Assembly (NCBI RefSeq): GCF_020711235.1
Contig: NZ_JAJFAV010000001.1
Location: 62,001 to 126,000, forward strand
From: Hymenobacter sp. 15J16-1T3B
GTDB taxonomy: Bacteria; Bacteroidota; Bacteroidia; Cytophagales; Hymenobacteraceae
Direction: 5' to 3'
Length of the DNA stretch: 64,000 bases
The notes below the pieces were generated by a model. That model had not been told where the DNA came from. It saw only the letters and a list, made by a program, of their open reading frames with translations, and ran no database searches. A program made the translations under genes and the position numbers. Of the stretch, positions 1 through 64,000 are shown one piece after another. Within the stretch, counting starts at the first letter, position 1, and each line of letters opens with the position of its first letter.

Positions 1-419
1 CCGGCACTGGCAACAATGTGACGTTCAAGCAAAAAGTGCGGCTGCAATACGTGGAAGTGCCCGTGACGGTAAAGCTGTTCACCAACGAAGTGGCCACCGA
101 CGTGAAGCTGTACTTCCAAGTCGGCGGCGTGGTCAGCGGCCTGTCCGGCGGGCGCATCAACGATGAAAAGTATTTCACCGACCCGGCCAACGGCAACGAA
201 CAGAAACGCTCCCGCAGCCATTTCCTCTTCGCCGATTTCGGCCTGCTCGGCGGCACCGGCGTGGAGTACCAGCTCGGCCAGAGCACCAAGGTGTTTGCCG
301 GCGTGTCGTACCACCACGGCCTGCTCAACGTCGACCGGTTCTTCGACAACACGCGCAAATACAAGGACGTGAGCATCAAAAACCGCGAAATTGCCCTCGA
401 CCTCGGCCTGAAGTTCTAG
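1..419 (+). CDS. Outer-membrane beta-barrel protein, C-terminal part (5' end outside window)
   Basis: The reading frame is open from the first base of the window, so the start is missing; a GTG at 18 is internal. The visible part is about 139 residues of alternating polar and hydrophobic strands (for example VPVTVKLF, VKLYFQVGG, EIALDLGLKF), Gly/Tyr/Phe-rich, ending in a C-terminal Phe as expected for a barrel recognised by the BAM machinery. It resembles the small PorT/OmpW-like barrels common in Bacteroidota. Seen: strand pattern and terminal Phe. Inferred: outer-membrane location. No specific function can be given. A strong hairpin follows the stop codon. Confidence 0.6.
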   Translation, partial: GTGNNVTFKQKVRLQYVEVPVTVKLFTNEVATDVKLYFQVGGVVSGLSGGRINDEKYFTDPANGNEQKRSRSHFLFADFGLLGGTGVEYQLGQSTKVFAGVSYHHGLLNVDRFFDNTRKYKDVSIKNREIALDLGLKF

Positions 420-433
420 ACTTATTCGGCCCC

Positions 434-490
434 AAACCGACGACGCCCCCACCGTTCCAGAAGCGTGAACGGTGGGGGCGTCGTGGTTTT
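434..490. terminator. Bidirectional terminator between convergent genes
   Basis: Perfect 17-bp stem (CGACGCCCCCACCGTTC, 441-457, pairing with 467-483) with a 9-nt loop. It is flanked by AAACC and GGTTTT, so it can work on both strands. It lies between the barrel gene (+) and the RNase G gene (-). Confidence 0.85.
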
Positions 491-515
491 CATCAGCTCC
501 CGAAGCGGGTGGGGG

Positions 516-2123
516 TTAATCGTCCGATTCGTCGTCGCGGTCTTGCAGGCTGTTGATTTCGGCGGCCCGGCTGTGCAGCTCGATTTCTTCGCCCCGCTCG
601 TCGTGGATGCGGTAGTCAGTAAGGCCCAAGGAAGTGTCCTTCACCACTTTCACCCACTTGTAGTACTTCATGTACCACTTCATTTGCTTGCTGACCAAAC
701 CTTTGGTGTAGTACGCGTGCAGGAAGGGGTGCACATACAAGGTTAGGCCCGCGTGGTTCTGGTTCACCAGCAGCTCGTCGATGCTGAAGTCGATTTCGTC
801 GGTGACCAGGATGGAGGCCGTAATCTTGCCGGTGCCGCCGCAGGTGGGGCACACCTCGGTGGTAATGATGTTCTGCTCGGGCCGCACGCGCTGCCGCGTG
901 ATTTGCAGCAGCCCGAACTTGGTGATGGGCAGGATGGTGAACTTGGCCCGGTCCCGGGCCATGATCTGCTGCACCGTGTCTTCCACCTTCTTACGACTGT
1001 CGCCGGAGCGCATGTCGATGAAGTCGACCACCACGATGCCGCCCATGTCGCGCAGGCGCAGCTGCCGGGCTACTTCCTTCGCGGCCGCCAGGTTGACCAT
1101 CAGCGCGGTGGCTTCCTGGTCGCTCTGCTGGTTGCTCTTGTTGCCGGAGTTCACGTCGATAACGTGCAGGGCTTCGGTGTGCTCGATGACGAGGTAGCCG
1201 CCGCCGGGCACGGTCACCGTCTTGCCGAAGAGGGTCTTGAGCTGTTTTTCGATGTCGAACTGCTCAAAAATCTTCGTCTTGCCGGTGTACAGCTTCAGCA
1301 AATCGAGCTTGTCGGGCGCAATCTGCTGCAGGTAGCTGCGCAGCTCCTCGTACATGGGCTGCGAGTCGACGTGAATGGCGTCGAACGAGTCGCTGAGCAT
1401 GTCGCGCAGCATGGACGAGGTGCGGCCCAGTTCGCCCAGCACCTTGTCGTTGGGCTTGGCCGTGCGCAGGTTCTGGTAGAGCTGCTCCCACATGGCCACC
1501 ATGTTGGTCATGTCGCGGTCCAGCTCGGCCACGTCGCGGCCCTCGGCCACGGTGCGGATAATCACGCCAAAGCCGTCGGGCTTGATGGAAGCAATCAGGC
1601 GCTTGAGTCGGTCCCGCTCGCCGCGGCTCACGATTTTCTTCGACACCGAAATGGTATCGGAAAACGGAATGAGCACGAGGTAGCGGCCCGCCATCGACAG
1701 GTCGGAAGAGAGGCGCGGGCCCTTGGTCGAAATGGGCTCCTTCACAATCTGCACGAGCAGTTGCTGGCCCTTCTTGACGATGTCGGCCATTTTGCCAACC
1801 TTCTCGAGGGCCGCGTCGCGCGGGAAGCCTTTCAGGTGCGCCACCGGAGCCTTGCCGCCGTGCACGAGGCGCGTCCACTTGGCCAGGGTCTGGAATTGCT
1901 CGCCCAGGTCGCCGTAATGCAGGAAGGCGTCCTTCTGATACCCGATATCAATAAACGCGGCGTTCAGGCCGGGCATTACTTTCTTGACGGTGCCCAGAAA
2001 GATGTCGCCGACCGCGTAGTTGGTGTCGTTGCGGTCGAAGTGATACTCGATCAGCCGCTTGTCCTGAAGCAGGGCAATCCGCTCGCCTTCCTGAGTCGAA
2101 TTAATGATTAACTCGTTACTCAA
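516..2123 (-). CDS. rng: Ribonuclease E/G family protein (RNase G)
   Basis: 535 residues, the length of bacterial RNase G rather than RNase E (no long C-terminal scaffold). An S1 domain begins at about residue 38 (GDIFLGTVKKVMPGLNAAFIDIG) and is interrupted by an insertion around residues 75-120. The DNase I-like catalytic core has the metal-binding aspartates in HVIDVNSG (D323) and VVVDFIDM (D367). The zinc-link CPTCGGTG lies at 425-432. In the known family this enzyme cuts single-stranded RNA and matures 16S rRNA 5' ends in the cytoplasm. It is downstream of the HU, TPR and mini-protein genes on the same strand, an order often seen in Bacteroidota. The ATG start gives a natural N-terminus (MSNELIINS). 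Confidence 0.95.
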   Translation of the reverse strand: MSNELIINSTQEGERIALLQDKRLIEYHFDRNDTNYAVGDIFLGTVKKVMPGLNAAFIDIGYQKDAFLHYGDLGEQFQTLAKWTRLVHGGKAPVAHLKGFPRDAALEKVGKMADIVKKGQQLLVQIVKEPISTKGPRLSSDLSMAGRYLVLIPFSDTISVSKKIVSRGERDRLKRLIASIKPDGFGVIIRTVAEGRDVAELDRDMTNMVAMWEQLYQNLRTAKPNDKVLGELGRTSSMLRDMLSDSFDAIHVDSQPMYEELRSYLQQIAPDKLDLLKLYTGKTKIFEQFDIEKQLKTLFGKTVTVPGGGYLVIEHTEALHVIDVNSGNKSNQQSDQEATALMVNLAAAKEVARQLRLRDMGGIVVVDFIDMRSGDSRKKVEDTVQQIMARDRAKFTILPITKFGLLQITRQRVRPEQNIITTEVCPTCGGTGKITASILVTDEIDFSIDELLVNQNHAGLTLYVHPFLHAYYTKGLVSKQMKWYMKYYKWVKVVKDTSLGLTDYRIHDERGEEIELHSRAAEINSLQDRDDESDD

Positions 2124-2349
2124 TGGAGTTCGGGGTTAGCCGGCTGTCCGGACGGGCAGAATTAGCAGTCAATAAGTTAACCCTCGCATAAGCCAAGAAG
2201 GGAAGCCAGCGCCGAGGCACCAGCTTCCCCCTTTCTGTTCCACGGGGAGAACGTAACCACAAAGCCACGCCCGGGAGTCGGCGGGGTGAAACATAGGGCG
2301 CACGGCCGCTCACAGCCAGCACGTTAGCGCCCAGCAAACCCCCGCGGGC

Positions 2350-2439
2350 TTACTTCTTCTTGTGACGGTTCTTGCGCAGGCGCTTCTTCCGCTTGTGGGT
2401 GGCAATCTTGTGGCGCTTTCTCTTTTTACCGCAGGGCAT
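2350..2439 (-). CDS. 29-residue COX24/AURKAIP1 (mS38-like) basic protein
   Basis: Tiny reading frame on the minus strand encoding MPCGKKRKRHKIATHKRKK followed by RLRKNRHKKK. More than half of its residues are Lys, Arg or His. It matches the very short Bacteroidota proteins annotated as AURKAIP1/COX24-domain proteins, whose mitochondrial relatives are the small-subunit ribosomal protein mS38. Role in the cell is inferred: an extremely basic rRNA-binding peptide of the ribosome. It sits 226 bp upstream of the RNase G start, between TPR gene and rng, all on the same strand. ATG start, TAA stop. Confidence 0.85.
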   Translation of the reverse strand: MPCGKKRKRHKIATHKRKKRLRKNRHKKK

Positions 2440-2488
2440 GAGTTAGAGTGGTTTAGGGTTGGGATGATTGAATTTTCTAGAAACCCGC

Positions 2489-2523
2489 CCGTCATGCTGC
2501 GCCGCTGGGGCCCGGCATGACGG
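2489..2523. repeat. Short inverted repeat, mini copy of the intergenic GTCATGC family
   Basis: CCGTCATGC (2489-2497) pairs perfectly with GCATGACGG (2515-2523) across a GC-rich 17-nt loop. The arm resembles the outer ends of the long intergenic inverted repeats elsewhere in the window. It lies just downstream of the TPR gene on the minus strand and could also end its transcript. Confidence 0.5.
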
Positions 2524-2534
2524 CCGGAGGTTCC

Positions 2535-3446
2535 TCATTGAAGCTTTTGAAGTTCTTCGTTTACGGAGGTCAGCAAACCAGGATCCGCGCTGAGACTTTT
2601 GGTCTTCAGGAAAGCCTGCTTGGCCTGCTCTTTCTTGCCGTCCTGCGCCAAGGCCACGCCCAAGTAGAACTGCCCGTTCACGTTCTTGGGGTTCACCTTC
2701 ACCAACTCCTGAAAACGCTCCACTGCCTTGTCGGCCTGGTTGCTTTGCAAGGCCAGGATGCCCAGGTTGTAGAGCGCCTTTTCGTTTTTGGGGTCGACGG
2801 CCAGCACCTCGCGCAGCATCACGATGCCGGATACGGGGTTGTCGCTGGCCATCAGGGCCATGCCCATGTTGGTTTTGGCGTCCAGGTTTTGCGGGTTCTG
2901 CTTGAGTACTTTCTCGTACAGCTCCCGCGTCTTGGCGCTCAGCAGCTTGGCCCGTTCCTCAGTCGCCGCGAAGCTGTAAGCCTCGAAGTACTGATCGGCG
3001 GCGCGTTTCCACGCCTGCTCACCCGGCCGAGCTACGGCCACTTGCTCGTAGTAGTAGCCGGCGCTGTCGAAGCGTTGCACCTTCTGGTACTGCTTCGCCA
3101 GGTCGTTGGCTAGCGTGAGCTTGGCGGGGCCTTCGGCGGTCTGGTAGCGGGCTACCAGCGCGCTGAGCTCCTTGCGCTGCTCGGCCGAGGCCATGGTGTG
3201 CGGCTGCTCCGGCGTGGTGCCGGCGCTGGCCGAAACCGGGCCCGAGGATGCTTCGGCCTTGGAGCCGTTGGTTTGCGGTCCGCCCCCGTCGCGGGTGGCG
3301 GTGGCAGCGGCGTCGCGGGCAGCTTCGCCTTTGCCTTCCTTCGGTTTCATCACCCCTTTCGGCAGCAAAAACAGCCCCACTACCACGGCGGCGGCGAGGA
3401 TGAGAATGAAGAGTTGGGGAGAAGCTACGGAGCGGCTGGCAGCCAT
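2535..3446 (-). CDS. Membrane-anchored tetratricopeptide-repeat protein
   Basis: 303 residues. One N-terminal transmembrane segment at about residues 10-29 (LFILILAAAVVVGLFLLP) is followed by a low-complexity Ala/Gly/Ser/Thr stretch (about 35-85). The C-terminal half is a TPR array: repeats such as YEKVLKQNPQNLDAKTNMGMAL, LREVLAVDPKNEKALYNLGILAL and FQELVKVNPKNVNGQFYLGVAL. TPR proteins are protein-interaction scaffolds; the partner is unknown. The topology suggests a single-pass inner-membrane anchor with the repeats outside the membrane. It is located between the HU gene and the mini ribosomal-type protein on the same strand. Confidence 0.8.
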   Translation of the reverse strand: MAASRSVASPQLFILILAAAVVVGLFLLPKGVMKPKEGKGEAARDAAATATRDGGGPQTNGSKAEASSGPVSASAGTTPEQPHTMASAEQRKELSALVARYQTAEGPAKLTLANDLAKQYQKVQRFDSAGYYYEQVAVARPGEQAWKRAADQYFEAYSFAATEERAKLLSAKTRELYEKVLKQNPQNLDAKTNMGMALMASDNPVSGIVMLREVLAVDPKNEKALYNLGILALQSNQADKAVERFQELVKVNPKNVNGQFYLGVALAQDGKKEQAKQAFLKTKSLSADPGLLTSVNEELQKLQ

Positions 3447-3553
3447 ACGTGGAAGAAAAAGGCTGCCGCCGGGCTGCTGCTTTCGGGGCAGACCAGCACG
3501 GCGGCGGCCGGCAAGTTTACGAAGAACCGAGCGGTTTTGGGCCTAGCCGGAGC

Positions 3554-3862
3554 TTAGGCTTGTACCGGCTGCTCTTTTACCTTCTTGCTGTTTTTGATCT
3601 TGCTGATGAAGGTTTTCGAGGGTTTGAAGCTCGGGATGAAGTGCTCGTCGATAATAATCGACGTGTTTTTCGAAATGTTACGGGCTACTTTCCGGGCCCG
3701 CTTCTTGTTTACGAAGCTACCGAAGCCACGCACGTAGATGTTGCTGCCGTTGGCCATCGAATCCTTCACCACTTTGAAAAAAGCTTCAACGGTCGCGGAC
3801 ACGTCGGTCTTTTCAATGCCGGTCTTCTCGGCAATCTCGGCAATTACTTCTGCTTTGGTCAC
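3554..3862 (-). CDS. HU/IHF-family DNA-binding protein
   Basis: With the GTG start at 3862 the product is 102 residues beginning MTKAEVIAEIAEKTG, the usual N-terminus of Bacteroidota HU; longer in-frame starts add an unlikely basic extension. The family signature is complete: dimerisation helices (VSATVEAFFKVVKDSM), the GFGSF motif, and the DNA-binding arm from KKRARKVARNI to FIPSFKPSK. The C-terminal KNSKKVKEQPVQA is a short basic/polar tail. HU proteins bend and compact DNA in the nucleoid. It is transcribed away from mutY from a well-defined promoter at 3951-3980. Confidence 0.93.
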   Translation of the reverse strand: MTKAEVIAEIAEKTGIEKTDVSATVEAFFKVVKDSMANGSNIYVRGFGSFVNKKRARKVARNISKNTSIIIDEHFIPSFKPSKTFISKIKNSKKVKEQPVQA

Positions 3863-3950
3863 TGTATTAGGAACCTGAAAAGTGAAAAAAAGTATGGGCA
3901 AAAAGCTTTCAAAATCCCGTAAGCCCTTGCCCGGTAGGCATTTCGGGGCA

Positions 3951-3980
3951 CAAAGGTAGCCCCGTTTTTTGGTTTTACAA
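3951..3980 (-). promoter_or_regulatory. Bacteroidetes-type promoter of the HU gene
   Basis: On the minus strand: TTG (3978-3980), a 19-bp spacer, then TACCTTTG (3951-3958). This exactly matches the -33 TTG / -7 TAnnTTTG pattern of the Bacteroidota primary sigma factor. It would give a leader of about 80 nt. Confidence 0.8.
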
Positions 3981-3981
3981 G

Positions 3982-4017
3982 TGTAATTGCCAAATACCGT
4001 GACGGAAAGCAATTACA
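3982..4017. promoter_or_regulatory. Inverted repeat in the HU-mutY divergent region
   Basis: TGTAATTGC (3982-3990) and GCAATTACA (4009-4017) form a perfect 9-bp inverted repeat separated by 18 bp. It lies immediately upstream of the HU -33 element and 26 bp before the mutY start, a position suited to an operator for both genes. The repeat is seen; operator function is inferred. Confidence 0.4.
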
Positions 4018-4042
4018 AAGCAATATATTCACAATCAACAAC

Positions 4043-5137
4043 TTGGCCAAAATTTCACCCCAGCCCGCGCAGCCTTTCTTCGCCCAGGCGTTATTGGACT
4101 GGTACCCGCGCCACCGCCGCGACCTGCCCTGGCGCCATACCCAAGACCCGTACGCCATCTGGCTTTCGGAAATCATTCTGCAACAGACCCGCGTGCAGCA
4201 GGGCCTCCCCTACTATGAGCGTTTCCTGGCTGCTTATCCGACCGTGCAAGACCTAGCCGCCGCTCCCGAACAGGAAGTGTTGCGCCTTTGGCAGGGTTTG
4301 GGCTACTACTCCCGGGCCCGTAACCTGCGCCACACGGCCCAGCAGGTCGTGAACGAGTACGGGGGGCAGTTTCCCAACACTTACGCCGAACTGCTGAAGC
4401 TGCGCGGTGTAGGGCCCTATACGGCGGCCGCTATTGCATCCTTCGCGTTCGGCGAGCGGGTAGCGGTGCTCGACGGTAACGTGTACCGGGTGCTGAGCCG
4501 GGTGTTCGGCATCACCACCGACATTGCCCAGCCGGCGGCGCGCAAGGAGTTTCAGCAGCTGGCTGATCAACTGATTTCGCACGAAAATCCGGCCGATTAC
4601 AACCAGGCCAGCATGGAGTTCGGGGCCATTCAGTGCACGCCGGTCAATCCGGACTGCTTGTTCTGCCCGGTGCGCGAGCAGTGCTTTGCTTTTCAGCACG
4701 GCATGGTGCACCAACTGCCGGTGAAATCGAAGGCCAAAGCGGCCCGCACGCGCTATTTCCATTACCTGGTGCTACGACACGGGGAGCAAGTGTACCTGCG
4801 GCAGCGCAGCGGCAAGGACATTTGGCACAGTCTGTACGACTTTCACTTGCTGGAAACGCCGGCGGCGGAGCTGCCAGCTCAAGCCCTGCTAACGGAACTG
4901 GCGCAACTCGGAGCGGAAGTCATCACGGACCAAGTCAGCGAGCCGGCCGTGCTGATGCGGCATGCGCTGAGCCACCAAAAGGTGGAAGCCCGGTTCCACG
5001 AACTGTGGCTGGCGGCGCCGTTGTCGACATCCGCCTTGCAACGCGCTGGTTTAGCGGCGTATGCTGCGACGCAGCTGGACGGGCTGCCCAAGCCGGTTAT
5101 CATTACCAACTACTTGGAACAGAAAGCAATAATTTAG
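4043..5137 (+). CDS. mutY: A/G-specific adenine DNA glycosylase MutY
   Basis: 364 residues from a TTG start (no ATG upstream in frame; the N-terminus AQPFFAQALLDWYPRHRRDLPW aligns with the family start). The catalytic Glu is E43 in SEIILQQTRV. The helix-hairpin-helix LRGVGPYTAAAI precedes the catalytic Asp D144 in AVLDGNVYRVLSR. The [4Fe-4S] ligands are C198, C205, C208 and C214 (C-x6-C-x2-C-x5-C). The C-terminal third is the NUDIX-like domain that recognises 8-oxoG. The enzyme removes A mispaired with 8-oxoG in base-excision repair. It is followed by ssb and gldD, a conserved Bacteroidota order. Confidence 0.96.
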   Translation: MAKISPQPAQPFFAQALLDWYPRHRRDLPWRHTQDPYAIWLSEIILQQTRVQQGLPYYERFLAAYPTVQDLAAAPEQEVLRLWQGLGYYSRARNLRHTAQQVVNEYGGQFPNTYAELLKLRGVGPYTAAAIASFAFGERVAVLDGNVYRVLSRVFGITTDIAQPAARKEFQQLADQLISHENPADYNQASMEFGAIQCTPVNPDCLFCPVREQCFAFQHGMVHQLPVKSKAKAARTRYFHYLVLRHGEQVYLRQRSGKDIWHSLYDFHLLETPAAELPAQALLTELAQLGAEVITDQVSEPAVLMRHALSHQKVEARFHELWLAAPLSTSALQRAGLAAYAATQLDGLPKPVIITNYLEQKAII

Positions 5138-5164
5138 ATGCTAACATATTTGGAATCTCGAAAT

Positions 5165-5193
5165 TTTATTTGCTAATTGTATAAGCAAATAAA
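5165..5193. promoter_or_regulatory. AT-rich perfect inverted repeat upstream of ssb
   Basis: TTTATTTGCT (5165-5174) and AGCAAATAAA (5184-5193) are perfect 10-bp arms with a 9-nt spacer, an AT-rich island in GC-rich sequence 40 bp before the ssb start. It could be an operator or an mRNA hairpin; no U-tract follows it. Confidence 0.35.
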
Positions 5194-5232
5194 CTCCTTA
5201 TTCCTTCATCATCAACCACACACGAAGACACC

Positions 5233-5667
5233 ATGTCGAGCGTAAACAAAGTAATCCTTATCGGCAACCTGGGCACCGACCCGGAAGTACGGCATCTGGA
5301 AAGCGGCGCGGCCGTGGCCCAGTTCCGCTTGGCTACCAACGAGTTCTACAAAGACAAGCAGGGTAACCGCGTCGAGCGGACCGAGTGGCACAACATCGTG
5401 GCCTGGCGCGGGCTAGCTGAAATGGTCGAGAAGTACGTGAAGAAGGGCCAGTCCATTTACGTGGAGGGCAAGATCCGTACGCGCCAGTACCAGGACAAGG
5501 ACCAGCAGACCCGTTACGTCACCGAAATCGTGGCTGACGAAATCACGATGCTAGGCGGCCGCGGTCAGGGCGAAGCCGGTAATGCGCAGCAGGGCGGGGC
5601 GCAAGCTACGCCGGCCGAGCAAAAGACTTTTCGCCAGGAAGCCGAACTGAACGAACTGCCGTTCTAA
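5233..5667 (+). CDS. ssb: Single-stranded DNA-binding protein
   Basis: 144 residues. The OB fold covers about residues 1-105 ([65 protein letters not shown]). A Gly/Gln/Ala-rich linker follows, and the tail ELNELPF is the variant of the DDDLPF tip that recruits repair and replication proteins. It binds single-stranded DNA as a tetramer during replication and repair. The ATG start is clear. It lies between mutY and gldD, with its own terminator just after the stop. Confidence 0.97.
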
Positions 5668-5689
5668 CCTCGTTGTTCCACGGCAACTG

Positions 5690-5725
5690 CCGCCCCGGTC
5701 ACGTACTGGCCGGGGCGGTTTTGTT
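5690..5725 (+). terminator. Rho-independent terminator of ssb
   Basis: CCGCCCCGG (5690-5698) pairs with CCGGGGCGG (5710-5718), followed by TTTTGTTT. Confidence 0.85.
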
Positions 5726-5800
5726 TGCCGCTGATGCGGGCGGTGCGTGCCCGTCGTTTTCCGGCTAATTTTGAGTTATCATTCACCTTTTCGCCCGCCC

Positions 5801-6382
5801 GTGCTTCGCTCCTGCTGTGCGCTGCTGGTTGCCGGGCTGCTGCTGACCAGCTGCAGCTCCGCGCCGGACTTCACGCCCAAACCCAAAGGCTACAACCGCA
5901 TTGATTTGCCGCCGCACGCCTACCAGCTGCTGGCGCCGGGTCACCCCTACCGGTTCGAGTACTCAACGTCGGCGCGGATTCTGCGGGACTCCTCGTACCT
6001 GGCGCAGCCGCACTGGATCAACGTGAACTACCCCAAGCTGCACGCCAACGTGCAAATTACTTACACCGATATTCACGGCAACCCCAAGCTCTTCAACAAG
6101 ATGCTGGAGGACGCGCGCAAGCTCACGGGCAAGCACCAGATCAAGGCCACGGCCATCGAGGAAAACACGATTAAGACACCGGACGGCAAAAAGGTGGCCG
6201 TGTTCGAGCTGAGCGGCGACGTACCTAGTCAGTTTCAATTCTACACCACTGACTCGACCAAGCACTTTTTCCGCGGAGCCTTGTATTTCCGCACGGCCGT
6301 GGCCAACGACTCCCTGCAGCCGGTCATCGATTACGTGAAGCAGGACATTGTGCACCTCGTCAACACTCTGAAGTATCAATAG
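5801..6382 (+). CDS. gldD: Gliding-motility lipoprotein GldD
   Basis: 193 residues from the GTG at 5801, which gives a compact lipoprotein signal peptide (MLRSCCALLVAGLLLTSC, lipobox LTSC, Cys18). In-frame GTG (5747) and TTG (5771) starts exist but add a polar extension; a TAATTTTG promoter-like element at 5766-5773 would put the transcript start after them. The mature part opens with TPKPKGYNRIDLPPHAY, the PKPKGY...LP signature of GldD, and later WINVNYPKLHANVQITY. In Flavobacterium johnsoniae GldD is needed for gliding and for type IX secretion. Its position after mutY-ssb is the conserved Bacteroidota arrangement. Confidence 0.88.
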   Translation: MLRSCCALLVAGLLLTSCSSAPDFTPKPKGYNRIDLPPHAYQLLAPGHPYRFEYSTSARILRDSSYLAQPHWINVNYPKLHANVQITYTDIHGNPKLFNKMLEDARKLTGKHQIKATAIEENTIKTPDGKKVAVFELSGDVPSQFQFYTTDSTKHFFRGALYFRTAVANDSLQPVIDYVKQDIVHLVNTLKYQ

Positions 6383-6393
6383 GCCTTGATGGC

Positions 6394-6470
6394 TAAATGG
6401 TCAAATAGTTAACTGGCAGATCGTTCAGGTTCGCTCGGAACAATCACCAATTCAGCAATTTAACCATTTA
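6394..6470. repeat. Intergenic inverted repeat, second class (gldD-recG)
   Basis: TAAATGGTCAAAT (6394-6406) and ATTTAACCATTTA (6458-6470) pair over 13 bp with one mismatch across about 50 nt. The arms are the low-complexity TGGT/TTAA kind also seen at 21770-21840 and 34026-34107, and differ from the GTCATNCTGAG family. Confidence 0.45.
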
Positions 6471-6482
6471 ACAGTCTACCCC

Positions 6483-8579
6483 TTGAGTAGCTTTTTCAAC
6501 ACCAAGATTGCCCTGCTCCGCGGCATGGACACGCGGCGGGCCGACGTGCTGGCCAAGGAGCTGAACCTGTTCACCTACGGCGACCTGGTGCAGTTCTACC
6601 CCTTCCGCTACCTCGACCGCACGCAGTTTTACAACGTGGTTGACCTGCACGACGACTTGTCGATGGTGCAGGTGAAGGCCACCGTGCGCACCAAGGAGGT
6701 GCTGGGCGAAGGCCGCAAGCAGCGCCTCGTGGCCCAGGCTCAGGACGAGAGCGGGCACCTGGAGCTGGTGTGGTTCAAGGGCGTGAAGTGGTTTGAAAAG
6801 TGGGTCAAGAACCACCAGGAGTACATCATCTTCGGCAAGCCAACGCTGTTCAACGGCAAGCCGCAGATGGCGCACCCGGAGCTGGAGGAGGTATCGGAGC
6901 ACAAGCCGGGCAGCTCGTTTCTGCAGCCGGTGTACTCCAGCACCGACAAGCTTAGGAATTTCAACCTCGACAGCAAGGGCATTGCCCGGCTCACGGCGCA
7001 GGTGCTCAAGCTCTGCGCCCCGCATTTCCACGAAACCCTCTCGCCGGAGCTGATTCAGCGCTACGCCCTCATGCCCAAGGCCGAGGCCATGCAGCAGATT
7101 CACTTCCCGCAAAGCAATGAACTGCTGCAGGCGGCACGCTTCCGGCTGAAGTTCGAGGAGCTGTTCTACGTGCAGCTCAAGCTGCTGCGCCAGCGCACCC
7201 AACGCAAAGTGGAGCTAGCCGGGCAGATTTTCGACAAGGTGCCCACGCTCACGCACTTCTACAAGAACGTGCTGCCCTTCGACCTGACGATGGCGCAAAA
7301 GCGGGTCATTCACGACATCTACAAGGACTTCACGGCCGGCAAGCAGATGAACCGCCTACTGCAGGGCGACGTGGGCTCTGGCAAAACCATTGTGGCCTTC
7401 ATCAGCATGCTCATTGCCGCCGACAACGGGGCGCAGTCCTGCCTGATGGCCCCGACGGAAATCCTAGCCGATCAGCACTACGAAGGCCTGAAGAAGTTTG
7501 CCGACATGCTCGGCCTCAAAATCGGGTTGCTGACGGGCTCCACGCGCACGGCCGCCCGCCGGGTGCTGCACGAGCAGTTGCGCTCCGGGGAGCTGCACAT
7601 GCTGGTGGGTACGCACGCGCTACTGGAAGACGTGGTGCAGTTCAAAAACCTGGGGCTGACCATCATGGACGAGCAGCACCGCTTCGGGGTGGCGCAGCGC
7701 TCCAAACTCTGGCAGAAGAACCCCAACGTAATTCCGCACGTGCTGGTGATGACGGCCACGCCCATTCCGCGCACCCTGGCCATGACGCTCTACGGCGACC
7801 TAGACGTGTCGGTCATCGACGAGCTGCCGGCGGGCCGCAAGCCCATCGTAACAGTGCACCGCTTCGACGCCAACCGCCTGAAAGTGTTTGAGTTTATGCG
7901 GCAAGAAATCCGCAAGGGCCGGCAGTGCTACGTGGTGTACCCGCTCATCGAAGAAAGCGAAGCCATGGCCGATTACAAGGACCTGATGGACGGCTTCGAG
8001 AGCGTGTCGCGGGCGTTTCCGGAGTACCACGTCAGCATCGTGCACGGGCGCATGACGGCTGGTGAAAAGGACGCGGAGATGCAGCGGTTCGTGAAGAACG
8101 AGTCGCAGATCATGGTGGCAACGACCGTTATCGAGGTGGGCGTGAACGTGCCCAACGCCTCGGTGATGGTCATTGAGTCGGCCGAGCGGTTTGGCCTTTC
8201 GCAGCTGCACCAGCTACGCGGGCGCGTGGGCCGCGGCGCCGATCAGAGCTACTGCATCCTGATGTCGGGCTACAAGCTCAGCAAGGACACCCGCACACGC
8301 CTGGAAACGATGGTCCGTACCAACAACGGCTTCGAAATTGCCGACATCGACCTGAAGTTGCGCGGCCCGGGCGACCTGATGGGCACCCAGCAGAGCGGCG
8401 TGCTGGACCTCTTGGTGGCCGACTTGGCCAAGGATGGTAAGATTCTGGCCGAGTCGCGGGCGGCGGCGCAGGAAATCCTCAACGAGGACCCGACCCTAGG
8501 CAAGCTGGAAAACCAGAACATTCGCCGGCATATCGAGTCATTGCCGGCTACGGCTGTTAACTGGAGTCGAATTAGCTAA
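6483..8579 (+). CDS. recG: ATP-dependent DNA helicase RecG
   Basis: 698 residues from a TTG start (MSSFFNTKIALLRGMDTRRADVLAKELNLFTYGDLVQFYPFRYLDR fits the family N-terminus). The N-terminal wedge/OB domain is followed by the SF2 motor: Walker A LLQGDVGSGKT (near residue 290), motif II MDEQHRFGV (DEQH form), motif III TATPIPRT. The C-terminal helicase lobe has ATTVIEVGVNVPNAS and QLRGRVGRG, then the TRG region. RecG remodels stalled replication forks and Holliday junctions. It follows gldD after a 100-bp gap that contains an inverted repeat. Confidence 0.97.
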   Translation: MSSFFNTKIALLRGMDTRRADVLAKELNLFTYGDLVQFYPFRYLDRTQFYNVVDLHDDLSMVQVKATVRTKEVLGEGRKQRLVAQAQDESGHLELVWFKGVKWFEKWVKNHQEYIIFGKPTLFNGKPQMAHPELEEVSEHKPGSSFLQPVYSSTDKLRNFNLDSKGIARLTAQVLKLCAPHFHETLSPELIQRYALMPKAEAMQQIHFPQSNELLQAARFRLKFEELFYVQLKLLRQRTQRKVELAGQIFDKVPTLTHFYKNVLPFDLTMAQKRVIHDIYKDFTAGKQMNRLLQGDVGSGKTIVAFISMLIAADNGAQSCLMAPTEILADQHYEGLKKFADMLGLKIGLLTGSTRTAARRVLHEQLRSGELHMLVGTHALLEDVVQFKNLGLTIMDEQHRFGVAQRSKLWQKNPNVIPHVLVMTATPIPRTLAMTLYGDLDVSVIDELPAGRKPIVTVHRFDANRLKVFEFMRQEIRKGRQCYVVYPLIEESEAMADYKDLMDGFESVSRAFPEYHVSIVHGRMTAGEKDAEMQRFVKNESQIMVATTVIEVGVNVPNASVMVIESAERFGLSQLHQLRGRVGRGADQSYCILMSGYKLSKDTRTRLETMVRTNNGFEIADIDLKLRGPGDLMGTQQSGVLDLLVADLAKDGKILAESRAAAQEILNEDPTLGKLENQNIRRHIESLPATAVNWSRIS

Positions 8580-8606
8580 TAGTATTGATAGCAATATATA
8601 TAGGCA

Positions 8607-8628
8607 TAAAAAAACGGCTCTACGCCGT
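8607..8628 (-). terminator. Terminator of the small membrane-protein gene
   Basis: Read on the minus strand, ACGGC and GCCGT pair (8614-8618 with 8624-8628) and are followed by a run of seven T. It is placed directly after the stop of the gene at 8637-8870. Confidence 0.7.
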
Positions 8629-8636
8629 TCTGCACT

Positions 8637-8870
8637 TTAGTTAAGCGAGACTGGGTTGGTCTTTCGACCATACTCAACGTTAGCAGCCGCTTGGCTGGAG
8701 GTATTCTCGTAGCTGACGTGCTGCACGAAGAACGATTGAATGGACTCCGTGTGCTGACGAACGGCCGGTTGGGGAGTCACCTGGGCACGGGGCGCTTGGG
8801 CTTGTTGCTTTACCTGCTTGCCGATTAATACCAAGGCTATGAGCAGAAAGAATTGTAACAAAGACTTCAT
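8637..8870 (-). CDS. Small membrane-anchored hypothetical protein
   Basis: 77 residues starting MKSLLQFFLLIALVLIGKQ, a single N-terminal hydrophobic segment (signal anchor or uncleaved signal). The rest is polar and Gln/Ala/Val-rich (VKQQAQAPRAQVTPQPAVRQ) and has no recognised domain. The internal ATG at 8870 is preferred over a longer frame because the membrane segment then starts the protein. It has its own promoter about 150 bp upstream and a terminator, so it is a monocistronic unit with an unusually long leader. Function unknown. Confidence 0.65.
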   Translation of the reverse strand: MKSLLQFFLLIALVLIGKQVKQQAQAPRAQVTPQPAVRQHTESIQSFFVQHVSYENTSSQAAANVEYGRKTNPVSLN

Positions 8871-8919
8871 GATGGGTAATGTTCGGTGGAAGGAGCGGCT
8901 TGCCGTGCAAGACGGAAGC

Positions 8920-8991
8920 CTGGATTTCTGCTGCACCCGGTTGGCGCAGGCAGTAAAGGCCAGTGGCGTGGCCTTCAAGCACAGAAATCAG
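8920..8991 (-). ncRNA. Candidate structured 5' leader (three-way junction)
   Basis: On the minus strand three helices can form together. P1 is CTGATTTCTG with CAGAAATCCAG (8982-8991 with 8920-8930, one bulge). P2 is AAGGCCA with TGGCCTT (8969-8975 with 8956-8962, perfect 7 bp). P3 is CTGC with GCAG (8946-8949 with 8931-8934). They make a compact three-way junction inside the transcribed leader of the small membrane-protein gene. No known riboswitch class was recognised; the structure is inferred from base pairing only. Confidence 0.4.
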
Positions 8992-9022
8992 CGTGGCGCA
9001 GCTGAAAAGCCTAATCTGTGCA

Positions 9023-9052
9023 CAAATTTATTAATTATATACAAATTAACAA
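9023..9052 (-). promoter_or_regulatory. Bacteroidetes-type promoter of the gene at 8637-8870
   Basis: Minus strand: TTG (9050-9052), 19-bp spacer, TAAATTTG (9023-9030). It fits -33/-7 consensus spacing and implies a leader of about 145 nt. Confidence 0.75.
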
Positions 9053-9201
9053 GCTTTTTGCTCGCTGAATCTGTACCGTTCTGCCTGACAAAGAAAACGG
9101 CAGTAGCTGCGTTAGGTGGCAGCGTAGAGGTTATGAAAGCATGAATTTTCGGTTTCGGGCGTCCCCCGGCGGGGCCTTTACGGGAATGGTCGACTGAATG
9201 A

Positions 9202-9209
9202 TACCTTTG
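9202..9209 (+). promoter_or_regulatory. -7 element TACCTTTG upstream of the gene at 9264
   Basis: TACCTTTG matches TAnnTTTG. At the -33 position there is TTTA rather than TTG, so this is a weaker match. It lies 55 bp before the GTG start. Confidence 0.55.
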
Positions 9210-9263
9210 GGGAGTACATTTTTCTTCATTGGACGACTCCCGCTCCGTTAACCACCTAACGAC

Positions 9264-10715
9264 GTGCGTTTTGCAGTTTTAAATTTTTTCTCCGCCGGAG
9301 TATTGGCGGCGGCGCTGCTCCACGCGCCCTTGGCCCAAGCCCAGCGGGTGCGCTCGACTCCCTTCGCCTACGTACCCGAGCACAGCGAAGACCCGTACAA
9401 CCAGCGGGTGCACGTGAAGACGCTGGCGCTGCCCGGCAGCCAGGATTTCATCATCCTGAGCCACCGTTCGGCCAGCGAATACGCCGTGGAGCGCTACGAT
9501 GCCGACCTGAAAAAACTCTGGACCGCCACCGTGCCGGTAGGCCCCGGGGAGAGCATGGAGGCCTTTGCCCGCAACGACCAGCAGGCCTTGGTGGTGCTGC
9601 ACCACGGCGACGAAACCGGCCAGCACCTGCTCATCCAGCCCGTTGACCTGAAGACCGGCCAGAAACTCGCCGCCAAGAAAGTAGCGGAAGGCGGGCCCCA
9701 AGAACGTCGCCCCGGCATCAGCATCTCGCCCGACGGCACCCAGCTGGTGGCGTGGCGCTACGTCACGCGCGACGCGCAAATCAAGTCGTTGACGGCGGCG
9801 CATTACGACCGGCAGCTCGGCAAGCTCAAGGACCGCACCTACGACTTCCGCGACCTGGGCTCGTTCTTCTCCCCCAGCGTGCACGTGGCCAACGACGGCA
9901 CCCAGTACGTGGCCCTCATCGGCGACGACAACCAGAAGCTCACCGTGCGCCGTTACCGCGACCAGGAAGCCGACATCAAAGTCATGTCGGTGGCGGTGGG
10001 CGGCACCTTTGGCGGCAAGAAGGTGACGGTGCGCGACTCGCAGTGGCGCTTGCTCGACGGGCAGACGCTGTACGCCGCCGCCATCTGCGCCGACTACGCC
10101 TCAGGCGAGTACTACAGCCTGAAGCTGGTGAAGTTCGACTTCGGTACGGCCGACATGAAGTTTGCGCCCGAGTTCAAGTTCACGCCCGAGTACCTGGCCG
10201 AAACCAACAAGCTGACCGGCGCCAGCTACAAACGCCTCGACGACATCTACCTCTCCGACGTGGTGCGCACCGAAGACCAGAACGTGGTCGTCATTGCCGA
10301 GCACAAGGCCGAGGAAGGCCCCGACGCGCCGGTGCGGGCCCGGGAGCTGCACGTGTTCGGCTACAACGAGTTTCAGTCGCCGACCTGGCACCAGATCATC
10401 GCCAAAAACCAGGCGGCGCCCATCACCGAAAGCTTCACGGGCATCGGCTACCGGGCCGCCCCCATTGGCAACGACGTGCAGGTGGTGACGTTGGAAAAGC
10501 TCAAGGACAAGACCGACCTGTACCTGCGCAAGATTGCCGCCCTGCCCGGCACCGTGACCGAACCCAAGGCCCTGGGCCTGAACGTGGCCAACGACCAACA
10601 AGTGGCATACGTGAAAGACTTCACCGCCTGGCTCGATGGCAAGACCATGATTGTGGTGACCCGACCCAGCAAGAAGTCGGCGGCGCTGCAGCTCAACAAG
10701 CTGGTGTTCAAATAA
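9264..10715 (+). CDS. Secreted hypothetical protein, possibly beta-propeller-like
   Basis: 483 residues from a GTG start. A typical Sec signal peptide (FFSAGVLAAALLHAPLAQAQ) is predicted to be cut near residue 27. The mature protein is built from repeated beta-strand blocks about 45-60 residues long (DFIILSHRSASEYAVERYDADLKKLW; QALVVLHHGDETGQHLLIQPVDLKTG; VVVIAEHKAEE), which resembles propeller-type sequences, but no catalytic motif or named domain was recognised. Probably periplasmic or on the cell surface. The next gene starts 3 bp after the stop, so the two are likely cotranscribed. Confidence 0.75.
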   Translation: MRFAVLNFFSAGVLAAALLHAPLAQAQRVRSTPFAYVPEHSEDPYNQRVHVKTLALPGSQDFIILSHRSASEYAVERYDADLKKLWTATVPVGPGESMEAFARNDQQALVVLHHGDETGQHLLIQPVDLKTGQKLAAKKVAEGGPQERRPGISISPDGTQLVAWRYVTRDAQIKSLTAAHYDRQLGKLKDRTYDFRDLGSFFSPSVHVANDGTQYVALIGDDNQKLTVRRYRDQEADIKVMSVAVGGTFGGKKVTVRDSQWRLLDGQTLYAAAICADYASGEYYSLKLVKFDFGTADMKFAPEFKFTPEYLAETNKLTGASYKRLDDIYLSDVVRTEDQNVVVIAEHKAEEGPDAPVRARELHVFGYNEFQSPTWHQIIAKNQAAPITESFTGIGYRAAPIGNDVQVVTLEKLKDKTDLYLRKIAALPGTVTEPKALGLNVANDQQVAYVKDFTAWLDGKTMIVVTRPSKKSAALQLNKLVFK

Positions 10716-10718
10716 GCC

Positions 10719-11039
10719 GTGCTGACTTTCTACCTGTTGCCCGACGACGCGCCCCGGCCCAGCCGGATGCGCCTGGACGAACTGCCCAAAGCCGGGGAGC
10801 TGTCGGCCGAGGACTTTGCCGAGCTGCAGACCCAGCGCATCATCGAAAGCCGGCTGGACTACGACCAGGATTTTCGCTGGAGCAACGGCGTGGCGCAGAT
10901 GAAACTGCAATTGCTGCTGCACCGTCATCCCCAGCTCCGCCCCGACGGCGTCAGCACGCCGGAACAGCGGCTGCTGGTGTTGCTACTCAACGCTTCGGCC
11001 GCCGATTCGGGCCTGTTGGCTGTGGCCTTGGAAGCCTAG
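10719..11039 (+). CDS. Hypothetical protein, 106 residues
   Basis: GTG start 3 bp after the preceding stop, suggesting translational coupling. The product (MLTFYLLPDDAPRPSRMRLDEL onward) is acidic to neutral, Leu-rich and has no signal or membrane segment. No family recognised. Codon use and GC match the neighbours, and the frame has no overlap with another gene, so it is likely real. Confidence 0.55.
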   Translation: MLTFYLLPDDAPRPSRMRLDELPKAGELSAEDFAELQTQRIIESRLDYDQDFRWSNGVAQMKLQLLLHRHPQLRPDGVSTPEQRLLVLLLNASAADSGLLAVALEA

Positions 11040-11120
11040 TTTTGGCTTGGTAGGATTTGCGCTGAAATACTTGCACCTTCTGGTTAAGAGTCATGGTTTC
11101 ATCGTTTTTCACCACGTATC

Positions 11121-11450
11121 ATGGGGTATTTCGAAGTCTACACCGGCAAAAACGGCGAATATTACTTCCGGCTGAAAGCCGGCAACCACGAACCAATTCT
11201 GCAGAGTGAGGGCTACACCACCCGCGCCAACTGCGAAAACGGTATTGAGTCGGTGAAGCGCAATGCCTCGGACGACACCCGCTACGTCCGCCGCGACGGC
11301 AGCTCGTTCAGCTTCTCGCTGAAAGCCACCAACGGCCAAGTCATCGGGCACAGCGAGTCCTACTCCAGCGCCTCGGGCCGGGACGGCGGCATCGAATCGG
11401 TGAAAAAGAACGCACCGACGGCCGAGGTAAAGGACAAGACCACCGCATAA
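11121..11450 (+). CDS. YegP/DUF1508-family protein with two tandem repeats
   Basis: 109 residues made of two copies of the DUF1508 unit: residues about 15-50 (YYFRLKAGNHEPILQSEGY...ENGIESVKRNA) and about 62-98 (SFSFSLKATNGQVIGHSESY...GGIESVKKNA). This is the usual two-repeat architecture of YegP-like proteins. The biochemical role of the family is not firmly established. The tail after the second repeat (PTAEVKDKTTA) is polar. A bidirectional terminator follows. Confidence 0.9.
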   Translation: MGYFEVYTGKNGEYYFRLKAGNHEPILQSEGYTTRANCENGIESVKRNASDDTRYVRRDGSSFSFSLKATNGQVIGHSESYSSASGRDGGIESVKKNAPTAEVKDKTTA

Positions 11451-11462
11451 ACAAGCCGCACA

Positions 11463-11496
11463 AAAAGGGCCGCCCCGATACCGGAGCGGCCCTTTT
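11463..11496. terminator. Bidirectional terminator
   Basis: AAAAGGGCCGC (11463-11473) pairs perfectly with GCGGCCCTTTT (11486-11496). A-rich on the left and T-rich on the right, between the convergent yegP-like and acyl-CoA dehydrogenase genes. Confidence 0.85.
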
Positions 11497-11565
11497 AAGT
11501 TTTCCCCCATCGGGAAATAACAACCAGCCGTTTCCCCGCGGCCGGTTGCTGCTGGTGCGCTCTGC

Positions 11566-13353
11566 TTAGAACGCGTATTCGTTGGCCTGGATGAGCACGT
11601 CGGCGATGCGGCGACGGGCGTCCTTGGCGTTGAAGAGGTCGGCTTTGGTGAAGCGCTTCAGGCCCAGGGCCAGCAGGCGCTGCTCGTCGCCTTCGGTCAT
11701 GGAGGCAATGGCCTCTTTGCCGAACTTATTCACATTGTCCACCGTGTCGTTGAGGTACACGCGCGCAATGTCAATCTGGGCGGCCATGGCTTCTTCGCCC
11801 TTCACGCCGGCTTCCTTCTGCACGCGCAGAATGGTGCTTTCGGCGGTGTAGACTTTGATGGCCATGTCGGCAATGTTCATCAGTACTTCCTGCTCCTTGG
11901 CGAGCGAGTTCATGTACTTCTGCACGGCCGTGCCGGCCACCATCAGGATGGCTTTCTTCAGCTTGGCAATGGTGCGCAGCTCGGCCGCGAACAGGCTGTT
12001 GTCCTCGTCGCCGCCAAAATCCGGAATGGCCATCAGCTCCTGCTGCACGGCCTGGGCCGGGCCCATCAAATCCAGCTCACCCTTCAGCCCCTTCTTCAGG
12101 ATCATGTCGACGGCCAGCATGCGGTTGATTTCGTTGGTGCCCTCGAAGATGCGGTTGATGCGCGAGTCACGGTAGGCGCGGTCCATGGGGTAGTCGGCCG
12201 AGAAGCCGTAGCCGCCGTACACCTGCACGCCTTCGTCCACCACGTAGTCGAGCACCTCGGAGCCTTCCACTTTCAGCACGGCGCACTCCACAGCAAATTC
12301 GCGGGCGGCACCTAGCAGGGCGTCGTTGTGGCTCATGCCCTTGCCAAGCAGCTCCTGCTCCATGCGGGCAATGTCCATACCGGCGCGGTAGATAGCCGAT
12401 TCCACGGCGTAGATGCGGATGGCCTGCTCGGCCAGCTTGTACTTAATGGCACCGAACTTCGAGATGGGCAGCTTGAACTGCACCCGCTCATTGGCGTACT
12501 TCACACTCAGCGTAGCGGCCATCTTAGAAGCACCCAAGCAAGCCGCAGCCAGCTTGATGCGGCCGATGTTCAGGATGTTGAAGGCAATCAGGTGACCCTT
12601 GCCGATTTCGCCCAGCACAGCCGATTTCGGCACCTTTACGTCGGAGAGGAACACCTGGCGGGTCGAGGAACCCTTAATGCCCATTTTGTGCTCCTCGTTG
12701 CCGAGGCTCAGGCCGGGCGTGTTTTTCTCCACGATAAAGCCCGTGAACTGCTCGCCGTCAATCTTGGCAAACACCACGAACACATCGGCGAAACCGCCGT
12801 TGGTAATCCACATTTTCTGGCCGTTGAGCACGTAATGCTCTCCGTCCTCGGTCAGCACGGCCTTGGTTTTGGCGCCCAGGGCGTCGGAACCGGAGCCGGG
12901 CTCGGTCAGGCAGTAGGCGCCCATCAGCTCGCCGGAGGTCAGGCCGGGCAGGTACTTCTGCTTCTGCTCCTCGGTGCCGAAGTACAGAATCGGCAGCATG
13001 GCAATGCCGGTGTGGGCCGCAAAGGCTACCGGGAACGAGTGGCCACCGCCCACGCCCTCCGTCACGCGCAGCGACGTGGGGAAGTCCATGTTCAGCCCGC
13101 CGTATTCTTCGGGGATGCTCACGCCGAACAGGCCCAGCTCGCCAGCCTTTTCCATCAGGCTGCGCATCAAGCCTTCCTCGTGGTTGTCGAGGCGCTCCAG
13201 CAAGGGCTGCACCTCTTTCTCCACGAAGTCGAGGGCAGTCTGGTGCATCATGTTTTGCTCCTCCGAGAAGTCGGCGGGCGTGAATACGTCTTGAGCGTCG
13301 GTCGGCTTGATAATGAACTCGCCGCCTTTCACAAGTTTGTGGGTTACTTCCAT
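11566..13353 (-). CDS. Acyl-CoA dehydrogenase (long C-terminal extension type)
   Basis: 595 residues, longer than the 380-residue core because of a C-terminal helical extension, as in ACAD9/VLCAD-like enzymes. Seen: FAD/substrate motif AYCLTEPGSGSDA (147-158), WITNGG (182-187), VYGGYGF, and the catalytic base E404 in RIFEGTNEI. It oxidises acyl-CoA to trans-2-enoyl-CoA, the first step of beta-oxidation; the extension suggests membrane association or long-chain preference (inferred). It is the last gene of the beta-oxidation group but has its own upstream region with two MarR-type operator sequences. Confidence 0.95.
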   Translation of the reverse strand: MEVTHKLVKGGEFIIKPTDAQDVFTPADFSEEQNMMHQTALDFVEKEVQPLLERLDNHEEGLMRSLMEKAGELGLFGVSIPEEYGGLNMDFPTSLRVTEGVGGGHSFPVAFAAHTGIAMLPILYFGTEEQKQKYLPGLTSGELMGAYCLTEPGSGSDALGAKTKAVLTEDGEHYVLNGQKMWITNGGFADVFVVFAKIDGEQFTGFIVEKNTPGLSLGNEEHKMGIKGSSTRQVFLSDVKVPKSAVLGEIGKGHLIAFNILNIGRIKLAAACLGASKMAATLSVKYANERVQFKLPISKFGAIKYKLAEQAIRIYAVESAIYRAGMDIARMEQELLGKGMSHNDALLGAAREFAVECAVLKVEGSEVLDYVVDEGVQVYGGYGFSADYPMDRAYRDSRINRIFEGTNEINRMLAVDMILKKGLKGELDLMGPAQAVQQELMAIPDFGGDEDNSLFAAELRTIAKLKKAILMVAGTAVQKYMNSLAKEQEVLMNIADMAIKVYTAESTILRVQKEAGVKGEEAMAAQIDIARVYLNDTVDNVNKFGKEAIASMTEGDEQRLLALGLKRFTKADLFNAKDARRRIADVLIQANEYAF

Positions 13354-13385
13354 GGCCGTGGTGGGAATGTTGAGGTGTCTAAACT

Positions 13386-13403
13386 GTTAGGCTTGCCGAC
13401 TAA
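13386..13403 (-). promoter_or_regulatory. Putative MarR-regulator operator, copy 1
   Basis: GTTAGGCTTGCCGACTAA. It matches copy 2 (13455-13472) at 16 of 18 positions and the site upstream of the marR gene (18066-18083) at 14 of 18 positions. It is an imperfect palindrome with outer TTAG/CTAA arms. It lies 33 bp upstream of the acyl-CoA dehydrogenase start. Confidence 0.6.
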
Positions 13404-13454
13404 TTAAGGCCAGCAAGGGCCGCCGAACTGTTGTACCGAAAGGTAAGAAAAAAT

Positions 13455-13472
13455 GTTAGGCGTGCCGACTAT
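13455..13472 (-). promoter_or_regulatory. Putative MarR-regulator operator, copy 2
   Basis: GTTAGGCGTGCCGACTAT, 69 bp from copy 1 in the same orientation. Together the two copies bracket a TACCTTTC -7-like element (13438-13445, minus strand), as expected for repression. Confidence 0.6.
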
Positions 13473-13482
13473 TTCTGGTAAA

Positions 13483-13509
13483 AGAAACCCCGAAAAGGTC
13501 GGGGTTTCT
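13483..13509 (-). terminator. Terminator of the thiolase transcript
   Basis: AGAAACCCCGA (13483-13493) and TCGGGGTTTCT (13499-13509) form an 11-bp stem. On the minus strand it runs into TTTCTTTTA. Confidence 0.8.
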
Positions 13510-13581
13510 GTTTGTTACCAATATCAGAACGCCAAGATATGCGCTCCGGTTCTGATTGTCAATGACTTTTTGCAGGCTTAA

Positions 13582-13717
13582 TCAGAACGTCATTCCGAGC
13601 GCAGCCGAGGAAACGAAGGAAGGCGCCGCCAATGTCGCTGGATGGCAATTCGCTCGTTAAGGTTACTAGCTAGCGTCAGCACGCGAGATGCCTCGGCAAG
13701 CTCGACATGACGGTCTA
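13582..13717. repeat. Intergenic inverted-repeat element, GTCATNCTGAG family (copy A)
   Basis: Imperfect inverted repeat. The left arm begins AGAACGTCATTCCGAGCGCA and the right arm ends AGCTCGACATGACGGTCT. The interior contains GTTACTAGC, shared with the copy at 41415-41527. Confidence 0.7.
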
Positions 13718-13725
13718 GCGCGAGG

Positions 13726-14904
13726 CTACTTCAGCAGCTCGTAGATGCCCGCTACGCCCTGGCCACCGCCCACGCAGGCCGTGACCATGCCGTACTTCTT
13801 GCCGCGGGCGCGCAGCTCGTGGAACAGCTGAATGCTCAGCTTGGCGCCGGAGCAGCCCAGCGGGTGGCCGAGGGCAATGGCGCCGCCGTTCACGTTGAGC
13901 TTGTCCGGGTCGATGCCCAATTCGCGCACCACGGCAATGGACTGCGAGGCAAAAGCTTCGTTCAGCTCGATGAGGTCGATGTCCTCGAGCTTCATGCCGG
14001 CTTGCTTGAGCACTTTCGGCACGGCCTTGATCGGGCCCATGCCCATAATGCGCGGGTCGACGCCTTCGGTGGCGTAGTTCACCATGCGCGCAATCGGCTC
14101 CAGGTTCAGCTCCTTCACCATCCGCTCCGACATGACGATAACGAAAGCCGCGCCGTCGGAAGTCTGCGAGGAGTTGCCGGCCGTGACGGAGCCGGTGGCC
14201 GAGAAGACCGGGCGCAGCTTGCCCAAGGCTTCCACCGAAGTGTCGGCGCGGGGGCCTTCATCGGTATCCACCACGTAGGAGCGGGTTTTCTTCTTGCCGG
14301 TGGCCTGGTCGAGGTAGGTTTCCTCGACGGTAATCGGGACAATCTGCTCCTTGAACTTGCCCTCGGCAATGGCCTTGATAGCCTTCTGGTGCGAGTTGTA
14401 GCTGAACTCGTCCTGGTCCTGCCGGCTGATTTTGTAGTCCTGGGCCACGGCTTCGGCAGTCAGGCCCATGCCGAGGTAGTAATCTGGGTGCTGCTGGGCG
14501 AGCTTGTAGTTCGGCACGGTCTTCCAGCCGACGGTCGGCACGAGGCTCATGCTTTCGGTGCCGCCCGCGATGATGCAGTCGGCCATGCCGGCCTTGATTT
14601 TGCCCACGGCCATGGCAATGGTTTCCACGCCCGAGCCGCAGTAGCGGTTCACGATGAGGCCCGACACGTTGATGGGCAGGGCCAACAGCGAAATCAGGCG
14701 GCCCATCTGCAGGCCTTGCTCGGCTTCCGGCACGGCGTTGCCAACGATGACGTCGTCGACGCGCGTCGGATCCAGCTGGGGCACCTCTTTCATGAGGTGC
14801 TTGATTACCTCGGCGGCCAGGTCGTCGGGGCGGGTGAAGCGGAAACCACCGCGGGGCGCCTTGCCCACGGCCGTGCGGTAACCAGCTACAATGTATGCTT
14901 CCAT
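13726..14904 (-). CDS. Acetyl-CoA C-acyltransferase (thiolase)
   Basis: 392 residues from the ATG at 14904 ([21 protein letters not shown]), the usual thiolase length; a longer in-frame start would add a non-homologous 13 residues. The nucleophilic Cys is C89 in [14 protein letters not shown]. The second pair is the His in [16 protein letters not shown] and the Cys in [10 protein letters not shown] near the C-terminus. It cleaves 3-ketoacyl-CoA to acetyl-CoA in beta-oxidation. It lies just downstream of the hydroxyacyl-CoA dehydrogenase/hydratase gene on the same strand, with an inverted-repeat element in between. Confidence 0.96.
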
Positions 14905-14947
14905 GAGGAGTTTCTTCTTTAGGGGTTGTCTAAACGTCACCACTCGT

Positions 14948-15049
14948 TGTCATTCTGAGGCGTAAGCCGAAGAACCTTATCACGTTTGGACTTCTATAGA
15001 ACAGTCGTTCGACCGTAATAAGGTCCTTCGCTTTGCTCAGGATGACAGC
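14948..15049. repeat. Intergenic inverted-repeat element (copy B)
   Basis: Left arm TGTCATTCTGAGGCGTAAGC and right arm ending GCTCAGGATGACA, about 100 bp overall, between the thiolase and the dehydrogenase/hydratase genes. Confidence 0.7.
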
Positions 15050-15056
15050 TGGGAGC

Positions 15057-17462
15057 TTAGTTGCGCAGCGGCTTGCCGGTGGTCAGAATGCTCTGGATAC
15101 GCTCCAGCGTTTTCCGTTCGCCGCAGAGGCTGAGGAAGGCTTCGCGCTCCAAATCCAGCAGGTACTGCTCCGATACTTCCGTGGGGGCCGACAGGTCTCC
15201 GCCGCACATGATGTAGGCCAGCTTGTTGGCAATTTTCAGGTCGTGGTCGGAGATGTAGTTGCCCACGCGCATGGCGTGCACGCCGGTCATGAACATGCCC
15301 AGGGCGCCCTTGCCGTGCACCTTGACGTTGGTTTTCTGCGTCGGCATGGTGTAGCCGTCCTCGGCCAGCTCGATGGCAGCGGCTTTGGCTTGGGCGATGA
15401 CGCGGTTGCTGTTGACCACCACTTCGTCGCCGCGGCGCAGGAAGCCCAGGTCGTAGGCTTCGTGGGCCGAGGTCGAGACTTTGGCCATGGCAATGGTCAT
15501 GAAGGCGTTGCGCAGCAGGTTGTATTCCGGCTCGCCCTCTTCGTACTTGGCGGCGGTGCGCAAAGTCATTTCCTTGGAGCCGCCGCCGCCCGGAATCAGG
15601 CCCACGCCGAACTCCACGAGGCCGATGTAGCTTTCAGCCGCCGCTACTACTTTGTCGCAGTGCAGGTTCAGCTCGCAGCCGCCGCCCAGCGTGAGGCCGT
15701 GCGGGGCGCCTACTACCGGGATGGAGCTGTAGCGCATGCGCATCATGGCCTGCTGGAACTGCGCAATCATCATGTTCAGCTCGTCGTAGTCCTGCTCCAG
15801 CGCGAACATGTAGACCAGACCCAGGTTGGCGCCGGCCGAGAAGTTCGGCGCGTCGTTGCCCACCACGAGGCCGCGGAAGTCCTTTTCGGCCAGCTCCACG
15901 CCTTTCAGCAGGCCCTGGATGACGTCGGAACCCAGCGCGTTCATCTTCGAGTGGAACTCCACGTTCAGGATACCGTCGCCAAGGTCGATGACGGACGCGC
16001 CCGAGTTTTTCCACACCACCTTGCCCGAAGCGCGCAGGTTGTCGAGGATGACGAAGTTTTCGACGCCCGGAATGGCTTTGTAGCCTTTAGTTTCGATGTC
16101 ATAGAACTTCTTCACGCCGCCTTCCACTTTGTAGAAGGAGGTGTTGCCGGCGGCCAGCATTTCCTGCACCCAGGGGGCCACGGTCTTGCCCTCGGCCTGC
16201 GCCAGCTCCAGCCCTTTCTGCACGCCCAGCGCATCCCAGGTCTCAAACGGGCCCATTTCCCAGCCGAAGCCGGCGCGCAGGGCGTCGTCGATTTTGTAGA
16301 GCGCGTCGGTGATTTCCGGAATGCGGTTCGACACGTAGGCGAACAGCCCGGCGAAGGTCTTGCGGTAGAAGTCACCGGCTTTGTCTTTGCCGGCCACCAG
16401 CACCTTGAAACGGTCGGCCAGCTTCTCGATGGGCTTGGTCGTCTCCAGCGTGGCGAATTTTACCTTCTGGCTGGGCTTGTACTCCAGCGTCGAGAGGTCC
16501 AGCGCCTGGATTTCCGACTTGCCGCCCTCGCCCTTCACCTTCTTGTAGAAGCCTTGGCCGGTTTTGTCGCCCAGCCACTTGTTCTCGCCCATCTTCTTGA
16601 GGAACTCGGGCAGCTGGAAGGCGTCCCGGGCTTCGTCGTTGGGCAGGTTCTGGGCCAGGCCGTTGGCCACGTTCATCAGCGTATCGAGGCCCACCACGTC
16701 GGAGGTGCGGAAGGTGGCCGACTTGGCGTGGCCGATAACCGGGCCGGTCAGCTTGTCGACTTCCTCCACCGTCATGCCGAGTTTCTGCATCACCTGCAGC
16801 ACGTCCATGATGGCAAACACGCCCACGCGGTTGGCAATGAAAGCCGGCGTGTCCTTGGCCAGCACGGTGGTCTTGCCCAGGTACAGGTCGCCGTAGTGCA
16901 TCAGGAAATCCACCACCGAGGGGTCCGTGTCCGGTGTCGGGATGATTTCCAGCAGCTTCAGGTAGCGCGGCGGGTTGAAGAAGTGCGTGCCGCAGAAGTA
17001 TTTCTTAAAGTCCTCAGAGCGGCCTTCCGTCATCAAATGAATCGGAATGCCGCTGGTGTTGGAGGTGATGAGCGTGCCGGGCTTGCGGTACTGCTCCACC
17101 CGCTCAAACAGGCTCTTCTTGATGTCGAGCCGCTCCACCACTACCTCGATGGTCCAGTCGCATGAGGCAATGTCCTTGAGGTTGTCGTCGAAGTTGCCGG
17201 TTTTGATGCGGCTTACATCGGCCTTGCGGTACAGGGGCGAAGGGTTGGCCTTCACCGCCGCGTCGAGCGAGGCGTTGACGATGCGGTTCTTGACGGCCGG
17301 CGAATCCAGCTTCAGGCCTTTGGCTTCTTCCGCGGGCAGCAGCTCCTTCGGCGCGATGTCGAGCAGCAGCACCTGAACCCCGATGTTGGCGAAGTGAGCC
17401 GCAATGCGCGAGCCCATTACCCCGGAGCCCAGGACCGCGACTTTCTTAATGGTGCGATTCAT
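15057..17462 (-). CDS. 3-hydroxyacyl-CoA dehydrogenase/enoyl-CoA hydratase, FadN-type
   Basis: 801 residues. The dehydrogenase half comes first: NAD motif GSGVMGSRIA (residues 12-21), catalytic region GTHFFNPPRYLKLLEIIPTP, then the C-terminal dehydrogenase domain. The enoyl-CoA hydratase/isomerase fold is at the C-terminus (oxyanion motif GLTLGGGCELNLHCD, and LVEFGVGLIPGGGGSKEM). This order is that of Bacillus FadN and is opposite to E. coli FadB. The protein carries out hydration and oxidation, steps 2 and 3 of beta-oxidation, in the cytoplasm. It is 94 bp downstream of marR and probably cotranscribed with it. Confidence 0.94.
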   Translation of the reverse strand: MNRTIKKVAVLGSGVMGSRIAAHFANIGVQVLLLDIAPKELLPAEEAKGLKLDSPAVKNRIVNASLDAAVKANPSPLYRKADVSRIKTGNFDDNLKDIASCDWTIEVVVERLDIKKSLFERVEQYRKPGTLITSNTSGIPIHLMTEGRSEDFKKYFCGTHFFNPPRYLKLLEIIPTPDTDPSVVDFLMHYGDLYLGKTTVLAKDTPAFIANRVGVFAIMDVLQVMQKLGMTVEEVDKLTGPVIGHAKSATFRTSDVVGLDTLMNVANGLAQNLPNDEARDAFQLPEFLKKMGENKWLGDKTGQGFYKKVKGEGGKSEIQALDLSTLEYKPSQKVKFATLETTKPIEKLADRFKVLVAGKDKAGDFYRKTFAGLFAYVSNRIPEITDALYKIDDALRAGFGWEMGPFETWDALGVQKGLELAQAEGKTVAPWVQEMLAAGNTSFYKVEGGVKKFYDIETKGYKAIPGVENFVILDNLRASGKVVWKNSGASVIDLGDGILNVEFHSKMNALGSDVIQGLLKGVELAEKDFRGLVVGNDAPNFSAGANLGLVYMFALEQDYDELNMMIAQFQQAMMRMRYSSIPVVGAPHGLTLGGGCELNLHCDKVVAAAESYIGLVEFGVGLIPGGGGSKEMTLRTAAKYEEGEPEYNLLRNAFMTIAMAKVSTSAHEAYDLGFLRRGDEVVVNSNRVIAQAKAAAIELAEDGYTMPTQKTNVKVHGKGALGMFMTGVHAMRVGNYISDHDLKIANKLAYIMCGGDLSAPTEVSEQYLLDLEREAFLSLCGERKTLERIQSILTTGKPLRN

Positions 17463-17556
17463 TCTCTGGAAAAGTGAATGAGTGGGAATGGTTGGAAATC
17501 AGTAACCGAGCCGCCGAGCACGTGGGTAAAACTTACCCCGCCCCCGGCGCCTCGGC

Positions 17557-18030
17557 TTATTTATTTACCGGCTTCAGCGGTTTCACCTTGAAGCCCTCGA
17601 AAATGCTCTTGCTGTCAATCAGCCCGTTGATCTGCCCGACGACGCGGAAAAACACCTCCAGTTGGTCGGCGGATACTTTCTCCCGAATCTTCTGGTTGAA
17701 CTGCCGCACCGTTTGCCGCGACACCTCCTTTTTCTTCAGCCCTTCTTCGGTCAGGAAGATGCGCACCGAGCGTTTGTCCTGCTGGTCGGCCTGCTTGTAG
17801 ATCAAGCCCTTCTCCTCCATGGAGCGCAGAATGCGCGTGAGCGAGCGGGTTTCCAAGCCCAGCAGCGGCGCGATTTTGGTCGCGGGCGTGCCGTTTTCCT
17901 GGTCGATGTTCAGCAGCACGAAGCCGATGCTGGTGGTGATGTCGTGCTTGGCGGCCTGCACATTGTACATGCGCGAAATGGCGTGCCAGGCCACTTTGAT
18001 GTTGTAGTCAACGGTTTCTTCGGGTCTCAT
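17557..18030 (-). CDS. MarR-family transcriptional regulator
   Basis: 157 residues. The winged helix-turn-helix lies at about 40-110: TSIGFVLLNIDQENGTPATKIAPLLGLETRSLTRILRSMEEKGLIYKQ then the wing DQQDKRSVRIFLTEEG. N- and C-terminal helices would form the dimer interface. MarR proteins are usually repressors released by small molecules; here the gene neighbours suggest an acyl-CoA or fatty-acid signal (inferred). A palindrome-like site at 18066-18083, similar to the sites before the acyl-CoA dehydrogenase gene, lies 36 bp upstream of its start. Confidence 0.92.
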   Translation of the reverse strand: MRPEETVDYNIKVAWHAISRMYNVQAAKHDITTSIGFVLLNIDQENGTPATKIAPLLGLETRSLTRILRSMEEKGLIYKQADQQDKRSVRIFLTEEGLKKKEVSRQTVRQFNQKIREKVSADQLEVFFRVVGQINGLIDSKSIFEGFKVKPLKPVNK

Positions 18031-18065
18031 CTCGGGGTCGATGTCCGGTAAACGTACGCAAATAT

Positions 18066-18083
18066 GTTATGCTTGCATACTAG
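18066..18083 (-). promoter_or_regulatory. Putative MarR-regulator operator upstream of marR
   Basis: GTTATGCTTGCATACTAG, with a perfect core TATGC-TT-GCATA. It is followed on the minus strand by a CATATTTG element close to the -7 consensus, so a bound regulator would block the marR promoter. Confidence 0.65.
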
Positions 18084-18246
18084 TTTACGAAAAAATTATC
18101 CGGGACGTTCCGACGCCTGAGTGATGAAGCACTTACCAATACATGCATAAGATAATTGAACCGGATAAAATATCAATCTGAACAAAGGCGCGCAGCCGTC
18201 ATAGAAAAGCGCAGTTCATCTTGCGGCTGAGATGCACCCACTAAGA

Positions 18247-18335
18247 AGAACGTCATGCTGAGCTTGTCGAAGCATCTCTACCGCTTTGTTGAATCGTGCG
18301 GTAGAGATGCTTCGACAAGCTCAGCATGACGTTCT
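18247..18335. repeat. Intergenic inverted-repeat element, perfect 37-bp arms (copy C)
   Basis: Arms 18247-18283 and 18299-18335 are perfect reverse complements (37 of 37) around a 15-nt loop. The outer end is AGAACGTCATGCTGAGCTTG. It is located just after the acyl-CoA synthetase stop. Confidence 0.9.
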
Positions 18336-18360
18336 AGTGGCTTTAAATCAACTCCTTGGC

Positions 18361-20145
18361 TTACCGCGGCGCGTCAGCGTTATAGAGGCTGTCGATGATT
18401 TGCTTGTTGTTCTCGCTGATGACTTTGCGCTTGACCTTCATGGTCGGAGTCATTTCGCCCGATTCCACGGTCCAGAGCTTGGGCAGGATGGCTTCCTTCT
18501 TCACCTGCTCCCACTGCGCGAAGCTCTGGTTGTACTTGGTCACCAGCTCGTGGTACATCTTCTTGACCTGCTCGTTTTTGATTAGCTCCTCGTTGGAGCC
18601 GTTGACGGGCACGTTGTTGCGCTTGCACCAGCCCTTGAGCTCGTCGAAGGCGGGCACCAGCAGCACGGCGGGGAATTTCTGCCCGTCGCCGACCACCATG
18701 GCCTGCTCGATGAGCGGGGACTCCTTGAGCTTGCCCTCGATAACCTGCGGGGCCACGTACTTGCCGCCGGAGGTCTTGAACATCTCCTTTTTGCGGTCCG
18801 TGATTTTGAGGAAGCGGCCGTTGACAAACTCCCCGATGTCGCCGGTGTGGAACCAGCCCTCGGCGTCTATGGCTTCCTTGGTCAGGTCGGGCTTGTTGTA
18901 GTAGCCCTTCATCACGGAGGCCGAGCGGGTCAGGATTTCGCCGTCGGCGGCAATCTTCACCTCCATGTTGTCGATGAGCGGGCCCACGGTGCCGATGAGG
19001 TTATTCTCCGGCTCGAAACCGCCCACGGCGATAACCGGTGAGGTTTCCGTCAGGCCATAGCCTTCCATCACGCGGATGCCGGCGGCCCAGAACACCCGGG
19101 CCAAGCGCGGCTGCAGTGCCCCGCCCCCCGACACGATAACGCGGATGTTGCCACCCAGCGCCTCCTGCCACTTCGAGAAGATAAGCTTGCGGGCGAGGTT
19201 GAGTTGGGTGTTGTAGAAGAAGCCCTTATCCTGCTGCGTGTCGTACTCCAGGCCCAGGTTCAGGGCCCAGAAGAAGAGCTGCTTTTTCACGCCCGTTAGC
19301 TCGTGACCTTTCGCCACAATCTTGTCGTACACCTTTTCGAGCAGGCGCGGCACGGTGGTGAAGATGTTGGGGTGTACCTCGCGCAGGTTATCGGCAATGG
19401 TTTCCATGCTCTCGGCGTAGTAGATGCTCACGCCGTTGATCATGTAGAGGTAGGTTACCATGCGCTCGAAGATGTGGCAGAGCGGCAAGAAGCTCAGGGC
19501 CGAGTCGTCCTTGGTGACGGGCACGAAGGACTGCGAGCTGCGGCAGTTGCTCAGGATGTTGTCGTGGCTGAGCATCACGCCCTTGGGCGAGCCGGTGGTG
19601 CCGGAGGTGTAGATGAGCGTGAGCAGGTCGTCGGGCTGCACAGCGGCGCGCAGGGGCTCTAGGTCGGCCACGTTGCCCTTGCGGCCCAGTTCCAGCAGCT
19701 CGTCGAAGGGCCGGCCGCCGTTAATCTTGTCAAAAGTGAAGATGCAGCTGTCCGAAATATCCAGGTCGGCGGTGGCCTCTTTCACCTTGTCGTACAGCTC
19801 CTGATTGGCCACAAAAATGGCCTTTACGCCGGCGTCGGTGAAGATGTACTTGTAGTCTTCGGTGGTGATGGTAGGGTACATGGGCACCGTCACGGCCCCG
19901 AGCTGGGAGATGCCAAAGTCGGCGTACAGCCATTCGGGACGGTTCATCGAGATGATGGCCACCTTGTCGTCCTTGCCGATACCGATTTGGCGCAGGCCCA
20001 GGCTGACGAGGTTCACGGAGTCGAGCACCTGCTGGGTGCTCCATTTTTGCCACTCGCCGTTGCGTTTGGCGGCGAGGCAGTCGGCCTTGGGTGCGGTGGC
20101 CAACTGGTAGGGCAGAATATCAAAAGCGCGGCTAGGAGCTTGCAT
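18361..20145 (-). CDS. Long-chain acyl-CoA synthetase (AMP-forming)
   Basis: 594 residues. ANL-superfamily motifs in order: P-loop LIYTSGTTGSPKGVMLSHDNI (near residue 185), GYGLTETSPVIAVG, the hinge GWFHTGDIGEFVNGRFLKITDRKKEMFKTSGGKYVAP, and the C-terminal MTPTMKVKRKVI. It activates fatty acids to acyl-CoA with ATP and CoA and feeds the beta-oxidation genes downstream. It precedes marR on the same strand, separated by 330 bp with a perfect hairpin repeat, so it is probably a separate transcript of the same regulon. Confidence 0.94.
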   Translation of the reverse strand: MQAPSRAFDILPYQLATAPKADCLAAKRNGEWQKWSTQQVLDSVNLVSLGLRQIGIGKDDKVAIISMNRPEWLYADFGISQLGAVTVPMYPTITTEDYKYIFTDAGVKAIFVANQELYDKVKEATADLDISDSCIFTFDKINGGRPFDELLELGRKGNVADLEPLRAAVQPDDLLTLIYTSGTTGSPKGVMLSHDNILSNCRSSQSFVPVTKDDSALSFLPLCHIFERMVTYLYMINGVSIYYAESMETIADNLREVHPNIFTTVPRLLEKVYDKIVAKGHELTGVKKQLFFWALNLGLEYDTQQDKGFFYNTQLNLARKLIFSKWQEALGGNIRVIVSGGGALQPRLARVFWAAGIRVMEGYGLTETSPVIAVGGFEPENNLIGTVGPLIDNMEVKIAADGEILTRSASVMKGYYNKPDLTKEAIDAEGWFHTGDIGEFVNGRFLKITDRKKEMFKTSGGKYVAPQVIEGKLKESPLIEQAMVVGDGQKFPAVLLVPAFDELKGWCKRNNVPVNGSNEELIKNEQVKKMYHELVTKYNQSFAQWEQVKKEAILPKLWTVESGEMTPTMKVKRKVISENNKQIIDSLYNADAPR

Positions 20146-20249
20146 GAGAAGCAGAATTCGGGAGGGAAAAGCAGGTGAAAGAAATGGATTTTTCGGCGCA
20201 AAGCCTATTAAGGCGCTTTAAGCCTCATACGTAGGGCGGGCTTTTTGAG

Positions 20250-20257
20250 TAGTTTTG
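20250..20257 (+). promoter_or_regulatory. -7 element TAGTTTTG upstream of the arginase-fold gene
   Basis: Matches TAnnTTTG 45 bp upstream of the ATG at 20302. No clear TTG at -33. Confidence 0.45.
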
Positions 20258-20301
20258 ACCTACGCCGCCGCGGGCACTTGCGCCGCGGCGACACCCTTGC
20301 T

Positions 20302-21444
20302 ATGAATCTGGCCCTGTTCTTCGACCCGCTCACCGACGATGTGCCCGCCGGCTCCGGTACGACGCTGGGCGCCCACGTCGCGCGCTTCGTGGATACCTTT
20401 CCCGACTGGCGCGGCGCCGATTTGGCCATCATCGGCCTGAACGAGTGGCGCGGCAGCGCCGGCGGCACGCCCGCCACCTCTGCCCCCGACGCCATTCGGC
20501 CGCGCTTCTACCAGCTGCAGCGTGGCACCGGCCCCTGCCGGCTGGTGGACCTGGGCAACCTGCGCAACGGCTTGACGCTGGAAGACACCTACCTGCGCCT
20601 GCGCGAAATCGTGGCGGCTCTGCTGGAGGAAAAGACGGTGCCCATCCTCTTGGGCGGCTCCCACGACCTCGACATCGGCCAGTTTCTAGCCTATGAAACC
20701 CTGGACCGGGCCGTGAGTTTGACTTGCATCGACGCGCGGGTGGACATGGTGGAGGAAGCGGGCGTGCCGGCCGAGGAAAGCCACCTGCGCCGCATCCTGA
20801 TGCACGAGCCGAACTTCCTCTTCAACTTCGGCCAGCTCGCCCACCAGCAGTACTTAGTGCCCACGAGCGTGCTGGCCGCGTTGGAAAAGCTGCACTTCGA
20901 GACCCTGCGCCTGGGCCAGATTCGCGACGACGTGCGCCAGGCCGAGCCCCTGCTGCGCCAGGCCGACCTGATCAGCTTTGACCTCGCGGCCCTGCGCTGG
21001 CCGGAGTTTCCGGGCTATTTGCCGGCTTCGCCCTTCGGCCTGACGGCCGAGGAAGCGGCCCAGCTGTGCTGGTACGCCGGCCACAACGACCAGCTCACCA
21101 GCATCGGCCTTTACGGCTACCGCCCCGACCACGACCTGCTGGGCTTGGCGGCTTCTACCGCCGCGACCATGCTGTGGTACTTCGTGGAGGGCTACTACCA
21201 CCGCCGCTACGAGACGGACTTTACCAGCCGGCGCTTCATTCGCTACGCGGTGGGGCTGCCCGGCAACCCGGCCAAGCTGGTATTTTACAAGGGCAAGCGC
21301 ACGGAAAAGTGGTGGATGGAAGTCGAGAGCATGGCCGACCATTCGGTGCGGCGCATCGTGCCCTGCAGCTACCAGGATTACCTGCGCGCCGCCCAGGGTG
21401 ACCTGCCCAACCGCTGGATTTTGACGCAGGCATTGTTGGGCTAA
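20302..21444 (+). CDS. Arginase/agmatinase/formimidoylglutamase-fold protein with altered metal site
   Basis: 380 residues from the ATG at 20302 (MNLALFFDPL); an upstream in-frame start would add 19 basic residues overlapping the promoter. The ureohydrolase fold is recognisable, but the metal motifs are changed: GGSHD replaces GGDHS, DARVD replaces DAHxD (His ligand to Arg), and SFDLAALRWPE replaces SFDxDxxDP (second Asp to Ala). Homologues in Bacteroidota are often labelled formimidoylglutamase. The missing ligands argue against a normal binuclear manganese centre, so the substrate, and even enzyme activity, is uncertain. The following cytochrome b5-like gene starts 24 bp after the stop. Confidence 0.8.
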   Translation: MNLALFFDPLTDDVPAGSGTTLGAHVARFVDTFPDWRGADLAIIGLNEWRGSAGGTPATSAPDAIRPRFYQLQRGTGPCRLVDLGNLRNGLTLEDTYLRLREIVAALLEEKTVPILLGGSHDLDIGQFLAYETLDRAVSLTCIDARVDMVEEAGVPAEESHLRRILMHEPNFLFNFGQLAHQQYLVPTSVLAALEKLHFETLRLGQIRDDVRQAEPLLRQADLISFDLAALRWPEFPGYLPASPFGLTAEEAAQLCWYAGHNDQLTSIGLYGYRPDHDLLGLAASTAATMLWYFVEGYYHRRYETDFTSRRFIRYAVGLPGNPAKLVFYKGKRTEKWWMEVESMADHSVRRIVPCSYQDYLRAAQGDLPNRWILTQALLG

Positions 21445-21468
21445 CCCAACCGAGCAGTAACGTTGACC

Positions 21469-21762
21469 ATGACCGAAGACTCGGGAATTCCGCACGAACC
21501 AAGTACCGCCGACGGGCAGCCGGTGGCGGCGCTGCCGGAGTACTCCAAGCACCAGTTGGCGCTGCGCAACGGGCAGGACCGCGACGAAATCTGGTTTGCC
21601 TACCGCGGGCTGATTTACGACGTGACCAAGTCGCGGCTGTGGCGCCGCGGCAACCACTACGAACACTGGGCCGGCCAAGACCTGACGGCCGAGCTGGAGC
21701 GCGACGCCCCGCACACCGTGAACGTACTCGATAAATTCTACGTCGTCGGCCGACTGAAATGA
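21469..21762 (+). CDS. Cytochrome b5-like heme-binding domain protein
   Basis: 97 residues from the ATG at 21469 (a TTG at 21463 is also in frame). After a flexible Pro/Ser/Ala-rich start, residues 25-97 form one cytochrome b5-type domain: YSKHQLALRNGQDRDEIWFAYRGLIYDVTKSRLWRRGNHYEHWAGQDLTAEL...APHTVNVLDKFYVVG. Candidate heme ligands are His66 or His63 and His82. There is no membrane segment, so it is a soluble electron carrier or heme sensor (inferred). The order suggests cotranscription with the arginase-fold gene. Confidence 0.82.
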   Translation: MTEDSGIPHEPSTADGQPVAALPEYSKHQLALRNGQDRDEIWFAYRGLIYDVTKSRLWRRGNHYEHWAGQDLTAELERDAPHTVNVLDKFYVVGRLK

Positions 21763-21769
21763 GTAGATA

Positions 21770-21840
21770 GGTTGATTAGGCACTCAGCCGTGCTTCGCCT
21801 GCCCCACCGGCCTACCTCGTTACCCAACTCCCTAATCACC
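21770..21840. repeat. Intergenic inverted repeat, second class (before murQ)
   Basis: GGTTGATTAGG (21770-21780) against CCTAATCACC (21831-21840), a 10-bp stem with one bulge, in the gap between the cytochrome b5-like gene and murQ. Confidence 0.35.
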
Positions 21841-21846
21841 CCACCC

Positions 21847-22653
21847 ATGAGCACTACCGAAAGCGCCTCGCTCTACGATAACCTCGAAACCCGGCCCACC
21901 GCCCAGCTGCTGGCGGACATGAACCAGCTCGACCAGACCGTGCCGCTGGCCGTGCAAAAAGCCCTGCCGCAGGTAGAGGCTCTGGTAGAAGCCACCGTAG
22001 CCCGCATGCGCGAGGGCGGCCGGCTGTTCTACATCGGGGCGGGCACCAGCGGCCGGCTGGGCATTCTGGATGCTTCCGAGTGTCCGCCCACGTTTGGGGT
22101 GCCGCAGGGCTTGGTAGTCGGGCTGATTGCGGGCGGCGACTCGGCCATCCGCAAGGCCGTAGAAAATGCCGAAGACGACGCCGAGCAAGCTTGGCGCGAC
22201 CTGCAAGCCCACAACATCAACGAGAAGGACGTGCTGGTGGGCATTGCCGCCTCGGGCCGCACGCCCTACGTCATCGGTGGGCTGGAGCAGGCCCGGCGGC
22301 AGGGGCTGACCACCGGCTGCATCGTGTGCAACGCCGGCTCCAAGGTGGCCGCTGCAGCGGAGTTTCCGGTGGAAGTGGTAACCGGCCCCGAGTTTGTGAC
22401 CGGCAGCACGCGCCTGAAGGCCGGCACCGCGCAGAAACTGGTACTCAACATGCTCACCACGGCCACCATGATCCGCCTGGGCCGAGTGAAGGGCAACAAG
22501 ATGGTGGACATGCAGCTCACCAACGCCAAGTTGGTGGACCGCGGGGAGCGGATGCTCATGGACGAGCTGGGCATCGAGCAGGACAAAGCCGCTGAGCTGC
22601 TGCAGCTGCACGGCTCGGTGCGGGCTGCCCTGGCGGCGCACCACGGGCACTAG
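21847..22653 (+). CDS. murQ: N-acetylmuramic acid 6-phosphate etherase MurQ
   Basis: 268 residues from the ATG at 21847. SIS-fold sugar-binding features: RLFYIGAGTSGRLGILDASECPPTFG (residues 57-82), catalytic region ENAEDDAEQAWRD, VGIAASGRTPYVIGGLEQA, and GSTRLKAGTAQKLVLNMLTTATMIRLGRVKGNKMVDM. The enzyme cleaves the lactyl ether of MurNAc-6-phosphate to GlcNAc-6-phosphate during cell-wall recycling. It is about 30 residues shorter than the E. coli enzyme at the C-terminus. The next small membrane-protein gene begins 12 bp after the stop. Confidence 0.95.
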   Translation: MSTTESASLYDNLETRPTAQLLADMNQLDQTVPLAVQKALPQVEALVEATVARMREGGRLFYIGAGTSGRLGILDASECPPTFGVPQGLVVGLIAGGDSAIRKAVENAEDDAEQAWRDLQAHNINEKDVLVGIAASGRTPYVIGGLEQARRQGLTTGCIVCNAGSKVAAAAEFPVEVVTGPEFVTGSTRLKAGTAQKLVLNMLTTATMIRLGRVKGNKMVDMQLTNAKLVDRGERMLMDELGIEQDKAAELLQLHGSVRAALAAHHGH

Positions 22654-22665
22654 CCGCTCCGGGTT

Positions 22666-22980
22666 GTGCTGGGCTTGGGTCCGACGGGTTTGGGCAGCAA
22701 GATCCTGCTGGCTTGCTTTGTGATGGCCGGCCTGTGGGCGGGCAGCATCCTCTATGGCATCAACGGCATTTACGGACAAGCGCCCACGCTGCCCGCGTGG
22801 TTCGTGGTGGGGTACGCTATCCTCTGGGTGACGCTTAGTCTATGGCTCGCGGCAGCGGGCGTGGTGGCCGAACGCCAGGGGCGAAAAGGCCTGGCGTTTG
22901 TGGCGTTGATGCTGGGAATATTCAGCCTGCTTGTAGCCGTAGCCTATGTGCAAGACTTGATAAAAAGCCGCCGGGCGTGA
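22666..22980 (+). CDS. Small integral membrane protein, three transmembrane segments
   Basis: 104 residues from a GTG start. Three hydrophobic segments at about 9-28 (LLACFVMAGLWAGSILYGI), 41-67 (FVVGYAILWVTLSLWLAAAGVVA) and 75-96 (LAFVALMLGIFSLLVAVAYV). No family recognised. It is 12 bp downstream of murQ and probably in the same transcript, but that does not define its role. Confidence 0.65.
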   Translation: MLGLGPTGLGSKILLACFVMAGLWAGSILYGINGIYGQAPTLPAWFVVGYAILWVTLSLWLAAAGVVAERQGRKGLAFVALMLGIFSLLVAVAYVQDLIKSRRA

Positions 22981-23063
22981 ACACCGCACCGGGCTGTATC
23001 GTTAGGGAAGACCAGCTTGCAGCCCACTCTGGTCACCTAACTTTTTGTTACTGCACCGGCCTC

Positions 23064-23633
23064 ATGCACACCATCGAACCCCACTACGCCTGGCTGGAGC
23101 AGTACCAGGCTTCCGAAGACGAACGTTCCCCACTCTACGGCGCCGAAAACAGCCTCGACAGCTACGTCAACACCATTTACGGCTACTACATCCACCCGCA
23201 GTGGGACGACATGGAGTCGGACACGTTGTTCCTCAAAATCCTCTTCGTGGACTACGAGGAGAAGGTAGGCGTCATCGAATTCATCGGCGAGTGGAACGAC
23301 GCCATCGAAAACGACATCATGCAGCTCAAGCGGCAGATCATCGACCCGATGGTGCACGAGGGCATCCGCAAGTTCATCCTTGTGGGCGAAAACGTGTTCA
23401 ACTTCCACGGCTCCGACGACTCCTACTACGAGGAATGGTTTGAGGACGTGGAGGACGGTTGGATTGCGGCCGTGAATTTCCAGGAGCACGTGGAGCGCGA
23501 AATGCGCCAGTACAACATCGACTCTTACATCAACTTCGGCGGGCAGCTCGACGAACTGCCCTGGCGCACGTACCCGCCCAAAAAGCTGGTGCACGTGGTC
23601 GACGGGCTGCTGCAGCGGCGGCTGGGCGCCTGA
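23064..23633 (+). CDS. Acidic conserved-looking hypothetical protein, 189 residues
   Basis: Starts at the ATG at 23064 (MHTIEPHYAWLEQYQASEDERSPLYG). It is very rich in Asp, Glu, Tyr and Trp (NTIYGYYIHPQWDD, DDSYYEEWFEDVEDGWIAAVNF), soluble, with no signal peptide. Alternating hydrophobic stretches (LFLKILFVDYEEKVGVIEFIG; GIRKFILVGENVFNFHG) suggest an alpha/beta fold. No domain recognised and function unknown. A 54-bp perfect palindrome terminates it. Confidence 0.7.
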   Translation: MHTIEPHYAWLEQYQASEDERSPLYGAENSLDSYVNTIYGYYIHPQWDDMESDTLFLKILFVDYEEKVGVIEFIGEWNDAIENDIMQLKRQIIDPMVHEGIRKFILVGENVFNFHGSDDSYYEEWFEDVEDGWIAAVNFQEHVEREMRQYNIDSYINFGGQLDELPWRTYPPKKLVHVVDGLLQRRLGA

Positions 23634-23697
23634 GTTCGTTTCGTCATCCTGGACTGACGGCGAGCCTTACCACATTGGGTAGCAACTGCCCAATCTT

Positions 23698-23751
23698 AAG
23701 CCATAAAAAACGGGCGCCCCGCAGCTGCGGGGCGCCCGTTTTTTATGGCTT
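23698..23751. terminator. 54-bp perfect palindrome, bidirectional terminator
   Basis: Bases 23698-23724 are the exact reverse complement of 23725-23751. Core CGGGCGCCCCGCAG flanked by A6 and T6 on either side. It serves the convergent genes ending at 23633 and 23781. Confidence 0.92.
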
Positions 23752-23780
23752 CCAGGACCGAGGTCCGGAGCCGGCTATAA

Positions 23781-24035
23781 TTACTGAGCCGGGGTCGTAG
23801 CGGGAGCCGGGGTAGCCTGGCTCGGGTTGGCATCAGCAGCGTCTTCCATGGCGTCAGCCTTAGCGTCGGCCGAGTCACGTACGGCATCAGCCTGCTCTTC
23901 CATGGCGTCAGCTTTGGCTTCGCCAGCGTTTTCTACTTGGTCGGCAGCGTTTTCCTGAGCGTTTTCTTTCTTGCTGTCGCACGAAGCGAAGGTGAACGAA
24001 GCGGCAGCCAGAGCGAGGAACAGAACCTTTTTCAT
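23781..24035 (-). CDS. Small Ala/Asp-rich lipoprotein
   Basis: 84 residues from the ATG at 24035. The signal peptide MKKVLFLALAAASFTFASC has lipobox FASC (Cys19). The mature part is a charged, helical, repetitive region (DQVENAGEAKADAMEEQADAV, then RDSADAKADAMEDAADAN) in which KADAME occurs twice, followed by a Pro/Ala/Thr tail. The composition suggests an extended helix or coiled coil anchored to a membrane, similar in style to small Lpp-like or stress lipoproteins (inferred). No family is firmly recognised. Confidence 0.75.
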   Translation of the reverse strand: MKKVLFLALAAASFTFASCDSKKENAQENAADQVENAGEAKADAMEEQADAVRDSADAKADAMEDAADANPSQATPAPATTPAQ

Positions 24036-24149
24036 GGTAATTGGTGTGGAGAAAATGGAGGTGAGTTTTCTTTGGTAGGCTTCTCCACCTTGCGGCGGCG
24101 AAATCTGCAGCTTTATACCCCGCACCGGCTCAGGTAACCCGTTGAGCTA

Positions 24150-24187
24150 AAAAAATTTCGGGCGGGCCTCCGAAAAGACCCGCCCGA
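24150..24187 (-). terminator. Terminator of der
   Basis: CGGGCGGG (24159-24166) and CCCGCCCG (24179-24186), followed on the minus strand by a run of T. Confidence 0.8.
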
Positions 24188-24202
24188 CACTGCCAAGGCA
24201 GA

Positions 24203-25525
24203 TTATTTTTTGCGGTACACGATGCCGATGGGCACCCCGGTGAAGTCGAAATGCTCGCGCAGGCGGTTTTCGAGGTAGCGGGTGTACGACTCCTTCACGT
24301 ACTGCGGCAGGTTGCAGAAGAAGGCGAAGACCGGGTTGTGCGTGGGCAGCTGCGTCACGTACTTGATGCGCACCATTTTGCCCTTGGTGGAGGGCGGCGG
24401 GTAGGCTTCGATTTCGCGCAGTATCACTTCGTTCAACTCCGAGGTGGGCACTTTCTTGCGCTTGTTCTCATACACCTGCATCACCGTCTCGATGGCCTTA
24501 TGCACGCGCTGCTTAGTCACGGCCGAGGTGAAGACGATGGGCGGGTAGCTGATGGGCTTGATCTTGTCGTAAATCTGATCCTCGAACTCCTTGGCGGTGT
24601 TCGACTCCTTGTTTTCGATCAAATCCCACTTGTTCACCAAGATGACGATGCCCTTGCGGTTCTTGTCGGCCAGGGCGATGATGGCCACGTCCTGGGCTTC
24701 GATGCCACGGGTGGCGTCGAGCATGACGATAACGACATCCGACTCTTCCATGGCCCGCAGGGAGCGAAGGTTGGAATAGAACTCGATGTCCTCGTCGACG
24801 CGGGCTTTGCGGCGCAGGCCGGCGGTGTCGATAAGGATGAACTCGTTGCCGAAAGCGTTGTAGCGGGTGTGAATGGCGTCGCGGGTGGTGCCGGCAATGT
24901 CCGTCACGATGCTGCGCTCCTCGCCCAGCAGCACGTTCACCAGCGAAGACTTGCCCACGTTGGGGCGGCCCATCACGGTGATGCGCGGAATGCCCTCGTC
25001 GGGGTTTTCCACGCCTTCTTCCTCGAAGTGGCTAATCACGGCGTCGAGCAATTCGCCGGTGCCGGAGCCCGACTGCGAGCTGATGGGGAAAATGTCGCCG
25101 GTGCCCAAGCCCAAGGCGTAGAACTCGCCGGCGGCCTGGTAGCGGGCCGTCGAATCGGCCTTGTTGGCCACCAGGTAAATGGGCTTTTTGCCCTCGTAGC
25201 GGCGCAACACGTTGGCGAATTCCTCGTCCAAGGGGTGCAGGCCGGCGTCGACGTCGACCATGAAGAGGACCACGTCGGCCTCGTCGATGGCCAGCTTAAC
25301 TTGCTTGCGGATGCTTTCCTCGAACACGTCGTCGGAGCCCACGACGTAGCCGCCGGTGTCGATAACGGTGAAGTACTTGCCCGTCCACTCGCCGTAGCCG
25401 TAGTGCCGGTCGCGCGTGACGCCCGACTGGTTGTCCATGATGGCTTTCCGCTCGCCGACGAGGCGGTTGAAGAGGGTGGACTTGCCCACGTTCGGGCGGC
25501 CCACAATGGCAATGGTATTTTGCAT
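24203..25525 (-). CDS. der: Ribosome-biogenesis GTPase Der (EngA)
   Basis: 440 residues from the ATG at 25525 (MQNTIAIVGRPNVGKSTLFNRL); a longer frame adds ten non-conserved residues. The tandem G domains are diagnostic: first P-loop GRPNVGKS at residues 9-16 with DTGGY and NKAD, second P-loop GRPNVGKSSLVNVL near 185 with DTAGLRRKARVDE and NKWD. A C-terminal KH-like domain follows (PSTKGKMVRIKYVTQLPTHNPVFAFF). It is essential for 50S assembly. It lies next to era, the usual Bacteroidota pairing, with an inverted-repeat element between them. Confidence 0.97.
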   Translation of the reverse strand: MQNTIAIVGRPNVGKSTLFNRLVGERKAIMDNQSGVTRDRHYGYGEWTGKYFTVIDTGGYVVGSDDVFEESIRKQVKLAIDEADVVLFMVDVDAGLHPLDEEFANVLRRYEGKKPIYLVANKADSTARYQAAGEFYALGLGTGDIFPISSQSGSGTGELLDAVISHFEEEGVENPDEGIPRITVMGRPNVGKSSLVNVLLGEERSIVTDIAGTTRDAIHTRYNAFGNEFILIDTAGLRRKARVDEDIEFYSNLRSLRAMEESDVVIVMLDATRGIEAQDVAIIALADKNRKGIVILVNKWDLIENKESNTAKEFEDQIYDKIKPISYPPIVFTSAVTKQRVHKAIETVMQVYENKRKKVPTSELNEVILREIEAYPPPSTKGKMVRIKYVTQLPTHNPVFAFFCNLPQYVKESYTRYLENRLREHFDFTGVPIGIVYRKK

Positions 25526-25605
25526 GGTGCTGACCCCAGCCGCCGCTCCGACCATGTGCGGCAGTGCCCGGGGTAGTTAAGTGAGTTGTTGGGTCGGGAT
25601 GCTAA

Positions 25606-25763
25606 ACCGTCATCCTAAGGCGCAGCCGGAGGACCTTCCTCCAGCCGTGCACGACGGTTAATTCTTAGTTCTGGCCTCCGTTCGAGGCAGAGCATTGGTG
25701 GCTGCGCTTATCAAGTGGTGCGGGGTTCGAGGCAGATCCTTCGGCGGCGCCTCAGGATGACGT
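25606..25763. repeat. Intergenic inverted-repeat element (copy D)
   Basis: Left arm ACCGTCATCCTAAGGCGCAG and right arm ending GCGCCTCAGGATGACGT, with a longer interior of about 95 bp. It lies between der and era. Confidence 0.65.
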
Positions 25764-25793
25764 GCTTCCGGCCCGCGCATCGTACCGGCCGCG

Positions 25794-26693
25794 CTACTCC
25801 GGTTTGTAACCGAAGCGGTTGAGCATTTTGGGGTCGGCGCGCCAGTTTTCGTTGACTTTCACGTGCAACTCCAGAAACACTTTTTTCTGGAAAAACTTCT
25901 CCATTTCCTCCCGGGCCCAGGTGCCCACTTTCTTCAGCGCCGCGCCGCCTTGGCCGATGATGATGCCCTTCTGCGAGGCCCGCTCGGTGTAGATGATGCC
26001 GCGGATGCGGATGATGTTGTCGTCTTCCTTGAACTCCTCGATGACCACTTCAGTGCTGTAGGGCACTTCTTTTTTGTAGAGCTTGAAGATTTTCTCGCGG
26101 ATCATCTCCGAGGCGAAGAACCGTTCCGGCTTGTCGGTCAGCTCGTCCTTGGGGTAGAATGGTTCGTGCACGGGCAGGCGGTCCAGAATGTGCTGGAACA
26201 CCTGCTCGGTGTTGAAGGCGTTCAGGGCCGAAATCGGGATGATTTCGGCGGCGTTGGGCATGTGCTCCCGCCAGTAGGCCATTTTGGCCTCCACTTCTTC
26301 CTGGGTAGCCTGGTCGATTTTGTTGATCAGCAGCAGAATGGGCACCTCCGAGCGGCGCAGGCGCTCCACCACGGGCTCCTCGTCGTGCTTCTCGTAGATA
26401 TCCGTCACGAACAGAATCACGTCCGCGTCCTCCAGCGAGGAGTACACGAACGACATCATAGCCGACTGCAGCTCGTACTTGGGCTGGATGATGCCGGGCG
26501 TGTCGGAGTAGACGAGCTGAAAATCAGGGCCGTTCAGAATGCCCAGGATGCGGTGGCGCGTGGTCTGGGCCTTGCTGGTGATGATGCTGAGCCGCTCGCC
26601 GACCAGCACGTTCATCAGCGTGGACTTGCCCACGTTGGGCTTGCCAATGATGCTTACAAAGCCGGCGCGGTGCGGTTGGGGGTCGGTAGTCAC
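25794..26693 (-). CDS. era: GTPase Era
   Basis: 299 residues. G motifs: P-loop GKPNVGKST (17-25), DTPGI, NKID. The C-terminal KH domain contains IIYTERASQKGIIIGQGGAALKKVGTWAREEME and FQKKVFLELHVKVNENWR. Era binds the 3' end of 16S rRNA and acts in 30S maturation. It is transcribed toward der. Confidence 0.97.
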   Translation of the reverse strand: MTTDPQPHRAGFVSIIGKPNVGKSTLMNVLVGERLSIITSKAQTTRHRILGILNGPDFQLVYSDTPGIIQPKYELQSAMMSFVYSSLEDADVILFVTDIYEKHDEEPVVERLRRSEVPILLLINKIDQATQEEVEAKMAYWREHMPNAAEIIPISALNAFNTEQVFQHILDRLPVHEPFYPKDELTDKPERFFASEMIREKIFKLYKKEVPYSTEVVIEEFKEDDNIIRIRGIIYTERASQKGIIIGQGGAALKKVGTWAREEMEKFFQKKVFLELHVKVNENWRADPKMLNRFGYKPE

Positions 26694-26716
26694 AGCAGGT
26701 AATCAGTTAAGGGGCA

Positions 26717-26724
26717 CAAAGGTA
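26717..26724 (-). promoter_or_regulatory. -7 element TACCTTTG of era
   Basis: Minus-strand TACCTTTG 24 bp upstream of the era start; no TTG at the -33 position. Confidence 0.55.
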
Positions 26725-26837
26725 CGGCTTTCGGGCCGCACCGGCAGCATGGGCTGAATAATAGCGGCTTACGCAGGAAAAGCGCCGAATGGCCGGGCGG
26801 CCAGCGCCGGGGCGCCGCTAGCAGCTGCGGACGGCCG

Positions 26838-26845
26838 TAGCTTTG
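26838..26845 (+). promoter_or_regulatory. -7 element TAGCTTTG of the HAD phosphatase gene
   Basis: Matches TAnnTTTG, 8 bp before the ATG at 26853, which predicts a transcript with almost no leader. Confidence 0.5.
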
Positions 26846-26852
26846 CCTTGCT

Positions 26853-27569
26853 ATGGCCCTGACCACCGTCCTCTTCGACCTCGACGACACGCTCTTCGAC
26901 CACACCGGCACCGCCCGCGCGGCCCTGACGGCCAGCACGGCCCACTTTGCCTGGGCTGCTTCGGTAGAAATGGACGCGCTGTATGAGCGCTACAGCGCGC
27001 TGCTGGAAGCCATGCACCCGCGGGTGCTGGCCGGCGAGGTCAGTGCCGAAGAGGCCAGGTGCCGGCGGTTTCAGGAGCTGTTGGCACCCTACGCGGCGTT
27101 TGCCAACGACGCCGAGGCCAACGCGTTTGCTTTGTTTCACTACGGGCACTACCGCCGCCTGCGCCGGCCCATTGCGGGCGCCGTGGCCCTGCTCGCCGCC
27201 CTGAAGCCGCACTACCACCTCGGCATCGTGACGAACAACCGCACGGCGGAGCAGGAAGACAAGCTGGCGTTTTTGGGCATGACGCCGCTCGTCGATGCGC
27301 TTATCACCTCCGAAGCCGTGGGCGTAACCAAGCCCGACCCGCGCATTTTTCAGGTCGCGCTGCAGCGGCTGGGCGCCCGGCCCGCGGAAGCCCTGCTCAT
27401 CGGCGACAACTGGCGGGCCGACGTGCTCGGGGCGCGGGCGACGGGCATCCGGCCGGTGTGGCTGAACCGCTTCGGCGCCGCCTGCCCCGACGCGGCCGTG
27501 CCCGTGCTGACGGGTTACGAACCGCTGCCCGAGGTCCTGCGGGTCATCGATCCGGCCCGCTACGCCTGA
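26853..27569 (+). CDS. HAD-superfamily hydrolase, YjjG-like phosphatase
   Basis: 238 residues. HAD motif I FDLDDTLFDH (8-17) holds the nucleophilic Asp. A helical C1 cap runs from about 18 to 95. Motif II is GIVTNNR, motif III the Lys in GVTKPDPRIFQ, and motif IV IGDNWRADVLGARATGI. The cap and spacing resemble YjjG-type nucleotide phosphatases. The substrate cannot be read from the sequence. Divergent from era. Confidence 0.88.
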   Translation: MALTTVLFDLDDTLFDHTGTARAALTASTAHFAWAASVEMDALYERYSALLEAMHPRVLAGEVSAEEARCRRFQELLAPYAAFANDAEANAFALFHYGHYRRLRRPIAGAVALLAALKPHYHLGIVTNNRTAEQEDKLAFLGMTPLVDALITSEAVGVTKPDPRIFQVALQRLGARPAEALLIGDNWRADVLGARATGIRPVWLNRFGAACPDAAVPVLTGYEPLPEVLRVIDPARYA

Positions 27570-27710
27570 ACGGCCCCGGCGGCGCGCCGATTTGCGGAAT
27601 AAGTCAACGGGAATTGCGGAAATGGTCAGCAAAACCGGCGGCCCCGGGGCAGACCTTTGAATCGTCGCCGCTACGGTTGCTGGCGGCCGTACTTCTAACC
27701 GCTTCCGGCC

Positions 27711-28400
27711 ATGTTTATCGGTCATTTCGGCCTCGCCCTCGGCGCCAAAACGGCGCAACCCCGCGTTTCTCTCGGCACCCTGTTTCTGGCGGCGCAGTTT
27801 GCCGATTTGCTCTGGCCTACCCTGCTGCTGCTGGGGCTGGAACGCGTGGCCATTCAGCCCGGCATCACCCACATGACGCCGCTGAATTTTGAGCATTACC
27901 CCATTTCGCACAGCCTGCTGCTGCAGCTGGTGTGGGGTGCGGCGCTGGGCCTGGGCTACGGCCTGCTGCGGCGCAACTGGCGCGGCGCGGCCCTGGTAGC
28001 CCTGCTGGTGCCCTCGCACTGGCTGCTCGACTTGCTCATGCACCGCCCCGACCTGCCGCTGTTTCCGGGCCACTCGCCGCTGCTGGGCCTGGGGCTGTGG
28101 AACCACCCGCTGGCCGCCCAGCTGCTGGAAGCGGTGACGTTCTTCGGCGGGCTGGCCTCGTACCTGCGCCACACCGCGGCCCGCAATAAGGCCGGCGTCT
28201 ACGCGCTCTGGTCACTGGTGGCGTTCCTGCTGCTGATTCAAGTCGGCAACCTACTCGGGCCCGCGCCGACCAGCGTGACGGCCCTGGCCTGGGCCGGGCA
28301 GCTGCAGTGGCTCATCGTGCTCTGGGGCTACTGGGCCGACCGCAACCGCGCCGCGGTCCCGGCCAAAGCGCCGGCCGCCTTGCCCCAGCTGGCGCCGTAA
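27711..28400 (+). CDS. Membrane protein of the DUF457/YdjM metal-dependent hydrolase-like group
   Basis: 229 residues with about six hydrophobic segments. The start MFIGHFGLALGAKTAQPRVSLGTLFLAAQFADLLWP has the conserved early His and Asp of the DUF457-like family, and the middle segment SHWLLDLLMHRPDLPLFPG has the typical HWxxDxxxHxPD cluster, suggesting a metal site at the membrane face. Family members are annotated as inner-membrane metal-dependent hydrolases, mostly without known substrate. It ends 4 bp from the convergent AraC-type gene. Confidence 0.72.
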   Translation: MFIGHFGLALGAKTAQPRVSLGTLFLAAQFADLLWPTLLLLGLERVAIQPGITHMTPLNFEHYPISHSLLLQLVWGAALGLGYGLLRRNWRGAALVALLVPSHWLLDLLMHRPDLPLFPGHSPLLGLGLWNHPLAAQLLEAVTFFGGLASYLRHTAARNKAGVYALWSLVAFLLLIQVGNLLGPAPTSVTALAWAGQLQWLIVLWGYWADRNRAAVPAKAPAALPQLAP

Positions 28401-28404
28401 CCGC

Positions 28405-29439
28405 TCAGGCGGCTTGCTGCTTCCGAAACGCGCCGGGCGTCTGGCCGGTCCAGCGCTTGAAGGAGCGCACGAACACGCTGGGCTCGGAGTAACCGAGCAG
28501 GAAGGCCACGTCGGTGGTGCTCAGGTGCGGGGCGCGCAGGTGCCGCTCGGCCAGTTCGCGGCGCACTTCGTCGAGCAGCTGCTGGTAGCTCAGGCCGGCC
28601 TCGCGCAAGTGCAGCTGCAGGGTGCGCACGCCCATGGCCAGGGCATCGGCCACGGCGGCCAGCGTGGGCTCGGCGCCCTTCAGCAGCCGCACGATTTCGC
28701 GCTTCACGCGGTCGGGCAAGGTGGGCTGCCGCAGCTGGGCCAGCAGGGCGTCGGCGTGCTGCTCAAACAGCGGAAACAGCGCCGGGTTGGCGTTGAGCAC
28801 CGGCAGCGCCAGCGCGGCCGCATCGAATCCCAGGCCCGCGCGCGGCGTGCCGAACGTGAGGGCGGCGGGCGCGAAGGCGCGCTGGTGCGCCGCGGTGTCG
28901 GCGGGACGCGGGTAGGCCAGGTGCACGGCGCGCGGGGCCAGCGGCTGGCCGGTGAGGGCCCGGCAAGCGTGCAGGTAGAGCGTCAGCTCGGAGTTCAGCA
29001 CGTGGTCGGGGTGCACGATGGCCGGGCTGAGCAGCTCCACTTCCAGCCACGCCACGTCGCCTTCCTGGCGCAGGGTGGTGCGGGAGGCGTCGCAGCCGAT
29101 ATCCTGGTAGCGGCACAGCTGCTGCAGGGCCGCCCCAAGCGTGGGGGTGTGCATGAGCACGTACGAAAGAATGCCGAGGGCCAGCGGGTTGACCTGTTCC
29201 CCAATGAGCAGGCCCAGGTGGGGGTTGTCGGCGGCGTGCACGGCTTCGCCCCAGAGGCGCTGCACGGTGGCCACGGGCACACGAGCATCGGGCTGCTGCA
29301 GCTGGGCGGGGTCCACCCCGCTGCGGCGGCAGAGGTCGGCGTAATCGGCACCGTGGCGGACGGCAGCCCACAGAATCAGGTTCAGCGAACCGGCCGAAAG
29401 GGTACCATTGGGGCGCAGTTGGTCGTCGGGAGCGGGCAT
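28405..29439 (-). CDS. AraC-family transcriptional regulator
   Basis: 344 residues. The N-terminal two thirds match the arabinose-binding-like domain of the OruR/ArgR-type AraC proteins (LILWAAVRHGADYADLCRRSGVDP, NPHLGLLIGEQVNPLALGILSYVLMHTPTLG). The C-terminal DNA-binding domain has two helix-turn-helix motifs (LAAVADALAMGVRTLQLHLREAGLSYQQLLDEVRRELAERHL and STTDVAFLLGYSEPSVFVRSFKRWTGQTPGAFRK). Its ligand and targets are unknown. It is divergent from hemH, so a role there is possible but not shown. Confidence 0.92.
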   Translation of the reverse strand: MPAPDDQLRPNGTLSAGSLNLILWAAVRHGADYADLCRRSGVDPAQLQQPDARVPVATVQRLWGEAVHAADNPHLGLLIGEQVNPLALGILSYVLMHTPTLGAALQQLCRYQDIGCDASRTTLRQEGDVAWLEVELLSPAIVHPDHVLNSELTLYLHACRALTGQPLAPRAVHLAYPRPADTAAHQRAFAPAALTFGTPRAGLGFDAAALALPVLNANPALFPLFEQHADALLAQLRQPTLPDRVKREIVRLLKGAEPTLAAVADALAMGVRTLQLHLREAGLSYQQLLDEVRRELAERHLRAPHLSTTDVAFLLGYSEPSVFVRSFKRWTGQTPGAFRKQQAA

Positions 29440-29528
29440 GGGTCAAAGTAACCGGGTCGGGTGCATTTATGATATAAATCAGCCTCGGACTTTCGCCCGG
29501 CGGCCGGCGGCGCAAACTTTACCGGGGC

Positions 29529-29536
29529 TACCTTTG
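29529..29536 (+). promoter_or_regulatory. -7 element TACCTTTG of hemH
   Basis: Exact TAnnTTTG match about 60 bp before the ATG at 29597. Confidence 0.6.
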
Positions 29537-29596
29537 TATCTGCAATCCAACGCGTCGGCCCGACTTCGTCCTATTCGGCGCGCTGCTTTCCCGTTT

Positions 29597-30643
29597 ATGC
29601 CCGCTTCTCCCGCTTCTACCAAAGGCCGCATCGGCGTGCTGCTCGTCAACCTCGGCACGCCCGACTCGCCGAGCACCAGCGACGTGCGCCGCTACCTCAA
29701 CGAGTTTCTGACCGACGCCCGCGTCATCGACATGCCCGCCGCGGTGCGCTACCCGCTGTTTCAGGGCCTGGTGGTGCCGCTGCGCGCGCCCAAGTCGGCC
29801 AAAATCTACCAGCAGCTCTGGGATGAGCGCGGCTCTCCCCTGCTCTACCACGGCCTCGACCTGCAAAAGCTGGTGCAGGAAACGCTGGGCAAGGACTACC
29901 TCGTGGCCTTCGGCATGCGCTACCAGAACCCCAGCATCGAATCGGCGCTGCAAGAGCTGCGCGACGCGGCCGTGGACCGCATCATCGTGCTGCCCCTGTT
30001 TCCGCAGTACGCGGCGGCCAGCACCGGCTCGGTGCAGGAAAAGGTAATGGACATTGTGAAGGACTGGTGGGTGGTGCCCAGCATTAGCTTCATCAGCACC
30101 TTCGTCGAGGACCCGGGCTTTATCGGCACTTTTGCCACCCTGGGCAAGGCCGAAATGGCCAAGCGCGACTACGACCACGTGGTGTTCAGCTACCACGGCA
30201 TTCCGGAGCGTCACGTGCTGAAGGGCAGCCACAAGGGCTACTGCAAGCTGGGCAACTGCTGCAACAGCTACAACAAGAACAACCGCTACTGCTACCGCGC
30301 CCAGTGCTTCGAAACCTCGCGGCAGCTGGCGGCGGCCCTGGGCCTGAGCCCCGAGCAGTACAGCACCACCTTCCAGAGCCGCCTGCAAAGCCGCCTGCGC
30401 GACCCGTGGCTGCAGCCCTACACCGACGAGGTGCTCAAGACCCTGCCGGGCAAGGGCATCAAGAACGTGCTGGCCTTCAGCCCCGCCTTCGTGGCCGACT
30501 GCCTCGAAACTACCATCGAAGTGGGCGAGGAATTCAAGGAAATGTTTGAGCAGGCCGGCGGCTCGCACTGGCAACTGGTGCCCTCGCTGAACTCGCACCC
30601 GCAGTGGGTCGAGGCCGTAGCCGACATGATCCGCCGCAACTAG
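29597..30643 (+). CDS. hemH: Ferrochelatase HemH with Cys-rich insertion
   Basis: 348 residues from the ATG at 29597 (MPASPASTKGRIGVLLVNLGTPDSPSTSDVRRYL). The catalytic His is H200 in FSYHGIPERH. Other family motifs are FGMRYQNPSIESAL, VLPLFPQYAAASTGS and LAFSPAFVADCLETTIEVGEEF. It inserts Fe2+ into a porphyrin, the last step of heme synthesis. Directly after the catalytic His comes an insertion with five Cys (C216, C221, C222, C232, C237), which could hold an iron-sulfur cluster as in some other bacterial ferrochelatases (inferred). Confidence 0.95.
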   Translation: MPASPASTKGRIGVLLVNLGTPDSPSTSDVRRYLNEFLTDARVIDMPAAVRYPLFQGLVVPLRAPKSAKIYQQLWDERGSPLLYHGLDLQKLVQETLGKDYLVAFGMRYQNPSIESALQELRDAAVDRIIVLPLFPQYAAASTGSVQEKVMDIVKDWWVVPSISFISTFVEDPGFIGTFATLGKAEMAKRDYDHVVFSYHGIPERHVLKGSHKGYCKLGNCCNSYNKNNRYCYRAQCFETSRQLAAALGLSPEQYSTTFQSRLQSRLRDPWLQPYTDEVLKTLPGKGIKNVLAFSPAFVADCLETTIEVGEEFKEMFEQAGGSHWQLVPSLNSHPQWVEAVADMIRRN

Positions 30644-30667
30644 CCGCGTTTTCCCAGGCGCTTGCCG

Positions 30668-30709
30668 AGCCGCTTCTCAGCCTTTGCCGGGCCGGGAAGC
30701 GGCTTTGTT
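30668..30709. terminator. Terminator after hemH
   Basis: AGCCGCTTC (30668-30676) and GAAGCGGCT (30696-30704), followed by TTGTT. Confidence 0.65.
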
Positions 30710-31460
30710 ATTCCGCCGGCTCGCCGCCGAAATGCCACTGCATGCCGAGGCCGGTGGCCAGGAGCTGCACCGAGGGAAACCTCGCCTGCACCGGAAACAG
30801 GAAGCTCTGGCTTAGCTGCAAGCGCAGCCGCGGCGTGAGCCGCACGAAGATGTTGTAGCCCGGCTGCAGCGTGAGGCCGCCGTAGCCCGGACGGTTGCGC
30901 GTGACCACCCGCTCCCACCCGCCGAACGGATCAGTTGGGTCGGGGTTGGACACGAATTCGCGGCTGACGGTGCGCCAGCGCAGAAAGTCGTAGCCGGCCA
31001 GTTTGACGCCCGCGCTCAGAGCAATGCTCTCGTCGGGCGTCCAGACGTAGGTGGGCTGCAGGTAGGCGTAGCCGTAGCGCACCCGGTACGAGGCGGGCAG
31101 GTCGCAGAGGTCGGGGCAGAAGGTTTCATAGGCGTAGCCGGCGCCGTAGCCCAGGCCGCCGTACACCGTCCAGCGGTGGTGGCGCGGCCGGGCGAAGGTG
31201 TACCCGGCGCCGGCTTCGGCGCTGTAGGCCCAGTGCCCGTGCTTCGGGCGGATGCGCTGGTGGGCGCTGCCGGTGAGCGTGAGGCGCTCGGAGAGGCCGT
31301 GGGCCACTTGCACGTCGGTGCCGTGCACGCCCAAGTTGGCGCCTAGTTCGGTTTGGCCACCTTGCTGCACCAAGGGCGTTTGCAGGGTGTGGGGTACCAC
31401 GGCGGCGCAGCCGCTGAGCAGGGCCGCGAGGCCGGTAGCCGAAATAAATTTCACGAGCAT
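30708..31460 (-). CDS. Hypothetical lipoprotein with beta-barrel-like C-terminal part
   Basis: 250 residues from the ATG at 31460 (a GTG directly before it is also possible). The signal peptide MLVKFISATGLAALLSGC ends in the lipobox LSGC. The mature part is Gly/Tyr/Trp-rich with alternating strands (WAYSAEAGAGYTFARPRHHRWTVYGGLGYGAGYAY, LTLQPGYNIFVRLTPRLRLQLSQSFLFPVQ), as in small outer-membrane barrels. The combination of lipid anchor and barrel-like strands is noted as seen; function unknown. Confidence 0.7.
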   Translation of the reverse strand: MLVKFISATGLAALLSGCAAVVPHTLQTPLVQQGGQTELGANLGVHGTDVQVAHGLSERLTLTGSAHQRIRPKHGHWAYSAEAGAGYTFARPRHHRWTVYGGLGYGAGYAYETFCPDLCDLPASYRVRYGYAYLQPTYVWTPDESIALSAGVKLAGYDFLRWRTVSREFVSNPDPTDPFGGWERVVTRNRPGYGGLTLQPGYNIFVRLTPRLRLQLSQSFLFPVQARFPSVQLLATGLGMQWHFGGEPAE

Positions 31461-31653
31461 CACCGCGGAAGTAGAACACGCCTTTGTACTCAGAGCGCAG
31501 TAGGCTAAAAACAGTTGTCAGGCCGGGTACAATCGATTGTTGCGCTGGCCTCCGGACTAATTACGTTGCCGAATTCAGAACGCACTGCCCAATATTTTTC
31601 GCGCTATTAAAAAACCCTGGCCTACGAATTGCGGTTGATGCCCCGTAAAAGAT
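31461..31653. other. Intergenic stretch upstream of the sulfur-locus promoter
   Basis: About 190 bp between the start of the lipoprotein gene and the promoter at 31654. No gene or strong structure was seen; it presumably contains the promoter of the minus-strand lipoprotein gene. Confidence 0.5.
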
Positions 31654-31685
31654 TTGCAATTCTGGAATTGCGGCTGCTACCTTTG
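31654..31685 (+). promoter_or_regulatory. Promoter of the sulfate-assimilation locus
   Basis: TTG (31654-31656), 21-bp spacer, TACCTTTG (31678-31685). A start site near 31692 gives a leader of about 440 nt before the APS reductase gene, containing a riboswitch and a short reading frame. Confidence 0.72.
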
Positions 31686-31707
31686 CCGCAGCAATTCTGC
31701 TCAGGAT

Positions 31708-31804
31708 TGTTTTTATACAGAGGCGTGGAGAGACTGGCTCCGGGAAGCGCCGGCAACCATCGGGAAAGTCCCGAACGGTGCCAATTCCAGATCATATAAA
31801 AACA
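31708..31804 (+). ncRNA. SAM-I (S-box) riboswitch
   Basis: P1 is a perfect 10-bp helix (TGTTTTTATA 31708-31717 with TATAAAAACA 31795-31804). The conserved S-box core is present in order: AGAGGCG, GGAGAGACTGGCTC, GCGCCGGCAACC, a P3 hairpin TCGGGA/TCCCGA, then GGTGCCAATTCC. GCAACC and GGTGC have the spacing expected for P4 and ligand binding. SAM-I riboswitches bind S-adenosylmethionine and lower expression of downstream genes. Here it precedes the APS reductase gene and, nearer, a Cys-rich small reading frame. No classical U-tract terminator follows P1, so control of translation or Rho-dependent control is more likely. Confidence 0.9.
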
Positions 31805-31840
31805 CCGCTTGTCGTGAACTTCGACTTCACCCCCCGCGCA

Positions 31841-31933
31841 ATGATGGCTGGCCCCGCTGCTCCGCAGCTGGCTTCCTACGGCTTCGACAACGGCTGTTGC
31901 TGTTGTATGCCGATGCGCCGCGCGTGTTGTTGA
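31841..31933 (+). CDS. Candidate Cys-rich leader peptide (poly-Cys uORF)
   Basis: A 30-codon frame with ATG at 31841 and TGA at 31931. The product starts MMAGPAAPQLASYGFDNG and ends CCCCMPMRRACC. Six of the last twelve codons are Cys (TGT TGC TGT TGT, then TGT TGT) and two are Met. It lies 36 nt after the SAM-I riboswitch and about 200 nt before the APS reductase start in the same transcript. An in-frame GTG at 31814 could extend it by nine residues. The codon cluster is what is expected of a leader peptide whose translation stalls when charged Cys-tRNA is low. Translation has not been shown; the inference rests on codon content and position. Confidence 0.6.
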   Translation: MMAGPAAPQLASYGFDNGCCCCMPMRRACC

Positions 31934-31981
31934 GGCTGTAGTACGACCTCCCGTTCCCGTTCTGCTGGAAACGCCCGACAA

Positions 31982-32011
31982 CTAAGCGCCAAGCCCTTGC
32001 GCGCCGCTTAG
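31982..32011 (+). promoter_or_regulatory. Hairpin between the Cys-rich frame and APS reductase gene
   Basis: CTAAGCG (31982-31988) and CGCTTAG (32005-32011) form a 7-bp stem with a GC-rich interior that can pair further. No U-tract follows. It could be part of the leader's regulatory folding. Confidence 0.35.
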
Positions 32012-32131
32012 CCGTGTCTGGCCCCGTCGCTTGAGCTTGTCTCGCCCCCGGGGTCATCCAGCTTCCCCTTCCTTTCTACTCTCCGACGCCGTCCGCGCTG
32101 GTTGCGCGGCTGGGTCACAGCCTTATTGCGC

Positions 32132-32887
32132 ATGTCGACGCTTATCGATGCCCAGGTGGCGCAACTCCGGCAGCAAATTGCCGGCGCCGATGCCTTGGAT
32201 ATCCTGCGCGCTGTAGCGGCCGAATTCGGCGGCAAAGCCACATTTTCCACCTCTTTCGGGCTCGAAGATCAGGTAATTACCCACCTGATTTTTGCCCACG
32301 ATTTACCCATCGAAGTATTCACGCTCGACACCGGTCGGAATTTCCAGGAAACCTATTCCACCTGGAGCAAAACCGTGCTGAAATACGGCAAAACCATCCG
32401 CGCCTATTACCCCAATCAGGACGAGGTGGCCGCGCTGGTGGAACGCCAGGGTCCCAACGGGTTCTACGAAAGCGTGGACGCCCGCAAGGCCTGCTGCCAC
32501 GTGCGCAAAGTGGAGCCGCTGAGCCGCGCCCTCACCGGCAAAGCCGCCTGGGTCACGGGCATCCGCAGCGAGCAGTCGGCCAACCGCACCGGCATGCACG
32601 CGGTGGAGTGGGACGCCAACTACCAGCTGTTCAAAGTCAACCCGCTGCTCGACTGGACCTGGGAGCAAACCTGGGCGTTCGTCCGCGAATACAGCATTCC
32701 GCACAACCCGCTGCACCTGCAGGGCTTCGTGAGCATCGGCTGCGCGCCGTGCACCCGGGCCATCAAGCCGGGCGAAGACTTCCGCGCCGGCCGCTGGTGG
32801 TGGGAAGATCAATCGGCCAAGGAGTGCGGCCTGCACCACACCGCAGCCCCGGCGGAGGCTTCGGCCGCCGTCATTACCGCACATTAG
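32132..32887 (+). CDS. cysH: Assimilatory APS reductase (CysH family, iron-sulfur type)
   Basis: 251 residues from the ATG at 32132. PP-loop fold with the STSFGLEDQV motif near residue 48. The paired and spaced cysteines KACCHVRK and IGCAPCTRAI are the [4Fe-4S] ligands of APS reductases; enzymes that use PAPS lack them. The redox-active Cys is in the C-terminal KECGLHH. The enzyme reduces adenosine 5'-phosphosulfate to sulfite with thioredoxin. It is the first gene of the sulfate-assimilation locus, under a leader with a SAM-I riboswitch and a Cys-rich frame. No APS kinase gene is seen, in agreement with direct APS use. Confidence 0.95.
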   Translation: MSTLIDAQVAQLRQQIAGADALDILRAVAAEFGGKATFSTSFGLEDQVITHLIFAHDLPIEVFTLDTGRNFQETYSTWSKTVLKYGKTIRAYYPNQDEVAALVERQGPNGFYESVDARKACCHVRKVEPLSRALTGKAAWVTGIRSEQSANRTGMHAVEWDANYQLFKVNPLLDWTWEQTWAFVREYSIPHNPLHLQGFVSIGCAPCTRAIKPGEDFRAGRWWWEDQSAKECGLHHTAAPAEASAAVITAH

Positions 32888-32993
32888 AACGTCATGTCGA
32901 GCTTGTCGAGACACCTCGCGTGCTGATGTGGGATAGTAAGCTGATGATTGATTTACTATCCGACGAGATGTCTCGGCGGCGCTCGACCTGACG
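32886..32993. repeat. Intergenic inverted-repeat element (copy E)
   Basis: Left arm AGAACGTCATGTCGAGCTTG and right arm ending GCGCTCGACCTGACG, with an inner pair GGATAGTAA/TTACTATCC. It lies between cysH and cysD inside the sulfur locus. Confidence 0.7.
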
Positions 32994-33110
32994 AGCTGCC
33001 GGGGCCGCCCCGCAAGCTCCGATTCCACTCCGCGCTCCTACCGCATTCCCCGCTTTTCCTGACTTCCTCACAATCGGCCCGAAACGGCCGAACAGGCACC
33101 CTTTTGCCGT

Positions 33111-34025
33111 ATGCCTACGCTCCCCCGCTTAGATTATCTTGATCGGCTCGAAGCCGAAGCCATCCACATCCTGCGCGAAGTGGCCGGGCAGTTTCAGCGC
33201 CCCGCCCTGCTATTCTCGGGCGGCAAAGACTCCATTGCCCTGGTGCGCCTGGCCCAGAAAGCCTTCCGCCCCGGCAAGTTCCCCTTCCCGCTGGTGCACA
33301 TCGACACCGGCCACAACTTCCCGGAGGTGCTGGCCTTTCGCGACCAACTGGCCGCCGAGCTGAGCGAGCAGCTGATTGTGCGGCGCGTGGAAGACACCAT
33401 CAAGCAGCGCGGGCTGCGCGAGCCGGGCGGCAAGTTCCCCAGCCGCAACGCCCTGCAGACCTACACCCTGCTCGACACCATCGAGGAATTTGGCTTCGAC
33501 GCCTGCATCGGCGGGGCGCGGCGCGACGAGGAAAAGGCCCGGGCCAAAGAGCGCATCTTCTCGGTGCGCGACGAGTTTGGGCAATGGGACCCGCGCCGGC
33601 AGCGCCCCGAGCTCTGGAACATCTACAACGGGCAGATTCAGCCCGGTGAAAACGTGCGCGTCTTCCCGATTTCGAACTGGACGGAGCTGGACGTGTGGAA
33701 CTACATCCAGCGCGAGAACATCCCGCTGCCCAGCATCTACTTCGCTCACGAGCGGCGCTGCGTGGTGTTGCCCTCCGGCCAGCTGCTGGCCGTGACCGAA
33801 CACCTCACGCTGGACGCTACGGACGAGCTGACGACCCGGCAAGTGCGCTTCCGCACCGTGGGCGACGCCACCTGCACCGCCGCCGTGGAAAGCGACGCAG
33901 CCACGCTGGACGCCATCATCGAGGACATCCTGCAGGCCAAAGTCAGCGAGCGGGGCGCTACCCGGCTCGACGACCGGATTTCGGAAACCGGCATGGAAGA
34001 CCGGAAGCGCAACGGCTATTTCTAA
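33111..34025 (+). CDS. cysD: Sulfate adenylyltransferase subunit 2 (CysD)
   Basis: 304 residues, the usual length. The PP-loop SGGKDS (within LLFSGGKDSIALVRLAQKAF, about residues 32-37) binds ATP. Family motifs FPLVHIDTGHNFPEVLAFRD, IGGARRDEEKARAKERIFS and FPISNWTELDVWNYIQREN are intact. With CysN it makes adenosine 5'-phosphosulfate from sulfate and ATP. It is followed by cysN after a 102-bp gap with an inverted repeat. Confidence 0.97.
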   Translation: MPTLPRLDYLDRLEAEAIHILREVAGQFQRPALLFSGGKDSIALVRLAQKAFRPGKFPFPLVHIDTGHNFPEVLAFRDQLAAELSEQLIVRRVEDTIKQRGLREPGGKFPSRNALQTYTLLDTIEEFGFDACIGGARRDEEKARAKERIFSVRDEFGQWDPRRQRPELWNIYNGQIQPGENVRVFPISNWTELDVWNYIQRENIPLPSIYFAHERRCVVLPSGQLLAVTEHLTLDATDELTTRQVRFRTVGDATCTAAVESDAATLDAIIEDILQAKVSERGATRLDDRISETGMEDRKRNGYF

Positions 34026-34107
34026 GTGGTGAAGTTGTGAAAGGCAAAGTTGCGAATAACCATAACCCGCACACAACCCGCCATTTACAGCTTCACAAAC
34101 TCACCAC
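34026..34107. repeat. Intergenic inverted repeat, second class (cysD-cysN)
   Basis: GTGGTGAAGTTGTGAA (34026-34041) opposes CTTCACAAACTCACCAC (34091-34107) with two or three mismatches. Low-complexity GTGA-type arms, unlike the GTCATNCTGAG family. Confidence 0.45.
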
Positions 34108-34127
34108 TTCCCAATCTCACCTTTGAC

Positions 34128-35399
34128 ATGGACCTTCTCCGATTTATCACCTGCGGCAGCGTCGACGACGGCAAGAGCACGCTGATTGGCCGCCTGCTCT
34201 ACGACTCCGACGCCGTGTCCTTGGACGTGCTGGCGGCCCTGGAAGAGCAGAACCGCACCTCCGCCGCCGGCACCGTGGACCTGGCGCTGCTCACCGATGG
34301 CTTGCGCGCTGAGCGCGAACAGGGCATCACCATCGACGTGGCGCACAAGTACTTTACCACGCCGCGCCGCAAGTTCATCATCACCGACACACCCGGCCAC
34401 GTGCAATACACCCGCAACATGGTCACGGGCGCCTCCAATGCCGATTTGGCCATTGTGCTGGTGGATGCGCGGCAGGGTGTAGTGGAGCAGACGCGGCGGC
34501 ACAGTATCGTGGCGGCCCTGCTGGGCATCCGGCACTTCGTGCTGGCAGTCAACAAGATTGACCTGGTGGGCTATTCCGAGCAGGTGTTTCGCGACATCGT
34601 GGCCGACTACGCCGCCGTGGCCGACCAGCTGGGCCTGCGGCAGGTGGTGAGCATTCCGATTAGCGCCCTGAACGGCGACAACGTGGTAAAGGCCTCCGCC
34701 AATCTGCCCTGGTACCAGGGCCCGAACCTGCTGGCCCACCTCGAAACCGTGGACGTGAGCCGCGAAGCCAGCACCGACGCTGGCCGCTTCCAGGTGCAGT
34801 ACGTCATCCGGCCCCAGACCGCGGCGCTGCCCGACTACCGCGGCTACGCCGGCCGCATTCAGAGCGGGGTGTACCGCGCGGGCGAGAAAGTGGTAGTGCT
34901 GCCCGCCGGCATCGAAACCACGCTGGCAGCTATTGAAATAGACCAGCAGCCGGTGTCGGTAGCCGTGGCCCCGCAGGCCGTAGTGCTGCGCCTCGCCGAC
35001 GACGTGGACGTGAGCCGCGGCGACACCATAGCTCCGCTAACCCAGGCGCCGGAACCCACGCGGGAGCTGGAAGCCACGCTATGCTGGATGGAGGAGCGCG
35101 CCCTGCGCCCCGGCCGCAAGCTGCTGGTGCAGCACCACGCCGCCAAAACTAAGGCCGTGGTGCAGACCATCATGTCGAAGACGGACATCCAGTCCTTCAC
35201 CCAGCAGGAGGCCAGCGAAGCCCGGCTCAACGACATTGTGCGGGTGCGGCTGAAAACCGCTGCGCCGCTGGCCGCCGACACCTACCAGCAAAACCGCACC
35301 ACCGGCGCCTTCGTGCTGCTCGACGAGCAAACCGGCGCCACCCTGGCCGCCGGCCTGATCGAGCAGACGGCCTTGGTAGAGCCCGAATTTGAGATTTAA
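34128..35399 (+). CDS. cysN: Sulfate adenylyltransferase subunit 1, GTPase (CysN)
   Basis: 423 residues from the ATG at 34128 (MDLLRFITCGSVDDGKSTLIGRLLYDSD). GTPase motifs: G1 GSVDDGKST, G2 region REQGITIDVAHKYF, G3 DTPGHVQY, G4 NKIDLV. EF-Tu-like beta domains follow to the C-terminus. There is no fused APS kinase domain, in agreement with the APS-reducing CysH. GTP hydrolysis drives sulfate adenylation by CysD. Confidence 0.96.
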   Translation: MDLLRFITCGSVDDGKSTLIGRLLYDSDAVSLDVLAALEEQNRTSAAGTVDLALLTDGLRAEREQGITIDVAHKYFTTPRRKFIITDTPGHVQYTRNMVTGASNADLAIVLVDARQGVVEQTRRHSIVAALLGIRHFVLAVNKIDLVGYSEQVFRDIVADYAAVADQLGLRQVVSIPISALNGDNVVKASANLPWYQGPNLLAHLETVDVSREASTDAGRFQVQYVIRPQTAALPDYRGYAGRIQSGVYRAGEKVVVLPAGIETTLAAIEIDQQPVSVAVAPQAVVLRLADDVDVSRGDTIAPLTQAPEPTRELEATLCWMEERALRPGRKLLVQHHAAKTKAVVQTIMSKTDIQSFTQQEASEARLNDIVRVRLKTAAPLAADTYQQNRTTGAFVLLDEQTGATLAAGLIEQTALVEPEFEI

Positions 35400-35545
35400 C
35401 CCGCGGTATTGGGGCCGTCGGGCCCGGTACCGGTGAGGCCCTGCTGCCCGCGGGCGGCCACTTCACTCACTCCGGGGCCTTGCCGCCGCCTGGCCCGACG
35501 ACCCACCCGCTCACCGGCTGACGCAGCCGCTTTTCCTCCCTTGCC

Positions 35546-36325
35546 ATGTCCTCTTTCGTTGTTCCCCGCCTGACCGTAGTAGGTGCCGGCCCCGGCGACC
35601 CGGAGCTGATTACCGTGAAGGGCGCCCGCGTGCTGGCCGAGGCCGACGTGGTGCTCTACGATGCACTTAGCAACGCCGAGCTGCTCGACTACGCCCGCCC
35701 CGGCGCCAAAAAGGTGTACGTGGGCAAGCGCAAGGGCACCCGCGCCTACCTGCAGCAGGAAATCAACGACCTCATCGTGCTCTATGCCCGGGTGCACGGC
35801 CACGTGGTCCGGCTCAAGGGCGGGGACCCGTTCGTGTTCGGGCGGGGGCGGGAGGAAATGCTCTTCGCCCAGAGCCACGGCCTGCAGACGGCCTACGTGC
35901 CGGGCATCAGCAGCGCGGTGGCCGTACCCGGCAGCCTGGGCATCCCGGTCACGCACCGCGGCCTGAGCGAGGCCTTTCGGGTGATTACCGCCACTACGGC
36001 CAGCGGCGAACTGTCGCAGGAAGTCATCAAGGCGGCGCAGGCGCCCAAGGCCACGGCCGTGATTCTGATGGGGATGAGCCAGGTCGAGGCCATTGCCGAT
36101 GCCTACGTGCACTTCGGCCACGGGCACCGGCCGGCGGCCGTGATTCAGGACGGCACGCTGCCCACGGCCCGGCTGCTGCAAACCACCGTGGCCGAGCTGC
36201 CGCGGCGCGTGGCCGAAGCGGGCCTGACCGCGCCGGCCATTATCGTCATCGGCGAAGTCGTCGACCTGGCCGCCGCGCCGGCCGACCTGGCCCCGCAGCT
36301 GGCGCCCCTCGCGGCCGTGGCCTAA
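35546..36325 (+). CDS. cobA: Uroporphyrinogen-III C-methyltransferase (CobA/SUMT)
   Basis: 259 residues. SUMT motifs: VVGAGPGDPELITVKGARVLAEADVVLYD (10-38), LKGGDPFVFGRGREE, and PGISSAVAVPGSLGIPVTHRGLS; C-terminal MGMSQVEAIADAYVHFGH and IIVIGEVVDLA. It uses SAM to methylate uroporphyrinogen III to precorrin-2, the first committed step of siroheme synthesis. It stands apart from the dehydrogenase/chelatase module, which in this locus is fused to a transporter at 43274. Siroheme serves the sulfite reductase encoded at 41571. Confidence 0.95.
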   Translation: MSSFVVPRLTVVGAGPGDPELITVKGARVLAEADVVLYDALSNAELLDYARPGAKKVYVGKRKGTRAYLQQEINDLIVLYARVHGHVVRLKGGDPFVFGRGREEMLFAQSHGLQTAYVPGISSAVAVPGSLGIPVTHRGLSEAFRVITATTASGELSQEVIKAAQAPKATAVILMGMSQVEAIADAYVHFGHGHRPAAVIQDGTLPTARLLQTTVAELPRRVAEAGLTAPAIIVIGEVVDLAAAPADLAPQLAPLAAVA

Positions 36326-36381
36326 CCGCCGCACCTGCTCTCCCCTTCTTTTCTACGACCACCGCCTTTTCTCCAGTTCTT

Positions 36382-38193
36382 ATGTCCACGTCCGACACCG
36401 GCCAGCGCCTGCCCATAGCCTTCGACGACCACGTGCTGCGCCAGCTCGCCGGCGACTTCAGCGAACAGCAGCTGCTGTGGCTGAGCGGCTACTTCTACGG
36501 CCGCTACGCCGCCGGCAGCGGCTCCGACCTGGCCGCCGCAGTGGCCCAGGTGGCGCCGGCCCAAACGACGCCCGCCGCGGCCGGTCGGCGCCTCACGGTG
36601 CTGTATGGCTCGCAAACGGGCAACAGCAAAAAAGTGGCTCTGCAAGCCGTGGAAGCGGCCCAGCAGCGCGGGCTTAACGCTACCGCCCGCGACATGAACG
36701 ACTACCAAGGGCGGGAGCTGAGCAAGGAAGAAGTGCTGCTGGTCGTGGTCAGCACCCAGGGCGAGGGCGAGCCGCCGGTAGCGGCCGAGGAATTGCACCG
36801 GTTTCTGGGCAGCGCCCGGGCGCCCAAGTTGCCGCAGCTGCGCTACGCGGTGCTGGCCCTCGGCGACCGGAGCTATCTGCAGTTCTGCCAGACCGGCCGG
36901 GACTTCGACGAGCGCCTCGGCAAGCTAGGCGCCACTGCCCTGGCCCCGCGCGTCGACTGCGACCTGGACTTTCACGCCGACGCCCGGCAGTGGATTGCGG
37001 CGGTACTGGACGTCCTCGGCCAGCCGGCGACGTCCGCTGCGGTGAGCATCAAACGTGCGCCGGCGCCGCTGACGACCGAGGCGTACTCCCGTCACCATCC
37101 GTTGACGGCCGAGGTGCTGGAGAAGATTCAGCTCAACGGCCGCGGCTCAACCAAGGAAACCTACCACCTGGAGCTGTCCTTGGCCGGCTCCGGCCTGCAG
37201 TACGAGCCCGGCGACGCGCTGTCGGTGATTCCGACCAATTCCGAAGCCTTGGTAGAGGAAGTCTTGCGCGCCACTCAGCTCTCGGCCGATGCGCCGGTGC
37301 TGCTTAAGGGCGAGCGGCTGCGGCTGGCCACGGCCCTGACCGAGCGGCTGGAGCTGAGCACCCTCTCGCGCGACGTGCTGGAGCGCTACGCCCAGCACCA
37401 GCCGCAGCCCAAGCTGCGCGAGCTGGCCGGCGCCACGCAGCAGCTCCAGGCTTACCTCTACGGCCGCGACGCCGCCGACCTGCTGGTGGATTACCCGGCC
37501 GAACTATCGGCTCAGCAGCTGGTGGATACCCTGCGGCCGCTGCCGGCCCGGGCTTACTCCCTGGCCAGCAGCTTACTCGCCCACCCCGACGAGGCCCACC
37601 TCACCGTGGGGGCGGTGCGCTACGATGCCCACGGCCGCCGGAAGCAGGGCACGTGTTCGTGCTACCTGGCCGACCGCGTGCAGGTCGGCGACTCGCTCCG
37701 GGTGTTCGTGGAGCGCAACGAGTACTTCAAGCTGCCCCAGGACCCCAGCGCCAACATCATCATGGTGGGCGCAGGGACGGGGGTGGCGCCCTTCCGCGGC
37801 TTCGTGGAGGAACGGGCCGAGCGCGGGGCCAGCGGCCTGAACTGGCTGGTGTTCGGCAACCCGCACTTCACCACTGACTTTCTGTACCAAACCGAGTGGC
37901 AGCAGCACTTCAAGCGCGGCACTCTGGCCAAACTTCACGTCGCGTTTTCGCGCGACCAAACCGACAAAATCTACGTGCACAACCGACTCCTGGAATACGC
38001 CCGCGACGTGTACGACTGGCTCGAAAGCGGCGCCTACCTCTACGTCTGCGGCGACAAGCAGCGCCTGGCCGCGACGGTTCACAAAGCCCTGGTAAGCGTG
38101 GTGCAGCTGGAAAGCGGTGCCTCCTTGGAAGAGGCCGAAGCCTACGTGCGCGCCCTCAAAAAGCAGCGCCGCTACCTCGAAGACGTGTATTAA
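36382..38193 (+). CDS. cysJ: Sulfite reductase flavoprotein subunit (CysJ type)
   Basis: 603 residues. After a short N-terminal region (SEQQLLWLSGYFYGRY) the flavodoxin domain begins near residue 70 (LTVLYGSQTGNSKKVA, STQGEGEPP, LALGDRSYLQFC). The FAD domain has RAYSLASS and GTCSCYLADRVQVGD; the NADPH domain has MVGAGTGVAPFRGFVEERA, WLVFGNPHF and YVCGDKQRLAATVH. Electrons pass from NADPH through FAD and FMN to the hemoprotein. Placed after cobA and before a TonB-dependent receptor. Confidence 0.95.
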   Translation: MSTSDTGQRLPIAFDDHVLRQLAGDFSEQQLLWLSGYFYGRYAAGSGSDLAAAVAQVAPAQTTPAAAGRRLTVLYGSQTGNSKKVALQAVEAAQQRGLNATARDMNDYQGRELSKEEVLLVVVSTQGEGEPPVAAEELHRFLGSARAPKLPQLRYAVLALGDRSYLQFCQTGRDFDERLGKLGATALAPRVDCDLDFHADARQWIAAVLDVLGQPATSAAVSIKRAPAPLTTEAYSRHHPLTAEVLEKIQLNGRGSTKETYHLELSLAGSGLQYEPGDALSVIPTNSEALVEEVLRATQLSADAPVLLKGERLRLATALTERLELSTLSRDVLERYAQHQPQPKLRELAGATQQLQAYLYGRDAADLLVDYPAELSAQQLVDTLRPLPARAYSLASSLLAHPDEAHLTVGAVRYDAHGRRKQGTCSCYLADRVQVGDSLRVFVERNEYFKLPQDPSANIIMVGAGTGVAPFRGFVEERAERGASGLNWLVFGNPHFTTDFLYQTEWQQHFKRGTLAKLHVAFSRDQTDKIYVHNRLLEYARDVYDWLESGAYLYVCGDKQRLAATVHKALVSVVQLESGASLEEAEAYVRALKKQRRYLEDVY

Positions 38194-38219
38194 AGCCCTT
38201 GGCGAGGCTAGCGCGCAAC

Positions 38220-38409
38220 AAGAACGTCATCCTGACGAAGGAAGGACCTTGCTCGCCCCCCGCAGCGCCGCTACCCGCGAAGTGCCGACGCTGGGTAATC
38301 AGAAAGGCCAAGCGCCGCCATATCCCAACGTCAACCCACTCGCAGCTTGGACTTAACCGGCCGTGCAAGGCTCGAGTAAGATCCTTCGCGAAGGCTCAGG
38401 ATGACGTTC
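38220..38409. repeat. Intergenic inverted-repeat element (copy F)
   Basis: Left arm AAGAACGTCATCCTGACGAA and right arm ending AAGGCTCAGGATGACGTTC, with an interior of about 130 bp. Between cysJ and the TonB-dependent receptor gene. Confidence 0.65.
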
Positions 38410-38490
38410 GATGATTGAAGTCACGCTGCCGCTCTGTCCGCTTACTGCGCCCACCGCTTCCATCCTCTCTCCTTAGCCGAACCCGTGATT

Positions 38491-41400
38491 ATGAAGAAGC
38501 ACTACGCTTCATCCTGGCTGACCCTTGCCGCTCTACTCGCGGCGGCTCCGGCGGCCGTAGCCCAGCAACAAATCCTCGCCATCAAAGGCACCGTGCGCGA
38601 AGCCGGCACCCAGCAGCCGCTGCCCGGCGTGAGCGTGAACATCAAGGGCGGTACTACGGGCACCGTCAGCGACGCGGCGGGGCAGTTTCAGCTCAAGGAC
38701 CGGCTGCAGTTTCCCTTCGTGCTCGTGTTCAACATGATAGGTTACGAGCCCAAGGAACTCAGCATTCTGGACGCCAAAACGCCTATTTCGGTGGGCTTGG
38801 AGTCGAAGGCGGTGCTGACCAATGAGGTGGTGGTATCGGCTTCGCGGGTGGAGGAAAGCCGGCTGAAGTCGCCGGTGGCCATCGAGAAGCTCGACATCCG
38901 CGCCATCAAGGAGACGCCGGCGCCGAGCTTCTACGACGCGCTGGAAAACGTGAAGGGCGTGCAGATGACTACTTCCTCGCTGACCTTCAAGGTGCCGAAC
39001 ACCCGCGGCTTCAACATCCCGAACAACTTCCGCTTCATGCAGCTGGTCGACGGCGTGGACATGCAGGCCGCCACCCTGGGCGTGCCGCTGGGCAACGCCA
39101 TCGGCCCGACCGAGCTGGACGTGGCCTCGGTAGAAATTACACCCGGCGCGGCGTCGGCCCTGTACGGTATGAATGCCATCAACGGTATGGCGAACCTGAC
39201 CACCAAGAGCCCCTTCACCTACCAGGGCTTGAGCGTGTACCAGAAAGTAGGCGTCAACCATGTCGACGGCAAGGACCGCGCCCCAAGCGCGCTGACCGAA
39301 ACGGCCGTGCGCTGGGCCCAAGCCGTGGGCGCCACGCAGCGCTTCGCCTACAAGGTGAACCTGAGCTACCTGCGCGGCACCGACTGGCTGGCCAACACCC
39401 AGACCGACCAGAACCCGCAGAACCTGAGCTCGGCCAACCCGCGCTTCCCCGAGCTGAGCGGCCCGAATAACCCGGCGGCCGACCTCTGGAACCGCTACGG
39501 CGACGACAACGCCGGCAACGCGAGCATCACCATTCCCTACAACGGCCGCAACGAAACCTTCAACGTGCGCCGCACCGGCTACTACGAGCGGGATTTGACG
39601 AACCCCATCGTGCGCAACATCAAAGCCGACGCCAGCCTGCACTACAAGCTCACCGACAAGCTGGAGCTGAGCTACGGCTACCGCTTCGGGCTGATGGACG
39701 GCGTGTTTCAGCGCGGCAACAAGATTCAGCTCGACGGCGTGACGGTGCAAAACCACAAACTGGAGCTGCGCGGCGCCGACTTCACCCTGCGCGGCTACAT
39801 GCTGGTCGAAAACACCGGCAATTCCTACAACCTCAACCCGCTGGCGCTGAACCTGGATTTGCAGAACGGCTCCAACGCCGCTTGGGGCGCCAAATTCCGC
39901 AGCGAGTTGCAAAGCCAGCTGGGCGCCGGCGTAGGCTTGGCCGACGCCATGCGCCAAGCCCGCGTAGTGGCCGATGCCGGCCGCGCCCAGCCCGGCACGC
40001 CGGAGTTTGAGGCGCTCAAAAAGCAGATTATCAGCACCAACAACTGGGACAGCGGCGTGAACGTGCCCGGCGCGCCCACGCCCGGCGGGGCGGCCCTCAC
40101 CCAGCGCAGCCACACCTACCACGCCGACGCGCTCTGGAACCTGGGTCCGCGCATCAAGTTCGCAGACGTGGTGCTCGGCGCCGACGCCCGCGTGTACGCC
40201 GTCATTCCCGACGGCAACAACTTCGTGGACTTCGGCCGCCCGCTCGCGGAGCGCACCCAGCCCGGTGGGGCCAACCAGTACTACCGCAAAATCGGCGGCT
40301 TTGCCCAGGCCACCAAGCTGCTCTTCCACGACCGGCTCAAGCTCACCGGCTCGTTGCGTCTCGACTACAACCCCGAGTTCAAGCCCAAGCTCAACCCGCG
40401 GATTGCAGCCGTGTACTCGGCCGGCGCGAATCAGAACCACAACTTCCGCGCCTCCTACCAGAACGGCTGGCGCTTCCCCTCGCTGTTTGAGGCGCTGTCG
40501 TTCGTCAACAACGGCAACGTGCGCCGCGTGGGCGGTCTGGCCCGCGTCAACGAGGGCCTAAACTACCTCGACAACTCCTACACGCTGACCTCGATTTCGA
40601 CCTTCAACGCCGCGGTGAATGCCTACGTGGCCGCCAACGCCGGCACCACAGCCAACCAAGCCGCGCTGCGACCCGAAATCCGCAGCCTGCTGCAAGTCGG
40701 CAACCTGCCCACCGAGCAGCCCGAGCAAATCAATGCCTACGAGGTGGGCTACCGCAGCGTGCTGCTCGACAACCGCCTCTCCCTGGACATGGACGCCTAC
40801 TACAACGTTTATTCCGGCTTCCTGGGCCAGGTGGAAGTGAGCGTGCCCAAGGATGCCACGGGCCAGCAGGTGCAGGTCGGCAGTGACGACGCGGTGCTGG
40901 CCGCGCTGAACGCGAACCGCGCCGCCCGGCAGGACCGTTACCGCGTGTACACCAACGCCCGCAACGACTACCGCAGCTACGGTTCCACCCTCGGCCTGAC
41001 CTACAACGTGGTGCAGAAGTTCACCGTGGGCGGCAACGTGAGCTACAACGCGCTGTCGGAAAACAAGCAGGCCGACATCTTCGTGACCGGTTTCAACACC
41101 CCGAAGTGGGTGACCAACCTGACCTTCGGCAACCGCGAAGTGGTGCGCAATGTGGGCTTCAACGTGGTGTGGCGCCGCCAGAGCGCCTTCTACTGGGAAA
41201 GCCCGCTGGCCAACGGCCAAGTACCCAGCTACCAGACCGTCGACGCGCAGGTGAACGTGCGCGTGCCCGCCCTGAAGTCGACCATCAAAGTCGGCGGGGC
41301 CAACCTGCTCAACAACCGCTACATCCAGTACGCCGCCGGCCCGACCATCGGCGGGCTTTACTACGCGGCCCTCACTTTCGACGGCACGGTGCTGCGCTAA
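38491..41400 (+). CDS. TonB-dependent receptor in the sulfur locus
   Basis: 969 residues from the ATG at 38491 (a GTG two codons earlier is possible). Signal peptide MKKHYASSWLTLAALLAAAPAAVAQ. Then a carboxypeptidase-regulatory-like domain (IKGTVREAGTQQPLPGVSVNIKGG, residues about 32-110), a TonB-box-like EVVVSASRVEE, the plug (AIKETPAPSFYDALENVKGVQ, then ITPGAASALYGMNAINGMANL) and a beta-barrel to the C-terminus. No SusD partner gene is present. Position between cysJ and cysI suggests that it imports a sulfur source or a needed metal/cofactor (inferred). It would be energised by an ExbB/ExbD/TonB system. Confidence 0.92.
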   Translation: MKKHYASSWLTLAALLAAAPAAVAQQQILAIKGTVREAGTQQPLPGVSVNIKGGTTGTVSDAAGQFQLKDRLQFPFVLVFNMIGYEPKELSILDAKTPISVGLESKAVLTNEVVVSASRVEESRLKSPVAIEKLDIRAIKETPAPSFYDALENVKGVQMTTSSLTFKVPNTRGFNIPNNFRFMQLVDGVDMQAATLGVPLGNAIGPTELDVASVEITPGAASALYGMNAINGMANLTTKSPFTYQGLSVYQKVGVNHVDGKDRAPSALTETAVRWAQAVGATQRFAYKVNLSYLRGTDWLANTQTDQNPQNLSSANPRFPELSGPNNPAADLWNRYGDDNAGNASITIPYNGRNETFNVRRTGYYERDLTNPIVRNIKADASLHYKLTDKLELSYGYRFGLMDGVFQRGNKIQLDGVTVQNHKLELRGADFTLRGYMLVENTGNSYNLNPLALNLDLQNGSNAAWGAKFRSELQSQLGAGVGLADAMRQARVVADAGRAQPGTPEFEALKKQIISTNNWDSGVNVPGAPTPGGAALTQRSHTYHADALWNLGPRIKFADVVLGADARVYAVIPDGNNFVDFGRPLAERTQPGGANQYYRKIGGFAQATKLLFHDRLKLTGSLRLDYNPEFKPKLNPRIAAVYSAGANQNHNFRASYQNGWRFPSLFEALSFVNNGNVRRVGGLARVNEGLNYLDNSYTLTSISTFNAAVNAYVAANAGTTANQAALRPEIRSLLQVGNLPTEQPEQINAYEVGYRSVLLDNRLSLDMDAYYNVYSGFLGQVEVSVPKDATGQQVQVGSDDAVLAALNANRAARQDRYRVYTNARNDYRSYGSTLGLTYNVVQKFTVGGNVSYNALSENKQADIFVTGFNTPKWVTNLTFGNREVVRNVGFNVVWRRQSAFYWESPLANGQVPSYQTVDAQVNVRVPALKSTIKVGGANLLNNRYIQYAAGPTIGGLYYAALTFDGTVLR

Positions 41401-41414
41401 CCAACCCAACCAGA

Positions 41415-41527
41415 CCGTCCTGTCGAGCTTGCCGAGACATCACGCGTGCTGAGGTCCGGTAGTAATGTCCTCGTTCAACGAGCAGGTTACTAGCCAGCGA
41501 GATGTCTCGGCAAGCTCGACAGGACGG
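41415..41527. repeat. Intergenic inverted-repeat element, perfect 27-bp arms (copy G)
   Basis: Arms 41415-41441 and 41501-41527 are exact reverse complements (27 of 27), outer end CCGTCCTGTCGAGCTTGCCG. It lies between the receptor gene and cysI and ends 43 bp before the cysI start. Confidence 0.9.
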
Positions 41528-41570
41528 CCTTTTCCACGATTCCCCGCGGAAGCCGCTTCCGCCCACCGAT

Positions 41571-43274
41571 ATGACCGACAAGTCCCAGCTTTCCGAAGTC
41601 GAGCACGTCAAGGACGCCAGCAATTACCTGCGCGGCACCCTGCGCCAGAGCGTGCAAAACCCGATTACGGGCGCGCTCTACCCCGACGACACCCACCTGA
41701 TCAAGTTCCACGGCTCCTACCAGCAAACCGACCGCGACCTGGAAAGCGAGCGGAAGCGCCAGAAGCTGGAGCCGCTCTACTCCTTCATGATCCGGGTGCG
41801 CGTGCCCGGCGGCGTGGCCTCGCCCGCGCAGTGGCAGCGCATGGACGACCTCGCCAACGAGTACGCCAACGGCACGCTCAAGCTGACCACGCGCCAGACC
41901 TTTCAGCTCCACGGCGTGCTCAAGCGCGACCTGCCACAGACCATTCAGGGCTTCAACGCGGTGCTGATGGACAGCATTGCCGGCTGCGGCGACGTGAACC
42001 GCAACGTGATGTGCGGCGCCAACCCGCACGAGTCGCGGCTGCACGCGGCAGTGCACGAGGTGTCGAAGCAAATCAGCGCGCACCTCACGCCGCAGACCAC
42101 GGCCTACTGGGAACTGTGGCTTAATGGTGAGCAGCACCTCACGACCGAGCCAGCCGAAGACGCGGAGCCCATCTACGGCAAGACCTACCTGCCGCGCAAG
42201 TTCAAGATTGCCCTGGCCGTGCCGCCCTACAACGACACCGACATCTTCGCCAACGACATCGGCCTCGTGGCCATCGAGGAAAACGGCGCGCTAGCTGGCT
42301 TCAACGTGGCCGTGGGCGGCGGCATGGGCATGACCTTCGGTATGCCCGACACCTACCCGCGCCTGGCCGACCTCATCGGCTTCGTGCCAACAGCTCAGGT
42401 GGTGGACGTGTGCGAGAAAATCGTGACCATTCAGCGCGACTGGGGCAACCGGCAGAACCGCAAGTTCTCCCGCCTGAAGTACACCCTCGACCGCGTGGGC
42501 CTCGACGGGTTCGTGGCCGAGCTGCAGCAGCGCCTTGGGTACGACATTGAGCCCGCCCGCGCCTACCGCTTCGACACGTCGAGCGACAACTTCGGCTGGG
42601 TGCAGGGCCCCGACGGCAAGCTGCACCTGGGCTTGTTCGTGGAAGGCGGGCGGGTGAAGGACACTGAAGACGTGCAGCTCAAAACCGCCCTGCGCGAAGT
42701 AGCCGAATTCCACACCGGCGAGTTCCGACTGACCGGCAACCAGAACTTGGTTATTGCCAATATTGAGCCCACACACCGCGCCCGGGTGGAAGAAGTGCTG
42801 GCCCGATACGGCGTGCTGGGCCCGACCATCAAGCGCACGGCGTTGCGGCTGGGTGCGCTGGCCTGCGTGGCCCTAAACACCTGCTCGCTAGCTTTTGCCG
42901 AAGCCGAACGTTATCTTCCCCAGCTCCTCAACCGGCTGGACGCCGTTATCCGGGCCCATGGCCTGGCCAACGCAGGCATCCTGATTCGCATGACCGGCTG
43001 CCCCAACGGCTGCGCCCGCCCCTACCTCGGCGAAATCGGGCTGGTGGGCAAGGCCGTCGGCCGCTACAACCTCTACCTCGGCGCGAGTCACGCCGGGGAA
43101 CGACTGAACAAGCTCTACCGGGAGATGTTAGACGAGGACGGCATCATCGGGGAGCTGACGCCCCTGCTGGCCGCCTACGCCCAATACCGCCTGCCTACCG
43201 AACGCTTCGGCGACTTTGTCATCCGCCAGGGACACGTCGCCGCTACCACCCACGGCCAAAACTTCCACGCTTGA
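41571..43274 (+). CDS. cysI: Assimilatory sulfite reductase hemoprotein (CysI)
   Basis: 567 residues from the ATG at 41571 (MTDKSQLSEVEHVKDASNYLRGTL); an upstream in-frame start lies inside the repeat element. Nitrite/sulfite reductase ferredoxin-like and siroheme domains occur twice. The [4Fe-4S]/siroheme ligands are ALACVALNTC (C-x5-C) and TGCPNGC (C-x3-C). Arg-rich siroheme contacts include KLTTRQTFQLHGV and GCGDVNRNVMC. It reduces sulfite to sulfide using CysJ. Its stop overlaps the next start (TGATG), so the two are translationally coupled. Confidence 0.95.
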   Translation: MTDKSQLSEVEHVKDASNYLRGTLRQSVQNPITGALYPDDTHLIKFHGSYQQTDRDLESERKRQKLEPLYSFMIRVRVPGGVASPAQWQRMDDLANEYANGTLKLTTRQTFQLHGVLKRDLPQTIQGFNAVLMDSIAGCGDVNRNVMCGANPHESRLHAAVHEVSKQISAHLTPQTTAYWELWLNGEQHLTTEPAEDAEPIYGKTYLPRKFKIALAVPPYNDTDIFANDIGLVAIEENGALAGFNVAVGGGMGMTFGMPDTYPRLADLIGFVPTAQVVDVCEKIVTIQRDWGNRQNRKFSRLKYTLDRVGLDGFVAELQQRLGYDIEPARAYRFDTSSDNFGWVQGPDGKLHLGLFVEGGRVKDTEDVQLKTALREVAEFHTGEFRLTGNQNLVIANIEPTHRARVEEVLARYGVLGPTIKRTALRLGALACVALNTCSLAFAEAERYLPQLLNRLDAVIRAHGLANAGILIRMTGCPNGCARPYLGEIGLVGKAVGRYNLYLGASHAGERLNKLYREMLDEDGIIGELTPLLAAYAQYRLPTERFGDFVIRQGHVAATTHGQNFHA

Positions 43275-44785
43275 TGAACTCGTCTGCCCTGCCGCTGCAC
43301 CTGGCCACCGGCCCGCCCGCCGACGACGCGGCCCCGGCCACCGGCAACACCCTGTTTCCCGTCTTTCTGAAGCTGGAACACCTGCGCGTGCTGCTGGTGG
43401 GCGGCGGCGCCGTGGGCCTCGAAAAGCTCACCGCCCTGCTGCGCAACTCCCCCGCCGCCAGCGTCACGGTGGTCAGCGACGTTATTTCCGCCGAAATCCG
43501 CACGCTGGCCGCTCAGCACCCGGCCGTGCAGCTGCACGAGCGGCCCTACCAGCTCAGCGACCTGCTGGGCCACGACCTGGTGCTCATTGCCACCAACGAC
43601 CGGGCGCTGAACAGCCGCATCAAACAAGAAGCCGCCGGCCACGGGCTGCTGGCCAACGTGGCCGACACGCCCGCGGAGTGCGACTTTTACCTGGGCTCCA
43701 TCGTGCAGAAGGGCGACCTGAAAGTGGCCATCAGCACCAACGGCAAGTCGCCGACGGTGGCCAAGCGCCTGCGCGACGTACTCAGCGAGGTGCTGCCCGA
43801 CGAGCTGAACGAGGTGCTGCAGCACATGGGCGTCATCCGCAGCCGCCTCTCGGGCGACTTCGCCCAGAAAGTAAAGGCCCTGAACGAGGTGACGGCCGAG
43901 CTGGCCGAGTCGCCCGCCACGACCATGTGGCGGCGCATTGCTACGTTCTCGCTGTTCGGCTTCGCGCTGCTGCTGGGCATCAACATCCTCTCGCTCTACT
44001 ACACCTGGCCGGAAGTCTGGGGCGTGGTCAGCAACGCCCGCACCTTCTACCTGTTCGTGGCCGTGGGCTTCGCTGCACAGCTCGTCGACGGGCTCCTGGG
44101 CATGGGTTACGGCGTAGTCACGGCCATCAGCCTGATGTCGTTGGGGCTGAATCCGGCGGCCGTCAGCGCCAGCATCCACACGGCCGAAATGTTTGCCAGC
44201 GGCGCCTCGGGCTACAACCACTACCGCTTCGGCAACGTGAACCGCCGCTTGTTTCGGGCGCTGCTGATTCCGGGCATCCTGGGCGCGGTGAGCGGAGCAT
44301 TCCTGCTCTCCAAGTTCGGCGATGAATACGCCGGCTACGTGAAGCCCGTGCTGGCCTGCTATCTGCTGCTGCTGGGCCTACGCATCATCAGCAAAGCCTT
44401 TCGCAAGCCCGACCTGCGCAAGCGTAAGGTCAAGCACGTGGGCTGGCTGGCCGGCGCCGGCGGCTTCCTCGACTCGTTCGGCGGCGGCGGCTGGGGCCCC
44501 TTGGTTACCAGCACGCTCATTTCGCAGGGCCGCACCCCGCAGTACGTCATCGGCTCGGTAAGCCTGACGGAGTTCTTCGTCACCTTCGCCAGCGCCCTCA
44601 CTTTCTTCGCCACCATCGGCATCTCGCACTGGCAAGTGGTGCTCGGCCTGATTGTGGGCGGCGTGGCCGCCGCGCCCTTTGCCGCCCGTCTAGCCGGCCG
44701 CATTTCCACCCGCTTCATGTTCCTGGGCGTGGGCCTGATGGTTATCATCTGGAGCCTGTGGGCCCTGCGCAAGGTGTTTTTCTGA
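43274..44785 (+). CDS. Siroheme synthase (Met8/CysG-N type) fused to a TSUP-family transporter
   Basis: 503 residues; ATG overlaps the cysI stop. Residues about 28-215 form a precorrin-2 dehydrogenase/sirohydrochlorin ferrochelatase module: NAD motif VLLVGGGAVGLEKL, catalytic Asp region NVADTPAECDFYLGSIVQKGDLKVAISTNGKSP, and the dimer helix domain. Residues about 225-503 are a TauE/SafE (TSUP) transporter with about eight membrane segments (VDGLLGMGYGVVTAISLMSLGLNPAAVSASIHTAEMF; GWGPLVTSTLISQG). The first part makes siroheme for CysI; the second would carry sulfite, sulfate or another sulfur compound (inferred). A fusion explains the lack of separate cysG and transporter genes. Confidence 0.92.
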   Translation: MNSSALPLHLATGPPADDAAPATGNTLFPVFLKLEHLRVLLVGGGAVGLEKLTALLRNSPAASVTVVSDVISAEIRTLAAQHPAVQLHERPYQLSDLLGHDLVLIATNDRALNSRIKQEAAGHGLLANVADTPAECDFYLGSIVQKGDLKVAISTNGKSPTVAKRLRDVLSEVLPDELNEVLQHMGVIRSRLSGDFAQKVKALNEVTAELAESPATTMWRRIATFSLFGFALLLGINILSLYYTWPEVWGVVSNARTFYLFVAVGFAAQLVDGLLGMGYGVVTAISLMSLGLNPAAVSASIHTAEMFASGASGYNHYRFGNVNRRLFRALLIPGILGAVSGAFLLSKFGDEYAGYVKPVLACYLLLLGLRIISKAFRKPDLRKRKVKHVGWLAGAGGFLDSFGGGGWGPLVTSTLISQGRTPQYVIGSVSLTEFFVTFASALTFFATIGISHWQVVLGLIVGGVAAAPFAARLAGRISTRFMFLGVGLMVIIWSLWALRKVFF

Positions 44786-44797
44786 TTCAGCTACACA

Positions 44798-44860
44798 GCC
44801 CGAATAAACCAAAACGTCATTCCTCGACAAGCGCGGAATGACGTTTTGGTTTATTCGGGC
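44798..44860. terminator. Bidirectional terminator with 26-bp perfect stem
   Basis: Arms 44798-44823 and 44835-44860 are exact reverse complements with an 11-nt loop. The inner end AACGTCATTCC resembles the ends of the intergenic repeat family, so it may derive from it. Confidence 0.85.
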
Positions 44861-44884
44861 AGCGCGGAATGCGGCTTCGCGGTA

Positions 44885-45430
44885 TCAGTTCAACTCCCCA
44901 AGCGGCGGCACGTCTACGTCGGGGCGGCGGCGGAAGGAGCTGGGCAACTCGGCAGGACGGCGGCGGTTGTAAAACGCGTCTTCGCTGTAGCTGGGCTGCT
45001 CGTAGAAGGGCGACTGACTTTCGCGGCTGGGCACCGGCAGGCTCAGGGCGCGCAACATGGCTTCCTCGTACTCGCGGCTGATGCTGATTTCCTGGTAAGG
45101 CGGGTAATTCAGCACCGCCTCGGCGGTGAGAGCCGGCACAAAGACGTTGTCCCCGTCGTCGTCGAGCGCGGCGGCGCCAATGGGAATCAGGATATGCCGC
45201 TCGTGCTGGTTGATGTTCAGGCCGGCGTCCAGTTCCACGTCGAGGTAGCGCACTTTCAGCACTTCACGCTCCACAATGAGTTCGTACACGTCGCCAAAGC
45301 GTTTGCCGTCGGCGCCGCGCACGGCCCAGCCGCGCACGTCGGGGCTGCCGTCGGCTACTTCGAAGTCGGTCAGGTCGCGCAGCCGGGCCAGGTGCATGCC
45401 CTCGGCGCTGGGGACGGGAGTTGTTTCCAT
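44885..45430 (-). CDS. PRC-barrel domain protein
   Basis: 181 residues. A PRC-barrel covers about 12-110 (MHLARLRDLTDFEVADGSPDVRGWAVRGADGKRFGDVYELIVEREVLKVRYLDVEL, then RHILIPIGAAALDDDGDNVFVPALTAEAVLNYPPY). The C-terminal part is Pro/Ser/Arg-rich and disordered (YEQPSYSEDAFYNRRRPAELPSSFRRRPDVDVPP). PRC-barrels occur in photosynthetic reaction-centre H subunits and in stress-related or RNA-maturation proteins; the role here is unknown. Downstream of, and probably cotranscribed with, the 45462-46139 gene. Confidence 0.85.
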   Translation of the reverse strand: METTPVPSAEGMHLARLRDLTDFEVADGSPDVRGWAVRGADGKRFGDVYELIVEREVLKVRYLDVELDAGLNINQHERHILIPIGAAALDDDGDNVFVPALTAEAVLNYPPYQEISISREYEEAMLRALSLPVPSRESQSPFYEQPSYSEDAFYNRRRPAELPSSFRRRPDVDVPPLGELN

Positions 45431-45461
45431 ACTGCTTGCTGAATCAGGGAGGGGCGGTCGG

Positions 45462-46139
45462 TTACGCCGCGGGCTTTTCCAGTACGCGCAACACGTTGGC
45501 GGCCTGCTGAAAAAACGCCTGCGTGGCCTGTTGTTCGGCCGCGGTGGCCGTGCGGCCGCTGAGCTGGGCGGCTTGGTCCACCAGTTTCTTCACGTCGGTT
45601 TCGATGGTGGCGTAGCCGCGGCGCTGCATTTCCTGCATCAGCTCGGCCGCCGCCACGAAGCCGGGCCGCAGCGAGCCGCCGTCGGCCACGCGGCTGGTGG
45701 CGCTGGTCAGGTCGTTGCGCTTTTCCTCCACGGCGGGCGTGCGCAGGTCGGTGCGGTCGGCCAAGCTCACCAGCACATTGGTCAGCAGCCCCAGCCCGCG
45801 GCGGGCGTAGGTCGAGCTGCTCGGGTCGTCGGCCACGAAGGCGTAGAAATCGGCCGGTTCGGCCCCGGCTTCCTCGCTCACGTCGTCGGTAGCCAGGTTG
45901 CCCACCGACGGGTCGCCGGTGGGGGCTGCGGGGTCGGCGGTGGCAGCGGCGTCGCCGCTGGGCACGCTCACCGTGTCGGCGGGCGTAGCGGCCGGCGCCC
46001 CGGGGGCGGGGGCGGGCGGCGTGGCTTGGTCGCGGCTGACGAGGTACCACACGCCCAGGGCCAGCACCACCAGCACCGCTATCAAGAGCGGCCACGGGCT
46101 TATTCTTCTTTTCTTCCGTTGAATGTTGATTTCAGCCAT
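45462..46139 (-). CDS. Single-pass membrane protein with helical C-terminal domain
   Basis: 225 residues from the ATG at 46139. Basic N-terminus (NIQRKKRR), one membrane segment (about 17-36, WPLLIAVLVVLALGVWYLVS), a Pro/Ala/Thr/Asp-rich linker (about 40-95), then an amphipathic helical domain (YARRGLGLLTNVLVSLADRTDLRTPAVEEKRNDL to the end). The linker implies that the helical domain sits outside the inner membrane. No family recognised. Confidence 0.7.
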   Translation of the reverse strand: MAEINIQRKKRRISPWPLLIAVLVVLALGVWYLVSRDQATPPAPAPGAPAATPADTVSVPSGDAAATADPAAPTGDPSVGNLATDDVSEEAGAEPADFYAFVADDPSSSTYARRGLGLLTNVLVSLADRTDLRTPAVEEKRNDLTSATSRVADGGSLRPGFVAAAELMQEMQRRGYATIETDVKKLVDQAAQLSGRTATAAEQQATQAFFQQAANVLRVLEKPAA

Positions 46140-46403
46140 AAGAGTTGCGGAGAGCCTTCGGCGTAGTCCATACGCGTTGCCACGAAAATAGGTGCTGCGC
46201 GGACTTTGCAGACGGCCTGCAGGCCGCACCACGCGGCGGCGCGGCATGAGGTACCGCCGACGTCCATTGTGGTTGATCAAACAAGCGGCAAGCGCCTCCG
46301 TTCTTCTGCTCCCGGCCCCGCACTGGACAGATGCTGTTGCGGCCGGTTACGCAGAGTGTGGCGCCTAACGGTTTACTTACCGCCCCAACCTACGCCGCTG
46401 CCC

Positions 46404-47402
46404 GTGTCTCCCGAATCCGTTTTGCAAGAACTGCTAGCGCGCGCCCTGCTGCCGCCCGCCCAAGCGGCGCTCATCCGCGCCGACGAAACCCGCCGCCCCT
46501 TCTCGCTGCACCGCGAGCTGCGCCTGCTGCTGTACCTGGGCATCGTGCTGCTCAGCGGTGGGCTGGGCGTGCTCATTTACCAGCACATCGACCGCATCGG
46601 CCACGGCGTGATAGTGGCCGCCATGGCCGGGCTGATGCTGGCCTGCCTGGGCTACGCGGCGCGGCACCTGCCGCCCTTCACCTGGGCCGAGGCCCCGCGT
46701 ACCGGCTTTCTGCCCGACTACGCCCTGCTGCTCGGCTGCCTGCTCTTCGTCACCCTCGAAACCTACCTGCAGGTGCAGTACGGCGTGTTTGGCTCCCGCT
46801 ACGGGCTAGCCACGGTGCTGCCGGCAGCAGTGTTTTTTGCCCTGGCTTACCGCTTCGACCACCGCGGCGTGCTGGCCATGGGCATCACGGCGCTGGCGGC
46901 CTGGGTGGGCGTCACCATTCAGCCGCTGTCGGCCTTCGTCACCAACGACTTCTGGCATTCCCGCCTGAGCACCGCGGCCATCGTGCTGGGCCTGGGCCTG
47001 ATGGCGACCGGGCTGCTGGCGGAGCGCTACGGCCGCAAGGCGCACTTTGCTTTCACCTACCTCTCGCTGGGCAGCAACCTGCTGCTGCTGGCCGCCACCG
47101 CCTCCCTGCTCGATTTCACGCCCGGCGCCGGCAGCTTTCCGCCGGTGGTACTGGTGCCGCTGATCCTGGCCGTGTGCGCCGCCTTGGTGTGGTACGCCCG
47201 CCGGGCGCACTCGTACTTGCTGCTGCTACTGGGCGTCGCCTACGCCTACGTGGTGGTGACCTACCTGCTGGTGCGCCTCATCGAATTCACCAACGGCTTC
47301 AACGACGGCGGCTTCGTGCTGCTGCTGTTTTACGTGCCGCTGTCGGCCGTCGGGGTGGTGTGGCTGCTGCTGAACATCAAGAAACTTCTGCGCCCCCGAT
47401 GA
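46404..47402 (+). CDS. DUF2157-like multi-pass membrane protein
   Basis: 332 residues from the GTG at 46404 (MSPESVLQELLARALLPPAQAALIRADETRRPFSLHREL). The soluble N-terminal segment is followed by about ten hydrophobic segments, a pattern of DUF2157 proteins (LRLLLYLGIVLLSGGLGVLIYQHIDRIGHG). Function of the family is unknown. The stop overlaps the start of the next membrane-protein gene (ATGA), so the two are translationally coupled and probably act together. Confidence 0.8.
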   Translation: MSPESVLQELLARALLPPAQAALIRADETRRPFSLHRELRLLLYLGIVLLSGGLGVLIYQHIDRIGHGVIVAAMAGLMLACLGYAARHLPPFTWAEAPRTGFLPDYALLLGCLLFVTLETYLQVQYGVFGSRYGLATVLPAAVFFALAYRFDHRGVLAMGITALAAWVGVTIQPLSAFVTNDFWHSRLSTAAIVLGLGLMATGLLAERYGRKAHFAFTYLSLGSNLLLLAATASLLDFTPGAGSFPPVVLVPLILAVCAALVWYARRAHSYLLLLLGVAYAYVVVTYLLVRLIEFTNGFNDGGFVLLLFYVPLSAVGVVWLLLNIKKLLRPR

Positions 47403-48595
47403 GCCGCCTCTACGCTTACAACCCCGCCTGGCCGCACCACGAGGCCATTCAGGCCCAGGCCACCCGTTGGCACAAGCGCGGCCTGCTCACGCCCGCGCAG
47501 CTCAGCGCCGCGCAAGCCGCCTTCCCGCTCGACTTTTACCGCCCGCCCCTGCTGCTGCGCATTGGCCTGTTTCTCTTCACCGTGCTCGGAGCCCTAGCCG
47601 GCGCGGGGCTGCTGGGCATGCTGCTGCAGTTCAATTTTCTGGGCACGCTCATCACCACGCTCGTTATCGGCGGGGCGGTGCTAGAGCTGGTTATCAGCGG
47701 CAAGCGCCTCTACCATTCCGGCGCCGACAACGCCCTGCTCTACCTGGAGCTGCTCGGCATCGGAGCACTGATTTTATACCTGGTCTACGAGCAGGGTGGG
47801 CAGGGTGCCCACGACCCGGCGCTAGGCACTTGGCGCCTGCACTGGGCCTTGCTGCTCACCTTAGCCGTGCTGCTGCTGGCCACCCTGCGCTACGCCGACC
47901 GCCTGGTGGCCACGGCCGCTTACCTAAACGCCCTGCTGCTGCTCGGCAACCTGCTGCTGATGCTCCCGCTGGGCACGATGCTACTCCCGTTCGTCCTTTG
48001 CGCCGCTTCGGCCGGGGCCTACCTCTGGTTTACCCGGCAACTCCGACAGCCCGCCCGGCTGTATTACCACCGTTGCCTGCAGCTGCTGCGCGGCGCGGCG
48101 CTGGGCACGGCGTACTTGGCCGTCAATTACTGGGCCGTGCGCGAGGGTAACGCTGCTCTGCTGCCGGGCTACCTGCCCGCGTCGCCGCAGATTCCGCTGG
48201 CGGGGCTGTTCTACCTACTCACGGCCGGCATTCCGCTATTTTACCTCGCCGGCGGCCTGCGTCGCCCCGACCGCACCTGGCTCTGGCTGGGACTGCTGAC
48301 GGCCGCTTTTTCCGTTTTCACCCTGCGCTACTACCGCAGCGTGCTGCCCGCGCCTTGGGCAGCTACCTTGGCCGGGGCCCTACTCACGGCCGTTGCCGTG
48401 TGGGCCACCCGTTACCTGCACCGCGGGCGCCACGGCCTCACCTCCGCCGCCGATGCCGCCGACGACCAGCAGCTCAACCTGGAATCCTTGGTTGTTGCGC
48501 AAACCGCCCACAGCGCCCCGGCGGCTGGTGCCGCGGCCGGCGTGCAGTTCGGTGGCGGCCACTCCGGCGGCGGCGGGGCGTCCGCCGATTACTGA
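47399..48595 (+). CDS. DUF2157/DUF4401-like multi-pass membrane protein with Gly/His tail
   Basis: 398 residues; ATG overlaps the previous stop. An N-terminal soluble part (AYNPAWPHHEAIQAQATRWHKRGLLTPAQLSAAQAAFP) resembles the beginning of the preceding protein, followed by about ten membrane segments, so it is a paralogue-like partner. The cytosolic or periplasmic tail (about 350-398) is Ala-rich and ends VQFGGGHSGGGGASADY. Function unknown. Confidence 0.75.
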   Translation: MSRLYAYNPAWPHHEAIQAQATRWHKRGLLTPAQLSAAQAAFPLDFYRPPLLLRIGLFLFTVLGALAGAGLLGMLLQFNFLGTLITTLVIGGAVLELVISGKRLYHSGADNALLYLELLGIGALILYLVYEQGGQGAHDPALGTWRLHWALLLTLAVLLLATLRYADRLVATAAYLNALLLLGNLLLMLPLGTMLLPFVLCAASAGAYLWFTRQLRQPARLYYHRCLQLLRGAALGTAYLAVNYWAVREGNAALLPGYLPASPQIPLAGLFYLLTAGIPLFYLAGGLRRPDRTWLWLGLLTAAFSVFTLRYYRSVLPAPWAATLAGALLTAVAVWATRYLHRGRHGLTSAADAADDQQLNLESLVVAQTAHSAPAAGAAAGVQFGGGHSGGGGASADY

Positions 48596-48607
48596 AACAG
48601 CTGAGGT

Positions 48608-48657
48608 CAACGCAAAACGCCCCGGCGCGCCAATTGCGCACCGGGGCTTTTGCGTTG
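48608..48657. terminator. Bidirectional terminator
   Basis: CAACGCAAAACGCCCCGG (48608-48625) pairs with CCGGGGCTTTTGCGTTG (48641-48657) with one bulged C. Confidence 0.85.
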
Positions 48658-48672
48658 GTGGGAGGGCCGAGC

Positions 48673-49836
48673 TTAGGCCGGCACTTTGCGGTACATCTTG
48701 GCCAGCTGCTCCACGGCGTAGTCTACTTCCTCGGCCGTGTTGTACTTGCTCATCGAGAAGCGCACGGCGCCGCGCTGCGGGTCGCAGCCCAGGGCCGTGA
48801 GCACGTGCGAGCCAATGTTGGAGCCGCTGGTGCAGGCCGAGCCGCCGGATGCCGACACGTGGTTGATGTCGAGGTTGAAGAGCAGCATTTCGTTGAACTC
48901 CGACGGCGGCAAGCTCACGCTCAGCACCGTGTAAAGGCTTTGCTCGGCGTCGGCCGACAGGCCGTTGAACTGCACGTCGTCGATTTCGTTGCGCAGCTTG
49001 GCAATGAAACGGTCCTTCAGCCCCTGAATGTGCTGCTGATGCTGGTCCATGTCGCGGTAGGCAATTTCCAGCGCCTTGGCCAGCCCCACGATGCCGTACA
49101 CGTTTTCGGTGCCGGCGCGCACGTTGCGCTCCTGCGCCCCACCGTGAATCAGCGGCTGCACCTGCAGGCCCGCGCTGGTGTAGATAAAGCCCGCGCCCTT
49201 GGGGCCGTGAAACTTATGCGCCGAACCCACCAAGAAGTGGTTTTGCAGCTGCTGCACGTTGTGGCGGTAGTGGCCCATCGTCTGCACCGTATCGGTGTGG
49301 AAGATGGCGCCGTGGGCCCGACAAATCCGCCCGATGGCCTCGATGTCGTTCAGGTTGCCGATTTCGTTGTTGGCGTGCATCAGGCTCACAAAGGAGCGCG
49401 TGTGCGTGCCCAGCAGCTCGTCGAGGTGCTCCAGGTCCAGCTTGCCCTGCTCGTCGAAGCGCACAAAGCTCAGCTCAATCTCGCCCGACTTCTGCAGCGC
49501 CTCCAAGGTGTGCAGCACCGCGTGGTGCTCCAGTTTCGAGGTGACGGCGTGCTTCAGTCCCAGCGTCCGAATCGAGCCAAACGCAGCGTAGTTGTCGGCT
49601 TCGGTGCCGCCCGAAGTAAAGCTGATTTCGGCCGGGGCGGCGCCAATCAGGTGAGCAATGGTCTTGCGGGCGTTTTCGATGGCCGCGCGCACCTTGCGGC
49701 CGTGGCCGTGAATGGAGCTGGGGTTGCCGAAATGCTCCGTCAAAAACGGCATCATGGCGTCCAGCACCTCCGGGTCGAGGGGCGTGGTGGCGGCGTTGTC
49801 GAAATAAACCGAAGGCGTAGCGTGGTTGGGCGTCAT
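48673..49836 (-). CDS. Cysteine desulfurase (NifS/IscS family)
   Basis: 387 residues. Fold type I PLP enzyme: start VYFDNAATTPLDPEVLDAMMPFLTEHFGNPSSIHGHGR, FTSGGTEADN, the cofactor Lys in GSAHKFHGPKGAGF, and the mobile catalytic Cys in SGGSACTSGSNIGSHVL. It releases sulfur from cysteine for iron-sulfur clusters and thio-modified tRNA. It is not next to iscU or other cluster genes, so its exact partner is open. It is transcribed away from glmM's terminator region. Confidence 0.94.
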   Translation of the reverse strand: MTPNHATPSVYFDNAATTPLDPEVLDAMMPFLTEHFGNPSSIHGHGRKVRAAIENARKTIAHLIGAAPAEISFTSGGTEADNYAAFGSIRTLGLKHAVTSKLEHHAVLHTLEALQKSGEIELSFVRFDEQGKLDLEHLDELLGTHTRSFVSLMHANNEIGNLNDIEAIGRICRAHGAIFHTDTVQTMGHYRHNVQQLQNHFLVGSAHKFHGPKGAGFIYTSAGLQVQPLIHGGAQERNVRAGTENVYGIVGLAKALEIAYRDMDQHQQHIQGLKDRFIAKLRNEIDDVQFNGLSADAEQSLYTVLSVSLPPSEFNEMLLFNLDINHVSASGGSACTSGSNIGSHVLTALGCDPQRGAVRFSMSKYNTAEEVDYAVEQLAKMYRKVPA

Positions 49837-49862
49837 GCGCAGGCACGTTCAGGGGTGGACTG

Positions 49863-49870
49863 CAAAAATA
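49863..49870 (-). promoter_or_regulatory. -7 element TATTTTTG of the cysteine desulfurase gene
   Basis: Minus-strand match to TAnnTTTG, 27 bp upstream of the start at 49836. No clear -33 TTG. Confidence 0.45.
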
Positions 49871-49967
49871 ACGGATTGCCCCTATCTAAGCCCGGCCTTG
49901 TCCGGTTGGCTACCGGCCGCCCCGCCCCAATGGCCGGATTAACCCACTGATTTATTGCCAAAAACAA

Positions 49968-49997
49968 CAGCGCCCCGGCCATCAGACCGGGGCGCTG
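49968..49997 (-). terminator. Terminator after glmM
   Basis: CAGCGCCCCGG (49968-49978) and CCGGGGCGCTG (49987-49997), perfect 11-bp stem followed on the minus strand by TTGTTTTTGG. Confidence 0.82.
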
Positions 49998-50044
49998 CGC
50001 AAGAAATCGACGGCAAAATCCGTGAAATCTAAAAATTCCAGGGT

Positions 50045-51439
50045 CTAGCCTTTGGCCGAAATGATTTCCTTGATGTCGCCGATAATTTTCTGGGCCAAGT
50101 GGTCGGCCGTGGCGTTGGAGTCCGACTCGGCATAGATGCGGATGATCGGTTCGGTGTTCGACTTGCGCAGGTGCACCCACTCCTTGTCGAACTCGATTTT
50201 CACCCCGTCGATGGTATTCACCGGCTGCTTGGCGTAGCGCTTTTCCATTTGCGCCAGCACCAGATCGGTGTCGATGTCTGGGGTTAGCTCGATCTTGTTT
50301 TTCGAGATGAAGTAGTTCGGGTACGATGCCCGCAAGCGCGTCATCGTCTTGCCCGACTTGGCCAAGTGCGTAAGAAACAGCGCAATGCCCACCAAAGCGT
50401 CGCGGCCATAGTGCAGCTCAGGGTAGATGATGCCGCCGTTGCCCTCACCGCCAATGACGGTGTTGGTTTCCTTCATCTTGGTCACCACGTTCACCTCGCC
50501 TACCGCGGCGGCGGCGTACTGGCCACCGTGCTTCTCGGTCACGTCGCGCAGGGCACGGGTGCTGCTCAGGTTGCTCACCGTATTGCCACCGCCCAGCTGC
50601 CCGAGCACGTAGTCGGCCACGGCCACCAGCGTGTACTCCTCGCCGAACATGGTGCCGTCCTCGTTGATGAGGGCCAGGCGGTCCACGTCGGGGTCTACCA
50701 CGATGCCGAGGTCGAACGAGCCTTTTTCGAGCACCTTGGCAATGTCGCGCAGGTTTTCGGGCAGCGGTTCGGGGTTGTGAGCGAAGTCACCGGTCGGCTC
50801 GCAATACAGCTTCTCAATGGTCGTCACGCCCAGGGCCTCCAGCAGCAGCGGCACCGCAATGCCGCCCGACGAGTTGACGGCGTCGACCACCACCCGGAAG
50901 TTTTTGGCCTTGATGGCTTCCACGTCAACCAACGGTAGCGCCAAAATAGCCTTGATGTGCTTTTTCAGCGCCCCGTTATCGGTGGTCACGTGGCCCAGCT
51001 TGGTTACCTGCGCGAAATCGAAGGCTTCCTGCTCGGCCAGTTCCAGCACCTGCTTGCCGTCGGCATCCGAAATGAACTCGCCCTTCTCGTTGAGCAGTTT
51101 CAGCGCGTTCCACTGCTTGGGGTTGTGCGAAGCCGTCAGGATGATGCCGCCGGCCGCCTTGCGGGCCGGCACGGCCATTTCCACCGTCGGCGTAGTAGAA
51201 AGCCCTAGGTCGATGACATCGATGCCCAGCCCCTGCAAGGTGCCGATAACCAGCTTGTTGACCATGTCGCCGGAAAGGCGGGCGTCGCGGCCTACCACCA
51301 CGGTGCGGTGTTGCGAGTTGGCCAGGGCCCAGGTGCCAAAGGCAGCCGTGAACTTCACCACGTCGATGGGGGTCAGCGCGTCGCCCGCCCGGCCGCCGAT
51401 GGTGCCTCGGATGCCCGAGATGGATTTGATCAGTGCCAC
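50045..51439 (-). CDS. glmM: Phosphoglucosamine mutase (GlmM)
   Basis: 464 residues from the GTG at 51439 (MALIKSISGIRGTIGG). The alpha-D-phosphohexomutase signature is intact: phospho-Ser loop GGIILTASHNPKQWNALK (near residue 100), metal loop VVDPDVDRLALINEDG, sugar loop GGEGNGGI, and phosphate-binding RKSNTEPIIRIYAES. The family covers phosphoglucomutase, phosphomannomutase and GlmM; GGEGNGGII and the length fit GlmM of Bacteroidota best. It interconverts glucosamine-6-phosphate and glucosamine-1-phosphate for cell-wall precursors. Divergent from mazG. Confidence 0.9.
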   Translation of the reverse strand: MALIKSISGIRGTIGGRAGDALTPIDVVKFTAAFGTWALANSQHRTVVVGRDARLSGDMVNKLVIGTLQGLGIDVIDLGLSTTPTVEMAVPARKAAGGIILTASHNPKQWNALKLLNEKGEFISDADGKQVLELAEQEAFDFAQVTKLGHVTTDNGALKKHIKAILALPLVDVEAIKAKNFRVVVDAVNSSGGIAVPLLLEALGVTTIEKLYCEPTGDFAHNPEPLPENLRDIAKVLEKGSFDLGIVVDPDVDRLALINEDGTMFGEEYTLVAVADYVLGQLGGGNTVSNLSSTRALRDVTEKHGGQYAAAAVGEVNVVTKMKETNTVIGGEGNGGIIYPELHYGRDALVGIALFLTHLAKSGKTMTRLRASYPNYFISKNKIELTPDIDTDLVLAQMEKRYAKQPVNTIDGVKIEFDKEWVHLRKSNTEPIIRIYAESDSNATADHLAQKIIGDIKEIISAKG

Positions 51440-51463
51440 AAGAAATGTCGGTTTTTCAGGCGG

Positions 51464-51471
51464 CAAAAGTA
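51464..51471 (-). promoter_or_regulatory. -7 element TACTTTTG of glmM
   Basis: Minus-strand TACTTTTG, 25 bp upstream of the GTG start at 51439. Confidence 0.5.
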
Positions 51472-51534
51472 GCGAATCCCCCCCGCCCCGCCTACTAGGT
51501 GGGTACTCACTCGGCTCGTTTTTAGCTTGCGCCG

Positions 51535-51542
51535 TATATTTG
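51535..51542 (+). promoter_or_regulatory. -7 element TATATTTG of mazG
   Basis: TATATTTG ends 5 bp before the ATG at 51548. If used, transcription would begin at or very near the start codon, which means a leaderless mRNA. Confidence 0.45.
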
Positions 51543-51547
51543 AGACA

Positions 51548-52381
51548 ATGGAGTATAACACCCCCGACCGGCGCCCCGCCCAACTGGCGGCCTTCGGCCG
51601 TCTGCTCGACGTACTGGACCGCCTGCGGGCCGAGTGTCCGTGGGACCGGAAGCAGACCATGCAGAGCCTGCGCCACCTCACCATCGAAGAAACCTACGAG
51701 CTGGCCGATGCCATCCTGCGCGACGACCTCGCGGACGTGCAGAAAGAGCTCGGCGACGTGATGCTGCACTTGGTGTTCTACGCCAAAATTGCCAGCGAGC
51801 AGGGCCGCTTCGACGTGGCCGACGTACTCAACGCGCAGTGCGACAAACTCATTCACCGCCACCCGCACATCTACGGCGACGTGACGGTGCAGAACGAGGA
51901 CGACGTGAAGCGCAACTGGGAGCAGCTGAAACTCAAAGAGAAGGGCAACGATTCGGTTCTTGGTGGCGTACCAGTGTCGCTGCCGGCCCTGGTGAAAGCC
52001 ATGCGCATCCAGGAAAAAGCGCGCGGCGCCGGCTTCGATTGGGAAGAAAAAGCGCAAGTGTGGGCCAAAGTGCAGGAAGAACTGGCCGAGTTCGGGGCCG
52101 AATTCCGCGACGGCGACGTGGTGGACCCGGCCCGGGCCAGCGCCGAGTTTGGCGACCTGCTCTTTTCGCTCGTCAATTTTGCCCGCTTCGCCGGCATCAA
52201 CCCCGAGGAAGCCCTGGAGCAGACCAACCGGAAGTTTATCCACCGCTTCCGGTATCTGGAAACCGAAGTTGCCCGCTCGGGTCGGCGCCTCGCCGACCTC
52301 TCGCTGGCTGAGATGGATGAATACTGGAACGCCGCCAAACACTTGCCTAACACCGGTTCTGAACCAAACTCCGCGAAATAG
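51548..52381 (+). CDS. mazG: Nucleoside triphosphate pyrophosphohydrolase MazG
   Basis: 277 residues from the ATG at 51548 (an in-frame TTG at 51527 overlaps the promoter). Two MazG domains are visible: N-terminal CPWDRKQTMQSLRHLTIEETYELADAI...ELGDVMLHLVFYA (metal-binding EETYE and D), and C-terminal EEKAQVWAKVQEELAEF...FGDLLFSLVNFARFAGINPEEALEQTNRKFIHRFRYLE. It hydrolyses NTPs to NMPs and pyrophosphate, cleaning damaged nucleotides. Confidence 0.95.
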   Translation: MEYNTPDRRPAQLAAFGRLLDVLDRLRAECPWDRKQTMQSLRHLTIEETYELADAILRDDLADVQKELGDVMLHLVFYAKIASEQGRFDVADVLNAQCDKLIHRHPHIYGDVTVQNEDDVKRNWEQLKLKEKGNDSVLGGVPVSLPALVKAMRIQEKARGAGFDWEEKAQVWAKVQEELAEFGAEFRDGDVVDPARASAEFGDLLFSLVNFARFAGINPEEALEQTNRKFIHRFRYLETEVARSGRRLADLSLAEMDEYWNAAKHLPNTGSEPNSAK

Positions 52382-52431
52382 CCTTTTTTTGGGGCTAATG
52401 CCGTTTTAAACGCTTTAGACCCGTTTTTAAT

Positions 52432-52462
52432 TTGGCGGCGCCAAGCCTTTTGTTTAGGTTTG
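52432..52462 (+). promoter_or_regulatory. Strong Bacteroidetes-type promoter upstream of the structured RNA and exbB
   Basis: TTTG with the TTG at 52432-52434, 20-bp spacer, TAGGTTTG (52455-52462). One of the best matches to the consensus in the window. It would start transcription at about 52468, 180 nt before exbB. Confidence 0.8.
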
Positions 52463-52467
52463 CCAAG

Positions 52468-52588
52468 GATAGACCTACTACGGACGAAGGCCCCGCACAC
52501 GAGCAGACCCACAGATTTGGCTTCTTTTCCCTGGCCAATTTGTGAGGGTGAGCGGGGCTCCGCCGTCTTAGGCCTTTCGGTTTTTTAA
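52468..52588 (+). ncRNA. Candidate structured RNA (long hairpin with U-tract) upstream of exbB
   Basis: Between the promoter and exbB the sequence folds into a long imperfect hairpin. The outer helix is CCTA..ACGG (52474 on) with CCGT..TAGG, then a 7-bp GCCCCGC/GCGGGGC helix (52490-52496 with 52552-52558), an asymmetric internal loop, ACCCACA/TGTGAGGGT and TTGGC/GCCAA with a pyrimidine-rich loop. It is followed by TTTCGGTTTTTT (52574-52586). Promoter plus hairpin plus U-tract looks like a stand-alone small RNA, shape similar to 6S-type RNAs, or an attenuating leader of the Ton operon. No Rfam class could be assigned by eye. Confidence 0.5.
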
Positions 52589-52650
52589 ACCACTTTCCAA
52601 CCACAAGTCAACCTTTTTCACCAACCAACCCTTTCTTAATCTCCGGAACA

Positions 52651-53547
52651 ATGGAACAAAAGAATGTCCCGAACAAGCCGGCTACGGCTCCCCGGCCTGC
52701 CGCTCCTGCAGCGCCGAAGACTGGCGAAGCCAAAGGCGGCGGTTCGGCACTGGCCGCTATCGTGATTCCGCTGGCTCTTGTCATCAGCTACGTGGTGTGG
52801 AAATTCGTCATGGGCGACGGTAGCCACTTCCAAGGCGGCAACAACCACAACAACCCCATGCCCGGTGATTACCTCGGCATCGTGTACAAGGGCGGTGTTA
52901 TCGTGCCGATCCTGATGTCGTTCTTCCTGATCGTGGTGACGTTCTCGATTGAGCGCTTCCTCACCATCAGCCGCGCCAAAGGCACCAAGAGCATCGAGAC
53001 GTTTGTTCGCACCGTGCGCCAGAAGCTGAACGTAAACGACATCACCGGCGCCATCGCCGCCTGCGACCAGCAGAAGGGCTCGGTTGCTAACGTGGTGAAG
53101 TCGGGCCTGCTGAAGTACCAGGAAATGGCCCGCGAGCGGGGCATGGACAAAGACCAGAAGATCCTGGCTATCCAGAAGGAAATCGAGGAATCGACCGCTC
53201 TGGAGCTGCCGATGCTGGAAAAGAACCTGGTTATCATCTCGACCCTTGCTTCGGTTGCTACCCTGGTGGGTCTGCTCGGTACGGTATTCGGCATGATCAA
53301 CGCATTCGCCGCTCTGGCTAACGCCGGTGCTCCGGATGCAGTAGGTCTGGCCAACGGTATCTCGGAAGCTCTGATCAACACGGCTCTGGGTATCTTGACG
53401 TCGGCCATTGCCATCATCATGTACAACTTCTTCACGAGCAAGATCGACGAGCTGACCTACAGCATCGACGAGGCCGGGTTCTCCATCATTCAGACCTTCG
53501 CTGCTCAACACGGCGACAACGGCGTACAAAACGGTGTGGTAGCGTAA
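52651..53547 (+). CDS. exbB: MotA/TolQ/ExbB proton-channel family protein (ExbB)
   Basis: 298 residues. A Pro/Ala-rich start is followed by a first membrane segment (about 30-50, ALAAIVIPLALVISYVVWKF), a second (GGVIVPILMSFFLIVVTFSIERFLTI, about 88-112), a long cytoplasmic loop, then the two core helices MLEKNLVIISTLASVATLVGLLGTVFGMINAF and ISEALINTALGILTSAIAIIMYNFF with the conserved GTVxGM and TALGI motifs. With ExbD it forms the proton channel that energises TonB. First gene of a cluster of two exbD and two tonB genes, all close together. Confidence 0.95.
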   Translation: MEQKNVPNKPATAPRPAAPAAPKTGEAKGGGSALAAIVIPLALVISYVVWKFVMGDGSHFQGGNNHNNPMPGDYLGIVYKGGVIVPILMSFFLIVVTFSIERFLTISRAKGTKSIETFVRTVRQKLNVNDITGAIAACDQQKGSVANVVKSGLLKYQEMARERGMDKDQKILAIQKEIEESTALELPMLEKNLVIISTLASVATLVGLLGTVFGMINAFAALANAGAPDAVGLANGISEALINTALGILTSAIAIIMYNFFTSKIDELTYSIDEAGFSIIQTFAAQHGDNGVQNGVVA

Positions 53548-53604
53548 ACTAAACGCTGCACCTCGTACGTTACTGAATCAAAGAACCTTCTGAACTAGCC
53601 AGAA

Positions 53605-54228
53605 ATGCCGAAAGTAAAACCTCACCGAGTGTCACCATCGTTGGACATGACCCCGATGGTAGACTTGGCCTTCTTGCTGGTGACCTTCTTCATGCTCACC
53701 GCTACGCCGACGGAAGACACGGCTGTGGTGGTGGACACCCCGTCCTCCATTTCGGAGAAGTCGCTGCCCGACAAGGGCGTGCTGACCATCACCATCGATA
53801 AGGACAAGCGCGTATTCTTCAGCTCGGACTCGCAGCCGGTGAAGATGAAAGCCTTGGAAACCGTCGGTGCCAAGTATGGCCAGAGCTTCTCCGACAAGGA
53901 AAAGAAGCAGTTTTCGCTGCTGCCCGACTTCGGTCTTGAAGCCCAGCAAATCAAGGGCTTCGTGAACCTGCCGGCCGAGCAGCGCAAAGCCTTCAAACAG
54001 CCGGGCATCCCGACCGACTCGCTGAATAACCAGCTGGCCGAATGGGTAATCGCGGCGCGGAGTGCCAACATCAGCGTGCTGAACACTGCCCCGTACATTG
54101 CCATCAAAGGCGACGGGCTGGCCGACGTGCCGACGGTGAAGAAAGTCATCAAGATTCTGCAGGAGAAGAACCTGAACCGTTTCTATCTCGTCACCGACCT
54201 GGAAACCAAACCGGTTGCCAGCAACTAA
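53605..54228 (+). CDS. exbD: ExbD/TolR-family protein 1 (with long periplasmic insertion)
   Basis: 207 residues. The start (KPHRVSPSLDMTPMVDLAFLLVTFFMLTATPTEDTAVVVDTP) has the single membrane helix with the conserved proton-carrying Asp of the DMTPMVDLAF motif. The periplasmic domain is longer than in the neighbouring ExbD, with an extra segment at about 85-145 (YGQSFSDKEKKQFSLLPDFGLEAQQIKGFVNLPAEQ). It partners ExbB. Two exbD genes in a row are usual in Bacteroidota. Confidence 0.93.
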   Translation: MPKVKPHRVSPSLDMTPMVDLAFLLVTFFMLTATPTEDTAVVVDTPSSISEKSLPDKGVLTITIDKDKRVFFSSDSQPVKMKALETVGAKYGQSFSDKEKKQFSLLPDFGLEAQQIKGFVNLPAEQRKAFKQPGIPTDSLNNQLAEWVIAARSANISVLNTAPYIAIKGDGLADVPTVKKVIKILQEKNLNRFYLVTDLETKPVASN

Positions 54229-54234
54229 GTAGCC

Positions 54235-54750
54235 ATGGCTGAAATACAACAACAGGCTGACTCCGGTAAAGGCGGTAAGAAGCGGGCCAAGAAAATGTCG
54301 ACCAAAATCGACATGACCCCCATGGTAGACTTGGCCTTCCTCCTGCTGACCTTCTTCATGCTCACCACGACGTTTGCAAAGCCGAAGGTGATGCAGATTT
54401 CGATGCCGGTAAAGCCGAAACCGGAAGATGAACAACAAGAGTTGAAAGCGTCTGACGCTTTCACCGTACTGCTGGGCGAAAACAACAAGCTCTACTACTA
54501 CGAGGGCTTGGTTACGGATAAGCCGCAGTTGCAGCTGAGCAGCTACTCAGCTGAAGGTATCCGCAAGACGCTGGTTGACCGTCGTGCCCGCCGCCCCACT
54601 ACCGTGGTGCTGATCAAGGCGGCTGACAAGGCCAACTACAAAAACATGGTGGATATCCTGGACGAAATGACCATTACCGGGCAGCAGAAGTACGCTCTGG
54701 TGGACATTACGAAGGATGACGAGAACCTTATAACCACCTCTGGCCTATGA
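54235..54750 (+). CDS. exbD: ExbD/TolR-family protein 2
   Basis: 171 residues, 6 bp after the first exbD. Basic N-terminus (GGKKRAKKMSTKIDMTPMVDLAFLLLTFFMLTTTFAKPK) with the same Asp-containing helix. The periplasmic domain (YYYEGLVTDKPQLQLSSYSAEGIRKTLVDRRARRPTTVVLIKAADKANYKNMVDILDEMTI) is the normal compact fold. Its stop overlaps the tonB start (ATGA), indicating coupled translation and a shared complex. Confidence 0.93.
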   Translation: MAEIQQQADSGKGGKKRAKKMSTKIDMTPMVDLAFLLLTFFMLTTTFAKPKVMQISMPVKPKPEDEQQELKASDAFTVLLGENNKLYYYEGLVTDKPQLQLSSYSAEGIRKTLVDRRARRPTTVVLIKAADKANYKNMVDILDEMTITGQQKYALVDITKDDENLITTSGL

Positions 54751-55574
54751 TGGATAATGCTCAATTGGCCCGGGCGTCCTTCAACGACATAGTGTTTGAA
54801 GGTCGCAACAAGGCCTACGGCGCTTACGTGCTGCGCAAGCTGTACGGCAAGCACGTAACCCGCGCTTTCCTGGTCGCCATTATCGCCTTCGCGCTGCTGA
54901 TCTTCGGGCCGGTTATCGCCAGCATGCTCACGCCGAAAGCAGATAAGACGCCGGACAAGGTGGAGGTCGACGTGACCCTGGAGGCACCGCCTCTGGAGAA
55001 CCAGCCGCCGCCCCCGCCGCCCCCGCCCTCGGCTCCGCCCCCCCCTCCTCCTAAGCTGTCGACCGTGCGCTTTACCCCGCCGGTGGTGAAGAAGGACGAA
55101 GAAGTACGGAAGGTGGAAGAAATTCCTGACCAGAAGGAACTCGAGGACAAGGTAGTGGCTACCAAAACGGTTGAAGGCAACACCAACAACCTGGCAGCCG
55201 TTGACTTGAGCGGCCTCGACGAAGGCAAAGGCGAAGCAGTAGCGGAGGTAGTAGAACAGAAGGTCTACACCTACGTGGAGCAGATGCCGACGCCTCCCGG
55301 TGGCATGGAAGGCCTGATGCAGTACTTGGGTAAAAACATCAAGTACCCGGCGCTGGCCCTGCGCAACCAAGTTGAAGGCAAGGTATTCGTGAACTTCGTA
55401 GTAGGTCCGGATGGGCAAATCTCGAACGTAACGGTAACCAAAGGCATCGGTGCCGGCTGCGACGAAGAAGCAGTTCGCGTAATCAGCAAGATGCCGGCTT
55501 GGGCCCCGGGTAAGCAGAACGGCCGTGCCGTGAGCGTGTCCTACACCGTTCCGGTGACGTTCACCATCAAGTAA
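54747..55574 (+). CDS. tonB: Energy transducer TonB, paralogue 1
   Basis: 275 residues; start overlaps the exbD stop. The cytoplasmic N-terminus FNDIVFEGRNKAYGAYVLRKLYGKHV is a signature of Bacteroidota TonB proteins; the membrane helix is at about 36-58; then a Pro-rich spacer (two runs of six to eight Pro at about 90-107) and Lys/Glu-rich stretch. The C-terminal TonB domain (about 195-275) has NIKYPALALRNQVEGKVFVNFVVGPDGQISNVTVTKGIG and MPAWAPGKQNGRAVSVSYTVPVTFTIK. It transfers energy to TonB-dependent receptors. Confidence 0.94.
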   Translation: MMDNAQLARASFNDIVFEGRNKAYGAYVLRKLYGKHVTRAFLVAIIAFALLIFGPVIASMLTPKADKTPDKVEVDVTLEAPPLENQPPPPPPPPSAPPPPPPKLSTVRFTPPVVKKDEEVRKVEEIPDQKELEDKVVATKTVEGNTNNLAAVDLSGLDEGKGEAVAEVVEQKVYTYVEQMPTPPGGMEGLMQYLGKNIKYPALALRNQVEGKVFVNFVVGPDGQISNVTVTKGIGAGCDEEAVRVISKMPAWAPGKQNGRAVSVSYTVPVTFTIK

Positions 55575-55606
55575 GCTGCTTATCTGACAACCTCGTCAGT
55601 CTCATT

Positions 55607-55648
55607 AAAACCCCGAATCAGGCTCCAGCTTGGTTCGGGGTTTTGCTT
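55607..55648 (+). terminator. Terminator after tonB paralogue 1
   Basis: AAAACCCCGAA (55607-55617) and TTCGGGGTTTT (55634-55644), then GCTTTT. Confidence 0.85.
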
Positions 55649-55808
55649 TTTCCGGCTTATCTGGAATTTTTCCGGTTATGCCATATACCAACCGCTGCCG
55701 CCCCGCCGTTTACTGCTTGAAGGTCAGGCGACAGGAGTGGGTTTAGGGGAATTAGGGCCGGGCCGAATGCGCAGTAGTTCTATCGTTCACCTCACCTCAT
55801 TCACCGCC

Positions 55809-56639
55809 ATGACTCCCTTACACCTTCGCCCTAGCACGCTGGACGAAATCGTCTTCGAGGGCCGCAACAAAGCCTACGGCGCCTTTGACCTGCGCCAGTC
55901 TTATCCCACCCACGTGCGCCGCGCCGTTGGCTTGGCGCTGTTGCTGTTTGTCGTACTTGCCTTTGCTCCCAGCATCGTGCGGCGCCTGATGCCCGAACCG
56001 GTTGCGGTAAAGCCGCCGGTGCTTGACACGGACCACGATTTTACGCAAGTCAACTTCAAACCCATTGACGAGCCCAAACCGGTGACGCCTCCTGCCACCG
56101 GCGCCAAAGTGCCTACAGTAGCTACCCCGACCCTTGTAGTTCCGGATGCCAAGGCGAAGCCCCGAGACGAATCGGTTACTCCGCCAGCCAACGCAATGCC
56201 GGGCGCGGTTAACGAGGTTGGCCTCGGCGAAATACCCAATGATGGCAACGTCGTGCCCGGTGACGGTACTGGCAAGCAGCCGCTGGACCTGAGCACGCCG
56301 GCTTCCAGTGCTGGCAAAACGGACGTGTTTATCACGGCCGAAGTTATGCCCGCGTTCGAGGGAGGCGACGCGGCACTGGTTGATTTCTTGCGCCGCAATA
56401 TGCGCTACCCGGCTACGGCTTTGCGCGAGCAGATTGAGGGCAAGGTGTTCGTATCATTCACCGTCAGCGCCACGGGTGAAATTGTGGATGTGCAGGTGCT
56501 GAAGGGCCTGGGCTACGGCACCGACGAAGAAGCGCTGCGCGTGGTGCGTAAGATGCCGGCCTGGAAGCCGGGCGTGCAGAATGGGCACGCAGTAGCCGTG
56601 CGCTACACTTTGCCGATTACCTTCCGCATCGGCAACTAA
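55809..56639 (+). CDS. Energy transducer TonB, paralogue 2
   Basis: 276 residues from the ATG at 55809 (MTPLHLRPSTLDEIVFEGRNKAYGAFDLRQSYPTHVRRAVGLALLLF); an upstream GTG in frame would add a non-homologous 24 residues. Same architecture as the previous gene: DEIVFEGRNKAYGAF start, one membrane helix, Pro/Val/Ala spacer (fewer Pro), and a C-terminal TonB domain NMRYPATALREQIEGKVFVSFTVSATGEIVDVQVLKGLGYG. It is a local duplicate of the preceding tonB with its own terminators on both sides, so it can be regulated separately. Confidence 0.92.
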   Translation: MTPLHLRPSTLDEIVFEGRNKAYGAFDLRQSYPTHVRRAVGLALLLFVVLAFAPSIVRRLMPEPVAVKPPVLDTDHDFTQVNFKPIDEPKPVTPPATGAKVPTVATPTLVVPDAKAKPRDESVTPPANAMPGAVNEVGLGEIPNDGNVVPGDGTGKQPLDLSTPASSAGKTDVFITAEVMPAFEGGDAALVDFLRRNMRYPATALREQIEGKVFVSFTVSATGEIVDVQVLKGLGYGTDEEALRVVRKMPAWKPGVQNGHAVAVRYTLPITFRIGN

Positions 56640-56671
56640 CTAATCCGGCTTAGTTGCACTCTGCACACTAG

Positions 56672-56710
56672 AAAGCCCGTTTGAGCATTGCGCTCAAACG
56701 GGCTTTTAGC
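56672..56710 (+). terminator. Terminator after tonB paralogue 2
   Basis: AAAGCCCGTTTGAGC (56672-56686) and GCTCAAACGGGCTTT (56692-56706), then TTAGCTTTTTTCC. Confidence 0.87.
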
Positions 56711-56818
56711 TTTTTTCCTTACCCGAAAACATTGCCGCACCGTAATACAGCGAACAAACCTTCTACTTTTACGCGTTAGGGAGTAGCAGTCCGTGCTGCT
56801 GCCTTAACTCTGAAAGCC

Positions 56819-57070
56819 ATGCTGAATACCAACGCCGACGAACGGATTAACAGCCGCCGCGGCCAACAGACGACTTCGCGCTATTTCACCATGCTGATGG
56901 CCGTGGTGTACGTAGGACTGGGCACCTTTCTGATTGCCGCGCCTCCCGGGGTGTTTCACCTCACGCTCACAACACGGCGCGTCGTAGGGGGCCTCTTCAT
57001 CCTGTACGGATTAATTAGATTTGTCCGGGCGTTCCGCCAGCATTTCCGCAAACGACATGATGCTTTTTAA
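56819..57070 (+). CDS. Small two-helix membrane protein
   Basis: 83 residues. Polar N-terminus (NTNADERINSRRGQQTTSRYF), two membrane helices (about 24-44, TMLMAVVYVGLGTFLIAAPP, and about 53-72, VVGGLFILYGLIRFVRAF) and a basic C-terminus. No family recognised. Its last 14 bp overlap the start of the PstS-like gene, so they are translationally coupled. Confidence 0.65.
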   Translation: MLNTNADERINSRRGQQTTSRYFTMLMAVVYVGLGTFLIAAPPGVFHLTLTTRRVVGGLFILYGLIRFVRAFRQHFRKRHDAF

Positions 57071-58046
57071 AGCCCCCGCGCGCACTTTTGGCGCCGCCCT
57101 GACTTTGAGTGTAGCCCTCTTCCTGGCTAGCTGCAATGGCAACGGGAGTAAGGCCACCTCACCCGATGCCGACAACGACACCCCCACCAGCGGTACCATC
57201 AAAGTCAGCATCGACAACACGTTTGAGCCCATTCTGAAGTCGCACATCGACACGTTTCAGAAGCTCTACCAATACGCGCACGTGCAGGCGGCCTATAAGC
57301 CCGAGCGCGAGGCCATGCGCGACCTGCTCGACGACAAAGTGCGCGCCATTATTGTGGCCCGCGGGCTGAAGCCGGACGAGCAAGCCGTGTTTGACCGGCA
57401 GACCATCGTACCGCGCGTCACGCACGTAGCAACCGACGGGGTGGCCATTATTTTACACCCCTCAAACCCCGACTCCCTGCTGACGCTGGCGCAGCTCAAG
57501 GCCATCTTCACCGGCCAAGTGGCGGAGTGGAAAAAGGTCAGCGGTAAAGCTTCAAATCTGGGCAAAATCAACCCGGTGTTTGACCAAAACAACTCCAGCA
57601 CCACCCGCTATGTGCAGGACTCAGTGACGCGCGGTGCGGCCTTGGCTAAGGAGGTGTTTGCCAGCGAATCGAACCCTAAGCTGATTGATTACGTTGCAAC
57701 GCATCCGAACGCAATCGGCGTTATCGGTGTTAATTGGATCAGTGACCAGGACGACGCCCAAGTACAGAGCTTTCTGCGCAAGATTCAGGTAGCCGCTATT
57801 GGCAAGCGCAAAGTGGCCGCGCCCAGCAAGCCCGACGACTACGTGAAGCCCTACCAAGCCTACCTGGCGACGCAAGAGTACCCGCTGCAACGCAAGCTCT
57901 ACGTCATCAGCCGCGAGGCCCGCACCGGACTTGGCACCGGCTTTGCATCCTTCGTCGCGGGCAATCAGGGTCAGCTGATTTTCCTGAAATCCGGGCTGAT
58001 GCCGGCCGTTGGGCAGGTTCGTCTGGTGCAGGCTAACAAAGAGTAA
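57057..58046 (+). CDS. PstS-like substrate-binding lipoprotein
   Basis: 329 residues from the ATG at 57057. The signal peptide ends FLASC (lipobox). The mature part is a type-2 periplasmic binding fold of the PstS group: GTIKVSIDNTFEPILKSHIDTFQKLYQYAHVQAAYKPEREAMRDL, VATDGVAIILHPSNPDSLLTLAQLKAIFTGQVAEWKK, FDQNNSSTTRYVQDSV, and a C-terminal GTGFASFVAGNQGQLIFLKSGLMPAVGQVRLV. No PstC/A/B genes are nearby; instead it sits between Ton genes and a TPR gene, so its role is probably not classical phosphate ABC transport (inferred). Confidence 0.88.
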   Translation: MMLFKAPARTFGAALTLSVALFLASCNGNGSKATSPDADNDTPTSGTIKVSIDNTFEPILKSHIDTFQKLYQYAHVQAAYKPEREAMRDLLDDKVRAIIVARGLKPDEQAVFDRQTIVPRVTHVATDGVAIILHPSNPDSLLTLAQLKAIFTGQVAEWKKVSGKASNLGKINPVFDQNNSSTTRYVQDSVTRGAALAKEVFASESNPKLIDYVATHPNAIGVIGVNWISDQDDAQVQSFLRKIQVAAIGKRKVAAPSKPDDYVKPYQAYLATQEYPLQRKLYVISREARTGLGTGFASFVAGNQGQLIFLKSGLMPAVGQVRLVQANKE

Positions 58047-58103
58047 GTCTTTGCTCACCTGCCGCAACTCGTCTCTCACCATTTTCTCACTTACCCTTTT
58101 CTC

Positions 58104-59723
58104 ATGACCAACAAGCCCTGGAAGCTCACGCTCCTCGCTGCTTTTTCGCTCGCCGGGTCGGCTGTGTTTGCTCAAAACCTGCCGGCTGCTCGTCAATCCA
58201 TCGAGCTGGAACGCTACAGCGAAGCCAAGCGTCAGCTGTTGCCCAACCAGTCGAACCCGGAAGCGGCGTACGAACTGGGTCGTTTGTATCTGAAGCAGGA
58301 AAAGGCTGACTCGGCCGCCTACTTCTTCAACATGGCCTCGCGCGACACCAAGTACCCGCTGGCCATGATTTCGGCGGGCCGCGCGCTGCTAGCCCAAGGC
58401 AAAAAGGCAGAAGCCGACGCGCAGTTTGACGCGGCCGTCAAAGCCACCAAAGGCAAAGACGCCAACATTTACGCGGCCATCGGGCAAGCCTACGCCGAGA
58501 CGGACGTAAAGGATAACCAGAAAGGCATCGACGCCATCAACCAAGCCATCAAACTCAACAAGAAGGATGATGCCGCGTGGCTGGTGAACCTCGGTGACAT
58601 CTACGCCAAGCGCGACAACGGCGGTGGTGACGCCATGAACGCCTACGACCGTGCCCTGCGCGCCGACGGCGGCTACGTGCGGGCTTACTACCGCAAAGGC
58701 GAGCTGAGCTTCCGTTCGCGCAACGGCGGCGAGGCCCTGACCAACTTCAACAAGGTGACCAGCATCAACGCGGATTACGCCCCGGTGTACCGCGAGCTGG
58801 CCAACATGTACTTCTTCGCCGACAAGCCCGAGCTGGCCGTGGAGAACATGAAGAAGTACACGGACATGGCGGAGAAGACGACGGCCACCCAGGCTACGTA
58901 CGCCGCCTTCCTGTACACGAGCAAGAAGTACCCGGAAGCCATTACCCAGATTCAGGAGGTGTTGGCCAAAGACCCCAACAACGTGACCATGAATCGTCTG
59001 TTGGCTTACTCGCTGTACGAAAGCAACCAGAACGACCAAGCCTTGGCCGCTATGGAGAAGTACAATACGCTGGTACCCGCTGACAAACGCATTACGGACG
59101 ATTACGTGTATCAGGGTAAGATCCTGACGAAAGCGGGCCGTTCGGACGAGGGCATTGCCTTGATTGAAAAGGCTATTGCCGCCAATCCGGACAAGTCGGA
59201 CGATCTGTTGCCTGACTTGGTGCAAGCGTACATCATCAAAAAAGACTACGCCAATGCCGAGCGCGTGCTGCGTAAGAAGATGTCGAAAGGGACCCCGGCG
59301 CTGACCGACCAGGTGCGCCTGGCCAACGTGTATACCATCGATAAAAAGTACGCCCAGGCTGACAGCCTGCTGAACCTGGTTATCACGGCCCGCCCGACGT
59401 ACACCGCCGGCTACTTGATGCGTGCTCAAGCCAACTCCAACATGGACCCCGAGCTGAAGCAGGGCTTGGCCAAGCCGCACTACGAGAAGTACATCGAAGC
59501 AGCTAAAGCTGACCCGACCAAGAACCAAGCTGGTCTGGCCGAAGCTTACCGCTACCTCGGTGCCTACTACTACAACGCAGGTAACAAGGCTCAGGCTATT
59601 TCCAGCTACCAGCAGGCACTGGCCGTGAAGCCGGACGACGCGCAGGCGGCTGATGCCATCAAGCAACTCAACACGACGGCAAAGGCAGCGCCCAAGCCGG
59701 CCGCTAAGGGCACGAAGAAGTAA
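58104..59723 (+). CDS. Secreted tetratricopeptide-repeat protein
   Basis: 539 residues with signal peptide (KLTLLAAFSLAGSAVFAQ). Then about ten TPR units through residue 515 (for example AYELGRLYLKQEKADSAAYFFNMASRDTKYPLA; AWLVNLGDIYAKRDNGGGDAMNAYDRALRADGGY; YLGAYYYNAGNKAQAISSYQQALAVKPDDAQAADAI), and a Lys/Ala/Pro-rich tail (KAAPKPAAKGTKK). Periplasmic scaffold; partner unknown. It directly follows the PstS-like gene, a common neighbour in Bacteroidota Ton clusters. Confidence 0.88.
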   Translation: MTNKPWKLTLLAAFSLAGSAVFAQNLPAARQSIELERYSEAKRQLLPNQSNPEAAYELGRLYLKQEKADSAAYFFNMASRDTKYPLAMISAGRALLAQGKKAEADAQFDAAVKATKGKDANIYAAIGQAYAETDVKDNQKGIDAINQAIKLNKKDDAAWLVNLGDIYAKRDNGGGDAMNAYDRALRADGGYVRAYYRKGELSFRSRNGGEALTNFNKVTSINADYAPVYRELANMYFFADKPELAVENMKKYTDMAEKTTATQATYAAFLYTSKKYPEAITQIQEVLAKDPNNVTMNRLLAYSLYESNQNDQALAAMEKYNTLVPADKRITDDYVYQGKILTKAGRSDEGIALIEKAIAANPDKSDDLLPDLVQAYIIKKDYANAERVLRKKMSKGTPALTDQVRLANVYTIDKKYAQADSLLNLVITARPTYTAGYLMRAQANSNMDPELKQGLAKPHYEKYIEAAKADPTKNQAGLAEAYRYLGAYYYNAGNKAQAISSYQQALAVKPDDAQAADAIKQLNTTAKAAPKPAAKGTKK

Positions 59724-59741
59724 TTTCTGCCTGAGATATAG

Positions 59742-59776
59742 AAAAGCCCGCTGTCTTTCGACAGCGGGCTTTTTTG
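59742..59776 (+). terminator. Terminator after the TPR gene
   Basis: AAAAGCCCGCTGTC (59742-59755) and GACAGCGGGCTTTT (59760-59773), then TTTG. Confidence 0.9.
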
Positions 59777-59796
59777 TGCGTTTTAAACGGGGTTGG

Positions 59797-60858
59797 CTAG
59801 GCCGGTTGGTTGGCGTACCGCTCCCAGCGCGCCAAACCCGCCCTAAAGTCATCGGGCAGCTCGACTTCCAGCTGCAGCTGCGCACCCGTGGTTGGGTGCA
59901 CAAAGCCCAGCGACTTGGCGTGCAAGGCCTGTCGGCTGAGCACTTCGAAGGTGTTTTCGACGAAGCTTTTGTAGGAGCCGGTCCGCTGCCCGTAAAGAAT
60001 CTTGTCGCCGCCGTAGGCCGCATCGGCGAAGAGCGGGTGGCCAATATGCTTCATGTGCGCCCGGATCTGGTGGGTGCGCCCCGTTTCGAGGTTGCACTGC
60101 ACCAACGCTACGGGCCCGAAGCTCTGGAGTACTTTGTAGTGCGTCACGGCGTGTTTGCCTTCCGGGCTGCCCTCCGGAAACACGGTCATCAGCTTCCGGT
60201 CCTTGGGGTGGCGGCCGATGTTGCCGCGGATGGTACCACTGGCCTCTTTGGGTGTGCCCCACACCAGCGCTAGGTAGGTCCGCTCGATGGTGTGGTAAAA
60301 GAACTGGTTCGAGAGGTGCGTCATGGCCCACTCAGTTTTACCAACGACCAGCAGCCCCGACGTATCCTTATCGATGCGGTGCACCAGGCCGGGGCGAATG
60401 TCGCCGTTGCGGCCGGTAGGCAGGTTGTGCAGGTGCCAGGCCAAGCCGTTGACCAACGTGCCCGTCCAGTTGCCGTAGGCCGGATGCACCACCATGCCGG
60501 CGGGCTTGTTCACTACCAGCAGTTGGTCGTCCTCGTAGCGGATGTCCAAGGCCATTTGCTCGGGCACCACTTTGTCCTCGCGCGGGGGCTCGGGCAGCAC
60601 CACCGTCACCACGTCGCCGGCTTTCACCTTGTAGCTCGACTTGGCCGGCTTGCCATTCACCTGCACGGCCTCCGCTTCGATGCCAGCTTGCACCTTGGTG
60701 CGCGACACGTTGGGCAGGCGGTTGAGCAGAAACTTGTCGAGCCGCATGGGCTCCTGCCGGCCATCGGCCTGAATGCGGTGGTGCTCAAACAGCTCGTCTT
60801 CCTCGGCGAGGCCGGCGGCGCTGTCGGGCAGCAAATCGGGGTCTAGGTCGTGTAGCAT
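59797..60858 (-). CDS. RluA/RluD-family pseudouridine synthase
   Basis: 353 residues from the ATG at 60858 (MLHDLDPDLLPDSAAGLAEEDELFEHH); another frame start six codons earlier is less likely because it overlaps the promoter. S4 RNA-binding domain at about 40-95 (MRLDKFLLNRLPNVSRTKVQAGIEAEAVQVNGKPAKSSYKVKAGD). Catalytic motif RPGLVHRIDKDTSGLLVVGKT contains the catalytic Asp. It makes pseudouridine in 23S rRNA (or tRNA); RluD is the best guess from the S4 domain and length. Confidence 0.9.
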   Translation of the reverse strand: MLHDLDPDLLPDSAAGLAEEDELFEHHRIQADGRQEPMRLDKFLLNRLPNVSRTKVQAGIEAEAVQVNGKPAKSSYKVKAGDVVTVVLPEPPREDKVVPEQMALDIRYEDDQLLVVNKPAGMVVHPAYGNWTGTLVNGLAWHLHNLPTGRNGDIRPGLVHRIDKDTSGLLVVGKTEWAMTHLSNQFFYHTIERTYLALVWGTPKEASGTIRGNIGRHPKDRKLMTVFPEGSPEGKHAVTHYKVLQSFGPVALVQCNLETGRTHQIRAHMKHIGHPLFADAAYGGDKILYGQRTGSYKSFVENTFEVLSRQALHAKSLGFVHPTTGAQLQLEVELPDDFRAGLARWERYANQPA

Positions 60859-60873
60859 AGCACGGGCGGGGCT

Positions 60874-60881
60874 CAAACATA
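60874..60881 (-). promoter_or_regulatory. -7 element TATGTTTG of the pseudouridine synthase gene
   Basis: Minus-strand match to TAnnTTTG, 15 bp upstream of the start at 60858 and immediately after the ompH terminator hairpin. Confidence 0.5.
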
Positions 60882-60918
60882 CGAAAGCCGGGGCCTGCTT
60901 GTCAGGCCCCGGCTTTCG
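60882..60918 (-). terminator. Hairpin between ompH and the pseudouridine synthase gene
   Basis: CGAAAGCCGGGGCCTG (60882-60897) and CAGGCCCCGGCTTTCG (60903-60918), a perfect 16-bp stem with a 5-nt loop. No long U-tract follows. Confidence 0.75.
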
Positions 60919-60936
60919 GGTATTCAGCGCGAAGGG

Positions 60937-61605
60937 TTACTTCTTCTTGACTTTGGTTTTGCTGGCGGCCGGAGTGGCAGCGGGCGTCGTGGCCGGTGCG
61001 GCTTTCGGCGCGGCCGAGGGAGCCGGAGCAGCGTTCTGGCCGGGCGTTACGCCCATTTCCTTCAGCACGAGGTCGGAGATGTCGCCGTCTTTTGGGCCGT
61101 GCAGCAGGATGGGCGTGGTGCCAAAGCCCGCGTCGGAGTTGAACACGTAGGTGTAGCCGTTTTTCTCGGATACCACGTCAATGGTCTTCTGCAGCTTGTC
61201 GTACACCGGCTTCAGCAGGGTCTGCTGGCGCTGCTGCACCGACTGCTCGGCGCTCTGCTGAAACTCTTGAATCGAGGTCTGCATGGTTTGCAGCTCCTTT
61301 TCCTTATCAGCACGAATGGCGTCCGGGGTCGTCTGCGGCAGGGCCTGGTAGGCGTCCACCTTCTTGCGGTAGTCGGCTACTTTGGCGTCGAGCTGGTTTT
61401 TCAGCTGCGTGCTGTAGTCTTTCAACTGCGACTCGATCTGTTTGCTCTCCGGCATCTGGCTAATCACGTAGTCCACGTTGGTGTAGCCGATTTTGAGCGG
61501 ACCGGCGGTGGTAGCCGGAGCAGTTTGGGCCAGGGCGGCGGGGGCGGCGGTCAGCGTCAGGGCCGCGGCGGCCAGCACGAGGCGAAACTTGCGGGTCAGG
61601 GTCAT
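60937..61605 (-). CDS. OmpH/Skp-family periplasmic chaperone 1
   Basis: 222 residues from the ATG at 61605. Signal peptide TRKFRLVLAAAALTLTAAPAALAQ. OmpH domain at about 37-185: KIGYTNVDYVISQMPESKQIESQLKDYSTQLKNQLDAKVADYRKKVDAYQAL followed by a coiled-coil hairpin (EKELQTMQTSIQEFQQSAEQSVQQRQQTLL). C-terminal Ala/Pro/Thr/Lys-rich tail ending KTKVKKK, absent from E. coli Skp. It holds unfolded outer-membrane proteins in the periplasm. Paired with a second ompH and bamA upstream, all on the same strand. Confidence 0.92.
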   Translation of the reverse strand: MTLTRKFRLVLAAAALTLTAAPAALAQTAPATTAGPLKIGYTNVDYVISQMPESKQIESQLKDYSTQLKNQLDAKVADYRKKVDAYQALPQTTPDAIRADKEKELQTMQTSIQEFQQSAEQSVQQRQQTLLKPVYDKLQKTIDVVSEKNGYTYVFNSDAGFGTTPILLHGPKDGDISDLVLKEMGVTPGQNAAPAPSAAPKAAPATTPAATPAASKTKVKKK

Positions 61606-61634
61606 TGAGCGAGAGGGGTCAGGGGTTTGATGCA

Positions 61635-61642
61635 CAAAGGTA
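61635..61642 (-). promoter_or_regulatory. -7 element TACCTTTG between the two ompH genes
   Basis: Minus-strand TACCTTTG located 30 bp upstream of the ATG at 61605. It could give the distal ompH an extra promoter. Confidence 0.45.
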
Positions 61643-61643
61643 G

Positions 61644-62321
61644 TTAGTTCCGCGTACCGGGCTTGGCCGTCGAACGGCCTTTGGTGGCCTGGGCCGGCTT
61701 GGGGGCCGCGGGGGTGTCGTCGCCGAACTCCGGGTCAGCGGGCGTCTGCGGCGGCGTGACCGTCTTCACTGCACCTTTCGGGCCAGGTTGGTTACGGTCT
61801 TCAGAAGCTAAACCTAATTCTTCCAGCACAAATTCCGTGTAGTCGTGCGCCGGATTGGTGTAGAGCATGGTTAGGTCGCCGGCTTTGTCGAATACAATGG
61901 CCAGCTGCTTCTTTTTGGCCACTTTTTCCACGGCTTCGAACACCTTGTCCTGAATCGGCTTGGTCAGCTCCTGGCGCTTCTTGAACAGCAGGCCTTCGTA
62001 GCCGAACACCTTGTTCTGGTAGGCCTTGGCATCCTGCTCCTTCTTCAGAATCTCGTCCTGCCGTTTCTTCTTCATCGTTTCGGTCAGCAGCACTTCCTCG
62101 GCTTGGTAGGTACGGTGCAGCCGGTCGAGGTCCTTCTTTTGGGCCTCCACTTCCTTTTGCCAGTTCTGCGACGCGGTGTTTAGCTCCTGCTGCGCCTGCG
62201 CGTAGGCGGGCATCTTGCTGATGATAAACTCCGTGTCGACGTAGCCAAACTTCTGGGCCCGGGCCAGACCGGGCAGCAGCGCCAGCCACAGCAAGGGAAG
62301 CGCAAACAATAGTCGTTTCAT
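61644..62321 (-). CDS. OmpH/Skp-family periplasmic chaperone 2
   Basis: 225 residues. Signal peptide KRLLFALPLLWLALLPGLARAQ. The OmpH domain starts KFGYVDTEFIISKMPAYAQAQQELNTASQNWQKEVEAQKKDLDRLHRTYQAEEVLLTETMKKKRQDEILKKEQDAKAYQNKVFG, a long coiled-coil arm pair, and continues to DYTEFVLEELGL. A Pro/Thr/Ala/Lys tail follows (KPAQATKGRSTAKPGTRN). It is the first of the two ompH genes after bamA. Confidence 0.92.
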   Translation of the reverse strand: MKRLLFALPLLWLALLPGLARAQKFGYVDTEFIISKMPAYAQAQQELNTASQNWQKEVEAQKKDLDRLHRTYQAEEVLLTETMKKKRQDEILKKEQDAKAYQNKVFGYEGLLFKKRQELTKPIQDKVFEAVEKVAKKKQLAIVFDKAGDLTMLYTNPAHDYTEFVLEELGLASEDRNQPGPKGAVKTVTPPQTPADPEFGDDTPAAPKPAQATKGRSTAKPGTRN

Positions 62322-62357
62322 ATGCTACTGAACGCCGGCCACCGGCTGTTTGGTGCC

Positions 62358-64000
62358 TTAGCGGATCTGCTGACCGATGATGAAGTGGAACTTGCTGTGG
62401 TCCTGCCGTTGGGTGTTGCCCAGCGGCACGGGCACGTTGTCGAAGCCGTAGCCGTAGTCGAAGCCCAGCAGGCCGAACGCCGACATAAAGATACGCGCCC
62501 CGACGCCCGCCGAGCGGTAGACCTTGAAGGGGTTGTACTGGTTGTAATTGTCGAAGGCGTTGCCGGCTTCGGCAAAGCTCAGCACGTACACCGTCGCGGC
62601 CGGGTTCAAGGACACCGGGTAGCGCAGCTCCATCACGTACTTGTTGTACACAATGCCGCCGCTTTCGTTTTGGCGCGCCGTCGGAATGGCAAAGGCATCC
62701 TGCGGGTCGTCGTAGCCGCGCAGACCGATGTATTCGGTGCCCACAATGAAGTTCGAGGCGCCGCCGAAGCCCAGGCCCGAACCACCAAGCTTAAAGCGTT
62801 CAAACGGCCCGTACGCGCGGCTCTTGTTGTAGCGGCCGATGAAGCCGAAGTGCGTGCGCGTGTTCAGCACCAGCTTGTTGCCCAGCGGCGTAAACCACGA
62901 GGCGTCGAACATCCACTTGTGGAATTCCACCCACTCGTTTACGTTCGGGTGCGCCCCCTTGAACACGGAGTAGGGCGGCGTCAGGTTCAACGACAACGTC
63001 AGTGCCGAGCCCCGGCGGGTAAAGGTGGGGTTGTCGGTGCTGTTGCGCGCCAGCGTGGTGTTGAAGGTGATGTTGTTGGCCTGCCCGGTGTTGAAGTTGC
63101 CGATGTACGGGTAATCCTTCAGGTCGTAGCGGCTCACCGAGAGGCTGTTGCTCAGGGTGAAGTAGTCATCGGGCCAGCGCAGGCGGCGGCCCAGGCCTAC
63201 CGAGGCGCTATTCACCTTGATGTAGCTCCCCGAGCGCAGCGACGACGCGTCCAGCAAGCCGCTGGTGGAGTAGCGCTGAATGCTGCGGTTCAAGCTTACC
63301 GTCAGTGAATTGGGCTTGCGCCCGCCCAGCCAAGGCTCCGTAAACGAGAGCGAGTACGACTGGTACTGCAGGCCGTTGGCTTGCACGTTCAGCGCCAGGC
63401 GCTGCCCGTCGCCGCCCGGCACCGGCTTCCAGTTGCGGAAGTCGCCGGCTTTGCGCAGCGAGAAGTTGTTGAATACCAAACCCACCGTGCCGATGAAGCC
63501 GGCGTAGCCGCCCCAGCCGCCCGACAGCGTAATCTGGTCGGAGGGCTTTTCAGCCACCGTGTAGTTGATGTCCACCGTACCGTCGGCCGGATTGGGCACC
63601 GGGTTCAGGCCCACCTTCTCCGGGTCGAAGTAGCCCAGCGAGGCAATTTCGCGCTGGGAACGGATCAGCAATTCGCGGTTGAACTTGTCGCCCGGCAACG
63701 TGCGCAGCTCGCGCCGAATCACGTGGTCCGAGGTCTTGGTGTTGCCCGCGATGTTGACCTCCTTGATGCGCGCCTGCACCCCTTCGGTGATGCGCATCTC
63801 GATGTCGATGGAGTCGCCTTCCACGCGGGTTTCCACCGGATCAATCTGGAAGAACAGGTAGCCGTCGTTCATGTAGAGCGACGTCACGTCCTGGCCCGTG
63901 GGGTTGTAGTTCAGGCGCTTGTCCAGCGACTCTTTGCTGTACACGTCGCCCTTCTTGATGCCGAGCACCGAGGCCAGCGTCCGGTCGTCGTAGAGGTAGT
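62358..64000 (-). CDS. bamA: Outer-membrane protein assembly factor BamA (5' end outside window)
   Basis: The frame is open to the edge of the window; residues read YLYDDRTLASVLGIKKGDVYSKESLDKRLNYN at the upstream end, so the N-terminal POTRA repeats and signal peptide are missing. Visible: parts of POTRA domains (GIKKGDVYSKESL...NDGYLFFQIDPVETRVEGDSIDIEMRITEGVQARIKEVNIAGNTKTSDHVIRRELRTLPGDKFNRELLIRSQREIASLGYFDPEKV) and the 16-stranded barrel domain to the C-terminus. BamA inserts outer-membrane proteins. The bamA-ompH-ompH order is conserved in Bacteroidota. Confidence 0.95.
   Translation of the reverse strand, partial: YLYDDRTLASVLGIKKGDVYSKESLDKRLNYNPTGQDVTSLYMNDGYLFFQIDPVETRVEGDSIDIEMRITEGVQARIKEVNIAGNTKTSDHVIRRELRTLPGDKFNRELLIRSQREIASLGYFDPEKVGLNPVPNPADGTVDINYTVAEKPSDQITLSGGWGGYAGFIGTVGLVFNNFSLRKAGDFRNWKPVPGGDGQRLALNVQANGLQYQSYSLSFTEPWLGGRKPNSLTVSLNRSIQRYSTSGLLDASSLRSGSYIKVNSASVGLGRRLRWPDDYFTLSNSLSVSRYDLKDYPYIGNFNTGQANNITFNTTLARNSTDNPTFTRRGSALTLSLNLTPPYSVFKGAHPNVNEWVEFHKWMFDASWFTPLGNKLVLNTRTHFGFIGRYNKSRAYGPFERFKLGGSGLGFGGASNFIVGTEYIGLRGYDDPQDAFAIPTARQNESGGIVYNKYVMELRYPVSLNPAATVYVLSFAEAGNAFDNYNQYNPFKVYRSAGVGARIFMSAFGLLGFDYGYGFDNVPVPLGNTQRQDHSKFHFIIGQQIR

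Follow-up and report, generated by a model that had tools for sequence, protein, structure and literature searches.

A poly-Cys leader reading frame behind a SAM-I riboswitch: a probable two-input sulfur sensor ahead of cysH in Hymenobacter

The region upstream of cysH in Hymenobacter sp. 15J16-1T3B contains a SAM-I riboswitch aptamer, followed by a short upstream open reading frame (uORF) that ends in a run of Cys and Met codons immediately before its stop. Judging from sequence comparison, it is quite probable that this leader is a two-input sulfur sensor, i.e., a Cys-tRNA-sensing leader peptide that is gated by SAM-I and located ahead of cysH. The parts of the locus are listed in Table 1, with positions in the window, the whole stretch of 64,000 nucleotides that was analysed. 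The candidate promoter was placed by means of the TAnnTTTG/TTTG consensus, which we take to describe Bacteroidota promoters. A TAnnTTTG element was found directly upstream of the aptamer or the uORF in 77 of the 80 scorable cysH leaders (90 were read). As the promoter-like site occupies the same place in these leaders, the aptamer and the uORF are probably the 5′ leader of cysH.

Table 1. Features of the cysH locus in the window.
Feature	Position (strand)	Description
Candidate Bacteroidota-type promoter	31653..31685 (+)	TTTG at 31653-31656 and TAnnTTTG (TACCTTTG) at 31678-31685; lies a short way 5′ of the aptamer
SAM-I riboswitch aptamer (RF00162)	31710..31802 (+)	cmscan, 73.3 bits (gathering cut-off 44.4)
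SAM-I P1 arms	31710-31717 and 31795-31802	TTTTTATA and TATAAAAA; arms placed by eye
Leader ORF (uORF)	31814..31933 (+)	GTG start, 39 codons and TGA, codes for VNFDFTPRAMMAGPAAPQLASYGFDNGCCCCMPMRRACC; same start position in the window leader and in those of the six congeners with cysH
Cys/Met control codons (putative)	31895..31930 (+)	CCCCMPMRRACC; 5 TGT, 1 TGC and 2 ATG, immediately 5′ of the stop
Possible hairpin	31982..32011 (+)	CTAAGCG...CGCTTAG, between uORF and cysH; from an alignment of 7 leaders
cysH, APS/PAPS reductase	32132..32887 (+)	Pfam PF01507 (PAPS_reduct), NCBIfam NF002537, TIGR02055

When charged Cys-tRNA is scarce, the ribosome would stall on the Cys run beside the stop codon and cysH would be expressed; with ample Cys, it would finish the uORF and depart, and cysH expression would be low. 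SAM stabilises P1 in SAM-I riboswitches, and since P1 lies near the uORF start, SAM is expected to hinder uORF initiation. Binding of SAM would close P1, the A-rich 3′ strand of which ends 11 nt ahead of the start codon, and initiation would thereby be blocked. The net result would be a leader that is switched off by an ample supply of either SAM or Cys. In tnaC-like control, a ribosome halted at the stop codon covers the adjoining bases, and a starved ribosome at the Cys run could similarly cover the first bases past the stop. For the output step, as no conserved intrinsic terminator was found, the likeliest candidates are termination of Rho type in the exposed leader and translational coupling to cysH. 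We infer Cys-tRNA sensing, the gating of uORF initiation by SAM and this output step from the layout of the leaders. Slightly better than even, in our judgement, are the chances of a broader proposal. According to this proposal, TATAAA-type SAM-I riboswitches in Bacteroidota would use the start of a Cys/Met leader peptide as their expression platform, the whole sulfur regulon (sulfate reduction, sulfhydrylase, permease and TonB-linked uptake) would be off when SAM or charged Cys-tRNA is abundant, and the leader peptides would have been rebuilt repeatedly around the same tail.

The first-pass annotation of this locus had described a 30-codon frame between a SAM-I riboswitch and the APS reductase gene, running from an ATG at 31841 to the TGA at 31931-31933. 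Its place and its neighbours hold, as the aptamer score and the profile matches of cysH indicate (Table 1). The start does not: the conserved start codon is the GTG at 31814, 11 nt downstream of the aptamer end, which gives 39 codons, and the ATG is internal to this longer ORF and absent in several of the six congeners with cysH. Six Cys and two Met codons had been counted among the last twelve, and these are indeed present. In the tail, GCCCCMPMRRACC, the Cys codons are TGT TGC TGT TGT (31895-31906) and TGT TGT (31925-31930). TGT and TGC had also been called rare, which is correct for the long ORFs of the window, with 78 Cys codons per 12,917 codons, 7 of them TGT. A search of NCBIfam with the uORF peptide matched no family. 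The window genome has four SAM-I aptamers, the one in the cysH leader included. When this genome was scanned for TGY runs followed by a stop, 49 matches were obtained, 38 of which end in TGG (no stop) and 11 in a true stop; none of these 11 looks like a further leader, as 10 lie under frames of at least 482 aa and one (L158) under a frame of 171 aa. Between cysH and the next gene, at 32887-33000, the window additionally contains an intergenic palindrome-like repeat (GTCATGTCGAGC...GCTCGACCTGACG), and like pieces are found beside cysH in L037 and L039.

Within the genus (g1, 8 genomes including that of the window), a cysH match is present in 7 of the 8 genomes, in all seven cases in the order aptamer, uORF, cysH. 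A comparison with related Hymenobacteraceae genomes had been proposed by the first-pass annotation. When this was done, the frame, the Cys cluster and the stop proved to be kept in the window and in all six congeneric cysH leaders, with uORF tails that include CCCCMPMRRACC, CCCCCMPMGRACC and CCCCLAMRRACC. Synonymous changes were found as well, in that three Cys columns alternate between TGT and TGC, and much of the remaining peptide varies.

A search of the family gave 115 cysH matches in 114 of 150 genomes. Leaders of 90 of these 115, selected by genus, were read; among those omitted are all eight remote g4 matches. In g5, a sister genus that is probably Hymenobacter, a SAM core was detected by regular expression in 43 of 45 cysH leaders, and 33 of these 43 pass a strict tail test. 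With a relaxed test, for which three Cys among the final 25 residues of an ORF behind the aptamer were enough, 41 of the 45 are positive, two lack a core and two fail. In g3, the regular expression found a core in 16 of 24 cysH leaders, 15 of which have a Cys tail; the cores of L370 and L378 appear to be false, being located too far upstream, which leaves 14 convincing cases. Among the 8 g3 leaders without a core, L379 has a short Cys-containing frame. Reverse complements of the cysH leaders, used as controls, were positive in 0/7 (g1), 2/45 (g5), 3/24 (g3) and 1/14 (g6). Some g5 cysH leaders, e.g., L331, L335 and L350, have a recurrent VQHGCC or LQHGCC ahead of the final Cys codons; the DNA at this piece is CTGTACAGC in L084, L089 and L097, where an RNA hairpin is possible. 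In L239 (Hymenobacter sp. ASUV-10), Cys-rich codons precede cysH in a leader without a Rfam SAM match, and the riboswitch may have been lost there.

The poly-Cys frame is not confined to the window locus, as it is found throughout the family, in other families and also without a SAM riboswitch. To be counted in the strict test, a uORF had to have a start codon 4-18 nt past the aptamer and at least 3 Cys within its last 13 residues. All 35 SAM-I matches of g1 were taken; by downstream gene, these are 7 cysH, 8 APC amino-acid permease, 8 O-acetylhomoserine sulfhydrylase, 4 RimK-like ATP-grasp and 8 metH loci. Each of the 27 loci located before a cysH, permease, sulfhydrylase or ATP-grasp gene passes, which agrees with the earlier opinion that such an ORF is unlikely to arise by chance. 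None of the 8 metH loci of g1 has a Cys-tailed uORF, nor has any other metH locus examined. For g5, all 31 SAM-I matches of 7 genomes were examined, and 17 of the 21 TATAAA-type loci among them pass; the failures are L073, L089, L090 and L097, some of which have Cys farther from the stop or a start out of range. The groups g2, g4 and g6 (11 genomes, 30 matches, one of them under the Rfam cut-off) contribute 17 of 18 TATAAA-type loci, and 12 of 13 TATAAA-type loci were positive among 28 further top-scoring ones. Outside g5, the failures are L026 and L106. Two additional positives, L017 and L024, lie beyond the loci classed as TATAAA-type by regular expression. Apart from these two, such an ORF was found at L196 only among the 103 remaining GATAAG-type or unclassified loci.

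In other families, 5 of 10 TATAAA-type loci (by regular expression) pass among 70 loci, which came from a class search of 295 genomes (30 top-scoring and 40 picked, favouring genomes with several matches). L200, L203 and L204, from another family of the order, combine a TATAAA-type SAM-I and a start codon at +9 with an ORF without a Cys tail, followed by a sulfhydrylase-like gene; the control codons seem to be lost or different there. The ORF at L219 contains 2 Cys only, and L235, a metH leader, has no start codon within range. In a looser scan, which asked for three or more Cys among the final 8 residues of an ORF, 58 of 73 TATAAA-type leaders were positive, against 0/73 reverse complements, 0/73 segments farther downstream, 5/71 upstream segments and 127/3650 Markov shuffles; as loci are related, counts such as these are not independent and related sequences are counted repeatedly. 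The cysH tails of the window's own genus fail this looser scan, with 2 Cys in the last 8 residues and the Cys in two clusters, and L018, a locus of the other type, passes.

Regarding the role of the aptamer, the distance between the aptamer end and the uORF start is 7-12 nt in 85 of the 87 TATAAA-type loci with a start codon. At L106, which lacks a uORF, a Cys/Met-metabolism gene that clusters with sulfhydrylases starts 7 nt past a TATAAA-type aptamer, at the usual position of the uORF start. Together, the spacing and the L106 arrangement point to a translational platform that would act on the uORF. Terminator-like hairpins within 150 nt were found behind 43 of 103 GATAAG-type aptamers (a set that includes L017 and L024, both without such a hairpin), 9 of 81 TATAAA-type aptamers and none of 8 class C aptamers, a contrast between two platforms that is incomplete, with 60 of the 103 GATAAG-type aptamers lacking a terminator match. 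Alternatively, the uORF could be a Cys-sensing leader peptide and SAM-I could work independently of it, for instance on transcription of the whole leader, so that two sensors stand in series without gating of the uORF. Such an arrangement fits the occurrence of both modules apart from each other. It also fits L221, where SAM-I is followed by a terminator-like hairpin and then by a separate Cys-containing ORF, and L278, which is similar (hairpin by eye). However, the constant spacing, the few terminator-like hairpins at TATAAA-type loci and the structural gene that takes the uORF start position in L106 argue against it, and we regard it as rather unlikely. Gating of uORF initiation by SAM is the preferred reading.

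SAM-I and the poly-Cys leader are separable modules. Among the best 80 named CysH relatives in the matches listed, a Cys-tailed short ORF lies upstream in 11 (0/80 in reverse complement), and three of these 11 have SAM-I, i.e., L240 (Hymenobacter rubripertinctus), L269 and L278. A Rfam scan gave no match for L245, L246, L260, L267, L275 and L283, which belong by title to Chitinophagaceae, a Chitinophagales and an unplaced Bacteroidetes MAG, nor for L265 (Rufibacter ruber). The remaining one, L263, has a long and doubtful frame and was outside the Rfam scan. In g6, which is probably Rufibacter (the L391 peptide is the same as that of L265), all 14 cysH leaders have peptides like MVYSSHIKRMRFCCCSSCCCCC. 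The regular expression found a SAM core in one of these 14 (L389, misplaced), and Rfam found no match in the four that were scanned (L389, L390, L397 and L400). A hairpin that extends over the final Cys codons and the stop codon is present in 13 of the 14 g6 cysH leaders, compared to 0.44 in shuffles. It keeps a G-C to U-A change in 3 leaders, and 1 of the 19 pairs of the consensus fold is changed on both sides. In L389-L402, there are conserved hairpins both over the Cys run and behind it, with a 3′ arm that mostly contains CAACAA, complementary to the TGTTGTTG codons.

Codon-level selection on the Cys run is well shown by these comparisons, and from this selection we infer that the uORF is translated. 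Of the 87 loci with a start codon, 73 have a run of at least 3 TGY codons no more than 250 nt from it, and all 73 runs share the frame of the start, without an earlier stop. The last Cys abuts the stop in 50 of 78 leaders and lies at most 2 codons from it in 77 of 78. Among the last 12 residues, the share of Cys is 38.5% and that of Met is 9.6%, compared to 1.6% and 2.4%, respectively, in the preceding part. Moreover, TGT is preferred over TGC in the leaders, with TGT:TGC ratios of 106:46 in the uORFs of the genus vs 7:71 in window genes (Fisher p 1e-19). For leaders vs downstream genes, the ratios are 73:43 vs 17:78 in g5, 53:21 vs 25:29 in g2/4/6 and 32:25 vs 24:43 in g3. Unlike these Hymenobacter-family groups, other families have 18:13 vs 120:102, which makes the TGT bias a matter of the family.

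A conserved, apparently translated and Cys-rich product encoded behind a SAM riboswitch could also be a functional small protein, binding metal or thiol and co-regulated with sulfur genes, in which case there would be no attenuator. This is improbable, given that the Cys tail recurs with unrelated N-termini ahead of different gene classes and that what persists is chiefly the Cys/Met run at the C-terminus, together with its position at the stop. In addition, nonsynonymous codon differences exceed synonymous ones in pairwise comparisons within four classes (261:89, 447:106, 593:138 and 58:16), and in the leaders studied the ORF precedes, in cis, genes that are linked to sulfur or controlled by SAM. 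A further possibility is that the UGUUGUUG stretch is an untranslated RNA motif, i.e., a protein site or pairing element that happens to resemble Cys codons. The TGT excess, the invariant nucleotide runs of class C, which keeps one fixed order, and the g6 hairpin over the run would suit such a motif. We give it even less credence, since all 73 runs are in phase with the start with no intervening stops, several Cys columns mix TGT and TGC, and the hairpin is not general. That the frame is a chance short ORF with a Cys-rich tail is suggested by nothing beyond the single-locus view and is contradicted by the conservation, the in-phase runs and the shuffle and reverse-complement controls to the point of being negligible.

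With the Cys-sensing leader peptide as the preferred reading, several candidates for the output step were considered. An intrinsic terminator after the uORF was rejected as a general feature: of the 9 hits among 81 TATAAA-type loci, those at L054, L088, L092 and L107 lie inside the uORF and the other five overlap or follow its end. No conserved terminator/anti-terminator pair was found in the SAM-linked leaders. The idea that the Cys run pairs with an anti-run downstream of it was likewise rejected, as whole-segment folds of the SAM-linked leaders and of eight Chitinophagaceae-like leaders were not clearly above shuffles. Pairing of the run with the cysH start region in Chitinophagaceae was dropped on the same grounds. 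In a duplex test of the Cys run against downstream RNA (78 leaders), the mean z was -0.53 (Wilcoxon p 1.6e-4), and folding of the 100 nt past the stop was a little more stable than that of shuffles (mean z -0.44). For the leader class of the window itself, the consensus fold contains one compensatory pair. This pair, A-U to G-C, belongs to the possible hairpin in Table 1 and is probably a single event; one of six tested pairs is broken in three sequences, and the hairpin is weakly supported. The C/G ratio past the stop is 1.25-1.46 vs 0.96 in coding sequence. Such a bias of C over G is weakly compatible with Rho and is not a specific sign of it, since the uORF body is equally C-rich (1.53). 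Because the hairpin over the Cys run is found in g6 only and is not general, the output step may differ between lineages. L126, located 7 kb from L118 in the same genome (G027, contig 16), has a decayed aptamer of 28 bits, below the cut-off, and a leader peptide that resembles that of L118 without the final three Cys codons (CCC). There, the loss of the sensor seems to have gone along with that of the control codons.

With respect to RF00162, the window aptamer is an ordinary member, the neighbour of which is here a leader ORF, neither a terminator nor a gene start. In Bacteroidota, leader-peptide attenuation is known from the Bacteroid-trp RNA. Clues to leader peptides ahead of amino-acid operons have been reported for F. 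psychrophilum (PMC9723704) and B. thetaiotaomicron (PMC7366714); unlike the window leader, the excerpts of these accounts contain neither a Cys case nor a combination with a riboswitch. Poly-Cys leader peptides of cys operons, with Cys codons near the stop and, as far as the excerpt states, without conserved terminators, have been predicted in actinobacteria, where Rho was suggested as a weak prediction (Seliverstov et al., 2005; PMC1262725). The Hymenobacter leaders resemble these in being short ORFs with Cys codons near the stop, ahead of cys genes and without conserved terminator hairpins, and differ from what the excerpt describes in the phylum, in the SAM-I in front and in the wider target set. 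Mycobacterial leaderless poly-Cys uORFs have been reported as Cys-responsive attenuators (Canestrari et al., 2020, as cited in PMC13236596). They are leaderless according to the 2020 title, whereas in the window the uORF start is predicted to follow an aptamer of 93 nt, itself preceded by a promoter-like site. Riboswitch-controlled uORFs have been described in Mycobacterium tuberculosis, i.e., Mbox-pe20 (PMC12810186) and B12-metE/ppe2 (PMC11260477). These also place a riboswitch and a small ORF ahead of a gene, Mbox combining a translational platform with Rho, but they respond to other ligands and their abstracts describe no amino-acid control-codon runs in the uORFs.

Among the matches listed from open-access literature, taken by title and abstract opening and with subscription papers mostly outside, there was no Bacteroidota Cys leader and no pair of SAM-I and leader peptide. 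The parts, a poly-Cys leader and SAM-I, are known; what appears to be new is their combination, the phylum and the regulon-wide use. If the proposal is correct, the leader is a natural two-input RNA device that joins a metabolite riboswitch to tRNA-charging attenuation, in a phylum in which leader control is little studied, and it would account for the way in which methionine/SAM and cysteine are balanced in sulfur assimilation. Within the same genomes, SAM-I of the GATAAG type, which often has a terminator, can be contrasted with SAM-I of the TATAAA type and its leader peptides. Natural controls would be L126 (decayed), L106 (direct gene start) and the g6 cysH leaders (riboswitch-free).

The targets behind SAM-I and a Cys uORF are cysH, O-acetylhomoserine sulfhydrylase, amino-acid permease, an ATP-grasp protein, SusC and an M14 peptidase. 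Of these, cysH and O-acetylhomoserine sulfhydrylase fit the targets of a Cys-type attenuator, i.e., genes making or importing the amino acid. The RimK-like ATP-grasp gene lies behind SAM-I and a poly-Cys leader at L061, L065, L066, L166, L021, L028, L071, L076, L086, L100 and L118, and its product is possibly a thiol or Cys-peptide ligase. An M14 carboxypeptidase-like gene follows SAM-I and a Cys-tailed uORF at L098, L107 and L119, and perhaps serves peptide scavenging within the sulfur regulon. At L109, L117 and L122 (g6), two tandem Cys-tailed short ORFs are located downstream of SAM-I, followed by the gene of a SusC/RagA-type TonB-dependent receptor.
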